From assembly GCF_025666195.1 (NCBI RefSeq), contig NZ_CP102592.1:5146001-5210000 (forward strand): a stretch of DNA of 64,000 nt. The letters run 5' to 3'. Position numbers and translations under genes: made by a program. Numbering within the stretch: the stretch's first letter is position 1; the number at the start of each line of letters is the position of its first letter. A model generated the notes under the pieces. That model was given only the letters and a program-made list of their open reading frames with translations, searched no databases and was not told the DNA's origin. This DNA comes from Xanthomonas sp. CFBP 8443. GTDB taxonomy: Bacteria; Pseudomonadota; Gammaproteobacteria; Xanthomonadales; Xanthomonadaceae. Below are positions 1-64,000 of the stretch, piece after piece.

Positions 1-120
1 GCAGCAGATCCCCATCGCAGCGAAGAACGGCTGCTGCTCCGCCCGTGGAAGCGCAGGCCTCGGACGTGCAACCGCGTCCGGCCTATCAACCCGATTCGAG
101 CGCGCGCGCCTGCGCGCCGC

Positions 121-1266
121 TCACTTCCCCAGATCGCGGCCGATCCGGATCGCTTCGGCCACGTTGCGCGCCGCCCTGCGCAGGTTCGCCCCCGCCTCGG
201 CCAGCGCCTGCTCCAGCGTGCAGGGGCGTGGCACCGCGCCGAACATCGCATCGATGCCATGCGCATGCAGCAGCGCCGCGTCGGCGCCCAGGCCGCCGCC
301 GATCGCCACCACCGGTTTGCCGTGGCGCTTGGCGATGCGGGCCACGCCGAGCGGCGTCTTGCCGCGCGCGCTCTGGCTGTCCAGCCGGCCCTCGCCGGTG
401 ACGACCAGATCGGCAGCGGCCACCAGCGCCTCCAGTCCCAGCGCCTCGGCGACGATGTCCGCGCCCGGGCGCAACTGCGCGCCCAGGAACGCGACCAGCG
501 CCGCGGCCAGGCCGCCGCCGGCACCCGCGCCGGGCAGCGCGGCGATCGCGATGCCCAGGTCGGCGTCGATCACCGCGGCGTAGTGGGACAGGTTGGCGTC
601 GAGCTGCGCGACCTGCGCCGGGGTGGCGCCCTTCTGCGGCCCGAACACCGCAGAGGCGCCTGCGGGCCCGGTCAGCGGATTGTCGACATCGCAGGCGACC
701 TGGATGTCGCAGTGCCGCAACCGCGGATCCAGGCCGGTCGCATCGATCCGCGCAAGCGCGGCCAGCGCACCGCCGCCGGCGCCGAGCTCACGGCCCTGCG
801 CGTCGAGCAATCGCACGCCCAGGGCCTGCGCCATGCCAGCGCCGCCATCGTTGCTGGCGCTGCCGCCGACTCCGACGACGATGCTGCGCGCGCCGGCGTC
901 CAGCGCCGCCAGGATCAATTCGCCGACGCCGTAGCTGGTGGCGGCGAGCGCATCGCGCCGCGCCGGCGGCAGCAACGCCAGCCCGCTCGCCGCGGCCATC
1001 TCGACGATGGCGGTGCGGCCATCGCCGCTCATGCCGAAGAAGGCCTCCACCGGCGCGCCCAGCGGTCCGGTCGCCGTGTGTGGGACGCGACGCCCGCCGG
1101 TGGCCGCGACCAGCGCCGCGACCGTACCCTCGCCGCCGTCGGCGACCGGCACCTTGACGTAGGTCCACGTCGGAAACACGTCGCGAAACCCCGCCTCGAT
1201 CTGCGTGGCCACTTCCAGCGCGGACAGGCTTTCCTTGAACGAATCCGGTGCGATGACGATCTTCAT
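121..1266 (-). CDS. glxK: Glycerate 2-kinase (GlxK/GarK family)
   Basis: This 381-residue cytosolic enzyme would phosphorylate D-glycerate with ATP, feeding glycerate from glyoxylate, tartronate or hydroxypyruvate metabolism into glycolysis. The start MKIVIAPDSFKESLSA is the family's conserved N-terminus. The reading frame stays open another 45 codons upstream, but that stretch is Arg/Ala-rich and non-homologous, so the start at 1266 is preferred. Further family motifs are GGEGTVAALVAATGG, the glycine-rich GVGGSASNDGGAG and the C-terminal VTGEGRLDSQSARGKTP. Length is normal for the family. No other glycerate-pathway gene is adjacent, so the physiological source of glycerate cannot be read from context. 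Identification is secure; the choice of garK or glxK name is arbitrary. Confidence 0.93.
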   Translation of the reverse strand: MKIVIAPDSFKESLSALEVATQIEAGFRDVFPTWTYVKVPVADGGEGTVAALVAATGGRRVPHTATGPLGAPVEAFFGMSGDGRTAIVEMAAASGLALLPPARRDALAATSYGVGELILAALDAGARSIVVGVGGSASNDGGAGMAQALGVRLLDAQGRELGAGGGALAALARIDATGLDPRLRHCDIQVACDVDNPLTGPAGASAVFGPQKGATPAQVAQLDANLSHYAAVIDADLGIAIAALPGAGAGGGLAAALVAFLGAQLRPGADIVAEALGLEALVAAADLVVTGEGRLDSQSARGKTPLGVARIAKRHGKPVVAIGGGLGADAALLHAHGIDAMFGAVPRPCTLEQALAEAGANLRRAARNVAEAIRIGRDLGK

Positions 1267-1582
1267 GGTCGCCCCGATGCTAGCCGATGCCGCGCGTCGC
1301 GAGCGCTGCAGGCCATGCGCGTGACCACGCGGGTCGCGCTCGCTCGCGCGACAGCTACAGGCGTTGGCACGGCCAGCCGATCCACGCCGAGCGCGCGGCA
1401 ATGCGCCCGTTCCGATCGAAGTCGCCCAACACGTGCTGGCGTCATCGACGCGCGCTGCGGCAGCGTCGCGGTGGCGATGCGCCAGCGCATGCGCAGCGCG
1501 TCCTTGCCGTGGGCGCAGCGCCAGCTGGAGCCGCGGATGCGGCCTGCCGCGATGGCCGCTGCTGCCTCTGTCCTTGGCGGGC

Positions 1583-2845
1583 TCAGGAAGCCCCGGCCTT
1601 CGCCTGCGCCGCCGCCCAATCCTGCGCCTGCTGCATCACCCGCAACAGGTTGCCGCCCCAGATGGCGGCGATCTGCTGCTCGCTGTAGCCCTTGCGCAGC
1701 AACCAGGCGGTGATCTTCGGCAGGTCGCCGACGTCCTCCATGCCGGCCACGCCGCCACCGCCGTCCCAGTCCATGCCGATGCCCACGTGCTCGGGGCCGA
1801 CCAGCGCCAGCACGTGCTCCAGGTGCGCGAAGAAATCGTCCAGCGTCGCCTGCCGCACCGGATATCTGGCGTCCAGCGCCTTCATCTCTTCGCCCAGCGT
1901 GAGCCCATCGGCCAGTTGCAGATGCTCCCAGCCGCCGTATCTGGCGATCAACGCCTCCTCGGCGGCCTTGCGCTCGGGGCTGGCGCCGTTGTCGATCAGG
2001 TAGCCGCCGTAGGAGTTCATCTGGATCACCCCGCCGTGCGCGGCCAGCACCTTCAAGCGCGCGTCGTCGATGTTGCGCGGATGCGCGTGCAGCGCGCGCG
2101 CGCCGCTGTGCGAGAGCAGGATCGGCACCGGCGATAGCGCTATCAGCTGGTCGAACACCGCATCGGAGGCATGCGACTGGTCGATGACGATGCCGAGCTT
2201 CTGCGCCTGCTGCACCAGCTGCTTTCCGGCCGGGCTCAGTCCATGCCATTCCGGTCCCTTCGGATCGGTGGCCGAGTCGGCGAATTCGTTGTTGAGGAAA
2301 TGCGCCGTGCTCATCAGCCGCAGGCCTTGCGCGTAATAGAAGCGCAGCAGCGTCGGATCGGCGACCAGCGGGCTGGCGTTCTCCATGCTCAGGTACACCA
2401 CGCGCTTGCCGGCGGCCTTGATCCGCGCCGCGTCGGCCGGCGTGGTGGCCATGCCGAACTGCTGCGGATGCGCCGCGAGCAGCGTGCGGATCGCCATCAA
2501 CCGTTGCAGCCCGGCGTCGCGATCGTCCAGATGCGCCTGCGCGCTGCGGTCGCCCTGGCCGGTGTAGATCGCCCAGAACCCGCCGTCCAGCGCGCCGGCG
2601 AGCATGCGCGGATAGTCCACCTGCGCCAGCCGGTTGCCGGCATGCGCGGTCATGATGTCGAAGTCGCCGCGCTCGAAATTGGCCGGCGTGTCCAGGTGCG
2701 AATCCAACGTCAGCAGCCGCTGCTGCAATGCGGTGGCGCGCGCCAGTTCCGCTTTCGTGAATTCGACGGCATGCGCCGGCAGCGCCGCGGACAGCGCCAG
2801 CGCCAGCGCCAGCGATACGGAAAGACACAGGGTTCGCAGCGTCAT
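1583..2845 (-). CDS. Secreted membrane-type dipeptidase, peptidase family M19
   Basis: A 420-residue zinc dipeptidase predicted to cleave dipeptides outside the cytoplasm. Residues 1-26 (MTLRTLCLSVSLALALALSA then ALPAHA) form a signal peptide. The metal-binding motifs of the renal-dipeptidase family are present in order: DSHLDTP (HxD), the bridging Glu in SMENAS, the His in DQSHASD, the His in LSHSGARAL and the Asp in GMDWDGGGGV. The start at 2845 is chosen because the signal peptide begins there, although the frame is open far upstream. Substrate could be peptides from peptidoglycan turnover or host protein. A near-perfect LacI-type palindrome (2130-2143) falls inside the coding region and is probably coincidental. 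Confidence 0.92.
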   Translation of the reverse strand: MTLRTLCLSVSLALALALSAALPAHAVEFTKAELARATALQQRLLTLDSHLDTPANFERGDFDIMTAHAGNRLAQVDYPRMLAGALDGGFWAIYTGQGDRSAQAHLDDRDAGLQRLMAIRTLLAAHPQQFGMATTPADAARIKAAGKRVVYLSMENASPLVADPTLLRFYYAQGLRLMSTAHFLNNEFADSATDPKGPEWHGLSPAGKQLVQQAQKLGIVIDQSHASDAVFDQLIALSPVPILLSHSGARALHAHPRNIDDARLKVLAAHGGVIQMNSYGGYLIDNGASPERKAAEEALIARYGGWEHLQLADGLTLGEEMKALDARYPVRQATLDDFFAHLEHVLALVGPEHVGIGMDWDGGGGVAGMEDVGDLPKITAWLLRKGYSEQQIAAIWGGNLLRVMQQAQDWAAAQAKAGAS

Positions 2846-2958
2846 GCATGGAGCTCCGGAACGGACGGCCTTCGATGATAGCCATGCCGGTGGGCAGGCG
2901 AGCGCCATGAAGCGACGGCGGATGCCCACCGGCCGCCTGCCTGTCGGTGCGCTGCGGC

Positions 2959-3456
2959 TCAATCGGCCGCCGGCGCAGCCCCTCCGGCAGCCGCCATGCC
3001 CTCGGCAAGCAGCGCATCCACTAACTCGCCAAGGGTCAACGTCCCGGCGTCTTGCCAGAAGCGCGCCGGCATGGCGACGCCGAGGGAGGCGTGGATGTCG
3101 TGGATCGCGTGTTCGAGCTCGCCCTCGTTGCCCAGCGATGCAAAACGCGGGCCTCCGCCAATGACCTCGACCGCGTCGTCGGGCGAAAAATACGGACCAG
3201 GCCAATGCAGGCGATGCATGAAGATGGCACCGATCGCGCGCGCCGCCTGTTGTCGCGCGCCACCACCCCACAGATCCAGCAACTCGCCGCTGCGCGCCTT
3301 CTGCTGGGCGTAGAGTCGCCCGAAGAACGACAGGTCCGGGCCGAGCCACCTGACACCGATGAAAAATCGCTCGCGCGCGCCGGTCGGCGGATAGCCTGGC
3401 GGGTAGCGCAGCGGCGCTGCCGGATCCGAGCAAGCGGTTGGCGTTGGTGTGTGCAC
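2959..3456 (-). CDS. Hypothetical protein, 165 aa, GTG start
   Basis: I do not recognise a family. The frame opens with an ATG at 3537, but a GTG at 3456 is preceded by a strong ribosome binding site (GGGAGG, five bases upstream), so I place the start there. The protein has no signal peptide or membrane segment. It has a central aromatic stretch (RFFIGVRWLGPDLSFFGRLY) and a conserved-looking C-terminal half containing PDDAVEVIGGGPRF and HDIHASLGV. It lies alone between the dipeptidase and the halogenase locus, on the same strand as both. Coding potential rests on the ribosome site and ordinary amino-acid composition; function unknown. Confidence 0.6.
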   Translation of the reverse strand: MHTPTPTACSDPAAPLRYPPGYPPTGARERFFIGVRWLGPDLSFFGRLYAQQKARSGELLDLWGGGARQQAARAIGAIFMHRLHWPGPYFSPDDAVEVIGGGPRFASLGNEGELEHAIHDIHASLGVAMPARFWQDAGTLTLGELVDALLAEGMAAAGGAAPAAD

Positions 3457-3671
3457 GGCAGCCTCCCAAGGCTCGTCGCTGCAGGACAATGCGTGGGCAG
3501 GACTCGGGGCGCCGTCCTGGCCGCGCACGCCGCGCAAGCGTAGCGTGCGCGAGTCGCGTGAACCAGCACGCGTGCACTGCGCGGCAAAGCCGTGAAGGCT
3601 ATGGCGCTACCGACCGATCGCGTGCTTGCGCGACCAATGGCGCGTCGCGCGCGTCGGCAATCGGCTATCCG

Positions 3672-5195
3672 TCACGCCGGCACCGTCGTCCTGGCGGGGG
3701 CACGGCCCGCCCAGACTTCCGGTGGCGCCTTGCAATAGCCCGCGATGAACGCCTCCTGCGACGGCATCTGCGCCACCGCACGGTCGATGGGTTGGCGGAT
3801 CGCGTCGAGGAAGCGCTGCAGTTCCTGGTCGGGCAGCGCGCGCGCCAGCAGGTGGTGCTGCGCCGGCACGATGCCCTGGCCGAGAAGCACGTGGATCCAC
3901 GAATCCACCCGGAACAGTTCGTCGCTGCCCTGCCAGGCGTGCGCGCGCTCGCGCCAGGCGCGCAGCCGCTGTTGCAGCGACTCGGGCAGCGCCATCTCGC
4001 GGCAGGCCTGCCACATCGGTTCGTCGCGCTGGTTGGCGTGGTAGTGCAGGATGATGAAATCGCGCACGTGTTCCATTTCGGCGCGGCTGACGTCGTTGTA
4101 AAGGTCGGCCATCGACGGGGCGATGCCGTCGGTGGGGAACAGCGCGATCAGCCGCATCACCGCGGAAATGGTCAGGTGGATGCTGGTGGATTCCAGCGGT
4201 TCGATGAAGCCGCTGGCCAGGCCCAGCGCGACCACGTTCTTGTTCCAGGCCTTGAGCCGGCGGCCGGTGCGGAACGGCACCAGCCACGGGTCCTTGATCG
4301 GCGGCGCGGCGGCGTCGTGCAGCAGCTTGGCGCGTGCCTCGTCGTCGGACATGTGCGCGCTGGAGAACACCAGCCCGCAACCGACCCGGTGCTGCAACGG
4401 GATATGCCAGCGCCAGCCGGCGGCATGGGCGATGGCGCGGGTGTACGGCACCGGCGCCGCCACCGCCTCGGTCTGCACCGCCACCGCGCGATCGCACGGC
4501 AGCCACTGCTTCCAGTCTTCGTAGCCGGTGTGCAGGGTCTGCTCGATCAACAGGCCGCGGAAACCGGTGCAGTCGATGAACAGGTCGCCTTCGACCAGCG
4601 TGCCGTCTTCCAGCAGCAGCGCCTCCACGAAACCGCTCTCGGCGTGCTGCCGCACCTGCTGGATCTTGCCTTCCACGCGCTTGAGTCCGTAGCGCTCGGC
4701 GTGGCTGCGCAGCAGGCGCGCGTACAGCCCGGCATCGAGGTGGTAGGCATAGTTGACCGGCGGCGACTGTTGCAGCGCGAAGCGGTCCACGCGCGAGGCC
4801 ACGGTTTCCAGGCAGTAGTCGCCCAGCTCGGAGACCATCCCGCGGCGCTGCGCTTCCAGCCAGAAATGGTGGAACGCGCAGACCAGGGTGCTTTGCCCGG
4901 TGAGGCCGAACGGGTGGATGTAGCGCTCGCCATGCCGCGGCCAGTTCTCGAAGGAAATGGAGAGCTTGAAGGTGCCGGCCACCGCGCGCAGGAATTCCTG
5001 CTCGTCGATCTGCAGGAACCGGTGGAAGCTGCGGATCGGCGGCACCGTGGATTCGCCGACGCCGACCGTGCCGATCTGCTCGGACTCGATCAGGGTGATG
5101 TCCAGCAGGCCGCGGAACTGGTGCGCCAGCGCGCAGGCGGCGATCCAGCCTGCCGTGCCGCCGCCTGCGATCACCACCTTGCGTATCTGGGCCAT
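3672..5195 (-). CDS. Flavin-dependent (tryptophan-type) halogenase
   Basis: A 507-residue FAD-dependent halogenase of the PrnA/BrvH family, which uses FADH2, O2 and halide to halogenate an aromatic (usually indole) substrate. The N-terminal dinucleotide fold GGGTAGW (11-17) binds FAD. The catalytic lysine sits in AGTFKLSI (K77, equivalent to PrnA K79). The signature WxWxIP is WRWHIP (261-266), and the catalytic Glu lies in GFIEPLEST (E335). A ribosome site AGGAG lies about nine bases before the ATG. It is the last gene of the receptor-SapC-cupin-halogenase unit. Relatives in X. campestris with the same neighbours brominate free indoles in vitro (established for the family), but their in-cell substrate is unknown. 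No biosynthetic cluster is nearby. Confidence 0.92.
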   Translation of the reverse strand: MAQIRKVVIAGGGTAGWIAACALAHQFRGLLDITLIESEQIGTVGVGESTVPPIRSFHRFLQIDEQEFLRAVAGTFKLSISFENWPRHGERYIHPFGLTGQSTLVCAFHHFWLEAQRRGMVSELGDYCLETVASRVDRFALQQSPPVNYAYHLDAGLYARLLRSHAERYGLKRVEGKIQQVRQHAESGFVEALLLEDGTLVEGDLFIDCTGFRGLLIEQTLHTGYEDWKQWLPCDRAVAVQTEAVAAPVPYTRAIAHAAGWRWHIPLQHRVGCGLVFSSAHMSDDEARAKLLHDAAAPPIKDPWLVPFRTGRRLKAWNKNVVALGLASGFIEPLESTSIHLTISAVMRLIALFPTDGIAPSMADLYNDVSRAEMEHVRDFIILHYHANQRDEPMWQACREMALPESLQQRLRAWRERAHAWQGSDELFRVDSWIHVLLGQGIVPAQHHLLARALPDQELQRFLDAIRQPIDRAVAQMPSQEAFIAGYCKAPPEVWAGRAPARTTVPA

Positions 5196-5263
5196 TGCGT
5201 CGTCTCTCCTGCAGTCGTGGATGTGGCGCGCGCGGCGGCGCGCGCAGGGCAGTGGTGGCGGCG

Positions 5264-6283
5264 TCAGCGGTTGAGCTTGGCCAGCAGCATCGCGCGCAGC
5301 TGCCGCGCATGCATGTCGTCGATCGGCCCGAGCAGGTGCCGCGCCTGCGCCGGCAGATGCTCGCCCGCGCGGTCGGCCGGCCCGAACACGTAGTACTCGA
5401 ACACCTCGCGCCAGGCCGCCTTCTCCGCTTGCGGCCGGTCGCGCAGCGCCCACATGGCGTGATACAGCGCCGGCAACGGCGGCGGCAGCCAGGCTGGTGC
5501 GCCGCTCCACCAGTAGTTGACCAGCACGTTGAACGCTTCCAGCCCTTCCACGTGGTGCCACCACAGGCCGGGCAGGAACAGCGCGTCGCCGGGCTCCAGC
5601 ACCGCGCTGCGGCCGTGCGCCAGCGCCTCGGCAAAGCGCGGATAGCGGGCGAAGTCGGGCGCGGCGAAATCCACCACGCTGACCGCCTGCCCGCCCGGCG
5701 TCGGCTCCAGCGGGCCGGGATACAGGTTGCCGATCTGCTCCGGCGGGAACACGGTGAAGCGGCGCCGGCCGACCGCGCAGCAGGCCAGGTTGTTCGGCGC
5801 GTCGTAGTGGCAGGACGCGGTGATGCGGTTGCCGATCCAGATGCTTGGCCGCCCCTGGATGCCATGCGCGGCGAAGTCCACGTCGTTGCCGTCGCGGAAC
5901 CCCGGCAGGCTGTCGTCCACCGGCAGCGAGGCCAGGTAGTAGGCCGGCGGCCGCGGATCGTCCAGGTGCGCGGCGATCGCATCGAGCAGACCGGGCAGGT
6001 CGCCGCGCCGCACCTCGAAGTTCAGCGCGGTGAAGTCGTCGTTGTAGAACGGGCGGCCGCCGATCTCCGGCGCGCCGTAGGAATATTGCAGCGCGCGGCC
6101 GTTGCTGTGCCCGCGCAGCAGCTCCATCGCCGCATGCGTGCCGCGCAGGCCGGCCTGGACCAGCAGCCAGTCGCGCACCAGCCCGCGCAGCACCACCGGC
6201 TCGCCGGCCTCGAGCAGTTCGGCCAGCGGCAGCGCGCCGGACCGGCAATCGCTGCGTTCGGCAATCGCCGCCAACGCCGCCAT
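5264..6283 (-). CDS. Cupin-like/JmjC-domain protein of SapC-halogenase locus
   Basis: A 339-residue protein of the cupin_8 (JmjC-like, FIH-1-related) superfamily, expected to fold as a double-stranded beta-helix and possibly act as an Fe(II)/2-oxoglutarate oxygenase. Visible family features are the N-terminal GEPVVLRGLVRDW, the putative first metal ligands in SCHYDAPNNL (HxD), FTVFPPEQ, and ALFLPGLWWHHVEG with the distal His. The last of these closely resembles the PxxWxH motif of FIH-type hydroxylases. It sits between the SapC and halogenase genes with small gaps, so co-transcription is likely. In related xanthomonad and caulobacterial loci this gene always accompanies SapC and the halogenase, but its substrate is not known. 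Confidence 0.85.
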   Translation of the reverse strand: MAALAAIAERSDCRSGALPLAELLEAGEPVVLRGLVRDWLLVQAGLRGTHAAMELLRGHSNGRALQYSYGAPEIGGRPFYNDDFTALNFEVRRGDLPGLLDAIAAHLDDPRPPAYYLASLPVDDSLPGFRDGNDVDFAAHGIQGRPSIWIGNRITASCHYDAPNNLACCAVGRRRFTVFPPEQIGNLYPGPLEPTPGGQAVSVVDFAAPDFARYPRFAEALAHGRSAVLEPGDALFLPGLWWHHVEGLEAFNVLVNYWWSGAPAWLPPPLPALYHAMWALRDRPQAEKAAWREVFEYYVFGPADRAGEHLPAQARHLLGPIDDMHARQLRAMLLAKLNR

Positions 6284-6288
6284 CGCGC

Positions 6289-7053
6289 TCAGGCGGCCTG
6301 CCCGGCGGCGGCCGTGGCGATGTCCGGATGCTGCAGGCGGCGTTGCTTCTCGGCCATCAGCCGGCGCATGTTGTGCAGCGAGGCCAGCAGCAGATAGGCC
6401 CCTTCCAGGTAGCCGGTGCGGTGCAGTCCATGCAGCGACGGCGCGTCCAGCGCGGCCAGCCGCTCGCGATCGATGCCGTACAGCCCGGCCAGGTGCACGT
6501 TGTGCGCCTGCCCCAGCTGCACGTCGATGCGCACCGGCTGGATCAGGCCCAGCGCATCGAACGCGGCGAACATGGCGTTGCCGCCTTCCACGCCGTCGCG
6601 GATGCCGCGCAGCACGGTGATGATGTGTTCCAGGTAGGGGCTGTTCCCGCCCTGCGGCAGGAACACCCGCTCGCCCTCGCTGAAACTGACCCGCGGGTGG
6701 TCCAGGTCGACGTGGATCACCGGCTCGCGGCGCAGTTCGCCGTCCTCGTGCTGCTCCTGGAACCCGATCAGGAACGGGCCCTTGGCGACGATGCCCGGCA
6801 GGTACGCCGCATTCCACTGTGCGCCCTGCAGGAACAGGTTTTCCTGCTGTTCGAAGCCCAGCAGCGCCACCGACTGGAACGCGCCGTCGCCCGGATCCTT
6901 GCGCAGCAGGATCGGGTATTCGCGCTGCAGCTCGGCGAACTCGGTCGGGAATGCCTGGACCACGCCGGTGGCGTCGCCGAACTCCGGACCGAAGCGCAGG
7001 ATCACGCGCAGGTCCTGGTGGGCGACGTTGTTGAGCAGTTCGTATCGGGCCAT
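6289..7053 (-). CDS. SapC family protein
   Basis: A 254-residue protein of the SapC family (named after a Campylobacter S-layer locus), starting MARYELLNNVAHQDLRVI with GGAG upstream. Typical elements are FPTEFAELQREYPILLRKD near the N-terminus, FQSVALLGFEQQENLFL, and a C-terminal helix with LHNMRRLMAEKQRR. It has no signal peptide, so the product should be cytoplasmic. It lies between the TonB receptor and the cupin gene (only five bases from the cupin start). The family co-occurs with TonB receptors for glycans, but its biochemical role is unknown. The frame is open upstream of 7053, but that extension is Arg-rich and lacks homology. Confidence 0.88.
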   Translation of the reverse strand: MARYELLNNVAHQDLRVILRFGPEFGDATGVVQAFPTEFAELQREYPILLRKDPGDGAFQSVALLGFEQQENLFLQGAQWNAAYLPGIVAKGPFLIGFQEQHEDGELRREPVIHVDLDHPRVSFSEGERVFLPQGGNSPYLEHIITVLRGIRDGVEGGNAMFAAFDALGLIQPVRIDVQLGQAHNVHLAGLYGIDRERLAALDAPSLHGLHRTGYLEGAYLLLASLHNMRRLMAEKQRRLQHPDIATAAAGQAA

Positions 7054-7191
7054 CTGTACTCCAGCGGGTCGGTGGCGGAACTCGGCGGGACGCCACGCGA
7101 CCATTGCAGCAAAGCGCCGCGCCCGCAAGACGCGGTGCGGCGCGCGTGCCGTTGCCGCACGCGGCCGCCGCCGCGCGCGGCCGTGCCGGGT

Positions 7192-10100
7192 TCAGAAGTT
7201 GTAGCGCACGCCCACCGTGTAGCGCGGACTCTGGTCGATCACCTTGATCACCTGCTTCTCCGAGCGCCCGTGCCAGCGCACGTCCTCGCTGGTCAGGTTG
7301 ATCGCCTCGAAACCCACCGACAGGTTGTCGGTGATCGCGTAGCTGACGCTCAGGTCCAGCTGCCGGTACGGCTCGACGTAGTACGGATTGCGGCTGGACC
7401 CGTTCTGGTTGGCCGCAATCAGGTATTCGTCGCGCCAGTTCCAGGCCAGGCGCGCGCTCCACCCGTACTTCTCGTACATCAGCATGACGTTGGCGGTGTC
7501 GCTGAGGCCGAGCAGCGCGAACTGATCGCGGTCCAGCACCGTGTTGTCGAAGCCGACGTCGCCCTTGACCACGGTGTAGTTGGCATAGACGCCGAAGCCG
7601 GTTTCGCCCAGGAAGTACTGGCCGCCCAGTTCCCAGCCGTGGATCTTGGCCTTGTTCTGGTTGATCGGGCGCGACACGTCGAACTCGTACAACGGATCGT
7701 CGGCTTCGCCGACCAGGTCGTAGGCGTTCTCCAGCGCCAGGGTCTGCGCCGAGCTGCCGTTGTAGGCGCCCAGCCCGCCGGTGGCCGCGGAATTGCGCAG
7801 CAGCGCCATCGCCGAGAACAGCGAGGTGTCGTTGGCCGAACATGCCGCCGCCACGTCGTTGCCGGCCGCGCCGACCTGCGCCGCACAGGCCCCGCTCTGC
7901 AGGAACGCCAGCGCCGCCTGCGCGTCCGGCCCGGAGGTCGGATCGGTCAGCCCGTACAGGTTTTCGCGGGTGACGCTGGTGCCGATGAAGTTGGATACGC
8001 GCTTGTCCCAGAACGTCAGCGACACGTAGCTGGCGTCGGCGAAGTACCACTCCAGCGCCAGGTCCAGGTTGTTGGATTCCAGCGGATCCAGGCTCGGATT
8101 CTCCGAAGAGCCGGACGCGCGCGTGGAGGGGTTGATCAGGATCGAGCCGGACGGCGTGCCCGGGGTCGGCCCGGCGATCAGGTTGGTGTACGGCGCCCGC
8201 GCGATGCTCTGCCCGAACGAGGCCCGGGCTTTCAGCGTGTCGGTGAGGTTGATGCTGAAATCCAGGTTCGGCAGGATGTGGCTGTAGCTGTGCTTTTCGC
8301 TGAACGGTTGCAGCTCGGCGGAGCGCAGCAGCCGGAAGTCGTTGTTGGCCTGCCACTCCAGCGCGGTCGGAGTCGACACCTGCGAGGTGGAGACCACGTC
8401 GGTCTTCTCGTAGCGCACGCCGATGCGGGTATTGGTGGTCATGCCGCCGAGCTCGCCGTCGAACTCCAGCTGCATGTAGGCGGCGCGGGTCTTCTCCTCG
8501 ACCTGATTGTCGGAGCTGAACTGCGGGTTGTAGCGGGTGGTCGCGCCGTAGGCGGTGCTCGCCCATTGCGCCAGCTGGTCGGCGTTGCCGCGCCAGGCAC
8601 CCGGCGCGGCGCCGGAGGCGTTGAAATCGTTGAACATGCCGGTGATGCCGACCGGCTGCAGCAAATCGATCATGCCCGGCTCGTTGCCGGCATTGGCCAC
8701 GCTCCAGTCGCCCAGCGTCGAGTTGGTGTCGCTGATGCGCCGGTGCATCGTGGTCTTGGCGCTGTCCACGCCGAACTGGAAGCGGCCGTTGTCGAAGTCG
8801 AACTGGCCGTCGACGCGGCCTTCCTTCACCTCGGTCACCTGGCTCTGGTAATAGATGCGCAGCACCTGCGAACCGATTTCGGCCGGGGAGAAGTTCTGGT
8901 TGAGCAGGCCGTTGGTCCCGGCGACCGAATCGGCCGCGGTCGGGTACCAGGTGCGCGCGCCGATCGGCAGGCTGTTGTTGAAGAACAGTTCCTGCGCCCA
9001 CTGGCCGCCGCATTGCGTGCCGCCGGTGCAGTTGTTGGTGCCGGCATAGCTGAAATAGGTGGCACTGCCGCCGGTGACCGGATCGTTGGGCAGGCTCTGG
9101 GTCTTGGAGTTGTGCGCATCGAAGGTCAGGCGCAGGCGGTCGGTAGCCTGCCAGTCGGCATTGAAACCGAGCGAGCCGAGCTTGTACTTCTGCATGTTGC
9201 GCTGCTGCTCCATGCCGAAGTCCTTGGCGCCGTTGGGCACGTCGCGCAGGTACACCGGCGTGGCCACCGCCTGTCCGGTGTCGAACACCAGGTCGGTGAA
9301 GCTGTTGGCGCGCTGCAGCCAGATGCCCTGCTCGCCGCGGTCCTCGCGGATTTCGTTGCTCGAGTAGGTGTAGTCCAGGGTCAGGGTCAGGCTGTCGGTC
9401 GGCGCGAACTGCACCACCGCCTGGCCGTTGAGCCGCTCGCGCTCGAAGTCGGCGAAGGCGTAGCGCAGGTCGTTGGGCATGCCGTAGAGCTGGCCGATCG
9501 CCGGCGCGTTCTGCACGTTGGCGTCCGGGCGCAGCGCCGGGTCGGTCCCGGTCCAGCGCTGGATGTTCCAGCCGTTCTCGGTCGCCTGCACCGAACCGCC
9601 GCGGCGCTTCTGGTAGCTGCCGCTCAGGCCGATGCCCCAGGTCTTGTCCGGGTTGGTATAGCTGAAGATGCCGGAGACCTCCGGCGTGATCTTGTTGTCG
9701 AACGGCTGCGAGTCGTCGTACGCGGCCTTGGCGCCGGCGCTGGCGACCAGGCCTTTGTGGTTGAACGGGCGGTCGGTGAGGATGTTGATGGTGGCGCCGA
9801 TGCCGCCGCTGGGCGCGTTGGCGCGGCTGGTCTTGTACACCTCCAGGCCGGTGATCGACTCGGACGCGAGCTGGGCGAAGTTGAACGCGCGGGTACCGCC
9901 GTCCACGCCGCCGATCGGCACCGCGCCCGGCGCGCCGAACGCGTCGGCGCCGGGGATCACGCGGCCGTTGAGGGTGACCGCATTGAACTGCGGGCCGAAG
10001 CCGCGCGCGGTGACCTGCGCGCCTTCGCCGTCGCGGCGCTCGATCGAGATGCCGGTGATGCGCTGCAGCGACTCGGCCAGGTTGGTGTCGGGGAACTTGC

Positions 10101-10365
10101 CGATGTCCTCGGCGCTGATCGCATCGACCACGCCGGCGTTGTCGCGCTTGATCCCCATCGACTGGTTGAGGCTGTTGCGGATGCCGGTGACGCTGACCGT
10201 GTCCAGCGTGGTGGCATCGGCGGAAGACTGCTGCTGGCTGGTCTGTGCCTGCGTTTGCGCCTGGGTCTGCGGCGCCTGCTGGGCGAACGCCGGATTGATC
10301 ACCAGCACCCCGCCGACGAAGGTGAACATGGCCTTGGAGCGGAACTTCTTCAACTGCTGACGCAT
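7192..10365 (-). CDS. TonB-dependent receptor (long, Xanthomonas/Caulobacter type)
   Basis: A 1057-residue outer-membrane receptor that would import a ligand using TonB energy. The signal peptide ends near FAQQ, followed by a Gln/Thr-rich linker and a TonB box region TTLDTVSVTG. The plug carries the hallmark of the long TonB-receptor subfamily: SLNQSMGIKRDNAGVVDAIS, then EDIGKFPDTNLAESLQRITG and GEGAQVTARGFGPQFNAVT. The last strand ends YTVGVRYNF with the terminal Phe needed for BAM insertion. GAGGA precedes the ATG. It heads the receptor-SapC-cupin-halogenase unit. Family members are mostly carbohydrate receptors controlled by LacI-type regulators, which fits the palindromes upstream; the ligand is not identifiable. 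Confidence 0.93.
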   Translation of the reverse strand: MRQQLKKFRSKAMFTFVGGVLVINPAFAQQAPQTQAQTQAQTSQQQSSADATTLDTVSVTGIRNSLNQSMGIKRDNAGVVDAISAEDIGKFPDTNLAESLQRITGISIERRDGEGAQVTARGFGPQFNAVTLNGRVIPGADAFGAPGAVPIGGVDGGTRAFNFAQLASESITGLEVYKTSRANAPSGGIGATINILTDRPFNHKGLVASAGAKAAYDDSQPFDNKITPEVSGIFSYTNPDKTWGIGLSGSYQKRRGGSVQATENGWNIQRWTGTDPALRPDANVQNAPAIGQLYGMPNDLRYAFADFERERLNGQAVVQFAPTDSLTLTLDYTYSSNEIREDRGEQGIWLQRANSFTDLVFDTGQAVATPVYLRDVPNGAKDFGMEQQRNMQKYKLGSLGFNADWQATDRLRLTFDAHNSKTQSLPNDPVTGGSATYFSYAGTNNCTGGTQCGGQWAQELFFNNSLPIGARTWYPTAADSVAGTNGLLNQNFSPAEIGSQVLRIYYQSQVTEVKEGRVDGQFDFDNGRFQFGVDSAKTTMHRRISDTNSTLGDWSVANAGNEPGMIDLLQPVGITGMFNDFNASGAAPGAWRGNADQLAQWASTAYGATTRYNPQFSSDNQVEEKTRAAYMQLEFDGELGGMTTNTRIGVRYEKTDVVSTSQVSTPTALEWQANNDFRLLRSAELQPFSEKHSYSHILPNLDFSINLTDTLKARASFGQSIARAPYTNLIAGPTPGTPSGSILINPSTRASGSSENPSLDPLESNNLDLALEWYFADASYVSLTFWDKRVSNFIGTSVTRENLYGLTDPTSGPDAQAALAFLQSGACAAQVGAAGNDVAAACSANDTSLFSAMALLRNSAATGGLGAYNGSSAQTLALENAYDLVGEADDPLYEFDVSRPINQNKAKIHGWELGGQYFLGETGFGVYANYTVVKGDVGFDNTVLDRDQFALLGLSDTANVMLMYEKYGWSARLAWNWRDEYLIAANQNGSSRNPYYVEPYRQLDLSVSYAITDNLSVGFEAINLTSEDVRWHGRSEKQVIKVIDQSPRYTVGVRYNF

Positions 10366-10684
10366 CAGAATGTCCTCGGTGCTGGAGTCGGACGGGCAAC
10401 GCCGCCTACGGCGCCCGACGCGCGTCGCGCGCCGAAGCTGTCCCTGGTACGTGACACGCATCGCTGCATGCCTGCATGTGGTCCCCTAACTTCTTGTCGA
10501 TGGATGAATCGCGCCTTCCCCCCGAAGGGCGCCGGGTGCGCCATCGCGCGCCCGCTTCCGACCCGGGCGCCGACAGAGCCGCCCGCTACAGCGAATGCCG
10601 GTACTCAACTCGAAACAAGATCCATGCGGCGCTGCCGCCGCGGCGGATGACGCGATGGCCACGGCGTCAGCCCCTGGCTGCTCG

Positions 10685-10698
10685 TGATAGCGCTATCA
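10685..10698. promoter_or_regulatory. LacI-family operator, perfect 14-bp palindrome
   Basis: TGATAGCGCTATCA is a perfect palindrome with the central CG typical of LacI-family operators. It resembles the xylan-regulon box reported for Xanthomonas (TGGTAGCGCTAACA). It lies about 320 bases upstream of the TonB receptor at 10365 and probably controls that operon. No LacI gene adjoins it. Confidence 0.6.
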
Positions 10699-10795
10699 AC
10701 CGACCGCGCAAACCTAATCCCGTGTGCCAACGTTTGTCACCGTGCGGCGCAACAAAGCTACGTTATGCAGACATTCACTGGGATGCGGACCACGA

Positions 10796-10809
10796 TGTAA
10801 GCGTTATCA
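10796..10809. promoter_or_regulatory. Second LacI-type operator, imperfect palindrome
   Basis: TGTAAGCGTTATCA read on the other strand is TGATAACGCTTACA, which matches the palindrome at 10685 in 11 of 14 positions and keeps the central CG. The two centres are 111 bases apart, a spacing compatible with DNA looping by a tetrameric or paired repressor. It is weaker evidence than the perfect site. Confidence 0.4.
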
Positions 10810-11138
10810 GTTGCAGGCGTTGCGCAAGCGGCCCGCCTGCAGCGGAATGCTGGAGTTGCGCGTCGCCGCGAGGCCATGGACGCATGCGCAAGGCGCGTGG
10901 ACGCTGCCGCGTTGGCGTGGTCACGCTGATGTAGACAAAACGGCGGCACGCGCGTGCCCCGGCGCGAGATGGGCGTGCGTGCGCATCGCGACCGCGCATG
11001 CGCAAGCTCGGGGCTTACGCAATGGCACGCGGCTGGAAGCGTTCTCAGCCACGACCGCACCGCCGCATCGCGATGCCAGCGCGCCGCCGGAACGATGGGC
11101 TTTGCTGCGCGCGGCAAACGCCAGCGCGCAGCGGCGGG

Positions 11139-12320
11139 TCAGTTCAGGACGCGGCAGAACACCGCTTTCAGGTAGCGCGATTCCTGCACGTGGGCCATGA
11201 ACGGGTGGTCGGCGCCGGCGCCGGCCACTTTCAGGATCTGGATCGTGCGGCCGGAGAAATACGCGGCGCGACGCAGCATGTCCAGGAACTCGTGCTCGGC
11301 GACCAGGCCGGTGCAGGAGAACGTGGCGAACAGGCCGCCGGGCGCGACCACGCCCAGCGCCAGCTTGTTCATGTCCAGGTATTTCTTCAGCGCCGGGATC
11401 ACCTGGTCGCGGTCGCGGGTCATCTTGGCCGGGTCCAGGATCACCACGTCGTAGCGGTCGCCGCGCAGCGCCGCGTCGCGCAGGTACGGGAAGATGTCGG
11501 CCTGCACCAACTTGAGCCGCACGTCGTTGAGCTTGGCGTTGCCCTTGGCGATCTCGATCACGTCCTCGTCGATGTCCACGCCGACCACGTCCTCGGCGCC
11601 GCGCACCTTGGCGTAGACGGCGAAGCCGCCGGTGTTGCAGCACAGGTCGAGCACGCGCTTGCCGGCCACCTGCTGGCTCAGCCACTGGCGGTTCTCGCGC
11701 TGGTCGGCGAAGAAGCCGGTCTTGTGCGCGCCGGCCGGGTCGGCGCGGAACCGCACGCCGTATTCGCTGATGATCGCCGGCTCCGGACGCTCGCCGCTGC
11801 TGGACACCGGGCGGTAGTCGAAGCTCTCCTGCTTCTGCACGTGCTCCTCGGCGAAGCTGTAGAAACGCGCGCCGGGGAACTGGGTGCGCAGCGCGGCGTA
11901 GATCCACTCGCGGTAGCGGAACATGCCGGCGCTGAAGAACTCCACCACCAGCAGATCGCCGTAGCGGTCCACCACCAGCCCGGACAGGCCGTCGCCCTCG
12001 GCGTGCACCACGCGCCAGGCGTCGGACACCGCGTCCAGCTTCAGCACGTCGCGGCGCAGCGACACCGCCTCGGCGATCTTGCCGGCGAACCAGGCTTCGT
12101 CGACCGGCACGTCGCGATCGATCTCCAGGATGCGCACGGCGATGCGCGAATGGCCGTTGTAGAAGCCGCGGCCGATCCACTCCCCGTCCACCCCGACCAC
12201 GTCGACGAGGCTGCCCGGCTTGGGCTTGGCGGCGGGCTTTTCGACCAGTTTCTGGAAGATCCACGGATGGCTGGAGCGCCAGGCGTTCTTGAGGCGGACT
12301 ACGGGCAGGGGAGTATTCAT
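11139..12320 (-). CDS. rlmI: 23S rRNA (cytosine-1962-C5)-methyltransferase RlmI-like
   Basis: A 393-residue SAM-dependent RNA m5C methyltransferase. The N-terminal third is a PUA-type RNA-binding domain (RLKNAWRSSHPWIFQKLVEK, then GRGFYNGHSRIAVRIL). The SAM motif I is VLDLCCNTGGFAVYA, motif IV is VVILDPAKMTRDRD, and the catalytic Cys motif is FATFSCTG. The central AHKTGFFADQRENR is diagnostic of the RlmI/YccW class. The start at 12320 is used; an in-frame ATG at 12329 adds three residues and cannot be excluded. It modifies rRNA in the cytosol as a housekeeping enzyme, divergent from the riboswitch-controlled terC gene. Confidence 0.92.
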   Translation of the reverse strand: MNTPLPVVRLKNAWRSSHPWIFQKLVEKPAAKPKPGSLVDVVGVDGEWIGRGFYNGHSRIAVRILEIDRDVPVDEAWFAGKIAEAVSLRRDVLKLDAVSDAWRVVHAEGDGLSGLVVDRYGDLLVVEFFSAGMFRYREWIYAALRTQFPGARFYSFAEEHVQKQESFDYRPVSSSGERPEPAIISEYGVRFRADPAGAHKTGFFADQRENRQWLSQQVAGKRVLDLCCNTGGFAVYAKVRGAEDVVGVDIDEDVIEIAKGNAKLNDVRLKLVQADIFPYLRDAALRGDRYDVVILDPAKMTRDRDQVIPALKKYLDMNKLALGVVAPGGLFATFSCTGLVAEHEFLDMLRRAAYFSGRTIQILKVAGAGADHPFMAHVQESRYLKAVFCRVLN

Positions 12321-12372
12321 GAACGCCATTGTATCCGCCCGGATTGACGCCACCGCCGCCAGCCGCAAGAAT

Positions 12373-12490
12373 GGGCGCAGAAGGGGAGTAGCTCCCGACG
12401 TTGTCGCCGTCAATTCGAGCCCGCAGGCTCCGGTGCAACGGCAGCCGGAACATCGGCTGCGAGCGAGACCTTCGCCGCAGTGGCGAAGGC
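12373..12490 (+). ncRNA. yybP-ykoY (Mn2+) riboswitch upstream of terC/alx
   Basis: The leader of the TerC-family gene contains the conserved 5' element AAGGGGAGTAGC (12381-12392), a GTCGCCGTCAATTCGAG-like middle, and the 3' element GCGAGACC (12463-12470). Together these are the core of the Mn2+-sensing yybP-ykoY riboswitch, known from Xanthomonas and from E. coli alx. The closing stem can form between GGCG/AAGG (12374-12384) and CCTTCGCC (12469-12476). The same CCTTCGCC can instead pair with GGCGAAGG (12482-12489) around a five-base loop, giving mutually exclusive structures. There is no following T-run, so translational control or non-classical termination is more likely than a standard terminator. 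Confidence 0.8.
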
Positions 12491-12576
12491 ATTCCTCTGG
12501 CAACGACCCATCGTTTCCGTCCAGGACGCCTCGCCGCCACGGCCCGAGGTTCAACCTTCACTGACGGGAATTCCCC

Positions 12577-13530
12577 ATGCAAACGATAGGCAACGTGTGG
12601 TTGTGGAGCGGTTTCGCGATCGTGGTGATCGCGGCGCTGCTGGCGGATCTGGTGCTGATGCGCCACGGCGGTCCGCACAAGGTCACCTTCAAGGAAGCGC
12701 TGTGGTGGAGCCTGGGCTGGATCGGGCTGGCGCTGGCGTTCAACGCCGGCCTGTGGTGGTACCTGCGCGAGACCATCGACGTGGCCACCGGCAACCAGTA
12801 CGCGCTGGAGTTCCTGACCGGCTACCTGGTGGAGAAGTCGCTGGCGGTCGACAACATCTTCGTGTTCCTGATGATCATGAGCTACTTCGCGGTGCCGGAG
12901 GAGCAGCGCCAGCGCGTGCTGGTGATCGGCGTGCTCGGCGCGATCGTGCTGCGCGCGATCATGATCTTCGCCGGCTCGGTGCTGCTGACCAAGTTCCACT
13001 GGCTGCTGTACGTGTTCGGCGCGTTCCTGCTGCTGACCGGCATCAAGATGTGGTTCTCGGCGGGCAAGGAGCCGGACCTGGAGGCCAACCCGGTGCTGCG
13101 CTTCATGCGCAAGCACCTGCGCCTGACCCCGCAGTACCACGGCAACGCGCTGAGCGTGACCCAGGAAGGCAAGCGCTGGTTCACCCCGCTGTTCGCGGTG
13201 CTGATGCTGATCGCCATCACCGACGTGATCTTCGCGGTGGACAGCATTCCGGCGATCTTCGCGATCACCACCGACCCGTTCCTGGTGCTGACCTCCAACG
13301 TGTTCGCGGTGCTGGGCCTGCGCGCGATGTTCTTCCTGCTGGCGGGCATGGCCGACCGCTTCCACCTGCTGCCGTACGGGCTGGCGATCGTGCTGGTGTT
13401 CATCGGCACCAAGATGCTGATCATCGACCTGTACAAGATCCCGGTGCTGGTGTCGCTGCTGGCGGTGGCGCTGGTCATCGGCGCGACGGTGGCGTTGAGC
13501 CTGCTGCGCCCGGCCAAGCCGGCGCACTAG
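12577..13530 (+). CDS. alx: TerC/Alx family integral membrane protein (probable Mn2+ export)
   Basis: A 317-residue polytopic inner-membrane protein with about nine hydrophobic segments. The TerC signatures are FLTGYLVEKSLAVDNIFVFL near residue 85 and the internally repeated ITDVIFAVDSIPAIFAITTD. The acidic residues within the membrane (E and D in EKSLAVDN and DVIFAVDS) are the presumed metal-coordinating positions. The family is linked to Mn2+ efflux or metalation of exported proteins. The Mn2+ riboswitch directly upstream strongly supports a manganese role here. A GC hairpin follows the stop. Start MQTIGNVWLWSGFAIVV is the first good ATG after the riboswitch. Confidence 0.9.
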   Translation: MQTIGNVWLWSGFAIVVIAALLADLVLMRHGGPHKVTFKEALWWSLGWIGLALAFNAGLWWYLRETIDVATGNQYALEFLTGYLVEKSLAVDNIFVFLMIMSYFAVPEEQRQRVLVIGVLGAIVLRAIMIFAGSVLLTKFHWLLYVFGAFLLLTGIKMWFSAGKEPDLEANPVLRFMRKHLRLTPQYHGNALSVTQEGKRWFTPLFAVLMLIAITDVIFAVDSIPAIFAITTDPFLVLTSNVFAVLGLRAMFFLLAGMADRFHLLPYGLAIVLVFIGTKMLIIDLYKIPVLVSLLAVALVIGATVALSLLRPAKPAH

Positions 13531-13544
13531 GGCGCGGGACGGGT

Positions 13545-13572
13545 CGCGGCCGCGGATTGTCCCGCGGCCGCG
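13545..13572 (+). terminator. Strong GC hairpin after terC/alx
   Basis: CGCGGCCGCGG (13545-13555) pairs perfectly with CCGCGGCCGCG (13562-13572) around a six-base loop. There is no T-run, so it may be a processing or stability hairpin rather than an intrinsic terminator. Confidence 0.45.
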
Positions 13573-13632
13573 GCCAGTCCCTCCCACCGGTGGCGCCTTG
13601 CCCTGGGCAATGGACGTCGCCATCCAGGGACC

Positions 13633-14421
13633 ATGGACACCTCTTCTTCGCTCGCCTCGCCCCCGCCCGCCGACGACGCGCAGGCGCAGGACCGCTTCGA
13701 CCGGGCCCGGATCCTGCGCGCCTTCAACGCCAGCCTGGCCCTGATCGCGGTGCTGGTGGCGGTGTTCGCCAGCCAGGACCTGTTCGACTGGCGGCCGTGG
13801 TCGGTGGGGCCGCAGCAGGCCAGCGGCCTGCTCGGGGTGCTGACCGCGCCGTTGCTGCACGGTTCGCTGGAGCACCTGGCCGGCAACGCCGGCGCGCTGC
13901 TGATCCTGGGCACGCTGGCCGGCAGCGTGTATCCGCGCGCCACCCTGGCGGCGCTGCCGTTGCTGTGGCTGGGCTCGGGCCTGGGCGCGTGGCTGCTTGG
14001 CGACCCCGGCAGCCACCATCTGGGCGCCAGCGGCGTCACCCATGGGCTGCTGTTCCTGGTGTTCGCGCTCGGGTTGCTGCGCCGTGACCGCGCCGCGATC
14101 GCCGCCAGCATGATCGCGTTCCTGTTCTACGGCGGCATGCTGATGACGGTGGTGCCGCACGAGGCCGGCGTGTCCTGGCAGTCGCACCTGGGCGGCGCGC
14201 TGGGCGGCGCGGTCGCGGCGCTGCTGCTGCGCCACCGCGACCCGCTGCCGCCACGCAAGCGCTACAGCTGGGAAGACGAGGACGAGGAGACGCTGTCGGC
14301 GCTGGACGAGGAACTGGAACCGCCGCCGCCGGCGCAGGTACCGGTGCTGTGGCAACCGCCGCAGGTGCCGCGCGGCGTGGTGCTGCGCTTCCCGCCGCGG
14401 CAGGAGCGCGACGAGGGCTGA
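13633..14421 (+). CDS. Rhomboid-family intramembrane serine protease
   Basis: A 262-residue membrane protein with about six transmembrane segments. It shows the rhomboid motifs LEHLAGNAGAL (oxyanion His/Asn region, 79-90), the nucleophile GASG (Ser133) and the catalytic histidine in SHLGG (His185). The N-terminal 25 residues and the C-terminal 65 residues are cytosolic. The tail is strongly acidic and then Pro-rich (DEDEETLSALDEELEPPPPA), which is unusual and may recruit a partner. It is co-directional with terC/alx but separated by a hairpin. The substrate is unknown. Confidence 0.88.
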   Translation: MDTSSSLASPPPADDAQAQDRFDRARILRAFNASLALIAVLVAVFASQDLFDWRPWSVGPQQASGLLGVLTAPLLHGSLEHLAGNAGALLILGTLAGSVYPRATLAALPLLWLGSGLGAWLLGDPGSHHLGASGVTHGLLFLVFALGLLRRDRAAIAASMIAFLFYGGMLMTVVPHEAGVSWQSHLGGALGGAVAALLLRHRDPLPPRKRYSWEDEDEETLSALDEELEPPPPAQVPVLWQPPQVPRGVVLRFPPRQERDEG

Positions 14422-14555
14422 GGCCTCTGCCGCGGGCGTGGTTGCCTCGCTGCGCAGTACGACAGCGGCTGTCTGCCTGCAGCTGCGCTCTGCCCCAGGA
14501 CGCCCAGCGCTGGACTCTGGCGACCCAGGTGTTTACGGTTGCCGCGGGCTTTTTG

Positions 14556-14616
14556 TGGGAGCGACTTCAGTCGCGACGCACTATCGGTAAGGCCGTCGCG
14601 ACTGAAGTCGCTCCTA
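14556..14616. repeat. Inverted pair of GTAG-type palindromic repeats
   Basis: GGGAGCGACTTCAGTCGCGA (from 14557) is mirrored by TCGCGACTGAAGTCGCTCCT (to 14615), so the two units form one large hairpin between the rhomboid and phosphatase genes. The unit belongs to the dispersed family whose full head is GTAGGAGCG. Similar units recur at 16664, 16729, 20594, 20658, 48866, 48909, 56225 and 59480. Confidence 0.85.
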
Positions 14617-14742
14617 CGGGTTCGCCCCCGCTCGGCATGATTGCTGCCGTCCCAGTCCAATACCGGCCGCCGCCTTGGCCGCCTGCCGCGCCGCGGCGCC
14701 GGCCGTACACTGGCCGATCCGCCGTCGCCCGCCCGAGATCGC

Positions 14743-15609
14743 ATGCCCGCGTCCCCTGCCTTCCGTTTCCGTTCCGCCGCCCTCGCCCTGCTGGCGATGG
14801 CGCTTGCCGCGTGCAGCACCTCGCCCACCCGTGCGCCGGTACCGGCGCCGGACCAGGCGATGGCCGCGGCCGAGCCGGACAAGGCGATCGGCTACCTCGC
14901 CGCTGCCGCGGTCCCGGCCAGTCTGCAGCTGCTGCCGCCGCCACCGGCCGAGGGCTCGCCTGGGGAGACGCTGGACCTGGCGGTCAACCGCGAGGCGCTG
15001 GCGTTGCAAGGCAGCGCGCGCTGGCAGCAGGCCGCGCGCGACGCCGAACTGAGCTTCCCGGCCGGCGCCGGCCAGTTCGCCTGCGCGCTGGGCGTGGCCA
15101 TCGACGCGCAACACACCCCGCACCTGTACACCTTGCTGGAACGCAGCCGCATCGATGCCAGTGCCGCGACCAAGGCGGCCAAGAACCAGTACCTGCGCCC
15201 GCGCCCGTTCATGCGCAACCAGCAGCCGACCTGCACCCCGGACGACGAGGACGGGCTGCGCCACAGCGGCTCCTATCCGTCCGGGCACAGCGCCATCGGC
15301 TGGGCCTGGGCGCTGATCCTCGGCGAGATCGCGCCCGATCGCGCCGACGCCTTGATCGCCCGCGGTCGCAACTACGGCGAAAGCCGGCTGGTATGCAACG
15401 TGCACTGGCAGAGCGACGTGCTGGCCGGCCGCTTCATGGGCGCGGCGGCGGTGGCCAGGCTGCATGCCGACCCGGCATTCCGCGCCGACCTGGAGGCGGC
15501 GCGCGGCGAGATCGCACGCGCGCAGGCGCAGGGCGCCACGCCGAGCGAGGACTGCGCGGCGCAGATGCAGACGCAGACGCTGCAGGTGCAGCCGGCCAGC
15601 GCCCTGTAG
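14743..15609 (+). CDS. phoN: Class A nonspecific acid phosphatase, lipoprotein (copy 1)
   Basis: A 288-residue exported phosphatase of the PAP2/class A acid phosphatase family that removes phosphate from organic monoesters in the periplasm. The start MPASPAFRF precedes a lipoprotein signal peptide with lipobox LAAC. The three-part vanadium-phosphatase signature is present: KNQYLRPRPF (KX6RP), GSYPSGHSAIGWAWA, and GRNYGESRLVCNVHWQSD (SRX5HX3D). The 34-codon upstream extension is Arg/Pro-rich and rejected. It is a tandem paralogue of the next gene, roughly co-linear from about residue 45 to the end, so one arose by duplication. The lipobox distinguishes it from copy 2, which has a cleavable signal peptide. 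Confidence 0.92.
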   Translation: MPASPAFRFRSAALALLAMALAACSTSPTRAPVPAPDQAMAAAEPDKAIGYLAAAAVPASLQLLPPPPAEGSPGETLDLAVNREALALQGSARWQQAARDAELSFPAGAGQFACALGVAIDAQHTPHLYTLLERSRIDASAATKAAKNQYLRPRPFMRNQQPTCTPDDEDGLRHSGSYPSGHSAIGWAWALILGEIAPDRADALIARGRNYGESRLVCNVHWQSDVLAGRFMGAAAVARLHADPAFRADLEAARGEIARAQAQGATPSEDCAAQMQTQTLQVQPASAL

Positions 15610-15778
15610 CGCGTCGCCGGAACGGCCCCCGCACGGGCTGCGCCGGCCGCTGCATCCGGCGCTGGCCAAGACTGCGTCGGCGTTTGCCTGACGCCAGCTG
15701 TACGGCCATCGCGACGGTGCCACGCACTGTCACATGCGTGCCTTCACATGGCCGGTTTCCCCCGCAATGGATTTCGCC

Positions 15779-16633
15779 ATGGTTCGTCGCTCTTCCCGTT
15801 TCCCCGTGCTCGCCGGCCTCGGCCTGGCCCTGGCCGCCGCGATCGCCGCGCCGGTCGTGTTGCAGGCCAAGCCGCCCGCCGCGCCGGCGCCCACGCCGAT
15901 GGCCGAGGCCAAGGTCAGCGGCTATCTCACGCCATCGCAACTGCCCGACAGCCTGCTGCTGGTGCCGCCACCGCCGGCCAAGGGCTCGCCCGGGCGCGCG
16001 CTGGACGAAGCGGTGAACCAGGAAGCGCGGGCGATGCGCGGCACGCCGCGCTTCGCGCTGGCCGCACAGGACGCCGAACTGCACTTCCCCGGCGCGGCCA
16101 ACCATTTCAGCTGCCCGCTAGGCGTCCAGGTCAGCGTCGAGCACACCCCGCACCTGTACCAGCTGCTGCAACGCGTGGCCGAAGACGCCGGCGACGCCGC
16201 GGAGAAGGCCAAGGCCTACTACCACGTGCCACGCCCGTTCATGGACAACGGCGAAGCCAGCTGCACGCCTGCCGACGAGGCCGAGCTGCGCCCGAACGGT
16301 TCCTACCCGTCCGGCCACACCTCCATCGGCTGGGCCTGGGCGCAGGTGCTCAGCGAAGCCGACCCGGCGCGCACCGACGCGCTGATGGCGCGCGGCCGCA
16401 GCTACGGCGAGAGCCGCATCGTCTGCAACGTGCATTGGCAGAGCGACGTGCTGGCCAGCCGCATCGTCGGCGCGGCGACGGTGGCCAGGCTGCAGGACAA
16501 CCCGCAGTTCCGCGCCGACTTGGACGGCGCGCGCAAGGAGATCGCCGACGCGCGCGCGCAAGGCCTGAAACCGGCCAAGGATTGCGCTGCGGAAACCGAG
16601 ACGCTGCAGGTACGGCCGGCGAGCGCGCTGTAG
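15779..16633 (+). CDS. phoN: Class A nonspecific acid phosphatase, secreted (copy 2)
   Basis: A 284-residue paralogue of the preceding gene. The signal peptide is MVRRSSRFPVLAGLGLALAA followed by AIAAPVVLQA, with no lipobox, so the protein should be soluble and periplasmic. An in-frame ATG at 15767 would add four residues. The catalytic signature is complete: KAYYHVPRPF, GSYPSGHTSIGWAWAQ, and GRSYGESRIVCNVHWQSD. The C-terminus LQVRPASAL is nearly identical to LQVQPASAL of copy 1. The last 250 bases plus downstream repeats are partly duplicated again at 20375-20735, where the copy is broken. Confidence 0.91.
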   Translation: MVRRSSRFPVLAGLGLALAAAIAAPVVLQAKPPAAPAPTPMAEAKVSGYLTPSQLPDSLLLVPPPPAKGSPGRALDEAVNQEARAMRGTPRFALAAQDAELHFPGAANHFSCPLGVQVSVEHTPHLYQLLQRVAEDAGDAAEKAKAYYHVPRPFMDNGEASCTPADEAELRPNGSYPSGHTSIGWAWAQVLSEADPARTDALMARGRSYGESRIVCNVHWQSDVLASRIVGAATVARLQDNPQFRADLDGARKEIADARAQGLKPAKDCAAETETLQVRPASAL

Positions 16634-16663
16634 GGCGGGATCGCTGCGGTGATCGATTGATCG

Positions 16664-16751
16664 GTCGCGGCTGAAGCCGCCCCTACAAACGCGTGCATGC
16701 CGCTTGCGCCGAGCCCGCACGCGCTTCTGTAGGAGCGGCTTCAGCCACGAC
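16664..16751. repeat. Inverted pair of GTAG-type palindromes
   Basis: GTCGCGGCTGAAGCCGCC (from 16664) faces GTAGGAGCGGCTTCAGCC (from 16729), separated by about 42 bases. A matching pair with similar flanks (AACGCTTTTCGATCC-like sequence after it) occurs at 20594-20680, showing that this segment was duplicated together with the phosphatase 3' end. Confidence 0.85.
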
Positions 16752-16877
16752 GCTTTTCGATCCCCGGGGAGGCTTCGTTGCGTCGCCACTGAAGCGAGCC
16801 GCCGGTCGCCGGTGCAGCGGATCGACGCACTGCGACCGGTGGACGGCACCGCTCTGCCGCCGGCCCGCCGCCACGCC

Positions 16878-16917
16878 ACAAAGCGAAGCGCCCGGCTAAG
16901 CAGGGCGCTCCGTTTGT
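16878..16917. terminator. Bidirectional terminator after TonB receptor 2
   Basis: AGCGCCC (16887-16893) pairs with GGGCGCT (16903-16909), and the flanking ACAAAGCG pairs with CGTTTGT, giving a long stem with a nine-base loop. On the minus strand the hairpin is followed by a weakly T-rich TTCGCTTTGT. It sits about 20 bases after the receptor stop. Confidence 0.65.
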
Positions 16918-16938
16918 ATCGCTACTCCAGCAACCGCA

Positions 16939-19881
16939 TCAATCAAACCGGTAGACGACCTCCGCCGCCACTTCGCGGCCCACCGGATTGGCCACGCAAT
17001 AGGCGAAGCCGCCGCACCACTTGTCCTGGTAGTGATCGTTGAGGATGTTGTTGACGTAGACATTCAGGCGCAACGCGTCCGTGGCCTGGTAGCCGAGGCT
17101 GGCGTTCCAATAGATCCTGTCCTGGTTGTAGTACTTCACCAGTTCGCTCTGCTGCCCGTAGCTGATGCTGCGCTCGCCTGCCGCGTTCGTGCGCAGATCC
17201 GTACAGTCGGTGGTCACATCCGGGCGGAAACCATTGGGCAGCGCGGTGCAGCCAGCGAAGCGGTCGCTGCGGGTCCCCGCGGTCCAATCCACGTACAGCA
17301 CCGCGGTCCAGGGATCCAGATTCCAGGTAGCGCTGGCGCGTCCGCGATAGCGTATCTGCCGGTCCTGGTCGCGCGTGTTTTCGAACAGATCGCCCGGGAA
17401 CTGCGCAATCTTGTAGGTCAGCTGCCGGGTGTAGTTCAGCGCGAATTCGAACGTTCCCCAGTTCTCGGTCTGCAGGCTGTAGCGCGACGCGACGTCCACG
17501 CCACTCACGCTCTGCCTGGCGCGGTTGATCGGGCCGATTTCGACGCGGGTGACCACGCCATTGGCGTCGCGCGTCACCCGGCTCAGCTGCAGTTCGCACA
17601 GCGCTTGGCTGGGCGGCGTCCGGGCCGGCTTGTCGGCGGGCTGCTGTCCGGTGATGCAGTAAGCCTCGTCCAGCAACACCTGGTTGGCGTCGACGTCGTC
17701 GATCGCGTCCTCGATGTTGATCCGCCAGTAGTCGGCACTGACCGAGAACCCTTCGAACGCATCCCAGACGAAGCCGTAGGTGAGCGAGTCGCCGGTTTCG
17801 TACAGCAGGTCTTGCGAACCCTGCCGGGCGATCAGCGGATTGTCGATGTGGTACGGGTCGCCATCGCCGCCGGGGCAATTGCTGGTCTGGCGGTTGGGAT
17901 CGGTCAAGCAGGTCCGATAGTCGACCTGGTCGGCCACGCTTTCGCTGGGATCGGCATACACGTAGTGCATGTCCGGCGCGCGGAAGCTGGTGGCGTAGCT
18001 GCCGCGCAGCAGCAAGGTGGAGAAGGGGCGCCACTCCAGGCCCACGTTGTAGGTGCTGGCGGCATCGTCGGCGACCGCGTCATAGCGATCGTAGCGGCCT
18101 GCGGTCGACAGGGTCAGGCTCTTGAGCAAGGGGATCTTGAACTCCACACCCGCCGCGTAGCGCTTGCGCTCGCCGCCGCCGGTCTCGACGTTGCCGAACG
18201 GGGTTTCGTACACGGGATCCAGGCCCATGGTGTTGGGATCGGGGCTCAGCTTGTAGCCCTGTTCCGCAGCTTCCAGCACGCCGGCAAAGCCGATCGGGCC
18301 GGCCCACCCTTCGAACAGGTTGCCGCTGAGTGCCGCGCTCGCCTGGGTGAGCCAGGTGCGCGACTTCTTGTCGCCGAGTGCGCGTATGCCTTCGTAATCG
18401 CTGCGGGACGCCGGATTCCACAGCCGGTTGTAGTCGGGCGCATGGATTTCCAAGCCGCTGGCCGCATCCGTGCCCAGCGATGGTCCGAGGAAGTATTGCG
18501 TCGCCCGCCCGTTGTGGATCGTCGGGAAGCGCTCCTGTATCTCGTATTCGGCGCGACCGGCCATCACTTCCCAGTCGAAGCGATCGCTGAAGACCGTGCC
18601 ACGCAGTCCGGCGCTGAAGTCCCAGTTCTTCTCCTTGGATTTGGTCAGCGCGCGGTCTTCGCCGCCGATTTCGCCGGGTGTGAAGTAACGCAGCAAGCTG
18701 CGTTCCTGACCACTGTCGCGATCGATGTAATTCTGGCTGCCCCAGGCCGGCATGAAGGTGTTGCTCTTTCCGGTCGAGTCCCAGTACCCGTAGGTCGCCC
18801 AGGCTTCGACGCTGCCGAACTGCTTGGTGCCGTACAGATAGATCGAGAGATCCTTGCTGCCGTTGCGCAGCGTCCAGTGCTGGAACGCGGAACGATTGGC
18901 GCACTGCCAACCGGTATCGGTCTGCGCACCAGTGAAATCGTTGTACAGAATGCGGTTGTGCTCGTAGAAGTCGCCGCCGAACTGGTCGCAGGCACCGCTC
19001 GGCGGCCTGATGCGCACGTCGTTGGTCACGTCGTAGAGACGGATGCCGGACTGCGGCGTATTCGTCGCGGCATTTTGCCGCACGCCGCCGTAGGTCCAGT
19101 TGCGGCGGGGCGAATCGGACTCCTCGTCCATGAAGGGACGTTCATGCGACCACAACGGCTTACGGTCGAAGTACTGCATCGTGTAGGCAACACTCCAGTC
19201 CTCGCCGTGCCGGCCACCGGACCAGGACACATCGCGGACGTCGCGTCCGCCCTCGGTGGTGGTGCCGTAGCGCGCGCGCAGGGTGTCGCCGTCGATGTCC
19301 TTCTTGAGGATGACGTTGACCACGCCGGCCACCGCGTCGGAGCCGTAGATCGCCGAGGCGCCGCTGGAGAGCACCTCGATGCGATCGACGATGCCCGTGG
19401 GAATGTTGTTGTAGTTGGCGAAGTTGCTCTTGCCCTGGTAGGGCATCGGATAGTCGGCCACGCGGTGGCCGTTGATCAGCAGCAGGCTGCGGCCGGGGCC
19501 GAGGTTGCGCAGGTTGAGCGGGCTGGCGTTGACCGAGCTCTGGCCCCAGTCGTAGTCGTTCTGCACGTTGCCGGTGACCTCGGTGAGCGAGCCGAGCGCT
19601 TCGTACACCGTGGTGAAGCCTTCCTTCATGATCTGAGCGCCGGTGATGACCGTCACCGGCGCCGGGCCTTCGACGTCCGTGCGCTTGATGCGCGAACCGG
19701 TGACCATGACCGAATCGAGCGTCTTCGCCTTTTCGTTGGTCCCGGCCGCGGCGGACGGGTCGGCCCGCTCCGCGGGGGGTGGTGGCGCGTCCTGCGCCTG
19801 GGCCAGTACGGCTGACGGCGAAAACAGCGCCAATGCGAGCGCACTCGCCATGGCAGTGCGATGGAATGTTGAGTGCTGCAT
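16939..19881 (-). CDS. TonB-dependent receptor (oar-like/long plug type)
   Basis: A 980-residue outer-membrane receptor. The start MQHSTFHRTAMASALALALF has an ideal ribosome site (GGAGGGG) and begins a signal peptide ending VLAQAQ. A Pro/Ala-rich linker leads to the TonB-box region KTLDSVMVTGSRI. The plug then follows: PAPVTVITGAQIMKEGF, NLRNLGPGRSLLLINGHRV, IEVLSSGASAIYGSDAVAGV and VNVILKKD. The barrel ends VAAEVVYRFD, one residue past the usual terminal Phe. The subfamily transports sugars, peptides or vitamins; the ligand is not inferable. It stands alone, flanked on both sides by copies of the phosphatase-end/palindrome segment, which suggests the duplication or insertion history discussed in the findings. 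Confidence 0.92.
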   Translation of the reverse strand: MQHSTFHRTAMASALALALFSPSAVLAQAQDAPPPPAERADPSAAAGTNEKAKTLDSVMVTGSRIKRTDVEGPAPVTVITGAQIMKEGFTTVYEALGSLTEVTGNVQNDYDWGQSSVNASPLNLRNLGPGRSLLLINGHRVADYPMPYQGKSNFANYNNIPTGIVDRIEVLSSGASAIYGSDAVAGVVNVILKKDIDGDTLRARYGTTTEGGRDVRDVSWSGGRHGEDWSVAYTMQYFDRKPLWSHERPFMDEESDSPRRNWTYGGVRQNAATNTPQSGIRLYDVTNDVRIRPPSGACDQFGGDFYEHNRILYNDFTGAQTDTGWQCANRSAFQHWTLRNGSKDLSIYLYGTKQFGSVEAWATYGYWDSTGKSNTFMPAWGSQNYIDRDSGQERSLLRYFTPGEIGGEDRALTKSKEKNWDFSAGLRGTVFSDRFDWEVMAGRAEYEIQERFPTIHNGRATQYFLGPSLGTDAASGLEIHAPDYNRLWNPASRSDYEGIRALGDKKSRTWLTQASAALSGNLFEGWAGPIGFAGVLEAAEQGYKLSPDPNTMGLDPVYETPFGNVETGGGERKRYAAGVEFKIPLLKSLTLSTAGRYDRYDAVADDAASTYNVGLEWRPFSTLLLRGSYATSFRAPDMHYVYADPSESVADQVDYRTCLTDPNRQTSNCPGGDGDPYHIDNPLIARQGSQDLLYETGDSLTYGFVWDAFEGFSVSADYWRINIEDAIDDVDANQVLLDEAYCITGQQPADKPARTPPSQALCELQLSRVTRDANGVVTRVEIGPINRARQSVSGVDVASRYSLQTENWGTFEFALNYTRQLTYKIAQFPGDLFENTRDQDRQIRYRGRASATWNLDPWTAVLYVDWTAGTRSDRFAGCTALPNGFRPDVTTDCTDLRTNAAGERSISYGQQSELVKYYNQDRIYWNASLGYQATDALRLNVYVNNILNDHYQDKWCGGFAYCVANPVGREVAAEVVYRFD

Positions 19882-20374
19882 GTATCCCCTCCGAACGTTG
19901 AAAATCAGGCCTAACGGTCCAACGCGATGGACAGGGTCCACCCCGAATTGCCGCGTTCGCTCGACATGCGAAATGTCAGCCGTGTGTCACCGATCCCCCG
20001 GTGGCGAACATACGCGAGATAAACGGCCGATAAACGTGACACAGTTCGCTTTTTGGAACGATCTAAGGAATCCCCTTCAAGACGATTCTGTGTGCGTTGC
20101 AGCATCCGCACTGGGACGAGGCGCTTTGCTGATGGGAATCTCCGCGAGCGCCACTGGCAACGCCAGGTCGCGGTGTTTGCGATCGACTGCGGCTGGACCG
20201 CATGGATGTCGCCCGGTAGGCGGAGTTCGCGAGTAGCCGCCCTCGTATCCGTCGACGTGCAGCCGCGTTCTGTGATGCCGCCGCCCATCACGTCCCCGCC
20301 TCAGTGCGGAGCAGGCTGGCCAGGCTCCGTGCTGTCGGGCGACGCATTCGATCTTCGTCGCCATAACGCGCCTT

Positions 20375-20574
20375 CGTTGCTCAGCGGGGCCGCTCCGACG
20401 CCTACCGACGCGCCGATGGCGCGCGGGCGCAGCTGCGGCGAAAGCCGCATCGTCGGCGCGGCGACGGTCGCCAAGCTGCAGGACAACCCCACGGTTCCGC
20501 GCGAACCTGGATGGCGCGCGCACGGCTTGAGGAAGCTGAGACCTTGCCGGCGCGGCTGGCGAGCGAGCTGTAGA
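20375..20574 (+). pseudogene. Remnant of a third acid phosphatase gene (3' end)
   Basis: Translation gives PTDAPMARGRSCGESRIVGA then ATVAKLQDNP, which parallels TDALMARGRSYGESRIV and VGAATVARLQDNPQF of copy 2. Relative to copy 2, a 42-base in-frame block encoding the VCNVHWQSD catalytic part is missing exactly between two copies of AGCCGCATCGTC, a classic slippage deletion. Further deletions follow, and the fragment ends with GAGCGAGCTGTAG, like the stop region GAGCGCGCTGTAG of copy 2. It lacks a start and two of the three catalytic motifs, so it is dead. Confidence 0.8.
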
Positions 20575-20593
20575 GCGCTGCGGTTATCGATCG

Positions 20594-20680
20594 GTCGCGG
20601 CTGAAGCCGCTGCTACAGGAGCGTGCGCCGCGTGCGCCGGTCCAGCCAGGCTCTTGTGTAGGAGCGGCTTCAGCCGCGAC
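20594..20680. repeat. Inverted pair of GTAG-type palindromes (duplicate)
   Basis: GTCGCGGCTGAAGCCGCTGC (from 20594) faces GTAGGAGCGGCTTCAGCCGC (from 20658). Arrangement and flanking sequence duplicate the pair at 16664-16751. Confidence 0.85.
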
Positions 20681-20844
20681 GCTTTTCGATCCCGGGGAAG
20701 CGCGCCGCTTCGTTGCATCGCGACCGACGTTGCTCCTGCAGGAAACAGTCGGCGAACAGCCCGCGCCCATGCCTTTGGACAGATGCGAACCGACCGGGGC
20801 GGCGGGATAGACTCGCCGCAGATTTCCGCCAAGGACCTGCAACC

Positions 20845-21864
20845 ATGACCCAGTGGTATTTCCTGACCGGCAGCGAGCAGACCCGCTCCGGCCCGTTCGA
20901 CGATGCCGACGCCATCGCGTTCGCCCGCAACAATCCCGCCGCCATGGCCTGGCGCCAGGGCCAGAACGGCTGGAAGCCGGCGCAGCAGGTCGACGAACTG
21001 CGTCAGGCGTCCGGTGCCGGCCTGCCGCCGGACCTGCCGCCGCCACCCGGCGGCAGCGGCCGCGCCGACGACATCGAGTACCGCATCGTCGGCCACGAGA
21101 TGCAGTTCGTGGAGATCGAACTGGACCCGGGCGAAAGCGCAGTCGCCGAGGCCGGCGCGCTGATGTTCAAGGATTCGGCCGTGCAGATGGACACGGTGTT
21201 TGGCGACGGCTCCGGCGGCGCACAGGGTGGCGGGCTGATGGGCAAGCTGTTCTCGGCCGGCAAGCGCCTGGTCACCGGCGAGAGCCTGTTCACCACCGTG
21301 TTCACCCACCAGGGCCAGGGCAAGGCCAAGGTCGCCTTCGCCGCGCCCTATCCCGGTACGGTGCTGGCGATGAAGCTGGACCAGCACGGCGGCCGCCTGA
21401 TCTGCCAGAAGGACAGCTTCCTGGCTGGTGCGCGCGGGGTGTCGCTGGGCATCCACTTCCAGCGCAAGATCATGACCGGCCTGTTCGGCGGCGAAGGTTT
21501 CATCATGCAGAAGCTGGAAGGCGACGGCTGGGTGTTCGTGCACGCCGGCGGCTGCGTGGTCGAGCGCGAGCTGGCCGCCGGCGAGCGCCTGGACGTGGAC
21601 ACCGGCTGCGTGGTCGCGTTCCATTCCACGGTGGACATGGACGTGCGCCCGGTCAGCGGCATCAAGAGCATGTTCTTCGGCGGCGAAGGCATGTTCCTGG
21701 CCACGCTGACCGGCCCGGGCAAGGTGTGGCTGCAGTCGCTGCCGTTCTCGCGCCTGGCCGGGCGCATGTTCGCCGCCGCGCCGCAAGGCGGCGGGCAGAA
21801 CCGCGGCGAAGGCTCGGTGCTCGGCGGCCTGGGCCGGATGCTGGACGGCGACAACAACTTCTGA
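20845..21864 (+). CDS. GYF_2 plus AIM24 (TIGR00266-type) domain protein
   Basis: A 339-residue cytosolic protein. Residues 1-55 form a GYF_2-like domain (MTQWYFLTGSEQTRSGPFDD then AMAWRQGQNGWKPAQQV). After a Pro/Gly linker, residues 75-320 form an AIM24/TIGR00266 beta-rich fold starting IEYRIVGHEMQFVEIELDPG, with glycine-rich segments GGGLMGKLFSAGKR and MTGLFGGEGFIMQKLEGDG. The upstream in-frame extension to 20713 is Arg/Cys-rich and rejected. Function of the bacterial family is not established; AIM24 in yeast is mitochondrial. No operon partner is apparent. Confidence 0.85.
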   Translation: MTQWYFLTGSEQTRSGPFDDADAIAFARNNPAAMAWRQGQNGWKPAQQVDELRQASGAGLPPDLPPPPGGSGRADDIEYRIVGHEMQFVEIELDPGESAVAEAGALMFKDSAVQMDTVFGDGSGGAQGGGLMGKLFSAGKRLVTGESLFTTVFTHQGQGKAKVAFAAPYPGTVLAMKLDQHGGRLICQKDSFLAGARGVSLGIHFQRKIMTGLFGGEGFIMQKLEGDGWVFVHAGGCVVERELAAGERLDVDTGCVVAFHSTVDMDVRPVSGIKSMFFGGEGMFLATLTGPGKVWLQSLPFSRLAGRMFAAAPQGGGQNRGEGSVLGGLGRMLDGDNNF

Positions 21865-21900
21865 GGCTGCACCGGCGTGAGCGGCGCCAGCGTGCGCCGC

Positions 21901-22638
21901 TCACGCCGACACGACAGCCTCCAGCACTTCATCGCGTAGCCACTGCTCCAGCACCCGTCCGATCACCGCCGGATCCTGGTCAGGCGCATGCCGGCACAAC
22001 GCGCCGAAGCGCAGCCCGGCCAGCCCATCGCGCAGCATGCGCGCCTCCAGCGGCGACATGCTCTGGAAATACGGCGACAACCCCTTGCGCCACACCCGGA
22101 TCGCCACCGCCTCGGGCAGACGTACCGCCGCGGGCGGCGCACGCCCCTCCGACAGTGCCAACCAGATCGCAGCGGCGTTGCTGCGCATGCGGCGGCGGCG
22201 CAAGGTCGGCACGAAGCGCAGGCGCGCCTGCTCCCAATCCACACCGGCCAGTGACGCCAGCGTCACCGGCGCCGCGTCGATCCCATCGAAAGCGCGGCGC
22301 AAGGCCAGGTCGAGCCAGGCCAGGTCCGCGAGTTCCGGCCGCTCGGGATGGCGCGCGCCCAGGTAGGCGCCGAACCGGTCACCGTAGGCGCCAAGGTTCC
22401 AGGCAGCAGGAGGATGTCGCGCCACGTAGCCGGCAGCGGCCGCGTCGAACGCGGCGTCGCCCAACCAGGCCAGGGTGGTGGCGTAGGTGTCGCGCAGTGC
22501 GTCGCCGAGCTGCGCGCGGTAGGCATGCCGATACACGCGCAGGCCCGGACGCTGACGCGCGTCCAGGCAGGCATCCGCATCGGCCTCGGGGTCGCGCAGC
22601 CAACCCGAGAAGCGGCGCTGCAGGTCCAGCAGGCTCAT
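21901..22638 (-). CDS. bufC: HvfC/BufC-type RiPP modification partner (DUF2063), copy 2
   Basis: A 245-residue protein starting MSLLDLQRRFSGWLRDP. The N-terminal DUF2063 domain has the family pattern RPGLRVYRHAYRAQLGDALR then TYATTLAWLGDAAFDAA, plus a C-terminal Arg-rich tail with ELADLAWLDLALR. In known bufferin and HvfABCD systems this protein is the partner of the DUF692 oxidase and helps present or position the precursor peptide. Its ATG overlaps the stop of the upstream DUF692 gene by four bases (ATGA), implying translational coupling. It is the last gene of the bufferin cluster; both paralogues are intact but only weakly similar to each other, so the two modification modules are old. 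Confidence 0.85.
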   Translation of the reverse strand: MSLLDLQRRFSGWLRDPEADADACLDARQRPGLRVYRHAYRAQLGDALRDTYATTLAWLGDAAFDAAAAGYVARHPPAAWNLGAYGDRFGAYLGARHPERPELADLAWLDLALRRAFDGIDAAPVTLASLAGVDWEQARLRFVPTLRRRRMRSNAAAIWLALSEGRAPPAAVRLPEAVAIRVWRKGLSPYFQSMSPLEARMLRDGLAGLRFGALCRHAPDQDPAVIGRVLEQWLRDEVLEAVVSA

Positions 22639-23480
22639 GCGGCCGCGCGTGCCGCGTCGGCGGCGATGCGCCGCGCGATCTGCAGCTCGTCCAGCAATTC
22701 GGGCAGCGGCGGGATCCGGTCGTCGCGCTCGATCATGGTCGCGATCGCGCCGATGCGCCGGCACACCGTCGCGTACAGCGCCCATACCGGATCGCAGACG
22801 GCTTGGTCGTGGGTATCGATCAGCAGCTCGCTGCCCTGGCTATGTCCGGCCAGGTGCACCTGGCGTACGCGGTCCCAGGGCAGCGCATCCAGGTAGGCCT
22901 GCGGATCCGTGCCATGGTTGATGGCGCTGACGTAGACATTGTTGACGTCGAGCAGCAGGTAGCAGCCGGTCCGCGCGCATACCTCGCGCAGGAACGCCGA
23001 TTCGCTCATGGTGGCGCCTGCGAAGGCCAGATAGGTGGAAGGGTTTTCGAGCAGCAGCGGCCGCTCCAGCACGTCCTGGGCGTGGGCGATGTTGGCGCAG
23101 ACGACGTCCAGCGCTTCGGCGTCGTAGGGCAAGGGCAGCAGATCGTGCGAATTGAATCCTGCCACCGTGCTCCAGCTCAGGTGGTCGGAGACCCACAACG
23201 GACGCACGCGCTGCGCGAGGCGTTTGAGCCGCAGCAGATACTCGCGGTCGAGGCCGTCGGCCGAGCCCAGCGACATGGAGACGCCATGCAGCGCCACCGG
23301 ATAGCGTTCGCGCACCCGATCCAGCACGTGCAGCGGCCGGCCGCCGGACACCATGAAGTTTTCCGAGATCGCCTCGACGAAATCCAGTGCGGGCGGCTCC
23401 TCGAGATACAGCGGATAGTGCGGCGGGCGCAGGCCCAACCCGAAGCCATGGAAAGGCGTGATCGTGTCCATCTGGCGCAA
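22635..23480 (-). CDS. bufB: MNIO-family bufferin maturase (DUF692), copy 2
   Basis: A 281-residue multinuclear non-haem iron oxidase (DUF692) of the MbnB/TglH/BufB/HvfB superfamily, which oxidatively modifies cysteines of precursor peptides. The TIM-barrel metal-site motifs appear in order: ISENFM, ALHGVSMSLG, VSDHLSW, LLENPSTY, LLLDVNNVYVS, QVHLAGHS, LIDTHDQAV and MIERDD. It is preceded by the Cys-rich precursor at 23539-23814 and coupled to bufC by ATGA. A second ATG at 23471 (MDTITPFHG) could be the true start. Substrate is inferred to be the adjacent six-cysteine peptide. Confidence 0.88.
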   Translation of the reverse strand: MRQMDTITPFHGFGLGLRPPHYPLYLEEPPALDFVEAISENFMVSGGRPLHVLDRVRERYPVALHGVSMSLGSADGLDREYLLRLKRLAQRVRPLWVSDHLSWSTVAGFNSHDLLPLPYDAEALDVVCANIAHAQDVLERPLLLENPSTYLAFAGATMSESAFLREVCARTGCYLLLDVNNVYVSAINHGTDPQAYLDALPWDRVRQVHLAGHSQGSELLIDTHDQAVCDPVWALYATVCRRIGAIATMIERDDRIPPLPELLDELQIARRIAADAARAAA

Positions 23481-23538
23481 GGTCTCGTTCGTCGTCCCGG
23501 CCGGCGCGCGTGGCGCCGGCCGGGACCCAGGCGTCGGC

Positions 23539-23814
23539 TCAGCCGGCGGGGGCGGTCAGCGAGCCGCCGGCCGCGGTGCACTGCTTCACCGTCACGTCCT
23601 TGAAGCCCTGGCCCTTGCACGCGTTCTGGCCCTTGCACTCGTGGCTGCCGGATTTGCAGTCGGACTGGCCCTTGCAGCTGTTGATGCCATAGCAGGCCAC
23701 GACCTTGGCATCGCCCTTGGCGGTGGCGCTGGCGGTGGCCGGGACGCTGGCGGCGGCGACGGCGAGCAGGGCGGCGGTGGCGGCGAAGCCGGTGACGGTA
23801 CGGGTAGCGATCAT
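23539..23814 (-). CDS. Cys-rich bufferin precursor, six-cysteine (BufA2-like)
   Basis: A 91-residue exported precursor. Residues 1-30 are a signal peptide (MIATRTVTGFAATAALLAVA then AASVPATASA). The mature part has six cysteines at 41, 47, 53, 60, 66 and 79, with a repeated CKG pattern (CYGINSCKGQSDC, ECKGQNACKGQGF). The CYGxN start is shared with bufferins, whose cysteines are converted by the DUF692 enzyme into copper-binding groups. It differs from the neighbouring four-cysteine precursor, so the locus makes two classes of peptide. It has its own GTAACC-N16-CGAA promoter (23860-23885), about 45 bases before the ATG. Role inferred: periplasmic sequestration of copper or another metal. Confidence 0.85.
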   Translation of the reverse strand: MIATRTVTGFAATAALLAVAAASVPATASATAKGDAKVVACYGINSCKGQSDCKSGSHECKGQNACKGQGFKDVTVKQCTAAGGSLTAPAG

Positions 23815-23859
23815 GGACGTTCCTCGGGGATGGACGGATGCCGGATTGGCAGCAGGTAC

Positions 23860-23885
23860 TTCGGCGCAAGCGTCGCCGCGGTTAC
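23860..23885 (-). promoter_or_regulatory. ECF (SigF-type) promoter of the second bufferin operon
   Basis: On the minus strand GTAACC (23885-23880) is followed after exactly 16 bases by CGAA (23863-23860). The same elements and spacing occur at the two promoters between bufA1 and the sigma gene. The predicted start of transcription lies about 40 bases before the precursor ATG. Confidence 0.8.
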
Positions 23886-23900
23886 ACCGCGATGCGACGG

Positions 23901-24359
23901 TCAGGCGATGCGCAGCAGCCGGTCCAGCGATACGCGGCCGGCACCGCGGACGATCAGGTACGACAGCAGCGCGGCCCAGCTCAGGTGCGTGGGCCAGGCA
24001 TCGGGATAGACGAAGATCTCGATCACCGCGGTCATGCCCAGCAGCGCCAGCGCCGACAGCCGCGTGCACAGGCCCAGCACCAGCAGCAGCGGGAACAGAT
24101 GTTCGGCATACGTGGCCAGGTGCGCAGCCAGCTCCGGCGCAAGCAGCGGCACGCGGTAGTCCTCGCGGAACAGCGCGTAGGTGCTGTCGGTGATGGTCAG
24201 CACGCCGCTGACCTTGGTGCGTCCGGACAGGAAGAAGATCGCGGCGATCGACAGCCGGAACAACAGCGCCAGCGCGGAGTGGCCGATGCGCTGCGACACG
24301 GCGGCGGCGAGGCGATTCCAGCGCGCGCGCAGGTCCGGGGAAGCGAGGATGGGCGTCAT
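23901..24359 (-). CDS. DoxX-family membrane protein of bufferin operon
   Basis: A 152-residue inner-membrane protein with four predicted transmembrane helices ([60 protein letters not shown]). It is a DoxX/DoxD-type quinone-associated or redox membrane protein. DoxX genes are regular companions of bufA-bufB-bufC, where the protein is thought to supply or recycle reducing power in the membrane. Its ATG overlaps the bufC stop by four bases. It is followed after about 90 bases by the second bufferin operon. Confidence 0.87.
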
Positions 24360-25117
24360 GGAATTCCTTGCGTGGAAGAAAGGTCGAGGGAAGAAAAAGC
24401 GCCGGCGCCCAGCAGCGTCGCGAACGTGGCCGCCAACGCCAGCGCGGGATCGGCCTGCTGCGCCTGCTCTGCCGCGGCACGCAGCGTGGCGCCGCCGTGG
24501 CAGGCCTCCAGCAGCACGCAACCGCCCACGCCCAGCGCATGCCGCTGCACCTGGCCGCCGTGCCGCAGCAGCAGCGCGCCTTCGCCGCGCCACTCCAGGT
24601 CGGGTACCGCCGCCGCATCGCACTGTGCGCACCAGATCGCGTACACCGGCAACGCCTCGAACCAATGCCAGCGCGCGCTCGGATGCACGGTCAGGCGCGC
24701 GCCGGCCAGCCGTTCGGCGGCCAGCGCTGCCACAGCCAACGGATCCAGCGCAGCGGCATCGGCCGCGACATACGCCTCGCGCCAGCTACGGTCCAGTTGC
24801 GCCACGCCCGGCAGGTAGGGCAGTTGCCCGGCCTCGGGAAGCGCAGCAAGAAACGCATCGAAGTCGCCGCCGTAGTGCAGCAGGCGCGCATCGTCGGGTG
24901 GGCAGCGCTGGGCGTAGGCACGCGCCGCGTCTTCGAACCACGCCTCACCCACCAGCCGGCGTACGCTTGGAAAATTTTCCTGGAGCGCATCGATACAGGC
25001 GCGCAGCACGGTATTGCGATAGATGCGGAATCCCGGCTGCGTCGCCAGCCCTTCGGCATCGCCATCGCCGTACAGCGCGCGCGCGAAGCCGTCCTGGAAC
25101 TGCGCCAACGCGGTCAT
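24356..25117 (-). CDS. bufC: HvfC/BufC-type RiPP modification partner (DUF2063), copy 1
   Basis: A 253-residue DUF2063 protein starting [17 protein letters not shown]. The N-terminal domain carries [20 protein letters not shown] then [20 protein letters not shown], the most conserved part of the family. The second half resembles the HvfC C-terminal domain ([20 protein letters not shown]). Both ends overlap neighbours by ATGA, one with bufB (25114-25117) and one with doxX (24356-24359), a tightly coupled operon. Presumed role: partner of the DUF692 oxidase in precursor recognition. Confidence 0.87.
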
Positions 25118-25956
25118 GCCGCACACCGCCGCCGCGTCGTCGCCCGCTCCAGCAAGCGCTGCGCGCGATCGCGCTCCAGCAGCAGCGCATCGAATGCGGG
25201 CACGTCGCCATCGCGCTCGATCAATGTCGGCCGCGGCCCGGCGATGTCCAGGAAATGCGCGTACAGGCGCCAGACCGCGTCGTCCACCGGCGCGTCGTGC
25301 GAATCGATCAGCAGCGCCTGCTGGTCCGCCGCATCCTCGGCATGGCCGGCCAGGTGGACTTCGACCACGGCATCGGCGGGGAAGGCGTCCAGGTAGGCAT
25401 AGGCATCGAAACCCAGGTTGTGCGCACTCACGTATGCATTGTTGATGTCCAGCAATAGCCGGCAACCGCTGCGCCGCACCAGTTCGGACAGGAAATCCGG
25501 TTCGCTCCATGCATGCCCGGGCAGCGCCAGGTAATGGCTCGGGTTCTCGATCGCCAGGGTGCGGCCGAGCGCCTCCTGCGCGCGCTGGACATTGCTCACC
25601 ACGCGCACCAGCGCTGCGGCGCTGCGCGGGACCGGCAACAGATCCGGATGGTAGCGCCCGCGCCAGACCGACCACGCCAGGTGCTCGGACATCTGCCACG
25701 GCTGGACGCGCTCGGCGAGCGCGGCCAGGCGGTGCAGGTGCCGCGCGTCCGGATCGGCATCGGCCGCCAGCGACAGCGACACGCCGTGCAGCGACAGCGG
25801 GTGGCGCGCGGCGATCGCCTCGAGCCAGGCCAGCCGCGGCCCGCCCTGGACCAGGTAGTTCTCCGGATGCACCTCGAACCACAACCCCGGCGCAGGGCAG
25901 TCCAGCGCCTGCGCGTAGTGCTGCGGCTTCAGGCCGATGCCGGCGCCGAGTTGCAT
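25114..25956 (-). CDS. bufB: MNIO-family bufferin maturase (DUF692), copy 1
   Basis: A 280-residue DUF692 oxidase. The start MQLGAGIGLKPQHYAQAL is the canonical N-terminus. Metal-site segments are VHPENYL, SLHGVSLSLA, MSEHLAWS, AIENPSHYL, LLLDINNAYVSAHN, EVHLAGHAED, LIDSHDAPVDD and LIERDGDVP. It follows the four-cysteine bufferin precursor by 16 bases and overlaps bufC. Family knowledge: the enzyme uses two or three irons and O2 to convert Cys side chains into heterocycles (thiooxazole or oxazolone-thioamide) that bind copper. Confidence 0.9.
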   Translation of the reverse strand: MQLGAGIGLKPQHYAQALDCPAPGLWFEVHPENYLVQGGPRLAWLEAIAARHPLSLHGVSLSLAADADPDARHLHRLAALAERVQPWQMSEHLAWSVWRGRYHPDLLPVPRSAAALVRVVSNVQRAQEALGRTLAIENPSHYLALPGHAWSEPDFLSELVRRSGCRLLLDINNAYVSAHNLGFDAYAYLDAFPADAVVEVHLAGHAEDAADQQALLIDSHDAPVDDAVWRLYAHFLDIAGPRPTLIERDGDVPAFDALLLERDRAQRLLERATTRRRCAA

Positions 25957-25972
25957 CGCCGCGGCGCCGCGC

Positions 25973-26260
25973 TCAGGCGCCGACCGGGGTCAGCGTGCCA
26001 TGGCCCTTCGGCGTCTTGATGCCGACGCAGGTGCCGGCCGGTACGTTCTTCCATGCATTGCCTTGGTAGTCGCGCTTGGACGTGCCCGCGCAACTGGTGC
26101 CGGCGCCGGCCTTGCAATCGTTCTGGCCGGCCTTGGCGACGCCGTAGCACTTTTCCATCGGCTTGGGTTGCGTGGAGGGGTCGGCGCCCTGCGCCATCGC
26201 GGCTCCGGTGACGAGGGCCGCCAAGGTCAGGGCCGACGCTGCAGCGTTGCGTACGTTCAT
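25973..26260 (-). CDS. bufA: Bufferin precursor, four-cysteine (BufA1/DUF2282 type)
   Basis: A 95-residue exported peptide of the DUF2282 family. The signal peptide is [20 protein letters not shown] ending AMAQ. The mature region has four cysteines (38, 49, 57, 78) in the canonical bufferin pattern: [34 protein letters not shown], and [10 protein letters not shown]. In Caulobacter the two central cysteines are modified and the peptide buffers periplasmic copper. It is the first gene of bufA-bufB-bufC-doxX and has a GTAACC-N16-CGAA promoter 76-101 bases upstream. Confidence 0.92.
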
Positions 26261-26335
26261 GGGATGCTCCTGTGGAAACGGGTGAAGAGAGGGACCGGAT
26301 CGCGAGCGCACCATGCGACCGGATCCTTTCTGCAA

Positions 26336-26361
26336 TTCGCCACGAATGCCGCCACGGTTAC
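26336..26361 (-). promoter_or_regulatory. ECF (SigF-type) promoter of bufA-bufB-bufC-doxX
   Basis: On the minus strand GTAACC (26361-26356) and CGAA (26339-26336) are separated by 16 bases. Sequence context GGCTGTAACCG is identical to that of the divergent sigma-factor promoter. The predicted transcript begins about 70 bases before the bufA ATG. Confidence 0.85.
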
Positions 26362-26404
26362 AGCCAATGGCCGAGTCGGAAATGAAAAATTTCTGTCGCT
26401 GGCT

Positions 26405-26430
26405 GTAACCGCCGTCGCGGATGCGACGAA
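26405..26430 (+). promoter_or_regulatory. Autoregulatory ECF promoter of the sigma/anti-sigma pair
   Basis: GTAACC (26405-26410), 16-base spacer, CGAA (26427-26430) on the plus strand. It lies about 44 bases from the divergent bufA promoter and reads toward the ECF sigma gene 350 bases downstream, implying positive autoregulation and a long leader. Confidence 0.82.
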
Positions 26431-26779
26431 CTACCTCTGAATCGAAGAGGGGCAGGGAAACCGGAGTGAACAGCGAGACAGCGATGGCGGCGGTGGCCGT
26501 CGCCCCTGCGCCTGCGGCGCCATTGGTCGCGGCGGCGGCGGGCCTGTGCGCGGTTGCCCGCCCTGGATGGCGGGAACCGGCGCCGGCGCCAGGCGCTGCC
26601 GGGTCCACGGCGGTGGCGGCAATGGCGGTCGGGCACGGGACGCAGGTCCGGCGTCCAGGCCGGCGCCGTCCTATCCTGCGTGTCCGGCGCCCGCCAGGCC
26701 GCCGTGGAGAGCGCTGCATGTGCATCCGCCGTTCGCGCCGTGTCCCCGTCCCATCCCAGGCCGCCGGCAGCGTGCCGCG

Positions 26780-27343
26780 ATGAGCCGCCTGGACGCGCTG
26801 CAGGCGGTGGAAGCGCGCCTGCACCTGCTGTTCGTGGCCGGCCTGGATGGCGACGCGCGCGACTATCGCGCGTTCCTGGACGAGCTCAGCGCCCACCTGC
26901 GCGGTTTCCTGCGCCGACGCCTGAGCCATGCGCCCGACGACGTCGAAGACGTCCTGCAGGAAACCCTGCTGGCCATCCACAACAGCCGCCACACCTACCG
27001 CCGCAGCGAGCCGCTGACCGCGTGGGTCTATGCGGTCGCCCGCTACAAGCTGCTGGACTTCTACCGGGCGCATGCGCGCAAAGGTCCGCTGCAACTGCCG
27101 CTGACCGCCGCCGACGATCTGTTCGCGCATGCGGACGACGCGCCGGCGCACGCCCGCCATGAAATCGGCCGGCTGCTGGAGCAGTTGCCGGACCGGCACC
27201 GCTTGCCGATCGTGCATGTGAAGCTGCAGGGCCTGTCGGTCAGCGAAACCGCCAGGTTGACCGGCATGTCCGAATCGGCGGTCAAGATCGGCGTGCACCG
27301 CGGACTCAAGGCGCTGGCGCTGAAGATCAGGAGTACGACATGA
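26780..27343 (+). CDS. sigF: ECF sigma factor, SigF (NrsF-regulated) type
   Basis: A 187-residue extracytoplasmic-function sigma factor. The sigma-2 region includes [32 protein letters not shown], and [20 protein letters not shown]. The sigma-4 region is [20 protein letters not shown] followed by [20 protein letters not shown] and HRGLKAL. It overlaps the anti-sigma gene by ATGA. In Caulobacter, SigF with NrsF controls a bufferin operon in response to metals and oxidants. Here the divergent bufferin genes and three matching promoters show the same logic. The start at 26780 gives a normal length; the 350-base leader contains an open frame that ends at the start codon (see findings). Confidence 0.92.
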
Positions 27344-27981
27344 AGACCGATGAATTGATTGCGCTGCTGGCGCAGGAACCCTTGCGCGTGGACCGGCATG
27401 CCTCTGCCGAGCGGTTCGCGCTGGCGCTGCCGAGCGGGCTGCTGGGTGCGCTGCTGTTGGCATCAGCGGTGTTCGGGATCCGCCCGGATCTGGCGGTGGC
27501 GACTGCGGATCCGGCGTTCTGGGCGAAGCTGGGCTTCGCCGCGTGCATGGCCGCCGGCGCCGGCCTGGCGGCCTGGCGCCTGGCCACGCCCGGGCGGCGG
27601 GTCGGCACCGCCGCCATCGCGATCGGCGTCCCGGTCGTGGCGTTGTGGATCGCCGCCAGCGCCGCGCTGTGGGCGGCGCCGGCGGACCTACGCCTGCCAT
27701 TGCTGCAGGGCCAGAGCTGGCACAGCTGCCCGTTCAATATCGCGCTGCTGTCGATTCCGAGCTTCGCCAGCGTGTTCTGGGCCTTGCGCGGGCTGGCACC
27801 GACCCGCCTGCGCGTAGCCGGCGCCGCCGGCGGGCTGCTCGGCGGCGCGCTGGCGACCATGGCCTATTGCATCCATTGCCCGGAGATGGCGGTCCCGTTC
27901 TGGGCGCTCTGGTACGTGCTGGGAATGGCGCTGCCGACCGCCCTTGGCGCCGCGCTCGGCCCACGTCTGTTGCGCTGGTAG
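27340..27981 (+). CDS. nrsF: NrsF-family (DUF1109) membrane anti-sigma factor
   Basis: A 213-residue inner-membrane protein with six predicted transmembrane helices that would hold the ECF sigma factor inactive. The N-terminal [20 protein letters not shown] is the cytosolic sigma-binding part typical of DUF1109. Conserved cysteines are found in SWHSCPFNI (C130) and [13 protein letters not shown] (C177, C180). In Caulobacter the equivalent pair is needed for metal sensing, so direct thiol-metal sensing is likely. It is translationally coupled to the sigma gene. The role is well supported by order, overlap and cysteine placement. Confidence 0.9.
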
Positions 27982-27983
27982 CG

Positions 27984-28010
27984 GCGGCGCCTTTCGTGTG
28001 GCGGCGCCGC
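27984..28010 (+). terminator. GC hairpin after nrsF
   Basis: GCGGCGCC (27984-27991) pairs with GGCGCCGC (28003-28010), starting two bases after the nrsF stop. No T-run follows, so termination is only possible. Confidence 0.4.
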
Positions 28011-28105
28011 GTCCGCCACGCGGCATGACCTCCGGTCGTGGGCGGTGCAGGCGGATCCCGGTATGCTCGCGCCGGCTCCGCCCTCCCTTCCACGACACCG
28101 CCTCC

Positions 28106-29134
28106 ATGACCGCCTTCCGTTCCCCGCGCCTGCTCCTGTCCCTGTCCCTGTTCGGCCTGCTCGCGGGCTGCGGCGGCGACCCCAAGCCGGCACCGCCGGC
28201 GCCGGTGGTCGTGGGACCGGCACCGACCGCCGCGGTCAAGCCGCTGCGCATCGGCATCGCCCTGGGCGGCGGCGCGGCCAAGGGCTTCGCCCATATCGGC
28301 GTGATCAAGATGCTGCAGGCCAACGGGCTGGAACCGGTGGTGGTGTCCGGCACCAGCGCCGGCAGCGTGGTCGGCGCGCTGTACGCCAGCGGCATGGACG
28401 CGTTCCAGATGCAGCAGGCCGCGGTGGCGCTGGACGAGACCAGCATCCGCGACATGCGCCTGTTCTCCGGCGGCCTGGTGCAGGGCCAGGCGCTGCAGGA
28501 CTACGTCAACGCCCAGCTCAAGAACCGCCCGATCGAAAAACTCGGCAAGCCCTTCGCCGCGGTGTCCACACGCCTGGAGGACGGCGAGCGCACCGTGTTC
28601 GTACGCGGCAACGCCGGCCAGGCGGTGCGCGCCTCCAGCAGCATTCCCGGCGTGTTCGAACCGGTCACCATCGGCAAGTTCCATTATGTGGACGGCGGCG
28701 TGGTCAGCCCGGTGCCGGTGGACGCCGCGCGCCAGCTCGGCGCCGACTTCGTGGTCGCGGTGGACATCTCCAGCAAGGCCAGCGGCAAGAACCCGGCCGG
28801 CATGCTCGGCATCGTCAACCAGTCGATCGCGATCATGGGCCAGCGCCTGGGCCAGCAGGAACTGGCGCGCGCGGACATCGTGATCCGGCCCAAGGTCAAC
28901 GACATCGGCGCCGCCGACTTCGCCCAGCGCAACGCCGCCATCCTGGAAGGCGAAAAGGCCGCACTGGCGGCGATGCCGCAGATCAAGGCCAAGCTGGCGC
29001 AGCTGCAGCAACAGCGCACCGCGGCCGCCACCGCTGCCGCAAGGGCCGCACAGCCGGTCGCCCCGCCGTGCGAACCGCGCTCGCGCCTGGGCCGCCTGAT
29101 CGGTCGCGACGATCCGTGCAAGAAGCAGGACTGA
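28106..29134 (+). CDS. Patatin-like phospholipase lipoprotein
   Basis: A 342-residue protein with lipoprotein signal peptide (LLLSLSLFGLLAGC) followed by a Pro/Ala linker. The patatin domain has the oxyanion loop GGGAAKGFAH, the nucleophile GTSAGS, and the catalytic Asp motif DGG in YVDGGVVSPVP, all the elements of the Ser-Asp dyad. It resembles RssA/NTE-type patatins and is predicted to be a membrane-anchored acyl hydrolase in the periplasm. The tail is basic and Ala-rich. It stands alone and converges on the siderophore receptor. Confidence 0.92.
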   Translation: MTAFRSPRLLLSLSLFGLLAGCGGDPKPAPPAPVVVGPAPTAAVKPLRIGIALGGGAAKGFAHIGVIKMLQANGLEPVVVSGTSAGSVVGALYASGMDAFQMQQAAVALDETSIRDMRLFSGGLVQGQALQDYVNAQLKNRPIEKLGKPFAAVSTRLEDGERTVFVRGNAGQAVRASSSIPGVFEPVTIGKFHYVDGGVVSPVPVDAARQLGADFVVAVDISSKASGKNPAGMLGIVNQSIAIMGQRLGQQELARADIVIRPKVNDIGAADFAQRNAAILEGEKAALAAMPQIKAKLAQLQQQRTAAATAAARAAQPVAPPCEPRSRLGRLIGRDDPCKKQD

Positions 29135-29181
29135 GCCAGCACGGCAACGGCAGGCACCCGGCGCAATTCGGGCGCGATGAC

Positions 29182-29214
29182 AGGAGCGGCTAGGCGTCCA
29201 CGCCCACCGCTCCT
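29182..29214. terminator. Hairpin between convergent genes
   Basis: AGGAGCGG (29182-29189) pairs with CCGCTCCT (29207-29214), midway between the patatin stop and the stop of the oppositely oriented receptor. It looks like a degenerate GTAG-family palindrome (ends CTCCTAC) acting as a bidirectional terminator. Confidence 0.5.
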
Positions 29215-29223
29215 ACGCACGCC

Positions 29224-31431
29224 TCAGTAACGCCAGCGCAAGGTGAAGCTGACGAAACGCGGTTCACCGTAGTTCTGGTAGTCCAGATTCGCCCAATACT
29301 TCTTGTCCAACGCATTGCGTACGGCCAGCGTCGCGGTCCATTGCGTGCTGAGCTGGTAGTTCGCGTTGAAGTGCACCAGCGTGTAGGCGTCCTGCACCAC
29401 GGTGACCGGCACCTCGGCGCCGCTGCCGTCGCCCACCGGACGCAGGATGTTGTAGCCGCGCACCGCGCTCTGCCAGCTGAGCCCGCCGCCGATGCTCAGG
29501 CGTTGCCAGGCGCCCGGCAGGCGCCACTGGGTGGACAGCTGCAGATAGTCTTCCGGCAGGTTGGCGTAGATCGCGTCGGTCGGCGCGCGGGTGACCTTGG
29601 CGTGGGTGTAGCCGGCGTTGAGCGTCCAGCCCGGGCGCAGCTCGCCGCTGACGTCCACTTCCCAGCCGCGGCTCTTGGTGCCGTCGATGCCGAGGTAGGC
29701 CGAGCTGCCGTCGGGCAGCGACGCTTCGGGCTGGCTCATGTCGCGCACCGCGTAGTTGTCCTGCCGCGCCTCGAACACCGCCGCGCCGAGCAACGCGCGG
29801 CCGCCGCCCAGCTGCGCCTTGATCCCCGCTTCCAGGTTGGAGCCTTCTACCGGCGCCAGCAGGTTGTTGTCCTTGTCCTTGTAGTTCTGCGGGTTGAAGA
29901 TCTCGGTGTAGCTGGCGTAGGCGGAGATCTCCGGGGTGATGGCGTAGACCAGGCCGACGTAGGGCGTGACTTCGTCGCTGACCTCGTAGCGGCCGCTGGT
30001 CCCGGTGTAGGCGCCGCTGGTGTCGTAGGCGCGCGTGCGCGTTTCCCACGAGCTCAGGCGCGCGCCGGCAATCAGCGACAGCGGTTCGGCCAGGCGCAGG
30101 CGCGTGGACGCGTACACGCCGCGCTGGGTGGTGCGCGCCACGCGCGAGGCGCCGGTGCGCGCATAGGTGACCTCGGAAATGTCGCCGTCCCAGTCGTGGA
30201 CGTTGGGGATGTAGTAGCAGCGCTCGCGGCCGCAGCTGGCCCAGTCGCCGGGATAGCGCAGCGCCAGGGTGGAGGCGGTCGATTGCAGGTCCTGCCAGCT
30301 GCCGCCGACGACCAGGTCGTGGTCGCGGCCGAACAGCGGGAACGTGCCGGACAGGTACACGTCCACGCCATCGCGCGTATCGGCGGTCTCGCCAGCGGCG
30401 GCGCGCAGATAGATGCCGCTGCCGTCGCGCGTGTCCGGATAGCCGCTGCCGTACACGCGCAGGTTGCGCACCTCGCCCTCGGTGCGGGCGACGTTGACCT
30501 TCAGCAGCCAGTCCTCGCCGAAGCGCTGCTCCAGGTTGGCGAAGGCGGTGTGCGTGTCGCGCTGCCAGCGCGACCACTTCGGTGCCAGGTTGGTCGAACT
30601 GGGCAGGTCGGCGAAGGAACCGTCGGCGGCGAAGTACGGCACCGTGCCCCAGGTCGAGCCGACCGGATCGTTGTCCTGGCGCTGATAGCCGACGGTGACC
30701 GTGGTGGAGTCGGTCAGGTCGCCTTCCAGCACCGCCATGCCCGACATCTTCTGCTCGTGATAGTGGTCGTAGTAGTAGTCGCGGTCCTGCCAGGCGGCGA
30801 CGACGCGGCTGCGGAAGCGGCCGTCGTCGGTGAGCGGCGCGGTCACGTCGGCCTGCGTGCGGCGGAAATCCCAGCTGCCGGTGGTGGCCGCGAACGAGGC
30901 GTCGAAACTCTTGCCCGGACGCTTGCGCAGCATGTTGACCGTGGCCGAGGGAATGCCCGCGCCGCTGAGCAGGCCATTGGCGCCACGGATCACTTCGACG
31001 CGGTCGTAGAAGACCATGTCGTATTCCTGGTTGGTCGAACCGCTGTAGGTCGGCAGGCCGTCGACCTGGAAGTCGGTGATCTGGAAACCGCGCGCGAAAT
31101 ACAGCGGGCGCTGCGTGTCGTAGAAGGACACGTTGACGCCGGTGACGTTGCGCAGCACGTCGTTGACGCTGAACAGCGATTCCTCCTCCAGCCGCTGCAG
31201 CCCGAGCACGCTGACCGACTGCGGCGTCTCCTGCAGGGTCAGCGGCAGGCGCGTGGTCGTCGACGGCTGCGCGCGCGCACGGCTGCCGCTGACCTCGACC
31301 TTGTCCAGCGTGGTGGGCTGAGCGGCGCCGGCATCGGCCGCCGCGTCGGCCGCGTGCAAGGGCGCGGTGGTGGTGGACAGGACGGACAGCAGGGCGAGAT
31401 GCAGCAGGTGGCGCGTGGGGGAGCGGGTCAT
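29224..31431 (-). CDS. TonB-dependent siderophore receptor
   Basis: A 735-residue outer-membrane receptor of the siderophore class (FhuE/FpvA-like). The start MTRSPTRHLLHLALLSVLST begins the signal peptide (cleavage near LHAADA). A TonB box region LDKVEVSGSR leads into the siderophore-receptor signature LPLTLQETPQSVSVLGLQRL. The plug follows with DVLRNVTGVNVSFYDTQRP, YFARGFQITDFQVDGLPTY and VEVIRGANGLLSGAGIPSAT. The barrel ends FVSFTLRWRY. The siderophore cannot be predicted. A Fur-box-like sequence lies 175 bases upstream, next to the divergent or tandem Lrp gene. Confidence 0.92.
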   Translation of the reverse strand: MTRSPTRHLLHLALLSVLSTTTAPLHAADAAADAGAAQPTTLDKVEVSGSRARAQPSTTTRLPLTLQETPQSVSVLGLQRLEEESLFSVNDVLRNVTGVNVSFYDTQRPLYFARGFQITDFQVDGLPTYSGSTNQEYDMVFYDRVEVIRGANGLLSGAGIPSATVNMLRKRPGKSFDASFAATTGSWDFRRTQADVTAPLTDDGRFRSRVVAAWQDRDYYYDHYHEQKMSGMAVLEGDLTDSTTVTVGYQRQDNDPVGSTWGTVPYFAADGSFADLPSSTNLAPKWSRWQRDTHTAFANLEQRFGEDWLLKVNVARTEGEVRNLRVYGSGYPDTRDGSGIYLRAAAGETADTRDGVDVYLSGTFPLFGRDHDLVVGGSWQDLQSTASTLALRYPGDWASCGRERCYYIPNVHDWDGDISEVTYARTGASRVARTTQRGVYASTRLRLAEPLSLIAGARLSSWETRTRAYDTSGAYTGTSGRYEVSDEVTPYVGLVYAITPEISAYASYTEIFNPQNYKDKDNNLLAPVEGSNLEAGIKAQLGGGRALLGAAVFEARQDNYAVRDMSQPEASLPDGSSAYLGIDGTKSRGWEVDVSGELRPGWTLNAGYTHAKVTRAPTDAIYANLPEDYLQLSTQWRLPGAWQRLSIGGGLSWQSAVRGYNILRPVGDGSGAEVPVTVVQDAYTLVHFNANYQLSTQWTATLAVRNALDKKYWANLDYQNYGEPRFVSFTLRWRY

Positions 31432-31605
31432 GGAATCGGCGTCGTCGTTGAGCGGCGGCGACCGATGCAGGCGCGCCGCCGAGGGGGAGAGGAAACGGAC
31501 GGGCGCAGACGGGCTCCACGGCACGGATATCCGGCATGGCTGGCCCAGAGTCGGGCTGGCGGGATCGAGCGGGAGACGCTGGGCCGGCTGCGGCCGTCGC
31601 GAGAC

Positions 31606-31624
31606 GCAAATGTAAATCGTTAGC
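31606..31624. promoter_or_regulatory. Possible Fur box upstream of the siderophore receptor
   Basis: GCAAATGTAAATCGTTAGC matches the 19-base Fur consensus GATAATGATAATCATTATC in 13 positions. It sits in one of the few AT-rich patches of the window (31605-31640), which is probably the receptor promoter. Confidence 0.45.
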
Positions 31625-31681
31625 AACAACTTAACAAGCGCTGGCGCCGTTCGGCACGCGTGCTGTCGTCCCGATCGCCGC

Positions 31682-32161
31682 TCAGCCGCGCGGCAGTGGC
31701 AGGCCCGCGAAGTCCTTGACCGTGCGCAGCACGAAGCTGGAATTGACGTCGGCCACGCCGGCGGCATTGAGCAGCTTGTCCAGCAGGAAGGCGGAGAAAT
31801 GCGCCAGATCGCGCACGTAGACGTGCAGCAGGTAGTCCATGTCGCCGGTCAGCGCGTGGCAGGCGACCACCTCGTCCCAGCCCTGCACGCTGTCGGCGAA
31901 GTGGGCGATGCCGCTTTGCCCATGCTTTTCCAGCTGCACCCGGACGAAGGCCTGCAGACCCAGGCCGATCGCGCCCGGCACCAGGCGTGCCGCGTAGCCG
32001 GCCACGATCCCGTCGGCCTCCAGCCGCTGCACCCGGCGCAGGCAGGCCGACGGCGACAGGTTCACCTGGGCCGCCAGCTCGGCATTGCTGGCCCGGCCCT
32101 GCCGTTGCAACAGGGCCAGCAGGCGCAGGTCGGTGCGGTCGAACGCGGCCGAATCGGTCAT
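31682..32161 (-). CDS. Lrp/AsnC family transcriptional regulator
   Basis: A 159-residue regulator. The N-terminal helix-turn-helix is FDRTDLRLLALLQRQGRASN then AELAAQVNLSPSACLRRVQR, and the C-terminal RAM ligand/oligomerisation domain includes VVACHALTGDMDYLLHVYVR. It is divergent from phhA with 126 bases between starts, so it probably senses an aromatic or other amino acid and controls phhA and itself. Xanthomonads have several Lrp paralogues; the cognate amino acid here is inferred, not shown. Confidence 0.9.
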   Translation of the reverse strand: MTDSAAFDRTDLRLLALLQRQGRASNAELAAQVNLSPSACLRRVQRLEADGIVAGYAARLVPGAIGLGLQAFVRVQLEKHGQSGIAHFADSVQGWDEVVACHALTGDMDYLLHVYVRDLAHFSAFLLDKLLNAAGVADVNSSFVLRTVKDFAGLPLPRG

Positions 32162-32287
32162 TTATTGCTCTGCAACATGGCTTTGGTGCAACAATCTTGC
32201 GCGCAGCGGCCGCAAGCGCGCAACTTCGCAAGCCCATTGCGTGGCTTGGCGCCTACCATCACAGGCACTCTTCCGGAGCTACCGCCC

Positions 32288-33178
32288 ATGGAAACCGCAC
32301 CGCGCCGCGTCGAACACCAGCAGACCGACAAGGGCTACGTGCCGGTCTACACCACGGCCGTGGTCGCGCAGCCATGGGACAGCTACAGCGCCGACGACCA
32401 CGCCACCTGGGGCACGCTGTACCAGCGCCAGCGCGAACTGCTGGTCGGCCGCGCCTGCGACGAGTTCCTGCAGGCGCAGGACGCGATGGGTATGAACCCG
32501 CAGGCGATCCCGCGCTTCGAGCAGCTCAACGAGGTGCTGGGCGCGGCCACCGGCTGGACCCTGGTCGGAGTCGAAGGCCTGCTGCCGGAACTGGATTTCT
32601 TCGATCACCTGGCCAATCGCCGCTTCCCGGTGACCTGGTGGATCCGCCGTCCCGAGCAGATCGACTACATCGCCGAGCCGGACCTGTTCCACGACCTGTT
32701 CGGCCACGTGCCGCTGTTGATGAACCCGCTGTTCGCCGACTACATGCAGGCCTACGGCCGCGGCGGAGTGAAGGCGCACGGCATCGGCCCGGACGCGTTG
32801 CAGAACCTCACCCGCCTGTACTGGTACACGGTGGAATTCGGACTGATCGCCAGCGCCGACGGCCTGCGCATCTTCGGCGCCGGCATCGTCTCGTCCAAGG
32901 GCGAATCGCTGTACGCGCTGGAATCGGCCGCGCCCAACCGCATCGGCTTCGACCTGGCGCGGATCATGCGCACCCGCTACCGCATCGACACCTTCCAGAA
33001 GACCTACTTCGTCATCGACAGCTTCGAGCAGCTGATGCAGGCGACTGCGCCGGACTTCACTCCGATCTATGTGGCGCTGGAAACCCAGGAGCACCTGCCG
33101 GCCGGCGAGGTTCAGGAAGGCGACCGCGTGTACCAGAAGGGCACCGGCGAAGGCTGGGCGGAAGGCGGCGACGTTTAA
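32288..33178 (+). CDS. phhA: Phenylalanine 4-monooxygenase
   Basis: A 296-residue pterin-dependent iron hydroxylase converting phenylalanine to tyrosine. The iron ligands are in FHDLFGHVPLL (His135 and His140) and WYTVEFGL (Glu183). The pterin-binding segment VEGLLPELDFFDHLANRRFP is intact, and FGAGIVSSKGESLYAL is the classic C-terminal catalytic stretch. It lacks a regulatory ACT domain, as bacterial enzymes do. The start METAPRRVEHQQTDKGYVPV follows a weak site. In Xanthomonas, tyrosine feeds homogentisate and pigment routes; no such genes are adjacent. Confidence 0.95.
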   Translation: METAPRRVEHQQTDKGYVPVYTTAVVAQPWDSYSADDHATWGTLYQRQRELLVGRACDEFLQAQDAMGMNPQAIPRFEQLNEVLGAATGWTLVGVEGLLPELDFFDHLANRRFPVTWWIRRPEQIDYIAEPDLFHDLFGHVPLLMNPLFADYMQAYGRGGVKAHGIGPDALQNLTRLYWYTVEFGLIASADGLRIFGAGIVSSKGESLYALESAAPNRIGFDLARIMRTRYRIDTFQKTYFVIDSFEQLMQATAPDFTPIYVALETQEHLPAGEVQEGDRVYQKGTGEGWAEGGDV

Positions 33179-33180
33179 CC

Positions 33181-33205
33181 GTAGAGCCGGGCTCTGCCCG
33201 GCTGC
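33181..33205. repeat. GTAG palindrome (GTAGAGCCGGGC type), copy 1
   Basis: GTAGAGCCGGGCTCTGCCCG with GCTGC after it forms the hairpin AGCCGGGC/GCCCGGCT. It sits directly after the phhA stop and may act as a bidirectional terminator for phhA and the convergent Fic gene. An almost identical copy is at 34507. Confidence 0.8.
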
Positions 33206-33207
33206 TT

Positions 33208-34410
33208 TCAACGCGGCCGCGTAGCCACGCGCGCTGGTGGCTGGTTGAGTCGCTTGAGGACGGCGTGGGCGTGGTACGTCCTGCCCCACTTCTTCTCGTT
33301 GCCCTTCGACAGGATTCCGGCCTCCTCGAGCGCATAGATGCCGGTAAGCGCTGACCGGTCAGACACATCCAGCAGCGAAGCAACCTGTGACGCCGTGACC
33401 ACCGGATGGCCGACCAGCAGCGCGGGAAGTCGACGCGCGACAGAATCGCCGCGATAGCGGCTTACCTTCACCGACCACTCTGCTACAAGCTGCTGCATGT
33501 CCTCGGCGATGGCGATCGCATCGTTCGCCGACTCCACCACGGCCTTGGAGACCATATCCATCCACGGTACCCAGTTGCCTTTGATCTGCACCTGGTTGAG
33601 CGCTTCGTAGTAGGTGTCCTTGCTTCGGAGCAATGCGCCGGACAGGTACAGCGGTGGATATCCTTCTGCCGCCAGTATCAGCGGCATCAGCAGCCGACCG
33701 GTGCGTCCATTGCCATCCTTGTATGGATGGATGGTTTCGAACTGGGCGTGCGCGATGGCGAGCTGGGCAAGGATGTTCAGTTCGAACTGTTCGTCTTCCG
33801 CCGCCTGGTACTGCAGCATCTGCCGTTCCAGTTCCTGCATCGCCTCGCCGATCCGGTCCGGCGGCGAAGGAACGAAGCGTGCGTCTTCAAGGCGTCCTCC
33901 CAACGGGCCGATGACGGCCTGTTCCTGACGATAGCTGCCCTTTGGGAAATGCTCGGGCGTGTCCTGCATCAGCACTGCGTGCAGGTGATTGACCAGCGCA
34001 AGGTCGATGGCGGACCTACCCCGCTCCTTGACCGCTTCAAGGCCGTCCTGCAGCGCCTGTACGTAACGCTCGGTGACCACCACGTCGGCGGGCAGGCCGT
34101 CGAGGCCAAGGGTAGCTTCATACACCAGCAACTGGTCCAGATCGGTCTGGGTCCCTTCTATCTGGGAGCTCTGCACGGCTTCGCGTCGCGCCAAGGTACG
34201 GGTGACCAGATCCGGGGCAGGCCAGTGGCGCATTGCCTGTTCCAGCCGGGCCAGCGCCGCGTTGGCGCCAGCGAACAGTTCGCGGTTGCCCGACTGCCCA
34301 GCGGGCAGCCTGCGCGGCGTTGGCGGGGCTGTCATGGCCACCAGGTTCGTGCGACCTTCGACCGGCACCAGGTACTGGCGCAGTGGGACCGCTATGTCTT
34401 CCCGTCGCAT
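33208..34410 (-). CDS. Fic family AMP-transferase with C-terminal winged helix
   Basis: A 400-residue Fic protein that would transfer AMP (or another nucleotide moiety) to Ser, Thr or Tyr hydroxyls, or remove it. The active-site loop is HPYKDGNGRTGR (228-239), a full match to HPFxDGNGRxxR. The class II inhibitory helix is SSQIEGT (81-87, Glu85), which blocks ATP orientation until relieved. An N-terminal Fic_N-like region covers 20-120. The C-terminal 80 residues look like a winged-helix domain (VTASQVASLLDVSDRSALTG then IYALEEAGIL), found in many Fic proteins and able to bind DNA. The upstream region holds two perfect palindromes, consistent with autoregulation. No toxin-antitoxin partner is next to it. 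Confidence 0.93.
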   Translation of the reverse strand: MRREDIAVPLRQYLVPVEGRTNLVAMTAPPTPRRLPAGQSGNRELFAGANAALARLEQAMRHWPAPDLVTRTLARREAVQSSQIEGTQTDLDQLLVYEATLGLDGLPADVVVTERYVQALQDGLEAVKERGRSAIDLALVNHLHAVLMQDTPEHFPKGSYRQEQAVIGPLGGRLEDARFVPSPPDRIGEAMQELERQMLQYQAAEDEQFELNILAQLAIAHAQFETIHPYKDGNGRTGRLLMPLILAAEGYPPLYLSGALLRSKDTYYEALNQVQIKGNWVPWMDMVSKAVVESANDAIAIAEDMQQLVAEWSVKVSRYRGDSVARRLPALLVGHPVVTASQVASLLDVSDRSALTGIYALEEAGILSKGNEKKWGRTYHAHAVLKRLNQPPARVATRPR

Positions 34411-34425
34411 GGAACCCTCCGCCCT

Positions 34426-34458
34426 AAACTTCAAAAGCACTCTACGCTTTTGAAGTTT
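34426..34458. promoter_or_regulatory. Operator-like inverted repeat 1 of the Fic gene
   Basis: AAACTTCAAAAGC (34426-34438) and GCTTTTGAAGTTT (34446-34458) are perfect 13-base arms around a seven-base spacer. The repeat starts 16 bases before the Fic start codon, so it overlaps the likely promoter/ribosome region. Confidence 0.75.
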
Positions 34459-34468
34459 GGTGCGCCAT

Positions 34469-34497
34469 CCTTCAAAAGCATCAATGGCTTTTGAAGG
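34469..34497. promoter_or_regulatory. Operator-like inverted repeat 2 of the Fic gene
   Basis: CCTTCAAAAGC (34469-34479) and GCTTTTGAAGG (34487-34497) are perfect 11-base arms with the same seven-base spacer as repeat 1. The centres of the two repeats are 41 bases apart, about four helical turns, placing them on one DNA face. Confidence 0.75.
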
Positions 34498-34506
34498 TTG
34501 GCGCTG

Positions 34507-34530
34507 GTAGAGCCGGGCCCTGCCCGGCTG
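34507..34530. repeat. GTAG palindrome (GTAGAGCCGGGC type), copy 2
   Basis: GTAGAGCCGGGCCCTGCCCG then GCTG; differs from the copy at 33181 by one base and has the same orientation, so the two form direct repeats bracketing the Fic gene and its operators. Confidence 0.8.
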
Positions 34531-34534
34531 GGCT

Positions 34535-35638
34535 TCACCGCGGATACGCCAGCAGCACCACCAGATCCTGCTCCCCCCGCTGCTGCAGCGCATGCAGGCT
34601 GCCCACCCGGGTCAGCAGCGCATCGCCTGCCGCCACGTCGTACTGCTTGCCATCCAGCACGTAGCTGCCCTGCCCGCTGACGATGTAATAGATCTCGTCC
34701 TTGTGCTGCGGGTGCAGGCCGATGCCCGCGCCCTTGTGCAGCACGCGCTTGCGCAGCACGAAGGGCAGGTCCTTGTCGTCGGCGAAGAAGGGATACGCGG
34801 TGGTCGGCCCGGCGCCGCCGTGCGGGCCGGGCTGACTGATGCCGATATCGCGCTCGTGGACAACGCGCGAGGGCTTGGCCGGCTCGCTGCCCTGCCCTGC
34901 GGGCTGACTCACGTCGCAGTCGATGTCACGCTTCAAGGCCGGTTTCAGCTCGGGCGTCGACGCCACCCAGTCGCGCAGCACCAGGCAGGCCACGGCGGTG
35001 GCGCCGGCGGTGCTGAAGTGGGTGCCGTCGGCCTTGTTCTGCTCGGGCACGAACATGAAGTACGGCTTGGCGCCCTGCTCGCCCAGCGCGCGGATCCAGC
35101 GGGTGGAACTGGCGTTGAGGTCGATCAGCGCGACCTGCTCGCGCGTGGCCAGCTGTTTCACCGCCTGGGTGTACAGCCCGTGGGTGTCGAGCAGCGAACC
35201 GAAGTCGTACAGCAGCCGCGCGACCGGGGTGATCAACACCGGCGTGGCGCGCTTGTCGCGGGCCAGTTGCACGTAGCGCATCAGATACTGCGGGTAAGCG
35301 GTGTCCGGGTCGTCGTAACGCGTAGGGTCTTCGACCTTGGCATCGTTGTGGCCGAACTGGATCAGCAGCACGTCGCCGCGGCGCAGGTCCTTGGCGATGG
35401 CGTCGAGGCGGCCTTCGGCGATGAAGCTGCGCGCGCTGCGCCCGCCCTTGGCGTGGTTGCGCACCTGCCAGGCGGTCGGATCCAGATAGCTCTGCAAGGC
35501 CTGGCCCCAGCCGGCCTGCGGCGCGCGTTCGGGGCCGTATTCGGCCGCGGTGGAATCGCCGGCGATGAACACGCGCTGCGGCTCGGCGCAGGCGATCCCG
35601 GCGCAGAGCGACAGCAATGCAGAAAAGAGCAGACGCAT
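34535..35638 (-). CDS. Rhamnogalacturonan acetylesterase fused to a cupin domain
   Basis: A 367-residue secreted protein (signal peptide MRLLFSALLSLCAGIACA). Residues 20-235 form an SGNH/CE12 esterase: GDSTAA (block I Ser), GGRSARSF (II), FGHNDAK (III), and DGTHFS (V, Asp/His). Residues 260-367 are a cupin (LPFVLRKRVLHKGAGIGLHP then QHKDEIYYIVSGQGSYVLDG). The enzyme would remove acetyl groups from rhamnogalacturonan I. The cupin might bind sugar or metal, or act as an isomerase-like module; its role is not known to me. It is the last gene of the uronate cluster. Confidence 0.88.
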   Translation of the reverse strand: MRLLFSALLSLCAGIACAEPQRVFIAGDSTAAEYGPERAPQAGWGQALQSYLDPTAWQVRNHAKGGRSARSFIAEGRLDAIAKDLRRGDVLLIQFGHNDAKVEDPTRYDDPDTAYPQYLMRYVQLARDKRATPVLITPVARLLYDFGSLLDTHGLYTQAVKQLATREQVALIDLNASSTRWIRALGEQGAKPYFMFVPEQNKADGTHFSTAGATAVACLVLRDWVASTPELKPALKRDIDCDVSQPAGQGSEPAKPSRVVHERDIGISQPGPHGGAGPTTAYPFFADDKDLPFVLRKRVLHKGAGIGLHPQHKDEIYYIVSGQGSYVLDGKQYDVAAGDALLTRVGSLHALQQRGEQDLVVLLAYPR

Positions 35639-35742
35639 GGTGGACTCCGCTGCGCTGTGTATGCGCTTGGCATCCTGCGCCTGTCGGCGGGAAGCACGCC
35701 AAGCCGATGGGAAGCGTGGTGCCGCTTGGTCGATCGTGTTCG

Positions 35743-35777
35743 GCCCTCACCCCAACCCCTCTCCGCGGGAGAGGGGT
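35743..35777. repeat. Single copy of B-type palindrome of the 140-bp array
   Basis: CCCTCACCCCAACCCCTCTC then CGCGGGAGAGGGG. It matches the second half-module of the tandem array at 38394-38955 and lies between the acetylesterase and the RpiB-like gene. Confidence 0.7.
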
Positions 35778-35797
35778 TCGAGCGTGGCGCTGTGCGG

Positions 35798-36454
35798 TCA
35801 GGCCGCGGCGGCTTCCGGCTTGCCCAGCACGCCGGCGACGAAGGCGCGGATCTCGGCATCCTGCGCGTTGTCGAAGAAGCACTGCTGGAAGCGCTCGCCG
35901 CCGACCGCCTGCTTGACCAGTTCCGGATCGATCGCGCGCAGGCCGTCCAGGTAGGACTTGGCGGTGGCCTGCTTGACCTGGGCGAGGATGCCGGCATTGG
36001 CCTGCTGCGACTCGCGGCGCTCGGCCGGGTAGCCCATGCCGCGCTCGCCGCTGAAGGCCTTCTCGAAGATGTAGCGCACGTTGATTTCCGCGCCCCAGCC
36101 GTAGCCCTTGGCGAAGGCCAGCGCCAGCGCGTTGCCGTTGTTGACCTGGGCGAACAGGTAGGCGTCGGTCGGCTCGATGCAGTAGCCGCAGAACACGCCC
36201 GGGTAGGCGTTGAGCGACATCATCGCGCCCTGGCCGGTGCCGCAGCCGGCGACGACGAAGTCGACCGCCTTGGAGTTGAGCAGCAGGCTGGCGACGATGC
36301 CCAGGTGGATGTAGGTCAGGCGATGATCGTCGTCGCCGTCCATGCCGACGTTGAACACGCTGTGGCCCTGCGCGCTCGCCACGTCGGTGAGCTGCTGCAG
36401 GATCACCGGGTTCTTGCCGGCCTGGCTGAATTCATTCATCAGTGCGATTTTCAT
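35798..36454 (-). CDS. RpiB/LacA/LacB-family isomerase, possibly DhuI-type
   Basis: A 218-residue cytosolic isomerase starting MKIALMNEFSQAGKNP. It has the RpiB-type active-site segment VVAGCGTGQGAMMSLNAYPG with the catalytic cysteine and a following VFCGYCIEP. It is longer than ribose-5-phosphate isomerase B (about 150 residues). The length and the uronate setting resemble DhuI, an RpiB-superfamily enzyme that isomerises the unsaturated-uronate product DKI, the same reaction as KduI. It lies between kduD and the acetylesterase on the same strand. The DhuI assignment is inference. Confidence 0.8.
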   Translation of the reverse strand: MKIALMNEFSQAGKNPVILQQLTDVASAQGHSVFNVGMDGDDDHRLTYIHLGIVASLLLNSKAVDFVVAGCGTGQGAMMSLNAYPGVFCGYCIEPTDAYLFAQVNNGNALALAFAKGYGWGAEINVRYIFEKAFSGERGMGYPAERRESQQANAGILAQVKQATAKSYLDGLRAIDPELVKQAVGGERFQQCFFDNAQDAEIRAFVAGVLGKPEAAAA

Positions 36455-36539
36455 GGTGTCTCCGATTGCGGGGGAAGATGGTGCGTGTGATTGATGTGGC
36501 GCCGACCGCCGTCTGCATCTGGATGGTGTGCGTGCGGGC

Positions 36540-36591
36540 CAACCCTCATCCGCCCTGCGGGCACCTTCTCCCGGGGGGGAGAAGGGAGCAG
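36540..36591. repeat. Single copy of A-type palindrome of the 140-bp array
   Basis: ACCCTCATCCGCCCTGCGGG then CACCTTCTCCC...GGGAGAAGGGAGCAG. Read on the other strand this is the first half-module of the array at 38394. It lies between rpiB-like and kduD. Confidence 0.7.
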
Positions 36592-36610
36592 CGCACGCTG
36601 CGTGCTTGGC

Positions 36611-37366
36611 TCAGCGCGCCAGCCAGCCGCCATCGACCGGGATGATGGTGCCGTTGACGTAGTCCGAGGCGCTGCTGGCCAGGAACACCGCGGTGCCGCC
36701 GAGGTCTTCCGGCACGCCCCAGCGACCGGCCGGGATGCGCTCCAGGATCGACTGGTTGCGCGCCGCGTCGGCGCGCAGCTGCGCGGTGTTGTCGGTGGCC
36801 ATGTAGCCCGGCGCGATGGCGTTGATGTTCAGGCCCTTGGCGCCCCACTCGTTGGCCAGCAGGCGGGTGATGCCGGCGATGCCGGACTTGCTGGCGGTGT
36901 ACGAGGGCACGCGGATGCCGCCCTGGAACGACAGCATCGAGGCGATGTTGATGATCTTGCCGCTGCCCTGGGCGATGAAGTGGCGGCCGGCCGCCTGCGA
37001 CATGAAGAACGCGGACTTGATGTTGACGTTCATCACGTCGTCCCAGTCCTGCTCGCTGAAATCCACCGCGTCGGCGCGGCGGATCAGGCCGGCGTTGTTG
37101 ACCAGGATGTCGAGGCCGCCGAGCCCGGCGAGGGTCTCGTCGAGCACGCGCTGCACCGGCTCGATGCTGATCAGGTTGGCCTCGATGGCGACGAAGCGGC
37201 GGCCCAGCGCCTTGACCTTTTCCTCGGTCTCGGTGGGCGCCTGGATGCCGGCGGCGGCGATGTCGGCGCCGGCCTGCGCCAGCGCCAGCGCGATGCCCTG
37301 GCCGAGGCCGGTGTTGGCGCCGGTGACCAGTGCGACCTTGCCTTCGAGACTGAACGGGTTCGTCAT
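36611..37366 (-). CDS. kduD: 2-dehydro-3-deoxy-D-gluconate 5-dehydrogenase
   Basis: A 251-residue classical short-chain dehydrogenase. The nucleotide site is TGANTGLGQGIA, NNAGLIRR is motif NNAG, and the catalytic tetrad includes SMLSFQGG (Ser) and YTASKSG (YxxxK). The C-terminal stretch NGTIIPVDGGWLAR is typical. It converts DKII to 2-keto-3-deoxygluconate with NAD(H), following KduI, in breakdown of pectin-derived unsaturated uronates. It lies directly downstream of kduI on the minus strand. Confidence 0.93.
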   Translation of the reverse strand: MTNPFSLEGKVALVTGANTGLGQGIALALAQAGADIAAAGIQAPTETEEKVKALGRRFVAIEANLISIEPVQRVLDETLAGLGGLDILVNNAGLIRRADAVDFSEQDWDDVMNVNIKSAFFMSQAAGRHFIAQGSGKIINIASMLSFQGGIRVPSYTASKSGIAGITRLLANEWGAKGLNINAIAPGYMATDNTAQLRADAARNQSILERIPAGRWGVPEDLGGTAVFLASSASDYVNGTIIPVDGGWLAR

Positions 37367-37439
37367 TGCGGATGCTTCCTATGAGTGATGCGGATGCGGT
37401 CGAAAACGCGGCGGCGGCGCGCATGGCGCGCACGACGGC

Positions 37440-38345
<906 letters not shown>

Positions 38346-38355
38346 CTAGCCGCTC

Positions 38356-38374
38356 TGGTAAACCGGTGTCATTG
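38356..38374 (-). promoter_or_regulatory. Operator-like 19-bp motif upstream of kduI
   Basis: TGGTAAACCGGTGTCATTG on the plus strand, with central ACCGGT. The same 19 bases occur exactly at 45467-45485 upstream of the FAH-TRAP operon, in the same orientation and at a similar distance from the start codon (62 versus 72 bases). The nearby LacI gene is the natural candidate regulator. Confidence 0.7.
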
Positions 38375-38393
38375 CGCAGTGCACGAAATGGGG

Positions 38394-38955
38394 TGCTCCC
38401 TTCTCCCACCGGGAGAAGGTGCCCCGCAGGGGCGGATGAGGGTACGGGCGCAGCCTCATGCACCCAAACTCCGCGAGACGCTTCGCGCCGGACCCTCACC
38501 CCAACCCCTCTCCCGACGGGAGAGGGGCTACGGCTGCTCCCTTCTCCCAGCGGGAGAAGGTGCCCCGCAGGGGCGGATGAGGGTACGGGCGCAGCCTCAT
38601 GCACCCAAACTCCGCGAGACGCTTCGCGCCGGACCCTCACCCCACCCCTCTCCCGACGGGAGAGGGGCTACGGCTGCTCCCTTCTCCCAGCGGGAGAAGG
38701 TGCCCCGAAGGGGCGGATGAGGGTACGGGCGCAGTCTCGTGCACCCAAACTCAGCGGGACGCTTCGCGCCGTACCCTCACCCCAACCCCTCTCCCGACGG
38801 GAGAGGGGCTACGGCTGCTCCCTTCTCCCAGCGGGAGAAGGTGCCCCGCAGGGGCGGATGAGGGTACGGGCGCAGCCTCGTGCACCCAAACCCAGCGAGA
38901 CGCTGCGCGCCGTACCCTCACCCCAACCCCTCTCCCGGAGGGAGAGGGGCTCAGC
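38394..38955. repeat. Four tandem copies of a 140-141 bp palindromic unit
   Basis: Units begin at about 38394, 38535, 38675 and 38816. Each holds module A (TGCTCCCTTCTCCC...GGGAGAAGG, then GCGGATGAGGGTACGGGCGC) and module B (CCCTCACCCCAACCCCTCTC...GGGAGAGGGGC). The copies are almost identical, so the array expanded recently. Single half-modules occur at 35743 and 36540. It fills the gap between lacI and kduI and has no coding potential of its own. Confidence 0.92.
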
Positions 38956-38962
38956 GGCTTCA

Positions 38963-40021
38963 TCAATCTTCCGGCGGCTGGCAGGAGTCGCGCACGATCA
39001 GGTGCGGGCGCACGCTGGCCACGGCCAGCGCCGGGGTGCCTTCGGGCTGGATCAGCATCGCCGCGGCGGTGCGGCCGGTGTCGCGGGTGTGCCGACGCAC
39101 CGAGGTCAGCGACGGCCATAGGCGCGAGGCCAGCGGGCTGTCGTCGTAGCCGATGATCGACAGCTGGCGCGGGATGTTGATGCTGGCGCGCAGCGCGACC
39201 TTGTACACGCCGGCGGCCATCTCGTCGTTGCCGGTGAAGATCGCGCTCGGGCGCTGCTTGCCGAGCAGCAGTTTCTCGGCCGCGGCCACGCCGGATTCGA
39301 AGGTGTAGCCGGCCTCGACGATGCGCTCCGGCGGCAGTTCGATGCCGCGCCGGGTCAGCGCGTCGATGAAGCCGGCGGTGCGCTCGTGCGCCGAGCGGTA
39401 GGCGCTGGGACCGGTGATCAGTGCGATCTCGCGGTGGCCCAGCGACAGCAGGTAGTCGGCGGCCTCGGCGGCGCCGTCGCGGTCGTGGGTGACCACCATC
39501 TGCGAGGTGGCGTCCAGCGGCAGCGAGGCGATGCGGGTGTAGCGCACGCCGATGCCGGCGAGCATGTCGGCCAGCGCCTGGTCCTCGGAGGCGCGCGGCA
39601 CCAGGATCACGCCGTGCAATTTCTGCTGCTGCACGAAGCGGCGCACGCCCTCGATGTAGCCGGGGCTGCGGCTGTCGCACGGATGCACCACCAGTTCGAA
39701 GCTGGAACCGCGCAGCGCGTCCAGCGCGCCGTACTGCATGTCCACGATGTACTGCGCGGTGGGGTTGTCGTAGACCATGCCGATCAGGAACGAACGCCGG
39801 AACGCCAGTCCGCGCGCCAGCGGATCCGGCGCGTAGCCGACCTCGCGCATCAGCGCCTCGACCTTCTCGCGCGTGTCCTTGCGCACCAGCGGCGAGTTGT
39901 TGATGATCCGCGACACCGTCTTCTTCGACACCCCGGACAGGCGCGCGATGTCGTTGATCGTCGCCGCCTTGCCGTGGACGGAGGCGTGGACATCGGCGGA
40001 AGTGGGTTTGCTCGGCGCCAT
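38963..40021 (-). CDS. LacI family transcriptional regulator of uronate/xylan genes
   Basis: A 352-residue repressor. The helix-turn-helix and hinge are TINDIARLSGVSKKTVSRII then NNSPLVRKDTREKVEALMRE. The periplasmic-binding-like effector domain (60-340) includes LIGMVYDNPTAQYIVDMQYG, DAMTGPSAYRS-like segments and SIIGYDDSPLASRLWPSLTS. A 15-residue longer start (MTTGRIRPLPSGFPS) is possible at 40066. It lies between the GH43 and kduI genes and probably binds the ACCGGT motifs at 38356 and 45467; a weaker TACCGGTA lies at its own start (40054-40061). Confidence 0.92.
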   Translation of the reverse strand: MAPSKPTSADVHASVHGKAATINDIARLSGVSKKTVSRIINNSPLVRKDTREKVEALMREVGYAPDPLARGLAFRRSFLIGMVYDNPTAQYIVDMQYGALDALRGSSFELVVHPCDSRSPGYIEGVRRFVQQQKLHGVILVPRASEDQALADMLAGIGVRYTRIASLPLDATSQMVVTHDRDGAAEAADYLLSLGHREIALITGPSAYRSAHERTAGFIDALTRRGIELPPERIVEAGYTFESGVAAAEKLLLGKQRPSAIFTGNDEMAAGVYKVALRASINIPRQLSIIGYDDSPLASRLWPSLTSVRRHTRDTGRTAAAMLIQPEGTPALAVASVRPHLIVRDSCQPPED

Positions 40022-40068
40022 GGACGGAAAACCGGACGGAAGAGGACGGATTCTACCGGTAGTCATGT

Positions 40069-41652
40069 TCAGTCCAGCGCGCGGTAGCGGAATTGACGGA
40101 AATGCACCTTTCCATTTCCGGCCGCATACAGCGCCGGCTTCAGCGCCAGGAACTTGCCGGCGACGTTGTGGTGGTAGCCGGACACTTCCATCTGCACCGG
40201 GTACTTGGTCCACGTCTTGCCGTCGCGGCTGCTGTGGATGGTGACGATGTGGCGGTCGTTGCGCACCCGCAACCACAGCCGACCGCCCTTGGCGCTGGGC
40301 GCCAGCTGCGCCGGGCGCTCCTCGCCGTAGCGGTGCATGACGAAGGCCTCGCCGTTGCTGCCGACCCCGGCGTACAGGCGCTCGCTGTAGAACAGCAGCG
40401 CGCCGCCCTGCGCGCCGGGCTCGATCTCCATCTCCACTTCGAACTGGTAGGCGGTGTCGGGGGCGATCACGGTCAGCGGCGAACTGTCGCGCGGCGCACG
40501 ACCCTTGCCCTGCACGCTCAGCGTGCCGTCGCCAAACGACAGCCGCTGGTACTCGTCGCGGCCCGGGTTGAAGAACGACCACTGCGGGCCGAGTCGACCG
40601 CCGCGGAACGCGTCCGACAGCGCCAAGCCGTGCGGCAGCGCCTGCCCGCTGGGCTTTTTCAGCGGCGTGCCGAGATCGCCGCCCTTGGCCACGAACCAGC
40701 CGTCGGCGGTCCACTCGATCGGGTCCAGCAGCGCCTGCCGGCCCAGCGTCCAGTAGCCGTTCTCGTAGCCGTGGTAGAGCATCCACCAGCGGTCGTCGGT
40801 GCCTTCGACCAGGGTCGCGTGGCCGCGCGACCACCACGGCTCGGCCGCGCTCTTGGTGCGGGTGATCGGGTTGTTCGGCGCGTTCTGCCAAGGCCCATGG
40901 ATCGAACGCGAGCGCGCGGTGATCACCATGTGCCCGGTCGGCGGCCCGGCGGTGCCGCCGACCGCGGTGGTCATGTAGTACCAGCCGTTGTGGCGGGTGA
41001 TCTTCGGCCCTTCCTGCGCATAGGCCTCCACGTCCCAGCTTTCCGGGTACTTCCAGCCGTCGTAGACGTGCTTGGGCGTACCGACCACCTTCAGGCCATC
41101 GTCGGACAGCTGCACGTAGTCGCCGCCGCTCAGGAACAGGTAGCGCTTGCCGTCTTCGCCGACCGCGTGGCCGGGGTCGATGTACTTGCCCAGGCCGATG
41201 TCGATCGGCGCGCTCCACGGGCCCTTGATGTCGTCGGCCCAGACCACGAAGTTGCTGCGCTGGCCCTGCTCGCCACGCCGCGCCGGGAAGTAGATGTAGT
41301 AGCGCCCGCCGTGCTTGATCAGGTCCGGCGCCCAGATCGCGCCGACGTTCTCGGTGATGGCGTGGCCCAGCGGCTGCCAGTTGACCAGATCGCGCGAGTG
41401 CCAGATCGGCAGGCCGGGGTAGGCGTCGAACGAGGACAGGGTGAGGTAGTAGTCGTCGCCGTCCTTGAGCACCGACGGATCGGGATGGTCGCCGGCCAGC
41501 ACCGGGTTGAGGAAGGTGCCGTCGCCCTGGTCGGCGATGCGCTGGTGCTCGATGCCGCGTTTCCAGTCGGCCGCCGCGGCCAGCGTGCTAGCGGCGAGCA
41601 GGCCGGCCAGCAGCAGCCAGCGCAGGGAGGACGAGGTGGTAGGCGAAGTCAT
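40069..41652 (-). CDS. GH43 family glycoside hydrolase, secreted
   Basis: A 527-residue exported enzyme (signal peptide MTSPTTSSSLRWLLLAGLLA ending AAAADW). The five-bladed GH43 domain (about 45-350) has NPVLAGDHPDPSVLKDGDDY (catalytic base Asp), GAIWAPDLI (pKa-modulating Asp) and DVEAYAQEGPKITR (acid Glu). A C-terminal concanavalin-like domain (350-527) contains YQFEVEMEIEPGAQGGALLF. Family members are beta-xylosidases or arabinofuranosidases; which one is not clear. Its neighbours (regulator, TRAP transporter, kdu genes) suggest breakdown of hemicellulose or arabinan side chains of pectin. Confidence 0.92.
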   Translation of the reverse strand: MTSPTTSSSLRWLLLAGLLAASTLAAAADWKRGIEHQRIADQGDGTFLNPVLAGDHPDPSVLKDGDDYYLTLSSFDAYPGLPIWHSRDLVNWQPLGHAITENVGAIWAPDLIKHGGRYYIYFPARRGEQGQRSNFVVWADDIKGPWSAPIDIGLGKYIDPGHAVGEDGKRYLFLSGGDYVQLSDDGLKVVGTPKHVYDGWKYPESWDVEAYAQEGPKITRHNGWYYMTTAVGGTAGPPTGHMVITARSRSIHGPWQNAPNNPITRTKSAAEPWWSRGHATLVEGTDDRWWMLYHGYENGYWTLGRQALLDPIEWTADGWFVAKGGDLGTPLKKPSGQALPHGLALSDAFRGGRLGPQWSFFNPGRDEYQRLSFGDGTLSVQGKGRAPRDSSPLTVIAPDTAYQFEVEMEIEPGAQGGALLFYSERLYAGVGSNGEAFVMHRYGEERPAQLAPSAKGGRLWLRVRNDRHIVTIHSSRDGKTWTKYPVQMEVSGYHHNVAGKFLALKPALYAAGNGKVHFRQFRYRALD

Positions 41653-41726
41653 GGATTCCACTCCTGGGTTCGCGCCGCCGGCGCGTATGGGGACGCGGCC
41701 GGCGATGACGGCCGCGCCACGAAGGA

Positions 41727-43010
41727 TCAGGCGCGCAGCGCGCGCGGCAACCACAGCGACAGTTCCGGGAAGAACGCCACGATCAGCAGCACGCACAGCG
41801 CCGCCAGCCAGAACGGCCAGATCGTGCGCATGCTCTGGGCCACGGTGATCTGTCCGATCGAGGTGCCGATGAACAGCACCGAGCCGATCGGCGGGGTGAT
41901 CAGGCCGATGCCGCCGGCCAGCACCATCACCAGCCCGAAGTGGATCGGGTCGATGCCGTAGGCCTTCACCACCGGCAGGAAGATCGGCGTGCAGATCAGG
42001 ATCTTCGGCGCCAGGTCCATGAACATGCCCAGCAACAGCAGCATGATCACGATCATCAGCAACACGGTGTTCTTGCCGTCGGCGACCGATTGCAGCAGCT
42101 TCACCGCCGCCGCCGGCACCTGCAGGTAGGCCAGCAGCCAGCCGAACACCGCCGCGGTGGCGATCACGAACAGGATCACGCCGGTGGTGCGCGAGGCATG
42201 CGTGACCGCGGCGAAGAACTCGGCCCAGCGCAGTTGCCGATACAGCAGTGCGGTGACCAGCAACGCATACACCACCGCGATCGCCGCGCTCTCCACCGCG
42301 GTGAAGATGCCGGCGCGGATGCCGACGAAGATCAGCGCGACCAGGCCCAGCCCCGGCAGCGCGCCGATCAGGCGCAACGCCACCGCGCGCCAGCCCGGGA
42401 ACGGTTCGGTGCCGTAGCCGCGATGGCGCGCCACCGCATAGCCGGTGATCATCATCGCCACGGTCATCAGCAGCGCCGGGAAGATGCCGGCCGCGAACAG
42501 GTCGGCGATCGACAGCCCACCGCCGGCTGCGGCCGAGAACAGGATCAGGTTGTGCGACGGCGGCACCAGCAGCGCGACCAGCGCCGCGGTCATGCTCACG
42601 TTGACCGCGTAGTCGCGGTCGTAGCCGCGCTTGATCATCTGCGGAATCATGGTGCCGCCGACCGCCGACACGTCGGCGATGGCCGAGCCGGACACACCGC
42701 CGAAGAACAGCGAGGACAGCACGCTGACCTGGCCCAGGCCGCCGCGCATGCGCCCCACCAACGACGAGGCCAGGGCGATCAGGCGTTCGGAGATGCCGCC
42801 GCGCAGCATCAGTTCGCCGGCGAAGATGAACAACGGAATGGCGATCAACGATGCCGAGCCGCTGCCGGCGGAGATCTGCTGCACCAACACGATCGCCGGC
42901 AGGTCCAGGTACAGGATCGTCGCCAGCGCCGCGGCGCCCAGCGCATAGGCCACCGGCACGCCGATCAGCAGCAGCAGCACGAACAGCCCGAGCAGGATTG
43001 CAATGGCCAT
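41727..43010 (-). CDS. dctM: TRAP transporter large permease (DctM)
   Basis: A 427-residue polytopic protein with about 12 membrane segments and the DctM family signature in LIAIPLFIFAGELMLRGGIS and MTAALVALLVPPSHNLILFS. It would form the sodium-driven channel of a TRAP transporter with the DctQ and DctP genes upstream (four bases from dctQ). The setting suggests uptake of uronates or oligouronides, but ligands of TRAP systems vary and this is inference. Confidence 0.93.
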   Translation of the reverse strand: MAIAILLGLFVLLLLIGVPVAYALGAAALATILYLDLPAIVLVQQISAGSGSASLIAIPLFIFAGELMLRGGISERLIALASSLVGRMRGGLGQVSVLSSLFFGGVSGSAIADVSAVGGTMIPQMIKRGYDRDYAVNVSMTAALVALLVPPSHNLILFSAAAGGGLSIADLFAAGIFPALLMTVAMMITGYAVARHRGYGTEPFPGWRAVALRLIGALPGLGLVALIFVGIRAGIFTAVESAAIAVVYALLVTALLYRQLRWAEFFAAVTHASRTTGVILFVIATAAVFGWLLAYLQVPAAAVKLLQSVADGKNTVLLMIVIMLLLLGMFMDLAPKILICTPIFLPVVKAYGIDPIHFGLVMVLAGGIGLITPPIGSVLFIGTSIGQITVAQSMRTIWPFWLAALCVLLIVAFFPELSLWLPRALRA

Positions 43011-43013
43011 GGA

Positions 43014-43538
43014 TCAGTTCACTCCTTCAGCGGTGGCCGGGCGCAGCACCTGCCACGCCTGGTACAACGCGAACACGCTCATCAGCGCGCCGCCGATCGA
43101 CAGCGGCAGGTAGTTGATGCTCTGCGGCAGCGCGGCGCCGGCCATCTTGATGTCCAGCCCGTCCAGCAGCAGCACGCCGCCCCACCAGGCGATGACCGCG
43201 CCGATGGCGACGATCATCAGCGGGCGGATCAGGTCGATGACCCGGCGCACGTGGGCGTGCATCTTCTCGGCCAGCAGGAAGAAGCCGAAGTGGCGCCGGG
43301 TATGCACGCCGGCCGCCGCCGCCATGCTCATCGCGGTGCTCAGCAGCAGCAGCGTCACCGGCTCGGTCCAGCTCGGCGAATTGTTGAGCACGTAGCGGGT
43401 GAACACCTGCCAGCCCTGCACCACCACCAGCCCGAGCAGGGCGGCGGCGGCGATGCCGATGGCGAGGTTGGAGATCCGGTCCAGCAGCCGCTGCAGCGGC
43501 GCCACCGGGACGGCAATGGCGGGGTCGGTCATCGGCAT
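43014..43538 (-). CDS. dctQ: TRAP transporter small permease (DctQ)
   Basis: A 174-residue protein with four membrane helices (LAIGIAAAALLGLVVVQGWQ, PVTLLLLSTAMSMAAAAGVH, LIRPLMIVAIGAVIAWWGGV, SIGGALMSVFALYQAWQVLR) and the DctQ motif VFTRYVLNNSPSWTEPV. It pairs with DctM. The gene is separated by three bases from dctM and four from dctP. Confidence 0.92.
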   Translation of the reverse strand: MPMTDPAIAVPVAPLQRLLDRISNLAIGIAAAALLGLVVVQGWQVFTRYVLNNSPSWTEPVTLLLLSTAMSMAAAAGVHTRRHFGFFLLAEKMHAHVRRVIDLIRPLMIVAIGAVIAWWGGVLLLDGLDIKMAGAALPQSINYLPLSIGGALMSVFALYQAWQVLRPATAEGVN

Positions 43539-43542
43539 GGCC

Positions 43543-44535
43543 TCAAGCGAAATCGCGGATGCGGCGGTACAGGGCTTCGATCTCCGGCTGCCGCCGGTAC
43601 TCGGCCAGCAGCGGTGCGGCGGCCTTGCGGAAGGCGGGCATGTCCACCTCGTTGACCAGCACGCCGTAGTCGGTCACTTCCTGGCGCGCCTTCGACTCGG
43701 AGGCATCCCACAGCTTGCGCATCACCGCCACCGATTGCCGCGCGGTCTCCACCACCAGCGCGCGGTCGCCCGGCGCCAGCGCCTGGAAGCTGCGCCGCGA
43801 CATCACCAGCACGTCCGGCGCGTAGGAATGCTCGCTCTGCGACCAGTAGCGCGCGGCCTCGAAATGGCGGCTGGACTGGAAGCTGCGCATGTTGTTCTCG
43901 GCGCCGTCGATCATGTGCGTCTCCATCGCCGAGAAGGTTTCGCCCAGCGACATCGGCGTCGGATTGGCGCCGAGCATGCGCATCAGCTTGAGGAAGATGT
44001 CCGACGAGGCCACGCGCAGCTTCAGCCCGTGCAGATCTTCCGGACGATGCAGCGGGTGCTTGGTGTTGTAGAAGCAGCGCGCGCCGCAATCGTAGATGGC
44101 CAGGCCGACCAGGTCGCGCTGCTCGAAACTGGCCAGGATGCTGTCGCCGACATGGCCGTCGATCGCGCGGCGCAGGTGCGGCACCGAGTCGAACACGTAC
44201 GGCAGGCACAGCGCCTGGGTCAGCGGGAAGGTGTTGTTGAGCGCGCCGGAATAGACCCGGGTGATGTCGATGGCGCCGAAGCGCGCCATGTCGATCGCTT
44301 CCGCTTCGCGGCCGAGCTGGCCGGAATGGTACTGGCGCAGTTTCAGCCGGCCGCCGGTCTGCTGCTCCAGAGTCTGCCCGAACCAGCGCACCGCCTCCAC
44401 GGTGGGATAGTCGGCCACGTGCACGTCGGTGGCGGTCAGCAACCGGCTGCCGCCGCCGGCCTGGGCCAGCGTGCCCAGCGGGGCGGCAGCGGCCGCGGCC
44501 AGCCCTGCGCCGAGGAAACCTCTACGAGTGATCAT
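43543..44535 (-). CDS. dctP: TRAP transporter substrate-binding protein (DctP), Tat signal
   Basis: A 330-residue periplasmic receptor of the DctP family. The N-terminus MITRRGFLGAGLAAAAAAPL has the twin-arginine RRGFL, so export is probably through Tat. Family motifs include GQLGREAEAIDMARFGAIDI and the ligand-clamp Arg in LHGLKLRVASSDIF, followed by GANPTPMSLGETFSAMETHM with IDGAENN. The group includes hexuronate-binding proteins, and the operon fits that. Confidence 0.92.
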   Translation of the reverse strand: MITRRGFLGAGLAAAAAAPLGTLAQAGGGSRLLTATDVHVADYPTVEAVRWFGQTLEQQTGGRLKLRQYHSGQLGREAEAIDMARFGAIDITRVYSGALNNTFPLTQALCLPYVFDSVPHLRRAIDGHVGDSILASFEQRDLVGLAIYDCGARCFYNTKHPLHRPEDLHGLKLRVASSDIFLKLMRMLGANPTPMSLGETFSAMETHMIDGAENNMRSFQSSRHFEAARYWSQSEHSYAPDVLVMSRRSFQALAPGDRALVVETARQSVAVMRKLWDASESKARQEVTDYGVLVNEVDMPAFRKAAAPLLAEYRRQPEIEALYRRIRDFA

Positions 44536-44570
44536 GCTGCGCCCTCCCGCGCGTCGTCGGCTGCCGCGGC

Positions 44571-45395
44571 TTACGCCGCGACGGCCCTGCAATGAAGTTC
44601 GCCATAGCCGTCGAAACGGATCGTCGCGTGCTGGCCGATGGCGATGTCGTGGATGCCGGTGGCGTTGCCGGTGGCGATCAGCTCGCCGCGCTTGAGCGGC
44701 CGGCCGCGGCGTGCCGAACGCGCCAGCGCGAACGCGAACGCCGCGCGCAGCCCGCCCGGCAGCAGGGTGGCACCACCGCTGCCGACGCGCTGGCCCTCGA
44801 TCAGGGTTTCCGCCAGCAGCGCGGCCTCGTCCAGCGTGGCCCAGTCGGCGACCTGCGGCCCCAGGATCAGGCCGTTGTTGTTGCCGAAGTCGGAGATCAC
44901 CACCCGCGGCCCTAGCTGGTTGATCGTGGCCAGCGGGCTGCTGGCCACTTCCACGCCGATGAACAGCGTGGACGGGACCTGCGCGGCCTGCTCCGGGGTC
45001 CAGTGCAACTGGTCGGCCGGCACGTCCGCATCCAGGCGCATCACATACTCGGCCTCGACCGCGCCGAAGCCGCCGGCGAACACCGGGATGTCCGTTGTTC
45101 CACCGGTGGCATTCCACAGATTGCGGGCGAAGATCGGGCCGAGCAAGCGCTCGTCGCCGGAGTGGTCGCGGCGCTCGGCGCCGATGTAGCCGACCTTCCA
45201 GCCGACCACCTGGTCCGGCCATTGCGCGATCGCCAGGTCCTGCACGCGGTAGGCGGTTTCCAGGTCGTCGGGGATGGTGCCGGGGAAATCGGGCAGCGAA
45301 CGGCCTTGCTGGCGGGCCTGGACGAAGCGGGCCGCGATGTCGGCCAACGCGGACGCTGGCGTATCCGAAGGGCCGGAATGAGTGCTCAAGGGCAT
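44571..45395 (-). CDS. FAH-family enzyme (2-keto-4-pentenoate hydratase-like)
   Basis: A 274-residue enzyme of the 2-oxopent-4-enoate hydratase/fumarylacetoacetate hydrolase family. The core has YRVQDLAIAQWPDQVVGWKV, then metal-site acids in VEAEYVMRLDAD (Glu) and TLFIGVEVASS (Glu). It heads the operon with the TRAP transporter and has the 19-base operator-like motif 72 bases upstream. The substrate may be a 2-keto-3-deoxy acid, but the exact reaction is not known to me. A start 16 codons earlier (MSGAAIFPDPQPFAE) is possible. Confidence 0.85.
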   Translation of the reverse strand: MPLSTHSGPSDTPASALADIAARFVQARQQGRSLPDFPGTIPDDLETAYRVQDLAIAQWPDQVVGWKVGYIGAERRDHSGDERLLGPIFARNLWNATGGTTDIPVFAGGFGAVEAEYVMRLDADVPADQLHWTPEQAAQVPSTLFIGVEVASSPLATINQLGPRVVISDFGNNNGLILGPQVADWATLDEAALLAETLIEGQRVGSGGATLLPGGLRAAFAFALARSARRGRPLKRGELIATGNATGIHDIAIGQHATIRFDGYGELHCRAVAA

Positions 45396-45466
45396 CTCCG
45401 CAAAAGGTTGGGGATCGGGAAAAATTGCTGCGCCGCTCATCGACAACGCGTTGCGCAGTTGTATAT

Positions 45467-45485
45467 GGTAAACCGGTGTCATTGG
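45467..45485 (-). promoter_or_regulatory. Operator-like 19-bp motif upstream of the FAH-TRAP operon
   Basis: TGGTAAACCGGTGTCATTG, identical over 19 bases to the site upstream of kduI. It could also act on the divergent esterase gene. Confidence 0.7.
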
Positions 45486-45511
45486 CAATGTGCGGTGCGG
45501 CAAAAAGGCCG

Positions 45512-45622
45512 GGACTCGGGACTCGGGACTCGGGGCTCGGGGCTCGGGGCTCGGGACTCCGGACTCCGGACTCCGGGCGGCGGGCGGCGGGCGGCGGGCG
45601 GCGGGCGGCGGGCGGCGGGCGG
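45512..45622. repeat. Heptanucleotide tandem repeat (VNTR-like)
   Basis: Sixteen tandem units, all 7 bp except one of 6 bp: GGGACTC x3, then GGGGCTC/GGGCTC x3, GGGACTC, CGGACTC x2, then CGGGCGG x7. The graded changes between neighbouring units show expansion by slippage. It is a likely length-variable locus between two divergent transcription units. Confidence 0.9.
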
Positions 45623-45724
45623 CGCAGGCTGCCACCTCTTTAACCCGTGCCGCGGATACTTGCTGGCGCTTGCCGCATGGCGTTGCCGATGCGGCCGATC
45701 GAGCGCGTACGTTTGCGAGGGAAC

Positions 45725-46894
45725 ATGGCGATGAGGCGAATCCAGAAAGAGATCGGCAGGCCGGAGCCGGGCACAGCCGCAGCGGCTCCACGAGGGCTGT
45801 CGCGCACCGGCGTCGTGGCGGCGCTGCCGCGCGCGGTGCGCGCGCAGCGGCCGGCGGCACGTGGAGCGCTGCTGGCGCTGGTCGTCGGCTTGGCCGGCGC
45901 CGGCCCTGCCGCGGCCGCGGCCGCGGAGCATCCCGGCAGCGAGACCGCCGCCGAGCAGGCGGCGCGCATCCCGCTGTGGCCGGGCCCGGCCCCGGGTTCC
46001 GCGCCCGGTCCGGAGCAGGCGCGCATCGTCGACCGCAGCGACGATCCGGCGCTGCCCGACCGCGCCATCAGCGGCCGCTACCAGCCCTACCTGGTGGTGT
46101 ACCGGCCGAAGACGCCGAACGGCAGTGCGTTGCTGGTCGCCCCCGGCGGCGGCTACGCGCGCATCGTGCTGGACAAGGAAGGCACGGCGTTGCTGCCGAT
46201 CTTCGCCGAACAGGCCGGCATCACCCTGTTCGTGCTGCGTTACCGGCTGCCCGATGCGGAGGCCGCCGGCGCCGCCGCGGCGGCGCAACGCGACCTGCCG
46301 TTGGCCGACGCGCAGCGCGCGCTGCGCCTGATCCGCGCGCGTGCCGCCGACTACGGCGTGGACCCGCAGCGGGTCGGCGCGATTGGCTTCTCCGCCGGCG
46401 GCCATGTCGCCGCCAGCCTCGGCACCCGCTACGCCGAGCGCGTCTATCCGGCGCGCGATGCAATCGACCGGCTCAGCGCGCGGCCGGACTTCCTGCTGCT
46501 GCTGTACCCGGTCATCGACATGGGCAGCGGCACCGCAGCGCATACCGGCTCGCGCCTGCGGCTGCTGGGCAAGCATGCCGATGCGGCCACGATGACCGCG
46601 TATTCGCTGCAGAACCGCGTGATTCCGGCGATGCCGCCGACCTTTCTGGTGCACGCGCAGGACGATCGGGTGGTGCCGGTGGAGAACAGCCTGCTGTTCT
46701 ACCAGGCGCTGCGCCAGGCCGGGGTGCCGGCGGAACTGCATCTGTTCGCGCATGGCGGCCACGGGTTCGGCACCCGTGGCATCGCCGGCCTGCCGCTGGC
46801 GGCCTGGCCGACGCTGGCGCTGGATTGGATGCGTAGCGTGCAGGGCGATGCGACCGCGCTGGCGCCGATCCCGCCTGCCGCGCCGAAGCAGTAG
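45725..46894 (+). CDS. Alpha/beta hydrolase, acetylxylan esterase-like
   Basis: A 389-residue exported esterase of the BD-FAE/acetyl esterase group. The N-terminus is an unusually long Arg-rich region before a hydrophobic stretch RGALLALVVGLAGAGPAAAA, so an alternative start at 45731 or a non-classical leader is possible. The catalytic core has the oxyanion LVAPGGGYARIV, nucleophile elbow GFSAGGH, catalytic Asp in HAQDDRVVP and His in HGGHGFG. It would deacetylate xylan or other hemicellulose fragments. It is divergent from the TRAP operon and shares its operator region. Confidence 0.87.
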   Translation: MAMRRIQKEIGRPEPGTAAAAPRGLSRTGVVAALPRAVRAQRPAARGALLALVVGLAGAGPAAAAAAEHPGSETAAEQAARIPLWPGPAPGSAPGPEQARIVDRSDDPALPDRAISGRYQPYLVVYRPKTPNGSALLVAPGGGYARIVLDKEGTALLPIFAEQAGITLFVLRYRLPDAEAAGAAAAAQRDLPLADAQRALRLIRARAADYGVDPQRVGAIGFSAGGHVAASLGTRYAERVYPARDAIDRLSARPDFLLLLYPVIDMGSGTAAHTGSRLRLLGKHADAATMTAYSLQNRVIPAMPPTFLVHAQDDRVVPVENSLLFYQALRQAGVPAELHLFAHGGHGFGTRGIAGLPLAAWPTLALDWMRSVQGDATALAPIPPAAPKQ

Positions 46895-47073
46895 CAGGCG
46901 CTGCCGCATTGCCATGCACCAGACCGTCATGACCGAGCGCCGCACGCCGCCTGCATCGCACCGCCCCGAGCGGCGCTTGGCATAGCGCCGCGCCGCATCC
47001 ACCCGACCCTTTCCGCTGCCGGCCCGGACCTTCGCCCGGGGCCGGCGGCGCCTGCCCACGGACTCCGCCACGC

Positions 47074-48747
47074 ATGACCACCACACCCGCCGCCACACCG
47101 CCTGCCGACCTTGCCGCCGCCGTGTCCACGGCACCCGACGACCACGGCCGCCGCCGTTTCCTGCACGGCGGCGCGCTCGGCGCACTGGCGCTGAGCGGCG
47201 CCCTGCCGGGCGGTCGCGCCGACGCCGCACCCGCACCCGCACCCGCCGACCCGCAAGCGCCGCTGGCGCGCACCCGCAGCGGGCGCATCCGCGGCTATCG
47301 CGACCAGGGCGTGCAGGTGTTCAAGGGCATTCCCTACGGCGCCGACACCGCGCCGCGCCGCTTCCAGCCGGCGCTGCCGGAGCAGCCCTGGCGCGGCGTG
47401 CGCGACTGCAGCGGCTACGCCGCCTCGGCGCCGCAGCTCAAGCTCGACCCGGTCAGCGAGGACTGCCTGTTCCTCAACGTGTGGACGCCCGGCCTGCGCG
47501 ACGGCGCAAAGCGCCCGATCCTGTTCTACATCCACGGCGGCGCCTACAACAACGGCTCCGGCAGCGACCCGCAGTACGACGGCGTGCGCCTGTGCCGGCG
47601 CGGCGACGTGGTGGTGATCAGCGTCAACCACCGCCTCAACGCGTTCGGCTATCTGTACCTGGCGCAGCTCGGCGGTGCCGACTTCGCCGCATCCGGCAAC
47701 GTCGGCCAGCTCGACCTGGTGCAGGCGCTGCAATGGGTGCGCCAGCACGCGGCCGAATTCGGCGGCGATGCCGGCAACGTCACCGTGTTCGGCCAGTCCG
47801 GCGGCGGCGCCAAAATCGCCACGCTGATGGCGATGCCGACTGCAAAAGGCCTGTTCCATCGCGCCTGGACGATGAGCGGCCAGCAGGTCACCGCCGCCGG
47901 CCCACGCGCAGCCACGCAGCGCGCGCAATTGCTGCTGCAGGCCTTGCAACTCGACGCCACGCAACTGACGGCGCTGCGCACGCTGCCGCTACAGCGCCTG
48001 CTCGAGGCCACCCGCACCCGCGACCCGTCGCGGGTGGAGAACACCGGCCTGTACCTGGGGCCGGTGCTGGACGCGCAGGTGCTGCAACGGCACCCGTTCT
48101 GGCCCGACGCGCCGCCGCAGTCGGCGCAGATCCCGATGGTGATCGGCAACACCCACGACGAGACCCGCGCCTTCCTCGGCAACGATCCGGCCAACTTCGC
48201 GCTGACCTGGGACACGCTGCCGGCGAAACTGGAACAGGAGCAGTACGTGGACCTGCTGCCGCAGGTGGTGATCGCCGAGTACCGCCGGCTGTATCCGCAG
48301 TACACGCCGAGCGAGGTGTTCTTCGCCGCCACCACCGCCGGACGCTCGTGGCGCGGCGCGATCGAAGAGGCCGAGGCGCGCGCGCGGCAGGACGCACCGA
48401 CCTGGGCCTACCAGCTGGACTGGGGCTCGCCGCTGGACGGCGGCAAGTTCGGCGCGTTCCACGGCCTGGACATCCCGCTGCTGTTCGACAACATCCGCCA
48501 GCCCGGCTCGCGCACCGGCGACGGCGCCGACGCGCAGCGCGTGGCCGATGCGATGAGCCAAGCGCTGCTCGCCTTCGCCCGCCACGGCGATCCCAACCAT
48601 GCCGCGTTGCCGCGATGGGAACGGTATTCGCTCGCCCAGCGCGAGACCATGCTGTTCGACGCCGACAGCCGCCTGGCGCACGACCCGCGCGGCGGCGAGC
48701 GCCGCCTGTACCAGCAGGCGCCGTTCGTGCAGCGCGGGACGTTCTGA
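47074..48747 (+). CDS. Carboxylesterase type B with Tat signal
   Basis: A 557-residue carboxylesterase/lipase family protein. The N-terminus has GRRRFLHGGALGALALSGAL, a likely Tat signal, so it should be exported. Family motifs include VFKGIPYGAD, EDCLFLNVWTPG, HGGAYNNGSG (oxyanion) and the catalytic FGQSGGGAK, with His in HGLDIPLLFDN. It is next to the esterase above and may be part of the same plant-cell-wall function, perhaps ferulate or other ester cleavage; substrate is not known. Confidence 0.9.
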   Translation: MTTTPAATPPADLAAAVSTAPDDHGRRRFLHGGALGALALSGALPGGRADAAPAPAPADPQAPLARTRSGRIRGYRDQGVQVFKGIPYGADTAPRRFQPALPEQPWRGVRDCSGYAASAPQLKLDPVSEDCLFLNVWTPGLRDGAKRPILFYIHGGAYNNGSGSDPQYDGVRLCRRGDVVVISVNHRLNAFGYLYLAQLGGADFAASGNVGQLDLVQALQWVRQHAAEFGGDAGNVTVFGQSGGGAKIATLMAMPTAKGLFHRAWTMSGQQVTAAGPRAATQRAQLLLQALQLDATQLTALRTLPLQRLLEATRTRDPSRVENTGLYLGPVLDAQVLQRHPFWPDAPPQSAQIPMVIGNTHDETRAFLGNDPANFALTWDTLPAKLEQEQYVDLLPQVVIAEYRRLYPQYTPSEVFFAATTAGRSWRGAIEEAEARARQDAPTWAYQLDWGSPLDGGKFGAFHGLDIPLLFDNIRQPGSRTGDGADAQRVADAMSQALLAFARHGDPNHAALPRWERYSLAQRETMLFDADSRLAHDPRGGERRLYQQAPFVQRGTF

Positions 48748-48865
48748 GGCTGGCGCTGCGGGGCAGCCGGGAGCGTGTTTTTCGATCGCTTGCCAGCAGG
48801 CCGTAGCAGCGACTTCATCCGGATCGCACGCCTCAGCATCTTCTGTCGAACTGGAACCGCTTTTT

Positions 48866-48931
48866 GTAGGAGCGGCTTCAGCCGCGACAGGCACTACCAG
48901 TAGCGCCCGTCGCGACTGAAGTCGCTCCTAC
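48866..48931. repeat. Inverted pair of GTAG-type palindromes
   Basis: GTAGGAGCGGCTTCAGCCGC (from 48866) faces TCGCGACTGAAGTCGCTCCT then AC (to 48931), between the esterase and the convergent GGDEF gene. It probably acts as a bidirectional terminator. Confidence 0.85.
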
Positions 48932-48982
48932 AATGTGCAATAGCACTCAAGGAAAGCCAAGCCCGCGTCGATACCGGCCGCG

Positions 48983-50164
48983 CTACCAGCCGGTCTCCTC
49001 GGCCAGCACCACCTGGTTGCCGCCGCCGACGCGCGCGCGCTGCAGCAGCGTTTCGGCGCGTTCCAGCAGCGTGGCGGCGGTGTCGGTCGGTGCGGCGAGC
49101 AGCGCGCCGACGCTGACGCTGAGCTGTTCGGACGCCATGTCGGCATGTTCGATCGCCAGCAGTTCGACCATGTCGCGCAGCGCCGGCGCCACCTGCCGCA
49201 GGTGCGCGCCGCTGGCGTCGTACAGCACCAGCGCGAAGCGATCGGCGTCGATGCGCATGGTCACATCCATCGGCCGCAGCAGGCATTGCAGTACCTCGGC
49301 CACGCCCACCACCGCGCGGTCGGCCTCGCGCGGGCCATAGCGCTGCACGAAGGCGGCGAACCCGTCCAGTTCGACCAGGATCAACGCCAGCCCGTGCTGC
49401 AGGCGCCGGGTTTCGGCCAGCGCCACCGCCAGGTGCTCGTCGAAGCGGCGGCGATCGCCCAGGCCGGTGAGCGCGTCACGCAGGGCCTCGTCGTCGCGGA
49501 CCCGGCGCTGCAGGAAGCCTTCGCGCCGAGAATGCTCGCGCAGGTAGCCGCCGACCGCGCCGATCGGCACCGCGACCCACAGCAGCCATTGCAACCGCAG
49601 GTAGGCGTCCTGCGCCGCGCCGTCCAGCAGCAGATGCGCGGCCGCGGCGCTGATCGCGCACAACGCCAGCGCCACCGCCACGCTCTGCCACAGCGCCAGA
49701 CCCAGCGGGAAGAACCCGGCGACGATCACCAGCGTCATCACCGCCGCGGCGTAGCGCAGTTCCTGCGGTGGGTAGCCGATGCTGGACAGCACCAGCCCGG
49801 TGCCGCCGACCAGCAGCAGCACCGCGGCCCGGCCCGGCCCGTGCGAGGACGCGCGATGGATCGACACCGCCGCCCACAGCAGCGCCAGCAAGGTCGCCGC
49901 GCGCACCGCCACCGCGTAACCGGCCAGGTCGGCGCCGCCCAGCCAGCCAAAATGCAGCGCGTCCCATGCCAGCAGCAGCAACGCGATCAATACCCCCAGC
50001 GAGGCCGCCACGCGCTGCGCGAAGCCCATGGTCGCGGCGGTATGGCGGCGATAGGCCAATTCCAGCGGCGGGTCGAAACGCAGCGTGGCGAAGCCGTCGC
50101 GCAACTGGCGGGCATAGGCGTCGCCGGACGGAACGTCGGGCGGCCCTTCGTGGCGATGGTGCAT
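48983..50164 (-). CDS. Membrane protein with degenerate GGDEF domain
   Basis: A 393-residue protein. Residues 45-205 hold about six membrane helices of a sensor region, followed by a diguanylate-cyclase fold (DALTGLGDRRRFDEHLAVAL). At the signature position the sequence is MRIDADRFALVL, where GGDEF should stand, so the active site lacks both glycines and the metal-binding acidic residue is displaced. It is therefore probably not a cyclase; it may bind ligand, act as an adaptor, or be decaying. The helices precede a regular-length C-terminus ending VVLAEETGW. No EAL domain is present. Confidence 0.85.
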   Translation of the reverse strand: MHHRHEGPPDVPSGDAYARQLRDGFATLRFDPPLELAYRRHTAATMGFAQRVAASLGVLIALLLLAWDALHFGWLGGADLAGYAVAVRAATLLALLWAAVSIHRASSHGPGRAAVLLLVGGTGLVLSSIGYPPQELRYAAAVMTLVIVAGFFPLGLALWQSVAVALALCAISAAAAHLLLDGAAQDAYLRLQWLLWVAVPIGAVGGYLREHSRREGFLQRRVRDDEALRDALTGLGDRRRFDEHLAVALAETRRLQHGLALILVELDGFAAFVQRYGPREADRAVVGVAEVLQCLLRPMDVTMRIDADRFALVLYDASGAHLRQVAPALRDMVELLAIEHADMASEQLSVSVGALLAAPTDTAATLLERAETLLQRARVGGGNQVVLAEETGW

Positions 50165-50408
50165 GCGATCCCCTGTAGACGCAGCGTGGCAGCACACGGT
50201 GACGGCCACACCATGCGACCGCGCGACGCACAGCGCTGACGCTGCCGGCTCCGACTTCCAGGGACATGAGAAATCACTGGCGCGCGATTGTCCACTTTTT
50301 GACCCACGGTGCACGCGTGCCGCGGCACGGCTTTCGAGCCAAACATTCAGGCAGCGCTGGCTGGCGCTACCGCGTCGCTGGCGCGTTCGCCGCCGCGCGC
50401 GGGCGCGC

Positions 50409-51956
50409 TCAGGCCTTGGCCGGCAGCGCCCACACGCTGTTGGGATCGCCCTGGCGGCCACGGCGCAAGCTGGCGCGTGCCATCTGCCAGTACGTCCAGG
50501 CCAGCGCCAACGCGCAGCCGTCGACCGCCAGCAGCAGCGCGCTGCTCCACGGCGCCACCCAGCCGCCGGCACCGCGCAGCGCGGCCAGCGGCACCAGCGC
50601 GGTGAGCGCGGCGCAGGCCAGCAGCAGTTCGTAGGCGCCGCGCGCGGTGGGGCGCAGCAGCGCCCACGCCACGCCCAGGCCGAACACCGCGTAGTACACG
50701 GTGCGTTCCTGCCCCGGCGGCAACAGGCGTGCGGCCACGAACAGCGCCGACACGCCGGCCACACAGCCCAGGCAGAGGCCGACGGTGAGCCGCGCCATCG
50801 CGTGCGTGCGCCACGGCTGCGCCTGCTGGCGCCGCTTGCGCCGCGCCTCCACCCACAGCAGATTGCCGCTGTAGAACAGGAACGCGCCGCCCAAGCCGAG
50901 CAGGAAATACAGCCAGCGCACTGGCGCCCCGCCGAAGTTGGCGTAGTGCAACGCCTGCAGCCCGCGCAGCGACGCCACGCCGGGCGACATGTCCTGCGGC
51001 GCCAGCACACGCAGCACCTTGCCGGTTGCAGCTTCCATGGCCACGCCGGCCAGCGTGTTGAGCCGGCGCTGCGGGTGCTGGCCGTAGATTTCCACGCGCG
51101 CATTGGCATCGCCGGCGTCGTGGAAGGACAGGCTTTCCGGCTCGAAGCCCGGGCTGGCCGCGCGCGCCCGCGCCAGCAGCTCGGCCACCGGCAGCGGCGG
51201 CGCCTTGATGTGCGCCGGCTGCACGTGCGGCGTCAGTTCCAGATCCGGCTCCAACACCTGCATCAGCTTGCCGTCGAACACCAGGTACTGGAATGGCGCC
51301 AGCAGCAGCACGCCCAGCGCCAGCACCGCGCCGGACCAGGCGAAGATCACATGGAACGGCAACGACAGCATGCCGACCACGTTGTGCGCGTCCTGCCACA
51401 CGCGCTTGACGTTGCGTCCCAGGCGCAGCGCGAACAGGTCCTTCAGGAACACCGGCGCGTACAGCACCACGCCACTGACCAACGCCAGGCCATAGAGGAT
51501 GCAGACCACGCCGAACAGGTAGGTGCCGAAGGTGCGCGGCAAGCCGGCGGTGAAATGCAGGTCGTACAGGAAGTCGACGAAACCGGTGCGTTGCGGCAGC
51601 TGCAGCGGTTGCCCGTCGGCGCCGGGCTGGAACTGCACGGTGCCGCCGAACGGCTGCGCCGGTGGCCCGAACGCATACAGCCGCGGCTGCGCGCCGTGCT
51701 CGCCCGGCAGGGTCAGGGTGAACGATTCGGCCAGCGCCGGATGCCGCGCCAACACCGCATCGGCCAATGCCTGCGTGGCCTGCTCCGGTGCCTGCGCCGG
51801 CGGCGCGACCGTAGCCGCCGGGCGCGGCCACTCGTTGAGCTCGTGCGTGAACACGGTGATCGCGCCGGCGTAGAACGCGATGAACAAGGCCATGCCGGCG
51901 AGCAGGCCCATCCAGCTGTGCGCCGACAGGAACTGGCGCAGGGTCGCCGCCTTCAT
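50409..51956 (-). CDS. PepSY-associated TM helix protein (PiuB-like)
   Basis: A 515-residue inner-membrane protein with four long hydrophobic segments and PepSY domains (LRQFLSAHSWMGLLAGMALF, ITVFTHELNEWPRP, NVVGMLSLPFHVIFAWSGAV, WLYFLLGLGGAFLFYSGNLL). The family is associated with TonB-dependent iron uptake and is thought to reduce or release iron from siderophores in the periplasm. It overlaps the DUF3649 gene by four bases (51953-51956) and completes the receptor operon. Confidence 0.9.
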   Translation of the reverse strand: MKAATLRQFLSAHSWMGLLAGMALFIAFYAGAITVFTHELNEWPRPAATVAPPAQAPEQATQALADAVLARHPALAESFTLTLPGEHGAQPRLYAFGPPAQPFGGTVQFQPGADGQPLQLPQRTGFVDFLYDLHFTAGLPRTFGTYLFGVVCILYGLALVSGVVLYAPVFLKDLFALRLGRNVKRVWQDAHNVVGMLSLPFHVIFAWSGAVLALGVLLLAPFQYLVFDGKLMQVLEPDLELTPHVQPAHIKAPPLPVAELLARARAASPGFEPESLSFHDAGDANARVEIYGQHPQRRLNTLAGVAMEAATGKVLRVLAPQDMSPGVASLRGLQALHYANFGGAPVRWLYFLLGLGGAFLFYSGNLLWVEARRKRRQQAQPWRTHAMARLTVGLCLGCVAGVSALFVAARLLPPGQERTVYYAVFGLGVAWALLRPTARGAYELLLACAALTALVPLAALRGAGGWVAPWSSALLLAVDGCALALAWTYWQMARASLRRGRQGDPNSVWALPAKA

Positions 51957-52225
51957 ACCGTCACCTGCACGAGGCCGCCGGCCTTCAGCGCGTACAGCAG
52001 GCCATGGCACAGCAGCGTGGCCAGGCCCAGCCACAGCCAGGCGCGCGCGCCGCTGCGGAACACGAACGCCAGCGACATCGCGCCGATCCACAGCGGGAAC
52101 ATCAGCAATAGCCAGGGCAGCGTGTGCACCTGCAGCGCGCCCGGCCACACCAGCACGCACAGCCCGACCACGCCCACCGCCAGCGGCAAGCCCAGCACGA
52201 TCGCCGCCAGCCACCTAGCCCACAT
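51953..52225 (-). CDS. Small membrane protein, DUF3649-type
   Basis: A 90-residue protein with three hydrophobic segments (WLAAIVLGLPLAVGVVGLCV, PWLLLMFPLWIGAMSLAFVF, LWLGLATLLCHGLLYAL). Its position between a DUF3325-type gene and the PepSY gene, overlapping both by a few bases, is the standard order in iron-uptake operons. Function unknown, probably assisting PepSY. Confidence 0.78.
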   Translation of the reverse strand: MWARWLAAIVLGLPLAVGVVGLCVLVWPGALQVHTLPWLLLMFPLWIGAMSLAFVFRSGARAWLWLGLATLLCHGLLYALKAGGLVQVTV

Positions 52226-52511
52226 CGGCGTGGCCTCCGCGCAGCTGCCACCAGGCGTCCAGGTACGGCAACGCGACCGCGGCGAGCATCAGCGCGCTCA
52301 GCGCCGCGAACGTCCCGGCCCACACCCCGAGCGCGACGATCGCCGCGGCCAGCGCCAGCGCCGACAGCGCCACGCCGGCCACGCGCAGCGCGTGCGCATG
52401 CCGACGCCAGGCCGGGCGCAGGCGCTGGTGCGCGGTGGCCAGGTAGAACGCCAGCGCCGCCAGCGGTGCGGCGAGCAGGTACACAGCGGTGGTCAGTGCG
52501 TGCATGGCCAT
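52215..52511 (-). CDS. Small membrane protein, DUF3325-type
   Basis: A 98-residue protein with three predicted membrane helices (TAVYLLAAPLAALAFYLATA, GVALSALALAAAIVALGVWA, FAALSALMLAAVALPYLDAW). It lies six bases after the receptor stop and overlaps the next gene by 11 bases, so it belongs to the receptor operon. A start at 52505 (second Met) is equally possible. Confidence 0.78.
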   Translation of the reverse strand: MAMHALTTAVYLLAAPLAALAFYLATAHQRLRPAWRRHAHALRVAGVALSALALAAAIVALGVWAGTFAALSALMLAAVALPYLDAWWQLRGGHADVG

Positions 52512-52517
52512 GGGCGT

Positions 52518-54800
52518 TTACCAGCGCATCTCGAAGCCGATGCCGACCACGCGCGGTGCGCCGAGGACGGCGATCGGCTGGTCGGTCCAGCGGTACTGCA
52601 GGTACTGCTTGTCGAGCAGGTTGTTGGCGAACACCCAGGCGCTCCAGTCCAGGGTCTCGTAGCCGAACTTTGCATTGACCAGCGTGCGCGAGGCCAGCTG
52701 CGGCGAGTCGGTGCCGATGTCGGTGTAGACCTTGTCGCGGAAGTTGGCGTTGAGGTTGGCGACCCAGCCGCCGCCGAAGCGCCAGTTGGCGCCCGCGGCC
52801 GCGGTCCAGCGCGGCGCGTAGGCGAACTCGCGGCCGGCATAGTCGGTGATCTCGGCGCCGACCACGGTCTTGAACTCGTCGAAGCGGGTGCGCGAATAGC
52901 CCAGCGACGCATACCAGTCGAAGCCTTCGCCGAGCCGGTGGCTGGCCTCCAGCTCGAAGCCGTACAGGTGCGCGCGACCGGCGTTGATGGTGTTGTAGTC
53001 GTAGTCGTTGAGACCGAAGAAGGCGAAGACCTGCTTGTCCTTCCAGTCGATGTAGTAGGCGTTGGCGTTGACGCTCAGGCGCCCGTCCAGCCACTGCGAG
53101 CGCAGCGCGGCCTCGTAGTTCCAGGTGTATTCCGGGTCGTAGGCGAAGGCCTGGCTGCGCGCGGTGTTGAAGCTGGAACCGCCGGAGCGGTAGCCGCGCT
53201 GCACCACCAGGCTGGCAGCCAGGTCCGGGCTCCATTCGTAGCGCGCGCCGAGCTTGGGCAGGAACGCGCTGAAGTCGCGCGCGTTGTTCGGCACCTCGCC
53301 GCTGGCCGAGGCGACGATGCCGGCCACGCCGGCGTTGATCGCATCGATCGCCTGGTACAGCGCGGTGCCCGGGCTGGCGAAGCTGGCGGGGCTCGGATAG
53401 GTGCCGACGAAGGTCGCGTTGGTACTGGAGGCCATCTCGTAGCGCTGGCGGTCGTAGCGGAAGCCGCCGATCAGCGAGAAGCCGCGGCCGACATGCCACT
53501 GCCCGTCGGCGAACAGCGCGCGGTTCTCCGAGGTGGTCGGCGACGCGCTGACGTACGACACCGGGATCACCGGCAACGCCCGCCCATACGCGGCCGAGAT
53601 CGCCGCCGCGTTGGCGGCCGGGAAGCCGGCGCCGCGCAGCAGGCGGGTGATGGTGGCGAGCGGGGTGTTCACGTCGAGCCGATTGACCAGGTCGTCCTCG
53701 GTCTCGTGCCTGGCCCAGTACGCGCCGAACAGACCCTCCACCGCCTGGCCGTCGTAGTTCAGGCGCAGCTCCTGCGAGGTGGTGCGGGTGCCGGTCACGC
53801 GCCTGGCATCGGCGATCTGCACCGCGCTGCGGTCGCCGTCCCAGGTGCTGTCGAGGTCCACCTCGTTCCACGCCGTCACCGCCGACAGCGACCAGGCCGC
53901 GTTGAGGGCGTAGTCGACGTTGAGGGTGGCGATGTCGCTGTCGGTGCGGTTGCGGTTGGGGACGTTGTCGTGGTTGACCCGACGCTTGAAGGCGCCCGCT
54001 TCGTCGGTGTGCAGGTACACGTACAGGTACGGCCCGGTGCGGTGCGCCTTGGTGTAGCCGAGCTGGACCCGCAGACCCTCGATCGCCGACGGGGTCCACA
54101 GCAGCTTGCCGCGGTAGGTCAGCGCATGCTGCGCATCGTCGGAGGCCTGGCGCGTGTCGTTCCACAGGTAGCCATCGAAGCTGCGCTGCTCGACCGAGGT
54201 GCGGAACGCCAGTTCGTCGGCCACCAATGGGCCGCCGAACGCCGCGGCCAGGGTGCGGTCGGACGGATCGGACGCCAGCACGCGCACCTTGCCTTCCCAG
54301 TCCATGGTCGGCTCGGCGGTGTGCAGGATCACCGCGCCGGCCAGCGCGTTCTCGCCCTGCAGCGTGGACTGCGGCCCGCGCAGGATCTCCACCTGCTGCA
54401 GGTCCCACATGCTCAGCGGCGCCGAACTGGTCGCGGTCCGCGGCAGCGCCGCGCCGTCCAGGTAGATGGTGGCCAGCGGCGCATCGCCGCCGCCGTCGAT
54501 GTCGCGGATACCGCGGATGGTGAAGCCCAGATCGCCGTAGCTCTGCGACACGTTGGCGGTGCGATTGAACACCTCGTAGAGGTTCTGCAGGTTTTCCTGC
54601 TCGATCCGCGCCTGAGTGGTCACCGCCACGCTGCTGGTGGTGTCCTGCAGCGTGCGCTCGCGCTTCTCGCCGGTGACGACGATGCGGTCCAGGGTGGTGG
54701 GATCGGCCGCGACCGCCTCGGCGGCCAGCGCATGCGCCGGGCTGGCCAGGACCGCGGCAATGGAAACGGACAGCAACAGCAAGTTGACGCGCACGCGCAT
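52518..54800 (-). CDS. TonB-dependent receptor of PepSY iron operon
   Basis: A 760-residue outer-membrane receptor. The signal peptide is MRVRVNLLLLSVSIAAVLAS ending HALAAEA, and the TonB-box region is TLDRIVVTGEKRERTLQDTT. The plug has SYGDLGFTIRGIRDIDGGGD, DPQQVEILRG-type WDLQQVEILRGPQSTLQGEN and ALAGAVILHTAEP. The barrel ends RVVGIGFEMRW. The adjoining DUF3325, DUF3649 and PepSY genes point to ferric-siderophore or related iron uptake. An IS110 element sits about 190 bases upstream of the start and may have altered its promoter. Confidence 0.92.
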   Translation of the reverse strand: MRVRVNLLLLSVSIAAVLASPAHALAAEAVAADPTTLDRIVVTGEKRERTLQDTTSSVAVTTQARIEQENLQNLYEVFNRTANVSQSYGDLGFTIRGIRDIDGGGDAPLATIYLDGAALPRTATSSAPLSMWDLQQVEILRGPQSTLQGENALAGAVILHTAEPTMDWEGKVRVLASDPSDRTLAAAFGGPLVADELAFRTSVEQRSFDGYLWNDTRQASDDAQHALTYRGKLLWTPSAIEGLRVQLGYTKAHRTGPYLYVYLHTDEAGAFKRRVNHDNVPNRNRTDSDIATLNVDYALNAAWSLSAVTAWNEVDLDSTWDGDRSAVQIADARRVTGTRTTSQELRLNYDGQAVEGLFGAYWARHETEDDLVNRLDVNTPLATITRLLRGAGFPAANAAAISAAYGRALPVIPVSYVSASPTTSENRALFADGQWHVGRGFSLIGGFRYDRQRYEMASSTNATFVGTYPSPASFASPGTALYQAIDAINAGVAGIVASASGEVPNNARDFSAFLPKLGARYEWSPDLAASLVVQRGYRSGGSSFNTARSQAFAYDPEYTWNYEAALRSQWLDGRLSVNANAYYIDWKDKQVFAFFGLNDYDYNTINAGRAHLYGFELEASHRLGEGFDWYASLGYSRTRFDEFKTVVGAEITDYAGREFAYAPRWTAAAGANWRFGGGWVANLNANFRDKVYTDIGTDSPQLASRTLVNAKFGYETLDWSAWVFANNLLDKQYLQYRWTDQPIAVLGAPRVVGIGFEMRW

Positions 54801-55009
54801 CGCTCCGTGGAAGCAGGATCGGACGGAGGCATGGCGGCGGCTGTGCCTGGCTGCCGGACCCGGCAGCGCTGGGCGCGGACTTTAACAGAGCGTGAAGATG
54901 GCGGCTACAAATTTGTGCGGCGTATCAAGGGCTGCCATGGCGGATCTTCGGCATTGGGTTCTCCCGCTCTTCAGGACGGAGCGGCCCTCTGTAGATACCG
55001 TCTTCCCGT

Positions 55010-55981
55010 CTAACAGGCAATGGCCTTTTGAGGATCGAAGGGCGTGTTTGATTTGAGGACGCCGTAGGCAAGATGCAGCAACTTGCGCATGGCGGCGCAG
55101 ACGATTTGCTTGCCGGCTTTGCCGCGTTCGCGCAGGCGCTGCTTCAGCGCACGGACGACCGGATTGTGGGTCATGGCGACCAGGGCCGGCATGTACAGGC
55201 CCGCGCGCAGCCGCGGGGAGCCGGTGCGGGAGATGCAGACCTGGCCCTGGCGCTTGCCGGACTCCTGCAGCCGGGGGTTGAGCCCGGCAAAGGCGGTCAC
55301 CGCCGAGGCGTGGGCGAAGCGCTCCACATTGCCAAGTTCGGCCAGCATCAACGCCGCGCTGGTGTCGGCGATCCCATCGATGCTCACCAGCAGGTCGCGC
55401 TGCCCGCGCAAGGTCGGGTCCTGGTCGATCTGGTCGTCGATGGCCCGTTCAATCTGCGCGATGCGCGCCTGCAACTGGCCGATGTTCTCCAGGAGCGAGT
55501 CGCGCACCACCGGCGCGGCCACGTCCAGGCGGTTGCGCTCCATCTGCAGCATTTGCAGCAGGTCGTCCCGGCGCCGCACCAGCGCCTTGAGCTGCTTGAG
55601 CGCCGGCGGGTCGGGCTGCCAGGGCCGCAGCTGCGCCGCATGGCGCTGGCCGTAGCTGGCGATCAGCTTGGCATCGCTGCGGTCGGTCTTGACCCGGGTC
55701 AGCTGGCTGCGTGCATACAGCGCCATCTGCGCTGGGTTGAGTACGCACACGCGGTAGCCCAACCCATGCACGAACTCGGCTAGCGCCTCGTGGTAGGTGC
55801 CGGTGGCTTCCATCACGATCCAGCTGTCCGCCTGCGCGTGCGTCTGCAGCCACGCGTGCAGGGCCTGGAAGCCCTTCGGATCGTTGGGAAGCTTGGCCTT
55901 GGTGCGGTACTTGCCGTTGGCCAGGTCGATGGCCAGATCGAAACTGCGCTTGGCGACGTCAATGCCGACGACTGGGGACAT
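55010..55981 (-). CDS. IS110-family DEDD transposase (recombinase)
   Basis: A 323-residue transposase. The N-terminal RuvC-like DEDD domain has VVGIDVAKRSFDLAI (first Asp), WIVMEATGTYHEAL (Glu), VLNPAQMALYARSQLTRVKT with DRSDAKLIASYGQ (two Asp). A coiled-coil region (DLLQMLQMERNRLDVAAPVV) is followed by the Tnp C-terminal domain: LLVSIDGIADTSAALMLAEL, FAHASAVTAFAGLNPRLQES and CISRTGSPRLRAGLYMPALV, which holds the catalytic Ser. All parts are intact and no frameshift is seen, so the element may still be active. Confidence 0.95.
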   Translation of the reverse strand: MSPVVGIDVAKRSFDLAIDLANGKYRTKAKLPNDPKGFQALHAWLQTHAQADSWIVMEATGTYHEALAEFVHGLGYRVCVLNPAQMALYARSQLTRVKTDRSDAKLIASYGQRHAAQLRPWQPDPPALKQLKALVRRRDDLLQMLQMERNRLDVAAPVVRDSLLENIGQLQARIAQIERAIDDQIDQDPTLRGQRDLLVSIDGIADTSAALMLAELGNVERFAHASAVTAFAGLNPRLQESGKRQGQVCISRTGSPRLRAGLYMPALVAMTHNPVVRALKQRLRERGKAGKQIVCAAMRKLLHLAYGVLKSNTPFDPQKAIAC

Positions 55982-56019
55982 AAGGACTCCTCCATCGGAT
56001 GGGTGATCACGATCATCGC

Positions 56020-56200
56020 TGCGCCCGGTCCTGCCTTGTGGATGCGAGTTCACGCCAGCGGCGGACTCTGGATACCGTGCGGACACCACAGGGCCAGCAG
56101 ATGGAGGGCGGGAGCCGATCTACAGCACAAGCTCGAAGCTTCAGGAGCGACTGGACTTCCCGCACCTCCCCCGATGATCAGTCGGAAGACATAACGCCTT
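56020..56200 (-). ncRNA. Putative bridge RNA of the IS110 element
   Basis: On the minus strand the region before the transposase folds into two internal-loop hairpins. The first (target loop) carries CGCTCCT (plus 56149-56143) and CTGTAG (plus 56125-56120) on either side of the hairpin AAGCT-TCG-AGCTT. These match the two strands of the occupied palindrome CGCTCCTACAG. The second (donor loop) carries ACGGTATC (plus 56078-56071) and ACAAG (plus 56039-56035) around CGCC-GCT-GGCG. These match the element's right end (54994-55001, eight of eight) and left end (56221-56225). Exact ends are unknown. Confidence 0.75.
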
Positions 56201-56225
56201 CAGGGGCGCCATGTCCAGATACAAG

Positions 56226-56244
56226 GAGCGGCTTCAGCCGCGAC
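56226..56244. repeat. Right part of GTAG palindrome split by IS110
   Basis: GAGCGGCTTCAGCCGCGAC lacks its GTAG head, which lies on the far side of the insertion at 54991-54994. Confidence 0.85.
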
Positions 56245-56418
56245 AAGCAAAGCCGGCCACTGTGCACACCGCGGAAACGTCGGGCCCAAATCCTGAGATG
56301 CGCCCGACCCGCTGCCCGTAAGCAGCGCACCATCGCGGGCAATGCGCATGGATCCAGGCGACGTAAAACCGCAGCCGCCAAGCGCTGCCGCGCATGCCGC
56401 GGCAGCGCCCGGCCGCAC

Positions 56419-58023
56419 TCAATACAGCTTGCGCTCGGCCGCCGGCGGCGGCGTCCACTGGTACAGCCAGGTTTCGGTCAGCGGCTTGCCGCCGGCGCGC
56501 AGGAACAGGCGGATGTCGATCTGCTGGGTGCCCCCATCCGGCGGCACCACGTCGAACATTGCGCGGTAGCCGGAGAGTTCGTGCAGCGGCCGCGCCGAGA
56601 CGATCTCGGTGCTGCCGCGGCTCAGCTGCAGCACCGCTTCGACCTTGGCGTCCTTGTCCTTGCCGAGCTTGGCCAGCTCGCCGCCGACGAAGTCCACCGC
56701 GAAGCGCCAGGAGAAGTGGTTGCGCTTCTGCCCGACCACGCCGCCCAGGCCCGTGCGGGTCGCCACGCAATGCGCCAGCGGCGAGGCGGCCGGCGGCTGC
56801 GCACCCCAGTACAGGCGATAGCCGAACAGCAGTTCCTGCCCGGGCTGCGGTTTGTCCTGCGGATTCCAGAACGCGACGATGTTGTCGAAGGTCTCGTCGA
56901 CGGTGGGAATCTCCACCAGCTGCACCGAGCCCTTGCCCCAGCCCTGCTTCGGCTCCACCCACAGGCACGGACGCTTCTCGTAGTACACGCCGTCGTCGTG
57001 GTAGTGGTCGAAATTGCGGTCGCGTTGCAGCAGGCCGAAACCGCGCGGGTTCTCGTCGACGAACATGTTGAAGCGCAGCTGCGGCGGATTGCACAGCGGC
57101 CGCCAGATCCATTCGCCGCCGCCGGTCCACATCGCCAGGCCGTCGGTGTCGTGGATCTCCGGGCGCCAGTCCCAGTCCATGCGACGGTCGTTCTCGCCGA
57201 CCTGGTACATGCTGGTGCACGGTCCCAGGCCCAGCCGCTCGATGGTCTTGCGCGGGTATAGCGCGCTGTCGATGTCCATCAGCAGCACGTCGCCGTTGGT
57301 GATCGCGAAGCGGTAGGCGCCGGCCACGCTCGGCGAGTCCAGCAGCGCGTACACCACCACGGTATCCGAGCCGGCCTTGGGCTGCTCCAGCCAGTAGGCG
57401 ATGAAGTCCGGGAACTCCTCCGGCCCGCCGGTGCCGGTATCGATCGCCAGTCCGCGCGCGGATTGGCCGTACTGGCCTTCCTTGCCCACCGCGCGGAAAT
57501 AGCTGGCACCGAGGAACGCGGCGAAATCGCGATCGGTGTCCTGCTTGGTGTTGAGGCGGAAGCCGGCGAAGCCCAGCTCCTTGGGCAGGTGCTTGCCCTG
57601 CAGACCGCTCTTGCCGTAGTCGAACGCGGCGCCGTCGTAGGCCAGTTCCTGCGCCTGCCCGTCGACCAGGTCAAACATGTGCACCGGCGTCTTGAAGTAC
57701 AGGCCCAGGTGGAAGAACTTGGCCTGGAACTTCGGCCCCTTGTCGACCGCCCACAGCGCATGGTCCTGGCGGTAGCGGATCGACTGGTACTGGTCCCAGT
57801 TCAGCGCTTCCAACGGTCCCGGCAGCACCCGCTTGTGGCTCTGGTACGGCGCCTGGGCCATGGCCCGGGCGTGGCCCTTGAGCCAGGCGTAGTCGAAGGG
57901 CTGCGGCTTGCCCAGGCGGCGCAGGCCGACCGCGGGGGCGGCCTGGCCGAGCATCGGCATCGCGGGCAAGCCCATGGCGGCGAAGGCGGCGGCGGCGTTC
58001 TTGAGGAAATCGCGTCGTTGCAT
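56419..58023 (-). CDS. opgD: Periplasmic glucan biosynthesis protein D
   Basis: A 534-residue Tat-exported protein (MQRRDFLKNAAAAFAAMGLP) of the OpgD/OpgG family, which shapes the backbone of osmoregulated periplasmic glucans. The family's large beta-sandwich shows conserved ATGRTDGLG-like NTKQDTDRDFAAFLGASYFR, VYALLDSPSVAGAYRFAITN and NPRGFGLLQRDRNFDHYHDD. The C-terminal Ig-like part ends ETWLYQWTPPPAAERKLY. It stands alone here; in Xanthomonas these glucans act in osmoadaptation and virulence. The start at 58023 coincides with the Tat motif; a 13-codon longer form is possible. Confidence 0.93.
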   Translation of the reverse strand: MQRRDFLKNAAAAFAAMGLPAMPMLGQAAPAVGLRRLGKPQPFDYAWLKGHARAMAQAPYQSHKRVLPGPLEALNWDQYQSIRYRQDHALWAVDKGPKFQAKFFHLGLYFKTPVHMFDLVDGQAQELAYDGAAFDYGKSGLQGKHLPKELGFAGFRLNTKQDTDRDFAAFLGASYFRAVGKEGQYGQSARGLAIDTGTGGPEEFPDFIAYWLEQPKAGSDTVVVYALLDSPSVAGAYRFAITNGDVLLMDIDSALYPRKTIERLGLGPCTSMYQVGENDRRMDWDWRPEIHDTDGLAMWTGGGEWIWRPLCNPPQLRFNMFVDENPRGFGLLQRDRNFDHYHDDGVYYEKRPCLWVEPKQGWGKGSVQLVEIPTVDETFDNIVAFWNPQDKPQPGQELLFGYRLYWGAQPPAASPLAHCVATRTGLGGVVGQKRNHFSWRFAVDFVGGELAKLGKDKDAKVEAVLQLSRGSTEIVSARPLHELSGYRAMFDVVPPDGGTQQIDIRLFLRAGGKPLTETWLYQWTPPPAAERKLY

Positions 58024-58322
58024 GGGCCGGATCGAAGCGGAAAGGGGCTCCATCATAGACAAGCGGCGTTAAACGCGAGAGTTGGGGCGTGTCATCGATT
58101 CACGAGCAGATCGCGTTGGGTCTGTCAGGTCGCGAGCCGCTGCCGCACCTGACGGGCCCGCGCAGCGCGCTGCCGGCCTGACAGGCCCAACCCGCCCGGC
58201 CGCTCTCGTGCGCCCTCGACGCTACGTCATCGCCGGGCGGAACCATCCTCCACGCCTTTCACTCGTGCTTGCCTCGCGACGCACAAGAGCGGCGCGAGCT
58301 GCTTGGGAATTGATGAGGCGCC
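58024..58322. other. Intergenic region with long imperfect hairpin
   Basis: This 299-base gap upstream of opgD includes the inverted repeat TTGGGTCTGTCAGG (58116-58129) and CCTGACAGGCCCAA (58177-58190), which pair over 14 bases with a single G-U wobble in RNA. Between them TCAGGT and ACCTGA also pair. It could be a terminator for the upstream gene, a leader structure for opgD, or an unclassified repeat. Confidence 0.55.
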
Positions 58323-59417
58323 CTAGGGCGTCGCGCAGGCCCCTTGCAACGCCAGCGCCGCGGCGTGTTGGCACAGGAAGCTGCGCTGCTGCGCCGGGTC
58401 GTCGCCGCCGGCGTAGTCCAGCAACGTCCATTGCTCCTCGGCCTGCATGTTCTGGCCCGGCGCCAGGGTCCGGTACGGCGCGTGCACTTCGATTTCGAGC
58501 AGGCCGCCGCCCGGATCCGCTGCCGACGCATCCAGGTAGAACTCGACCTGGCCCTGTTCGGAATGGATACGCTCACGCGGTTGGTGGGCGAAGCGGATCA
58601 CCCAGGCCTGGCCGCCGGCGAAGGCAGCGATCCAGCCCGCCGACGGCTGCAGCAAAAGCTTGCCGCGCTGCCCAGCGCTGCCAGGCGGCGCGGCAGCCAG
58701 CGCCATCATCCCGTCCTGCAGCGCGTACTGCGGCGGCGCGTAGCCGGCGCCATCGCTGGGCTGCACGCGGATATCGGCGGCAGCGGCGACCGGCACCAGC
58801 ACCCGCGTGGACGACGGCACCCGGGTGTTGAACCACAGATCCCAGGCCACTGCGGTCTTGCGCACGTTCTGCGCCTGGACCTGCAGCACCACGCTGTCGC
58901 CGCGCTGCGGCGACAGCGCGAAAGTCTTGTGCAAGCGCACGCCGCTGACCGGACTGTCCACGCCGCGCAGCCGAAGACGGCGCGGGGAGCGCTCGGTAAC
59001 GGTGGTGGTGGCGAAGCTCAGGTACGGATCCGGCGGCCAGATCGCGTGCGCGGCGCGGCGCGCCGGATTGGCGTCCTGGTGCTGCCACCAGGCGCTTTGC
59101 GGGCCGACCCAGACGTCGTGGCCGAAATAGGGGATGTCGTTGGCCGCCGCGCTGACGGCCGGCAGCGGCTGGCGCTGCACCGCTTCGCCGACCTTGATCA
59201 GGTTCGGCCCGCCGCTGCGCTGGAAGCCCAGCACGCGCCCGCCCAGGGTCGGCGTGACCGTGAGCCGGATCACGCCGTTGTCCGTGACCCACGGCGCCGG
59301 CGCGCCTGCGCCGGGCGGCGTTGCCGGTGGCGCGGCCACGCCGGACGCAGATGCGCCGAGCAGCGCGAGCGCGACCGCGCACGGCCGCCACCATCCATTC
59401 TGCTTGTCTGCGCGCAT
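58323..59417 (-). CDS. Secreted DUF4380-type protein
   Basis: A 364-residue protein with signal peptide (MRADKQNGWWRPCAVALALL then GASASGVAA). The mature part resembles DUF4380/galactose-mutarotase-like beta sandwiches: NGVIRLTVTPTLGGRVLGFQ, FGHDVWVGPQSAW, RLRLRGVDSPVSGVRLHKTF and NVRKTAVAWDLWFNTRVP. This fold often binds or modifies carbohydrates, and the neighbouring OpgD suggests an envelope-polysaccharide role, but I have no direct function. A 55-codon upstream extension is Arg-rich and rejected. Confidence 0.82.
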   Translation of the reverse strand: MRADKQNGWWRPCAVALALLGASASGVAAPPATPPGAGAPAPWVTDNGVIRLTVTPTLGGRVLGFQRSGGPNLIKVGEAVQRQPLPAVSAAANDIPYFGHDVWVGPQSAWWQHQDANPARRAAHAIWPPDPYLSFATTTVTERSPRRLRLRGVDSPVSGVRLHKTFALSPQRGDSVVLQVQAQNVRKTAVAWDLWFNTRVPSSTRVLVPVAAAADIRVQPSDGAGYAPPQYALQDGMMALAAAPPGSAGQRGKLLLQPSAGWIAAFAGGQAWVIRFAHQPRERIHSEQGQVEFYLDASAADPGGGLLEIEVHAPYRTLAPGQNMQAEEQWTLLDYAGGDDPAQQRSFLCQHAAALALQGACATP

Positions 59418-59478
59418 GGCGGTCCCGCTGTCGAGGAAGGAACCGCGATTGTGGCGGCTGTACGGCGCCGGTGACAGG

Positions 59479-59501
59479 TGTGGGAGCGACTTCAGTCGCG
59501 A
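59479..59501. repeat. Single GTAG-family palindrome
   Basis: TGTGGGAGCGACTTCAGTCG then CGA. It has lost the GTAG head (GTGG) and is not paired; it lies between the kinase stop and the DUF4380 start. Confidence 0.65.
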
Positions 59502-59615
59502 TGGGCGTGACCGGGACAGCCATCGGCGACGGCTGACCGGAGATTTCCGAAGTCGCCACCAGCGCAGCAGCATCCGACTCAAAAGCGCTGGCTTTTCACT
59601 GCTACCCCGCCGGCC

Positions 59616-62462
59616 TCAGCGCGCGGCGGTCAATGCTGGCGGACCGCCGCAGGCCGCACGCAGCCCCTCCACCTCGTACGCCAGCGTGCCGCCCTGCGGC
59701 TGCGCCTGCGCCAGTTCGCGCTGCAGCGCCTGCAGTGCGGCGCGCCCGGTGCCTGCATCGTTGCGACGATGGCAATGGAGTTCGGCGGCATAGGCGCGGG
59801 CGCGCCAGCGCAGCTTGCGGCTCTCGATGCCGTCTCCGCCCAGCCGCGCCTGCGCGTCCAGTTCCTGCAACGCCTGCGCGTCGCGGCCGAGCCGGCCCAG
59901 GTTGCGCGCCCAGGCCACGCGCACCGCGCGGGTCCGCGGATGGCTTGGGCCGTAGCCGCTCTCGGTACGGCGCAGCGCCTGCGCCAGCAGCGCGTCGGCC
60001 TGCCGCGGTTCGCCGAGCGCGGCGCGCGCCTCGGCGATCAAACGCTCGCTGTCGCCGACTGCCGGGTTGTTTTGGCCCAACTGCGCGATCCAGCGTGCGC
60101 GCGCTTCGTACAGCGGCGCCAGCGCATCGCGGTAACGGCCCGCGGTCGACAGCGCCAGGCCCTGGTTGAGCAGCATGTACGGCAGCAACGCTTGGCTGTC
60201 GGGCGCGCGTAGGATCGCGACCGAGCGCGCCATGCCGGCGATCGCCTGCGCATCCTGGCCACGCTCCAGTTCCAGCATCGCCAGCGAATTCCAGCTCATA
60301 CCGGTGTCGCGGTGCGTGGGCCCCAGCCGTTCCACGGTCAGCGCGTGCGCCGCGTGCAATTCGCGCTCGGCGACGTCCAGACGGCCCTGGTCGATCATCA
60401 CCGCCGCGCGCAGCCGCCGCAGGCCCAGGCTGACCGGATGGCGGTCGCCGTTCGCGCTGCGCGACAACGCCAGCGCCGCGTTCACCGCCTGCTCGGCCTG
60501 GTCGACGTCGCCGCGGTCGCGGTAGGCCACGGCCAGGCTGCGCAGCAGGTTGACGCTGAGCGGATGCCGCGGGCCGGCCTGGCGGTCGAGCAGGGCCAGG
60601 GCCTGCAGATAGCCGGCGATCGCGGCATCGGTGTGGCCGATATCGCTGTCCATCGAGGCGATGTCGGTCATGCTCTCGACGATGCCGGCCGGATCCTTGA
60701 GCACGTCGCGGTGCAGCGCCAGCGCGCGCTCGAACCAGACGCGTGCCGGCGCGCGTTCGCCGAGCACGCGCCGGCAACGCCCCAGTTGCGAGAAGAACCC
60801 TGCAGCCTGCAACGGCAGCTGCACCTGCGCCTGTTGCGCCTGCGCCGCCAATGGCTGCAGCACCGCCACGCATTCCTGCGAGCGGCTCAACAGACGCAGC
60901 GCGCGCCCATGCTGGGCCGCCGCTTCCAGGCGCAGGGCCAGCGGCACGTCGTCCTGGGTGGCCAGCAGCGCGCGCTGCCGCTGCAACAGCACCAGCGCTT
61001 CGCGGTAGTCGCCCAGGCCGATGCGCAGGCGCGCGATCACGCCCTGCAGTTCGGCGCGCGCCAGCGGCTGCCGCAGCAGTTCGCGCTCGCCGCGCTGTTC
61101 GCCGCTGGCGAGCAGGCCGCGCAGGTCGAAGCCGTCGCCGCGCTGCGCGTTGCCGGCGCGGTCGAACAGGCCGATCACGAAATCCTGCATGGCCTGCGCG
61201 CGCACCGTCTCGCGGTGCGCCTCGCGCACTTGCCACAGCGCCACGCCCACGGCGCCGAGCAACGCGGCGGCGGTCACGCTGCCGAACACCACGCTCCAGC
61301 AGTGCCGCTGCAGGTACTTCTGCAGGCGGTAGGCCACGCCCCGCGACCGCGCCTGCACCGGCCGACCCTGCAGGTAGCGGCGCAGGTCCTGGGCCAGCGC
61401 TTCGGCCGAGGAATAGCGTTGCGGGAGCGGCTTCTGCAGCGCCTTGAGCAGGATGTTGTCCAGGTCGCCGCGCAGCCGCCAGGCCAGGCGCCGCGCCTCG
61501 ACCGGATCGCGTTGCCCCTGCTGCGCGGCGCGCACCACCGACGCCGACGGCCGCGGCGCCTCCACCGCCAGGATCGCGCGCTCCCATTCGGCATCGCTGC
61601 TGCGGCACAGGCGGTAGGGCTTCTGGTCGGTGAGCAGTTCGTACAGCACCACGCCCAGCGAGTACACGTCGGTCAGCGTGGTGATCGGCTCGCCGCGCAC
61701 CTGCTCCGGCGCCGCGTAGTGCAGGGTGAAGGCGCGTATCTCGGTACGCGGGTGCGGGTCGGCCGCGGTCTCGGCCTCGGTGTCGAGCAGCTTGGCGATG
61801 CCGAAGTCGAGCAACCGCACTTCGCCGGCGGCGTTGACCAGGATGTTGGACGGCTTCAGGTCGCGATGCACGATCAGGTTGGCATGCGCGTGGCTGACCA
61901 CCTCGCACACCTGCAGGAACAGCCGCAGCCGCGCGCCCACCGACAGGTGCAGGCGCTGGCAATAGTCGGTGAGCGGCTCGCCTTCGACGTAGGCCAGCGC
62001 CAGGTAAGGGCGCCCGTCGTCGGCGATGCCGGCGTCGAGCAGCCGTGCCAGGTGCGGATGCTCCAGCCGCGCCAGGATCTCGCGTTCGCGGGTGAAGCGC
62101 TGGCGCAGCGCGGCGTCGGCATAGCCGGGGCGCAGCAGCTTCAGCGCCACCTGGCGTTGGTACAGCCCGTCCGCGCGCTGCGCCAGCCAGACCTGGCCCA
62201 TGCCGCCTTCGCCAAGCAGGCGCTCCAGCGCGTATGGCCCGATCCGACTACCGGCGCGCAGGGAGTCCATGGCGGTGGCCAGCAGCGGCTCGCTGAGCAG
62301 ATCCGAGCCGGCCGCGTCCAGCGCCAGCATCCGCACCAGCTCGTCGGCGGTGGCCGGATCGTGCGCGTGCAGCTGCGCCAGCCGCGCCGCGCGCGCCTCC
62401 GGGGTCAGCTCCAGTAGTTCGTCGAGCAACGGCGACAGGCGTTGCCACTGCAGCGCGTCCAT
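59616..62462 (-). CDS. Membrane Ser/Thr protein kinase with TPR sensor
   Basis: A 948-residue PknB-type kinase. Kinase motifs are GEGGMG (84-89), VALKLL (Lys108), HRDLKPSN (Asp201), DFGIAK (219-224) and HYAAPEQ in the activation segment. A transmembrane helix follows (about 391-411), then roughly 530 residues of tetratricopeptide-type repeats (for example SLAVAYRDRGDVDQAEQAVN) that would lie in the periplasm as a sensor. The domain order kinase-membrane-TPR is a standard xanthomonad type. It is 18 bases downstream of an ECF sigma gene, so it probably phosphorylates and activates that sigma factor, as shown for PknS and EcfK in X. citri; whether this pair is the same is not established. Confidence 0.92.
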   Translation of the reverse strand: MDALQWQRLSPLLDELLELTPEARAARLAQLHAHDPATADELVRMLALDAAGSDLLSEPLLATAMDSLRAGSRIGPYALERLLGEGGMGQVWLAQRADGLYQRQVALKLLRPGYADAALRQRFTREREILARLEHPHLARLLDAGIADDGRPYLALAYVEGEPLTDYCQRLHLSVGARLRLFLQVCEVVSHAHANLIVHRDLKPSNILVNAAGEVRLLDFGIAKLLDTEAETAADPHPRTEIRAFTLHYAAPEQVRGEPITTLTDVYSLGVVLYELLTDQKPYRLCRSSDAEWERAILAVEAPRPSASVVRAAQQGQRDPVEARRLAWRLRGDLDNILLKALQKPLPQRYSSAEALAQDLRRYLQGRPVQARSRGVAYRLQKYLQRHCWSVVFGSVTAAALLGAVGVALWQVREAHRETVRAQAMQDFVIGLFDRAGNAQRGDGFDLRGLLASGEQRGERELLRQPLARAELQGVIARLRIGLGDYREALVLLQRQRALLATQDDVPLALRLEAAAQHGRALRLLSRSQECVAVLQPLAAQAQQAQVQLPLQAAGFFSQLGRCRRVLGERAPARVWFERALALHRDVLKDPAGIVESMTDIASMDSDIGHTDAAIAGYLQALALLDRQAGPRHPLSVNLLRSLAVAYRDRGDVDQAEQAVNAALALSRSANGDRHPVSLGLRRLRAAVMIDQGRLDVAERELHAAHALTVERLGPTHRDTGMSWNSLAMLELERGQDAQAIAGMARSVAILRAPDSQALLPYMLLNQGLALSTAGRYRDALAPLYEARARWIAQLGQNNPAVGDSERLIAEARAALGEPRQADALLAQALRRTESGYGPSHPRTRAVRVAWARNLGRLGRDAQALQELDAQARLGGDGIESRKLRWRARAYAAELHCHRRNDAGTGRAALQALQRELAQAQPQGGTLAYEVEGLRAACGGPPALTAAR

Positions 62463-62480
62463 GCGGTGCTCCAGTCGGGC

Positions 62481-63047
62481 CTAGTGATCCTGCATCGCCG
62501 CCAGCAAGAAGATGCGCGCCTTCTGCCAGTCGCGGCGGATGCTGCGTTCGGAGCGCTGCATCAAGTCGGCGATCTCCTGTTCCGACAGGCCGGCGAAATA
62601 GCGCAGCTCCACCACCTTGGCCAGGCGCTCGTCGATCGCCTGCAGCCGGTCCAGCGCCACGTCCAGCGCCAGCAGATCCTCGTCCAGGCGCACCCCGCCG
62701 CTGTCCTCGGGAATCTCGGCGACGCGCTTGAGGTCGCCGCCGCGCTTGCGGGTCAGGCGGTTGCGCGCGTAGTCGACCACCACGCTGCGCATCGCCGAGG
62801 CGGCGTAGGCGAAGAAATGCCCGCGGCCATCGAAACGGGCCATGCCGTGCGAGCCGAGCAGCTTCAGATAGGACTCGTGGACCAGCGAGGTCGCATCCAG
62901 GGTCTGGCCCTGCTGTCCGGCCAGCTGGCGCCGGGCCATGCTGTGCAGTTCCTGGTAGAGCGTGCTGAGCACGCGGTCGAGCGCCTCGCGGTCGCCGCCG
63001 CGCGCGGCATCCAGCCACACGGTGATCTCGGGTGCGGTCTCTACCAC
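62481..63047 (-). CDS. ECF sigma factor of kinase-associated type (ECF43-like)
   Basis: A 188-residue sigma-70 family factor. Region 2 contains LYQELHSMARRQLAGQQGQT, LDATSLVHESYLKL, then FFAYAASAMRSVVVDYARNR. Region 4 has RLQAIDERLAKVVELRYFAG, LSEQEIADLMQRSERSIRRD and WQKARIFLLAA. The kinase-linked class lacks a dedicated anti-sigma and instead is switched on by phosphorylation. The gene precedes the TPR-kinase with an 18-base gap. Its target genes are not visible in the window. Confidence 0.9.
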   Translation of the reverse strand: MVETAPEITVWLDAARGGDREALDRVLSTLYQELHSMARRQLAGQQGQTLDATSLVHESYLKLLGSHGMARFDGRGHFFAYAASAMRSVVVDYARNRLTRKRGGDLKRVAEIPEDSGGVRLDEDLLALDVALDRLQAIDERLAKVVELRYFAGLSEQEIADLMQRSERSIRRDWQKARIFLLAAMQDH

Positions 63048-63116
63048 GGCGGTCTCTCCTCCGGCCGGGAGTCGCGCGGACTATAGCGCGCGGCGGCGGC
63101 CAGCGGCCGCCGTCCG

Positions 63117-63929
63117 TCAGCGCTGGCAGCTCCCGCACCAGACGCTGGCGCGCTGGCCGATGCTGGCGTGGCGCAGCACCCGCCCGCAACGCTTGCAGGC
63201 CTCGCCCTCGCGGCCGTAGACCGCCAGTTCCTGCTCGAAGTAACCGGGCGCGCCATCCGGGCTGATGAAATCGCGCAGGGTCGTGCCGCCGCGCTCGATG
63301 GCGTAGCCGAGGATCGCCTTGGCCGCCTCGGCCAGGCGCGCATAGCGTGCCCGCGAGACCTCCCCGGCCTCGCGCAGCGGACTGATTCCTGCCTGGAACA
63401 GGCTTTCGGCGGCATAGATGTTCCCGACCCCGACCACGATGCGTTGGTCCATCAAGAACGTCTTTACCGGCGCACTCCGGCCACGACTGCGCCGAAACAG
63501 GTAATCCCCGTCGAATTCCGGCGACAGCGGCTCCGGCCCCAACTCCTCGAGCAGCGGGTGGGTCTGCCCCGGCGCCTGCCACAGCAGGCAACCGAACCGG
63601 CGCGGATCGTTGAAGCGCAGCACGCGCCCGTCCTCCAGGCTGATGTCGACATGGTCGTGCGCCCGCGGCGGCGTGTCCCCGGGCAGCACCCGCAGGCTGC
63701 CGGACATGCCCAGGTGCAGCAGCGCACTGCCGGCCGCGGTATCCATCAACAGGTACTTGGCACGGCGGCGGATGCCGTCGATGCGCTGCCCGGGTAACTG
63801 CTGCGCCACTTCAGGCGCGATCGGCCAGCGCAGGTCCGGCCGCCGCAGGATCACGCCATGGATGCGACGCCCCAGCAGATGCGGTTCCAGGCCGCGCCGG
63901 GTGGTTTCTACTTCGGGGAGTTCGGGCAT
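63117..63929 (-). CDS. mutM: Formamidopyrimidine-DNA glycosylase
   Basis: A 270-residue DNA repair glycosylase/AP lyase that excises 8-oxoguanine. The N-terminus [18 protein letters not shown] gives the catalytic Pro and Glu at positions 2 and 3. The beta-hairpin region has [10 protein letters not shown], and the H2TH region includes [20 protein letters not shown] then [12 protein letters not shown]. The zinc finger is [26 protein letters not shown] in type (C-x2-C-x16-C-x2-C), complete. The start at 63929 is fixed by the conserved MPELPEVE. Confidence 0.96.
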
Positions 63930-64000
63930 GGGGCGAACGAAGCGGATCTGGGCGATGGACTGTAGCACTGGGTTTGTTTCGCCCCACAGAGGCATCCGCG

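What the first reader, a model, noticed from the sequence alone, without database searches (positions are those of the whole stretch)
54991..56244. IS110 element with a complete, self-consistent bridge RNA
The minus-strand region before the transposase folds into two hairpin loops whose guides can be read by eye. The target loop contains CGCTCCT and CTGTAG, which pair with opposite strands of the occupied site CGCTCCTACAG. The donor loop contains ACGGTATC (8 of 8 with the element's right end) and ACAAG (5 of 5 with the left end). Stems AAGCT/AGCTT and CGCC/GGCG sit between the guide pairs, and the core dinucleotide is CT, as in IS621. This is what IS110 bridge RNAs look like (established for the family). 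The sequence match here is seen directly; expression is inferred.
Basis: partly seen in the sequence, partly recalled or inferred. Interest (0 to 1): 0.85.

Follow-up and report, generated by a model that had tools for sequence, protein, structure and literature searches.

The report
REP-seeking IS110 element with guide RNA
A small jumping gene carries its own guide RNA that aims it at a repeat present in hundreds of copies in its host, and relatives in other bacteria carry guides that match the different repeats they sit in; this is a well-supported new case of a recently discovered kind of RNA-guided element.

Summary
The finding is right and its reading holds. Window 54993-56223 (minus strand) is a 1231-bp IS110-group element: a 323-aa recombinase related to IS621 preceded by a two-loop bridge RNA. 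A covariance model built only from 18 relatives outside the genus finds that RNA once in the window, at 56223-56021, E 7.8e-42; its helices show compensatory change. All 7 copies in the genome lie at the same base of a REP palindrome (711 copies at up to 2 mismatches). Over 26 hand-picked lineages the left target guide equals the element's own site in 171 of 182 cells, 180 with wobble; 20,000 permutations reached at most 138 and 153. Of three relatives found afterwards two could be tested and both fit. Bridge RNAs and REP targeting by IS110 elements are published, so this is a new member, not a new kind. Expression and activity are inferred.

The parts
54993..56223 (-). whole IS110-group element, 1231 bp counting one core CT (LE at 56223, RE at 54993)
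   Evidence: 7 copies in the genome share these ends
55010..55981 (-). IS110 recombinase, 323 aa, PF01548 + PF02371; DEDD and the catalytic serine present
56021..56223 (-). bridge RNA (model R1 match over its full length)
   Evidence: 135.9 bits, E 7.8e-42
56143..56152 (-). left target guide AGUCGCUCCU (last two bases pair with the core)
56120..56125 (-). right target guide CUGUAG
56126..56142 (-). stem-loop between the target guides (AAGCU/AGCUU)
   Evidence: helix 5: 2 of 4 pairs with change on both sides, 99.2% of cells paired
56071..56078 (-). left donor guide ACGGUAUC, matches the right end
56035..56039 (-). right donor guide ACAAG, matches the left end
54993..54994 (-). core dinucleotide CT at the right end
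56224..56225 (-). core dinucleotide CT at the left end
56224..56244 (+). longer part of the interrupted REP (AGGAGCGGCTTCAGCCGCGAC)
54990..54992 (+). short part of the interrupted REP (TGT of the TGTAG head)

Best explanation
This is an IS110-group (IS621-like) insertion sequence that moves by bridge-RNA-guided recombination. Inferred from IS621: it leaves as a circle whose joined ends restore a promoter (TTGCCT-17-TATCTT, the -10 spanning the core); the circle transcribes the noncoding region into a bridge RNA; one loop pairs with the element's own joined ends, the other with the target; a recombinase tetramer exchanges strands at the CT core. Shown here by sequence: the target loop is set to the GTAG head and first stem arm of the host's REP palindrome, every copy in this genome lies at that base, and guide and site change together across relatives.
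For: Recombinase families and PDB relatives IS621 and ISCro4. DEDD and serine present in 27 of the 28 sequences aligned, this one included; the exception is the decayed L048 (residues named, mapped through the alignment). An RNA model without any member of the genus finds the region once in 64 kb. 46 pairs over 31 sequences: 95.6% of cells paired, 26 pairs with change on both sides, 0 of 500 shuffles as high (this alignment was fitted to the model); RAlifold on the unfitted alignment gave 15 of 33 pairs with double changes (RNAalifold). 7 of 7 own copies at the same REP base; 49 of 54 sites in the genus match the REP pattern when the flanks are read together. Guide-site match 171/182 exact, 180/182 with wobble over 26 of 88 loci, one per lineage; 10 distinct guides outside the genus 69/70 and 70/70; the three positions further out show nothing (14/78, 7159 of 20,000 permutations as high). 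Relatives fetched afterwards, L198 and L200, fit.
Against: No expression, circle or binding data. 9 of 182 cells need wobble and 2 fail, both in L092. Site exceptions: L046 (GCAG head), L172 (one mismatch in the left guide), L091 (right guide ATAG at a GTAG site), L100 (guide core CG, not CT). The promoter -35 lies in the last codons of the gene, so its conservation may be coding. The single-sequence fold is weak (z -1.28).
Confidence: 0.94

Rival explanations
1. The recombinase finds the REP by protein recognition of its hairpin or GTAG head, and the match between noncoding region and site is a by-product.
For: 53 of 54 sites read in the genus are REPs or partial REPs; other IS families also target REPs.
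Against: The left guide matches the site at exactly one offset: 0.96 at offset 0, at most 0.42 at other offsets from -20 to +20, over 12 rows with 11 or 12 guides. L150 sits at a REP with only one intact arm. In L200 both the right guide and the repeat head read ATAG.
Confidence: 0.03
2. The noncoding region is only a structured leader that controls the transposase, as the 5' UTR of ISPpu9 does.
For: ISPpu9 has a folded 5' UTR and two small RNAs that regulate tnp (passages read).
Against: Does not predict pairing with target and donor ends, nor the covariation. Both roles could coexist.
Confidence: 0.02
3. A bridge-RNA element by descent, but no longer active in this strain.
For: One of 7 copies (L006) has a 1-base deletion that splits the gene; no activity data.
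Against: Five of 7 copies are identical over the 1240 bases searched, ends included, which points to recent movement, though gene conversion could also do this.
Confidence: 0.1

Closest known systems
IS621 (Escherichia coli; Durrant et al. 2024, PMC11208160; Hiraizumi et al. 2024, PMC11208158)
   Same: Same recombinase family (E 1.1e-64), bridge RNA upstream of the gene, two loops in the order target then donor, CT core, promoter restored in the circle, REP target whose site ends in CTAC (ATCAGGCCTAC), one wobble between natural guide and natural target (rG:dT at position 4).
   Different: Different guides and REP; the wobble here is U against G at position 2 of the 11-base target. Percent identity of the recombinases was not computed.
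ISPpu9 and ISPpu10 (Pseudomonas putida), ISPa11 (P. aeruginosa)
   Same: IS110-family elements that sit in REPs: 7 of 7, 7 of 7 and 6 of 6 copies associated in the table of PMC1525189; ISPpu9 leaves an AG direct repeat at its REP site, the same dinucleotide in the REP orientation as the core here.
   Different: ISPpu9 has one RNA antisense to the leader and one downstream of tnp; ISPa11 is of the IS1111 type with its RNA downstream. Here the RNA is upstream and in sense.
ISCro4 (PDB 9t56)
   Same: Best-scoring solved recombinase by sequence (E 2.8e-65).
   Different: Its guides and target were not looked at here.

Membership tests
IS110 family, IS110 group | DEDD_Tnp_IS110 and Transposase_20 domains | tested here: met
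   (115.5 and 75.4 bits, cut-offs 29 and 21.3); NF033542 238 bits, cut-off 140
IS110 family, IS110 group | D, E, D, D and the catalytic serine | tested here: met
   D8, E58, D100, D103, S241 in this protein and in 27 of the 28 sequences aligned, this one included; L048 is decayed
IS110 family, IS110 group | long noncoding end upstream of the gene (LE longer than RE), rather than downstream as in IS1111 | tested here: met
   242 bases upstream (56223-55982), 17 after the stop including the core; rule
IS621-type bridge RNA | 5' stem-loop then two stem-loops with internal loops, target first, donor second | tested here: met
   description of IS621
IS621-type bridge RNA | guides pair with both strands of target and donor around a shared core | tested here: met
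   target; donor: read, where the donor guides and ends hardly vary, so covariation could not be tested
IS621-type bridge RNA | promoter restored across the RE-LE junction | tested here: inconclusive
   TTGCCT-17-TATCTT; TTGC kept at 17 nt in 25 of 27 and at 18 nt in 2 of 27 sequences with a right end, this one included, but it overlaps coding sequence; no expression test
IS621-type bridge RNA | RNA is made and bound by the recombinase; insertion follows the guide | not testable with these tools
   needs RNA sequencing and a recombination assay

The most novel reading that the evidence does not exclude
A branch of bridge-RNA elements has specialised on the GTAG head of RAYT-dependent REP palindromes and has followed those repeats from genus to genus: the right guide is held on GTAG (changing to ATAG where the repeat head does), the left guide is rewritten to the local REP stem, and wobble bases are kept at positions where the local REPs are polymorphic, so that one RNA covers several REP subtypes. 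The host's own REP transposase would thus supply the element with hundreds of landing sites, presumably mostly harmless ones.
Probability: 0.35. Interest if true: 0.6.

Novelty: new member of a known kind. Interest (0 to 1): 0.45.

Why it matters
It gives natural guide-target pairs over several genera, with guide turnover on a fixed scaffold, against a target family of hundreds of copies per genome in many hosts. That makes two questions testable from sequence and simple assays: how bridge RNAs change their guides in nature, and whether wobble positions in natural guides are a means of covering variable repeats. For users of bridge recombinases it offers orthologues with readable natural guides.

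Tried and rejected
Rfam scan of 53000-58500: no bridge-RNA family matched; the only hit (mir-492, E 0.069, below its cut-off) is in the neighbouring receptor gene and is taken as chance. Folding the single strand: z -1.28. Orthologous empty site for the window copy: 20 of 20 genomes match the MdoG side, but only the own genome aligned across the insertion point; reading the two flanks together gives the REP instead. Preference for the base before GTAG: elements with guide C use CGTAG in 23 of 32 sites of G009 and G010, against pool fractions of 0.46 and 0.64; one-sided combined p 0.046, neither genome significant alone (p 0.14 and 0.16); not claimed. Whether that guide base follows the host's pool: guide U goes with pools almost all TGTAG (350:3, 431:12, 531:7 in G000, G008, G018), but guide C is found in G009 (153:131) and G012 (10:5), where TGTAG is the commoner, as well as in G010 (119:208) and G011 (72:107); so not a clean rule, and only two clades. 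Preference for the GAC REP subtype: 2 of 54 sites (L056, L174; L157 not counted), p 0.15; not claimed (my count of this gave 0 through an index error and is void). REP abundance and presence of the element: p 0.36, no association. Hairpin energy of target sites outside the genus: 17 of 29 have 5 or fewer of 200 mononucleotide shuffles as low, the rest 6 to 144; supportive, not decisive. Convergence of the CGCTC guide in P. putida-type relatives and the window genus: the tree does not force it. Rhodoferax host of L080: 0 copies of the repeat pattern, so for that host the repeat status of the site is not shown.

Full report
What is there. On the minus strand the window holds a 323-codon recombinase gene (55981-55010) with the two IS110 domains and a match to the NCBI model named 'IS110 family RNA-guided transposase'. 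The solved proteins it matches are ISCro4 and IS621. The five catalytic residues named for IS621 (PMC11208158, passages) are present here and in 27 of the 28 sequences aligned, this one included; the exception, L048, is a decayed copy. A search of the own genome finds 7 copies: five identical, one with a single-base deletion that splits the gene, one 98% identical. All have the ends TGTATCTGGACATGG and GACGGTATCT, so the element is 54993-56223.

Where it goes. In 7 of 7 copies the left flank ends GTCGCGGCTGAAGCCGCTCCT and the right flank starts ACA. Read together and turned round this is TGTAGGAGCGGCTTCAGCCGCGAC, a palindromic repeat with 711 places in this genome at up to 2 mismatches and none for the reversed control. 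It has the GTAG head and the inserted GA described for the REPs of Xanthomonas and Pseudomonas that belong to tyrosine transposases, RAYTs (PMC2817692, passages). The core CT of the element is the AG of that GTAG. Over the genus, 54 sites with both flanks were read; left out were the split own copy (its flanks were read), L048 and the fragment in L175. Of the 54, 49 match the REP pattern, 3 have one or two mismatches (L172, L161, L046), one has only one REP arm (L150), and one is the duplicated left end (L157). Of 20 genomes of the genus, 18 have the repeat and the same 18 have a match to Y1_Tnp, the family that includes RAYTs (membership recalled; IS200-type transposases also belong, and G019's 31 matches are probably such). 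The two without either (G001, G013) also lack the element, which is in 8 of 20, in G019 only as a fragment. REP abundance does not predict the element (p 0.36 over the 20).

The RNA. Alignment of the noncoding ends of relatives (recombinases about 52 to 100% identical) shows conserved blocks and variable guides. To avoid circularity a covariance model was built from 18 relatives outside the genus only. It finds one match in the whole window, both strands, up to E 10, at 56223-56021 minus. Part of that score is sequence similarity. The structure itself is supported by compensatory changes: 26 of 46 pairs with change on both sides, 95.6% of cells paired, against 28.8 to 46.0% when partners are slid by 1 to 3 columns (alignment fitted to the model); and 15 of 33 pairs in the unfitted RNAalifold run. 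The layout, a 5' stem-loop and then a target loop and a donor loop, is that described for IS621 (section read).

Guides and sites. For 88 loci the guide columns and the flanks were listed: 129 loci had a recombinase match, 95 had the upstream end, 7 of these were second fetches of own copies. For the test I picked one row per lineage, 26 of 88, replacing the contig-edge row L073 by L075. Over the 7 bases before the core the guide equals the site in 171 of 182 cells, 180 of 182 if rU:dG and rG:dT count; permuting sites among lineages gave at most 138 and 153 in 20,000 trials. The three bases further out show no signal. With the 10 distinct guides outside the genus the figures are 69 of 70 and 70 of 70 (maximum of permutations 63 and 67). 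The two failing cells belong to L092. Other departures are listed under evidence against.

A test on data not used before. A search of 297 genomes of the family gave three relatives outside the genus at E 1e-60 or better. L199 is truncated and has no noncoding end. In L198 the guide AGCCGCTCCT equals the site over 10 bases. In L200, only 45% identical in the recombinase, the guide GCGCACCCT equals the site over 9 bases, and the right guide reads ATAG, where of the 88 loci all but two read GTAG (L048 GTGG, L091 ATAG, loci with the same noncoding end counted apart); the site of L200 reads CTAT, and a partner repeat beside it has the head ATAG. So the right guide can change with the site too, on one example. 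L091, with ATAG at a GTAG site, is a counter-example.

Targets of the relatives. The sites outside the genus begin GTAGGGTGG, GTAGGATGG, GTAGGAGCGG, GTAGGGGCG, GTAGCCGC and the like. A pattern for the first kind has 6 to 273 places in 9 of 10 host genomes and 0 in the control; the Rhodoferax metagenome assembly has none. A pattern for GTAGGNTGGGT repeats has 4, 14 and 10 places in the hosts of L072, L085 and L086, control 0; all 4 in the host of L072 read GTAGGCTGGGT, the exact complement of that element's guide, while its own site differs by one wobble. Two targets are REPs tabulated with their RAYTs: GTAGGGTGGGCTTCAGCCCACC (Haemophilus influenzae in the table; sites of L080 and L082 here) and TGTAGGAGCGGCCTTGTGTCGCGAA (P. 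putida W619; sites of L095, L096, L098 and L099). IS621's own target ATCAGGCCTAC also ends in CTAC. The core thus stays on the REP head while the left guide differs. On the best tree of 24 recombinases the guide class needs 8 changes; strongly supported branches alone force 2 for the commonest class; L086, with a changed guide, groups with three unchanged ones at full support.

Wobble. In the genus the left guide has U at position 2 of the 11-base target (six bases before the core). The common REP has C there and a minor subtype has T (20 of about 353 in the own genome). A U can pair with both. Two of 54 insertions are in the minor subtype, not more than expected (p 0.15), so tolerance is consistent but preference is not shown. 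IS621 has the like situation: guide G, natural target A, read in the paper as an rG:dT pair (PMC11208160, section 9). That wobble positions are kept to cover variable REPs is my inference.

Mechanism, shown and inferred. Shown by sequence: recombinase, RNA fold, guide pairs, common core, sites. Inferred from IS621 and its relatives: circle formation, promoter in the junction, RNA binding, strand exchange through the serine. The junction would read TTGCCT-17-TATCTT with the -10 across the core.

What is known already. Bridge RNAs of IS110 elements with covarying guides: PMC11208160 (outline, sections 6, 9 and 12, passages). seekRNA: PMC11187229 (passages and one section). REPs as targets of IS110 elements in Pseudomonas, Sinorhizobium and others: PMC1525189 (passages; the word Xanthomonas does not occur in its main text). 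ISPpu9: PMC8450116 (passages). My searches for an account of an IS110 bridge RNA on the REPs of this genus, or of guides following REPs, showed none among the titles and abstracts listed; two searches listed only 15 of 206 and 20 of 197 papers, the library lacks most subscription papers, and ISfinder was not available, so the element may have a name.

Verdict. Confirmed, ordinary in kind, unusually complete in evidence. The part beyond the expected is the specialisation of the whole branch seen here on GTAG-headed REPs.

Noticed in passing
L157 (G010:C1:3586400-3589400), 83 bp: The first 83 bp of the element, up to and including the core bases of its own left guide, are exactly duplicated in front of a full copy. 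The guide DNA equals half a target, so this is either self-insertion followed by recombination or slippage between the two CGCTCCT stretches; the two cannot be told apart here.
   Followed up: partly
L150 (G018:C1:4347000-4350000): Copy at a REP of which only the guide-matching arm is present; either the palindrome is not needed or the other arm was lost later.
   Followed up: no
G019 (locus L196 and further places): 31 Y1_Tnp matches in one genome; 21 of those listed are near-identical in score and each is marked with one in-frame TAG.
   Followed up: no
window 14554-14618, 16664-16751, 20594-20680, 48865-48932, 59479-59502: Further REPs in the window, eight of these nine matches as inverted pairs (10 matches at up to 3 mismatches including the interrupted one, 0.02 expected).
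   Followed up: no
window 52518-54800 and 56419-58062: The element lies between a TonB-dependent receptor gene and an mdoG-like glucan gene and breaks neither.
   Followed up: no
window 50163-55013, plus strand: A 1616-aa open frame opposite the receptor gene; taken as an effect of high G+C, not tested.
   Followed up: no
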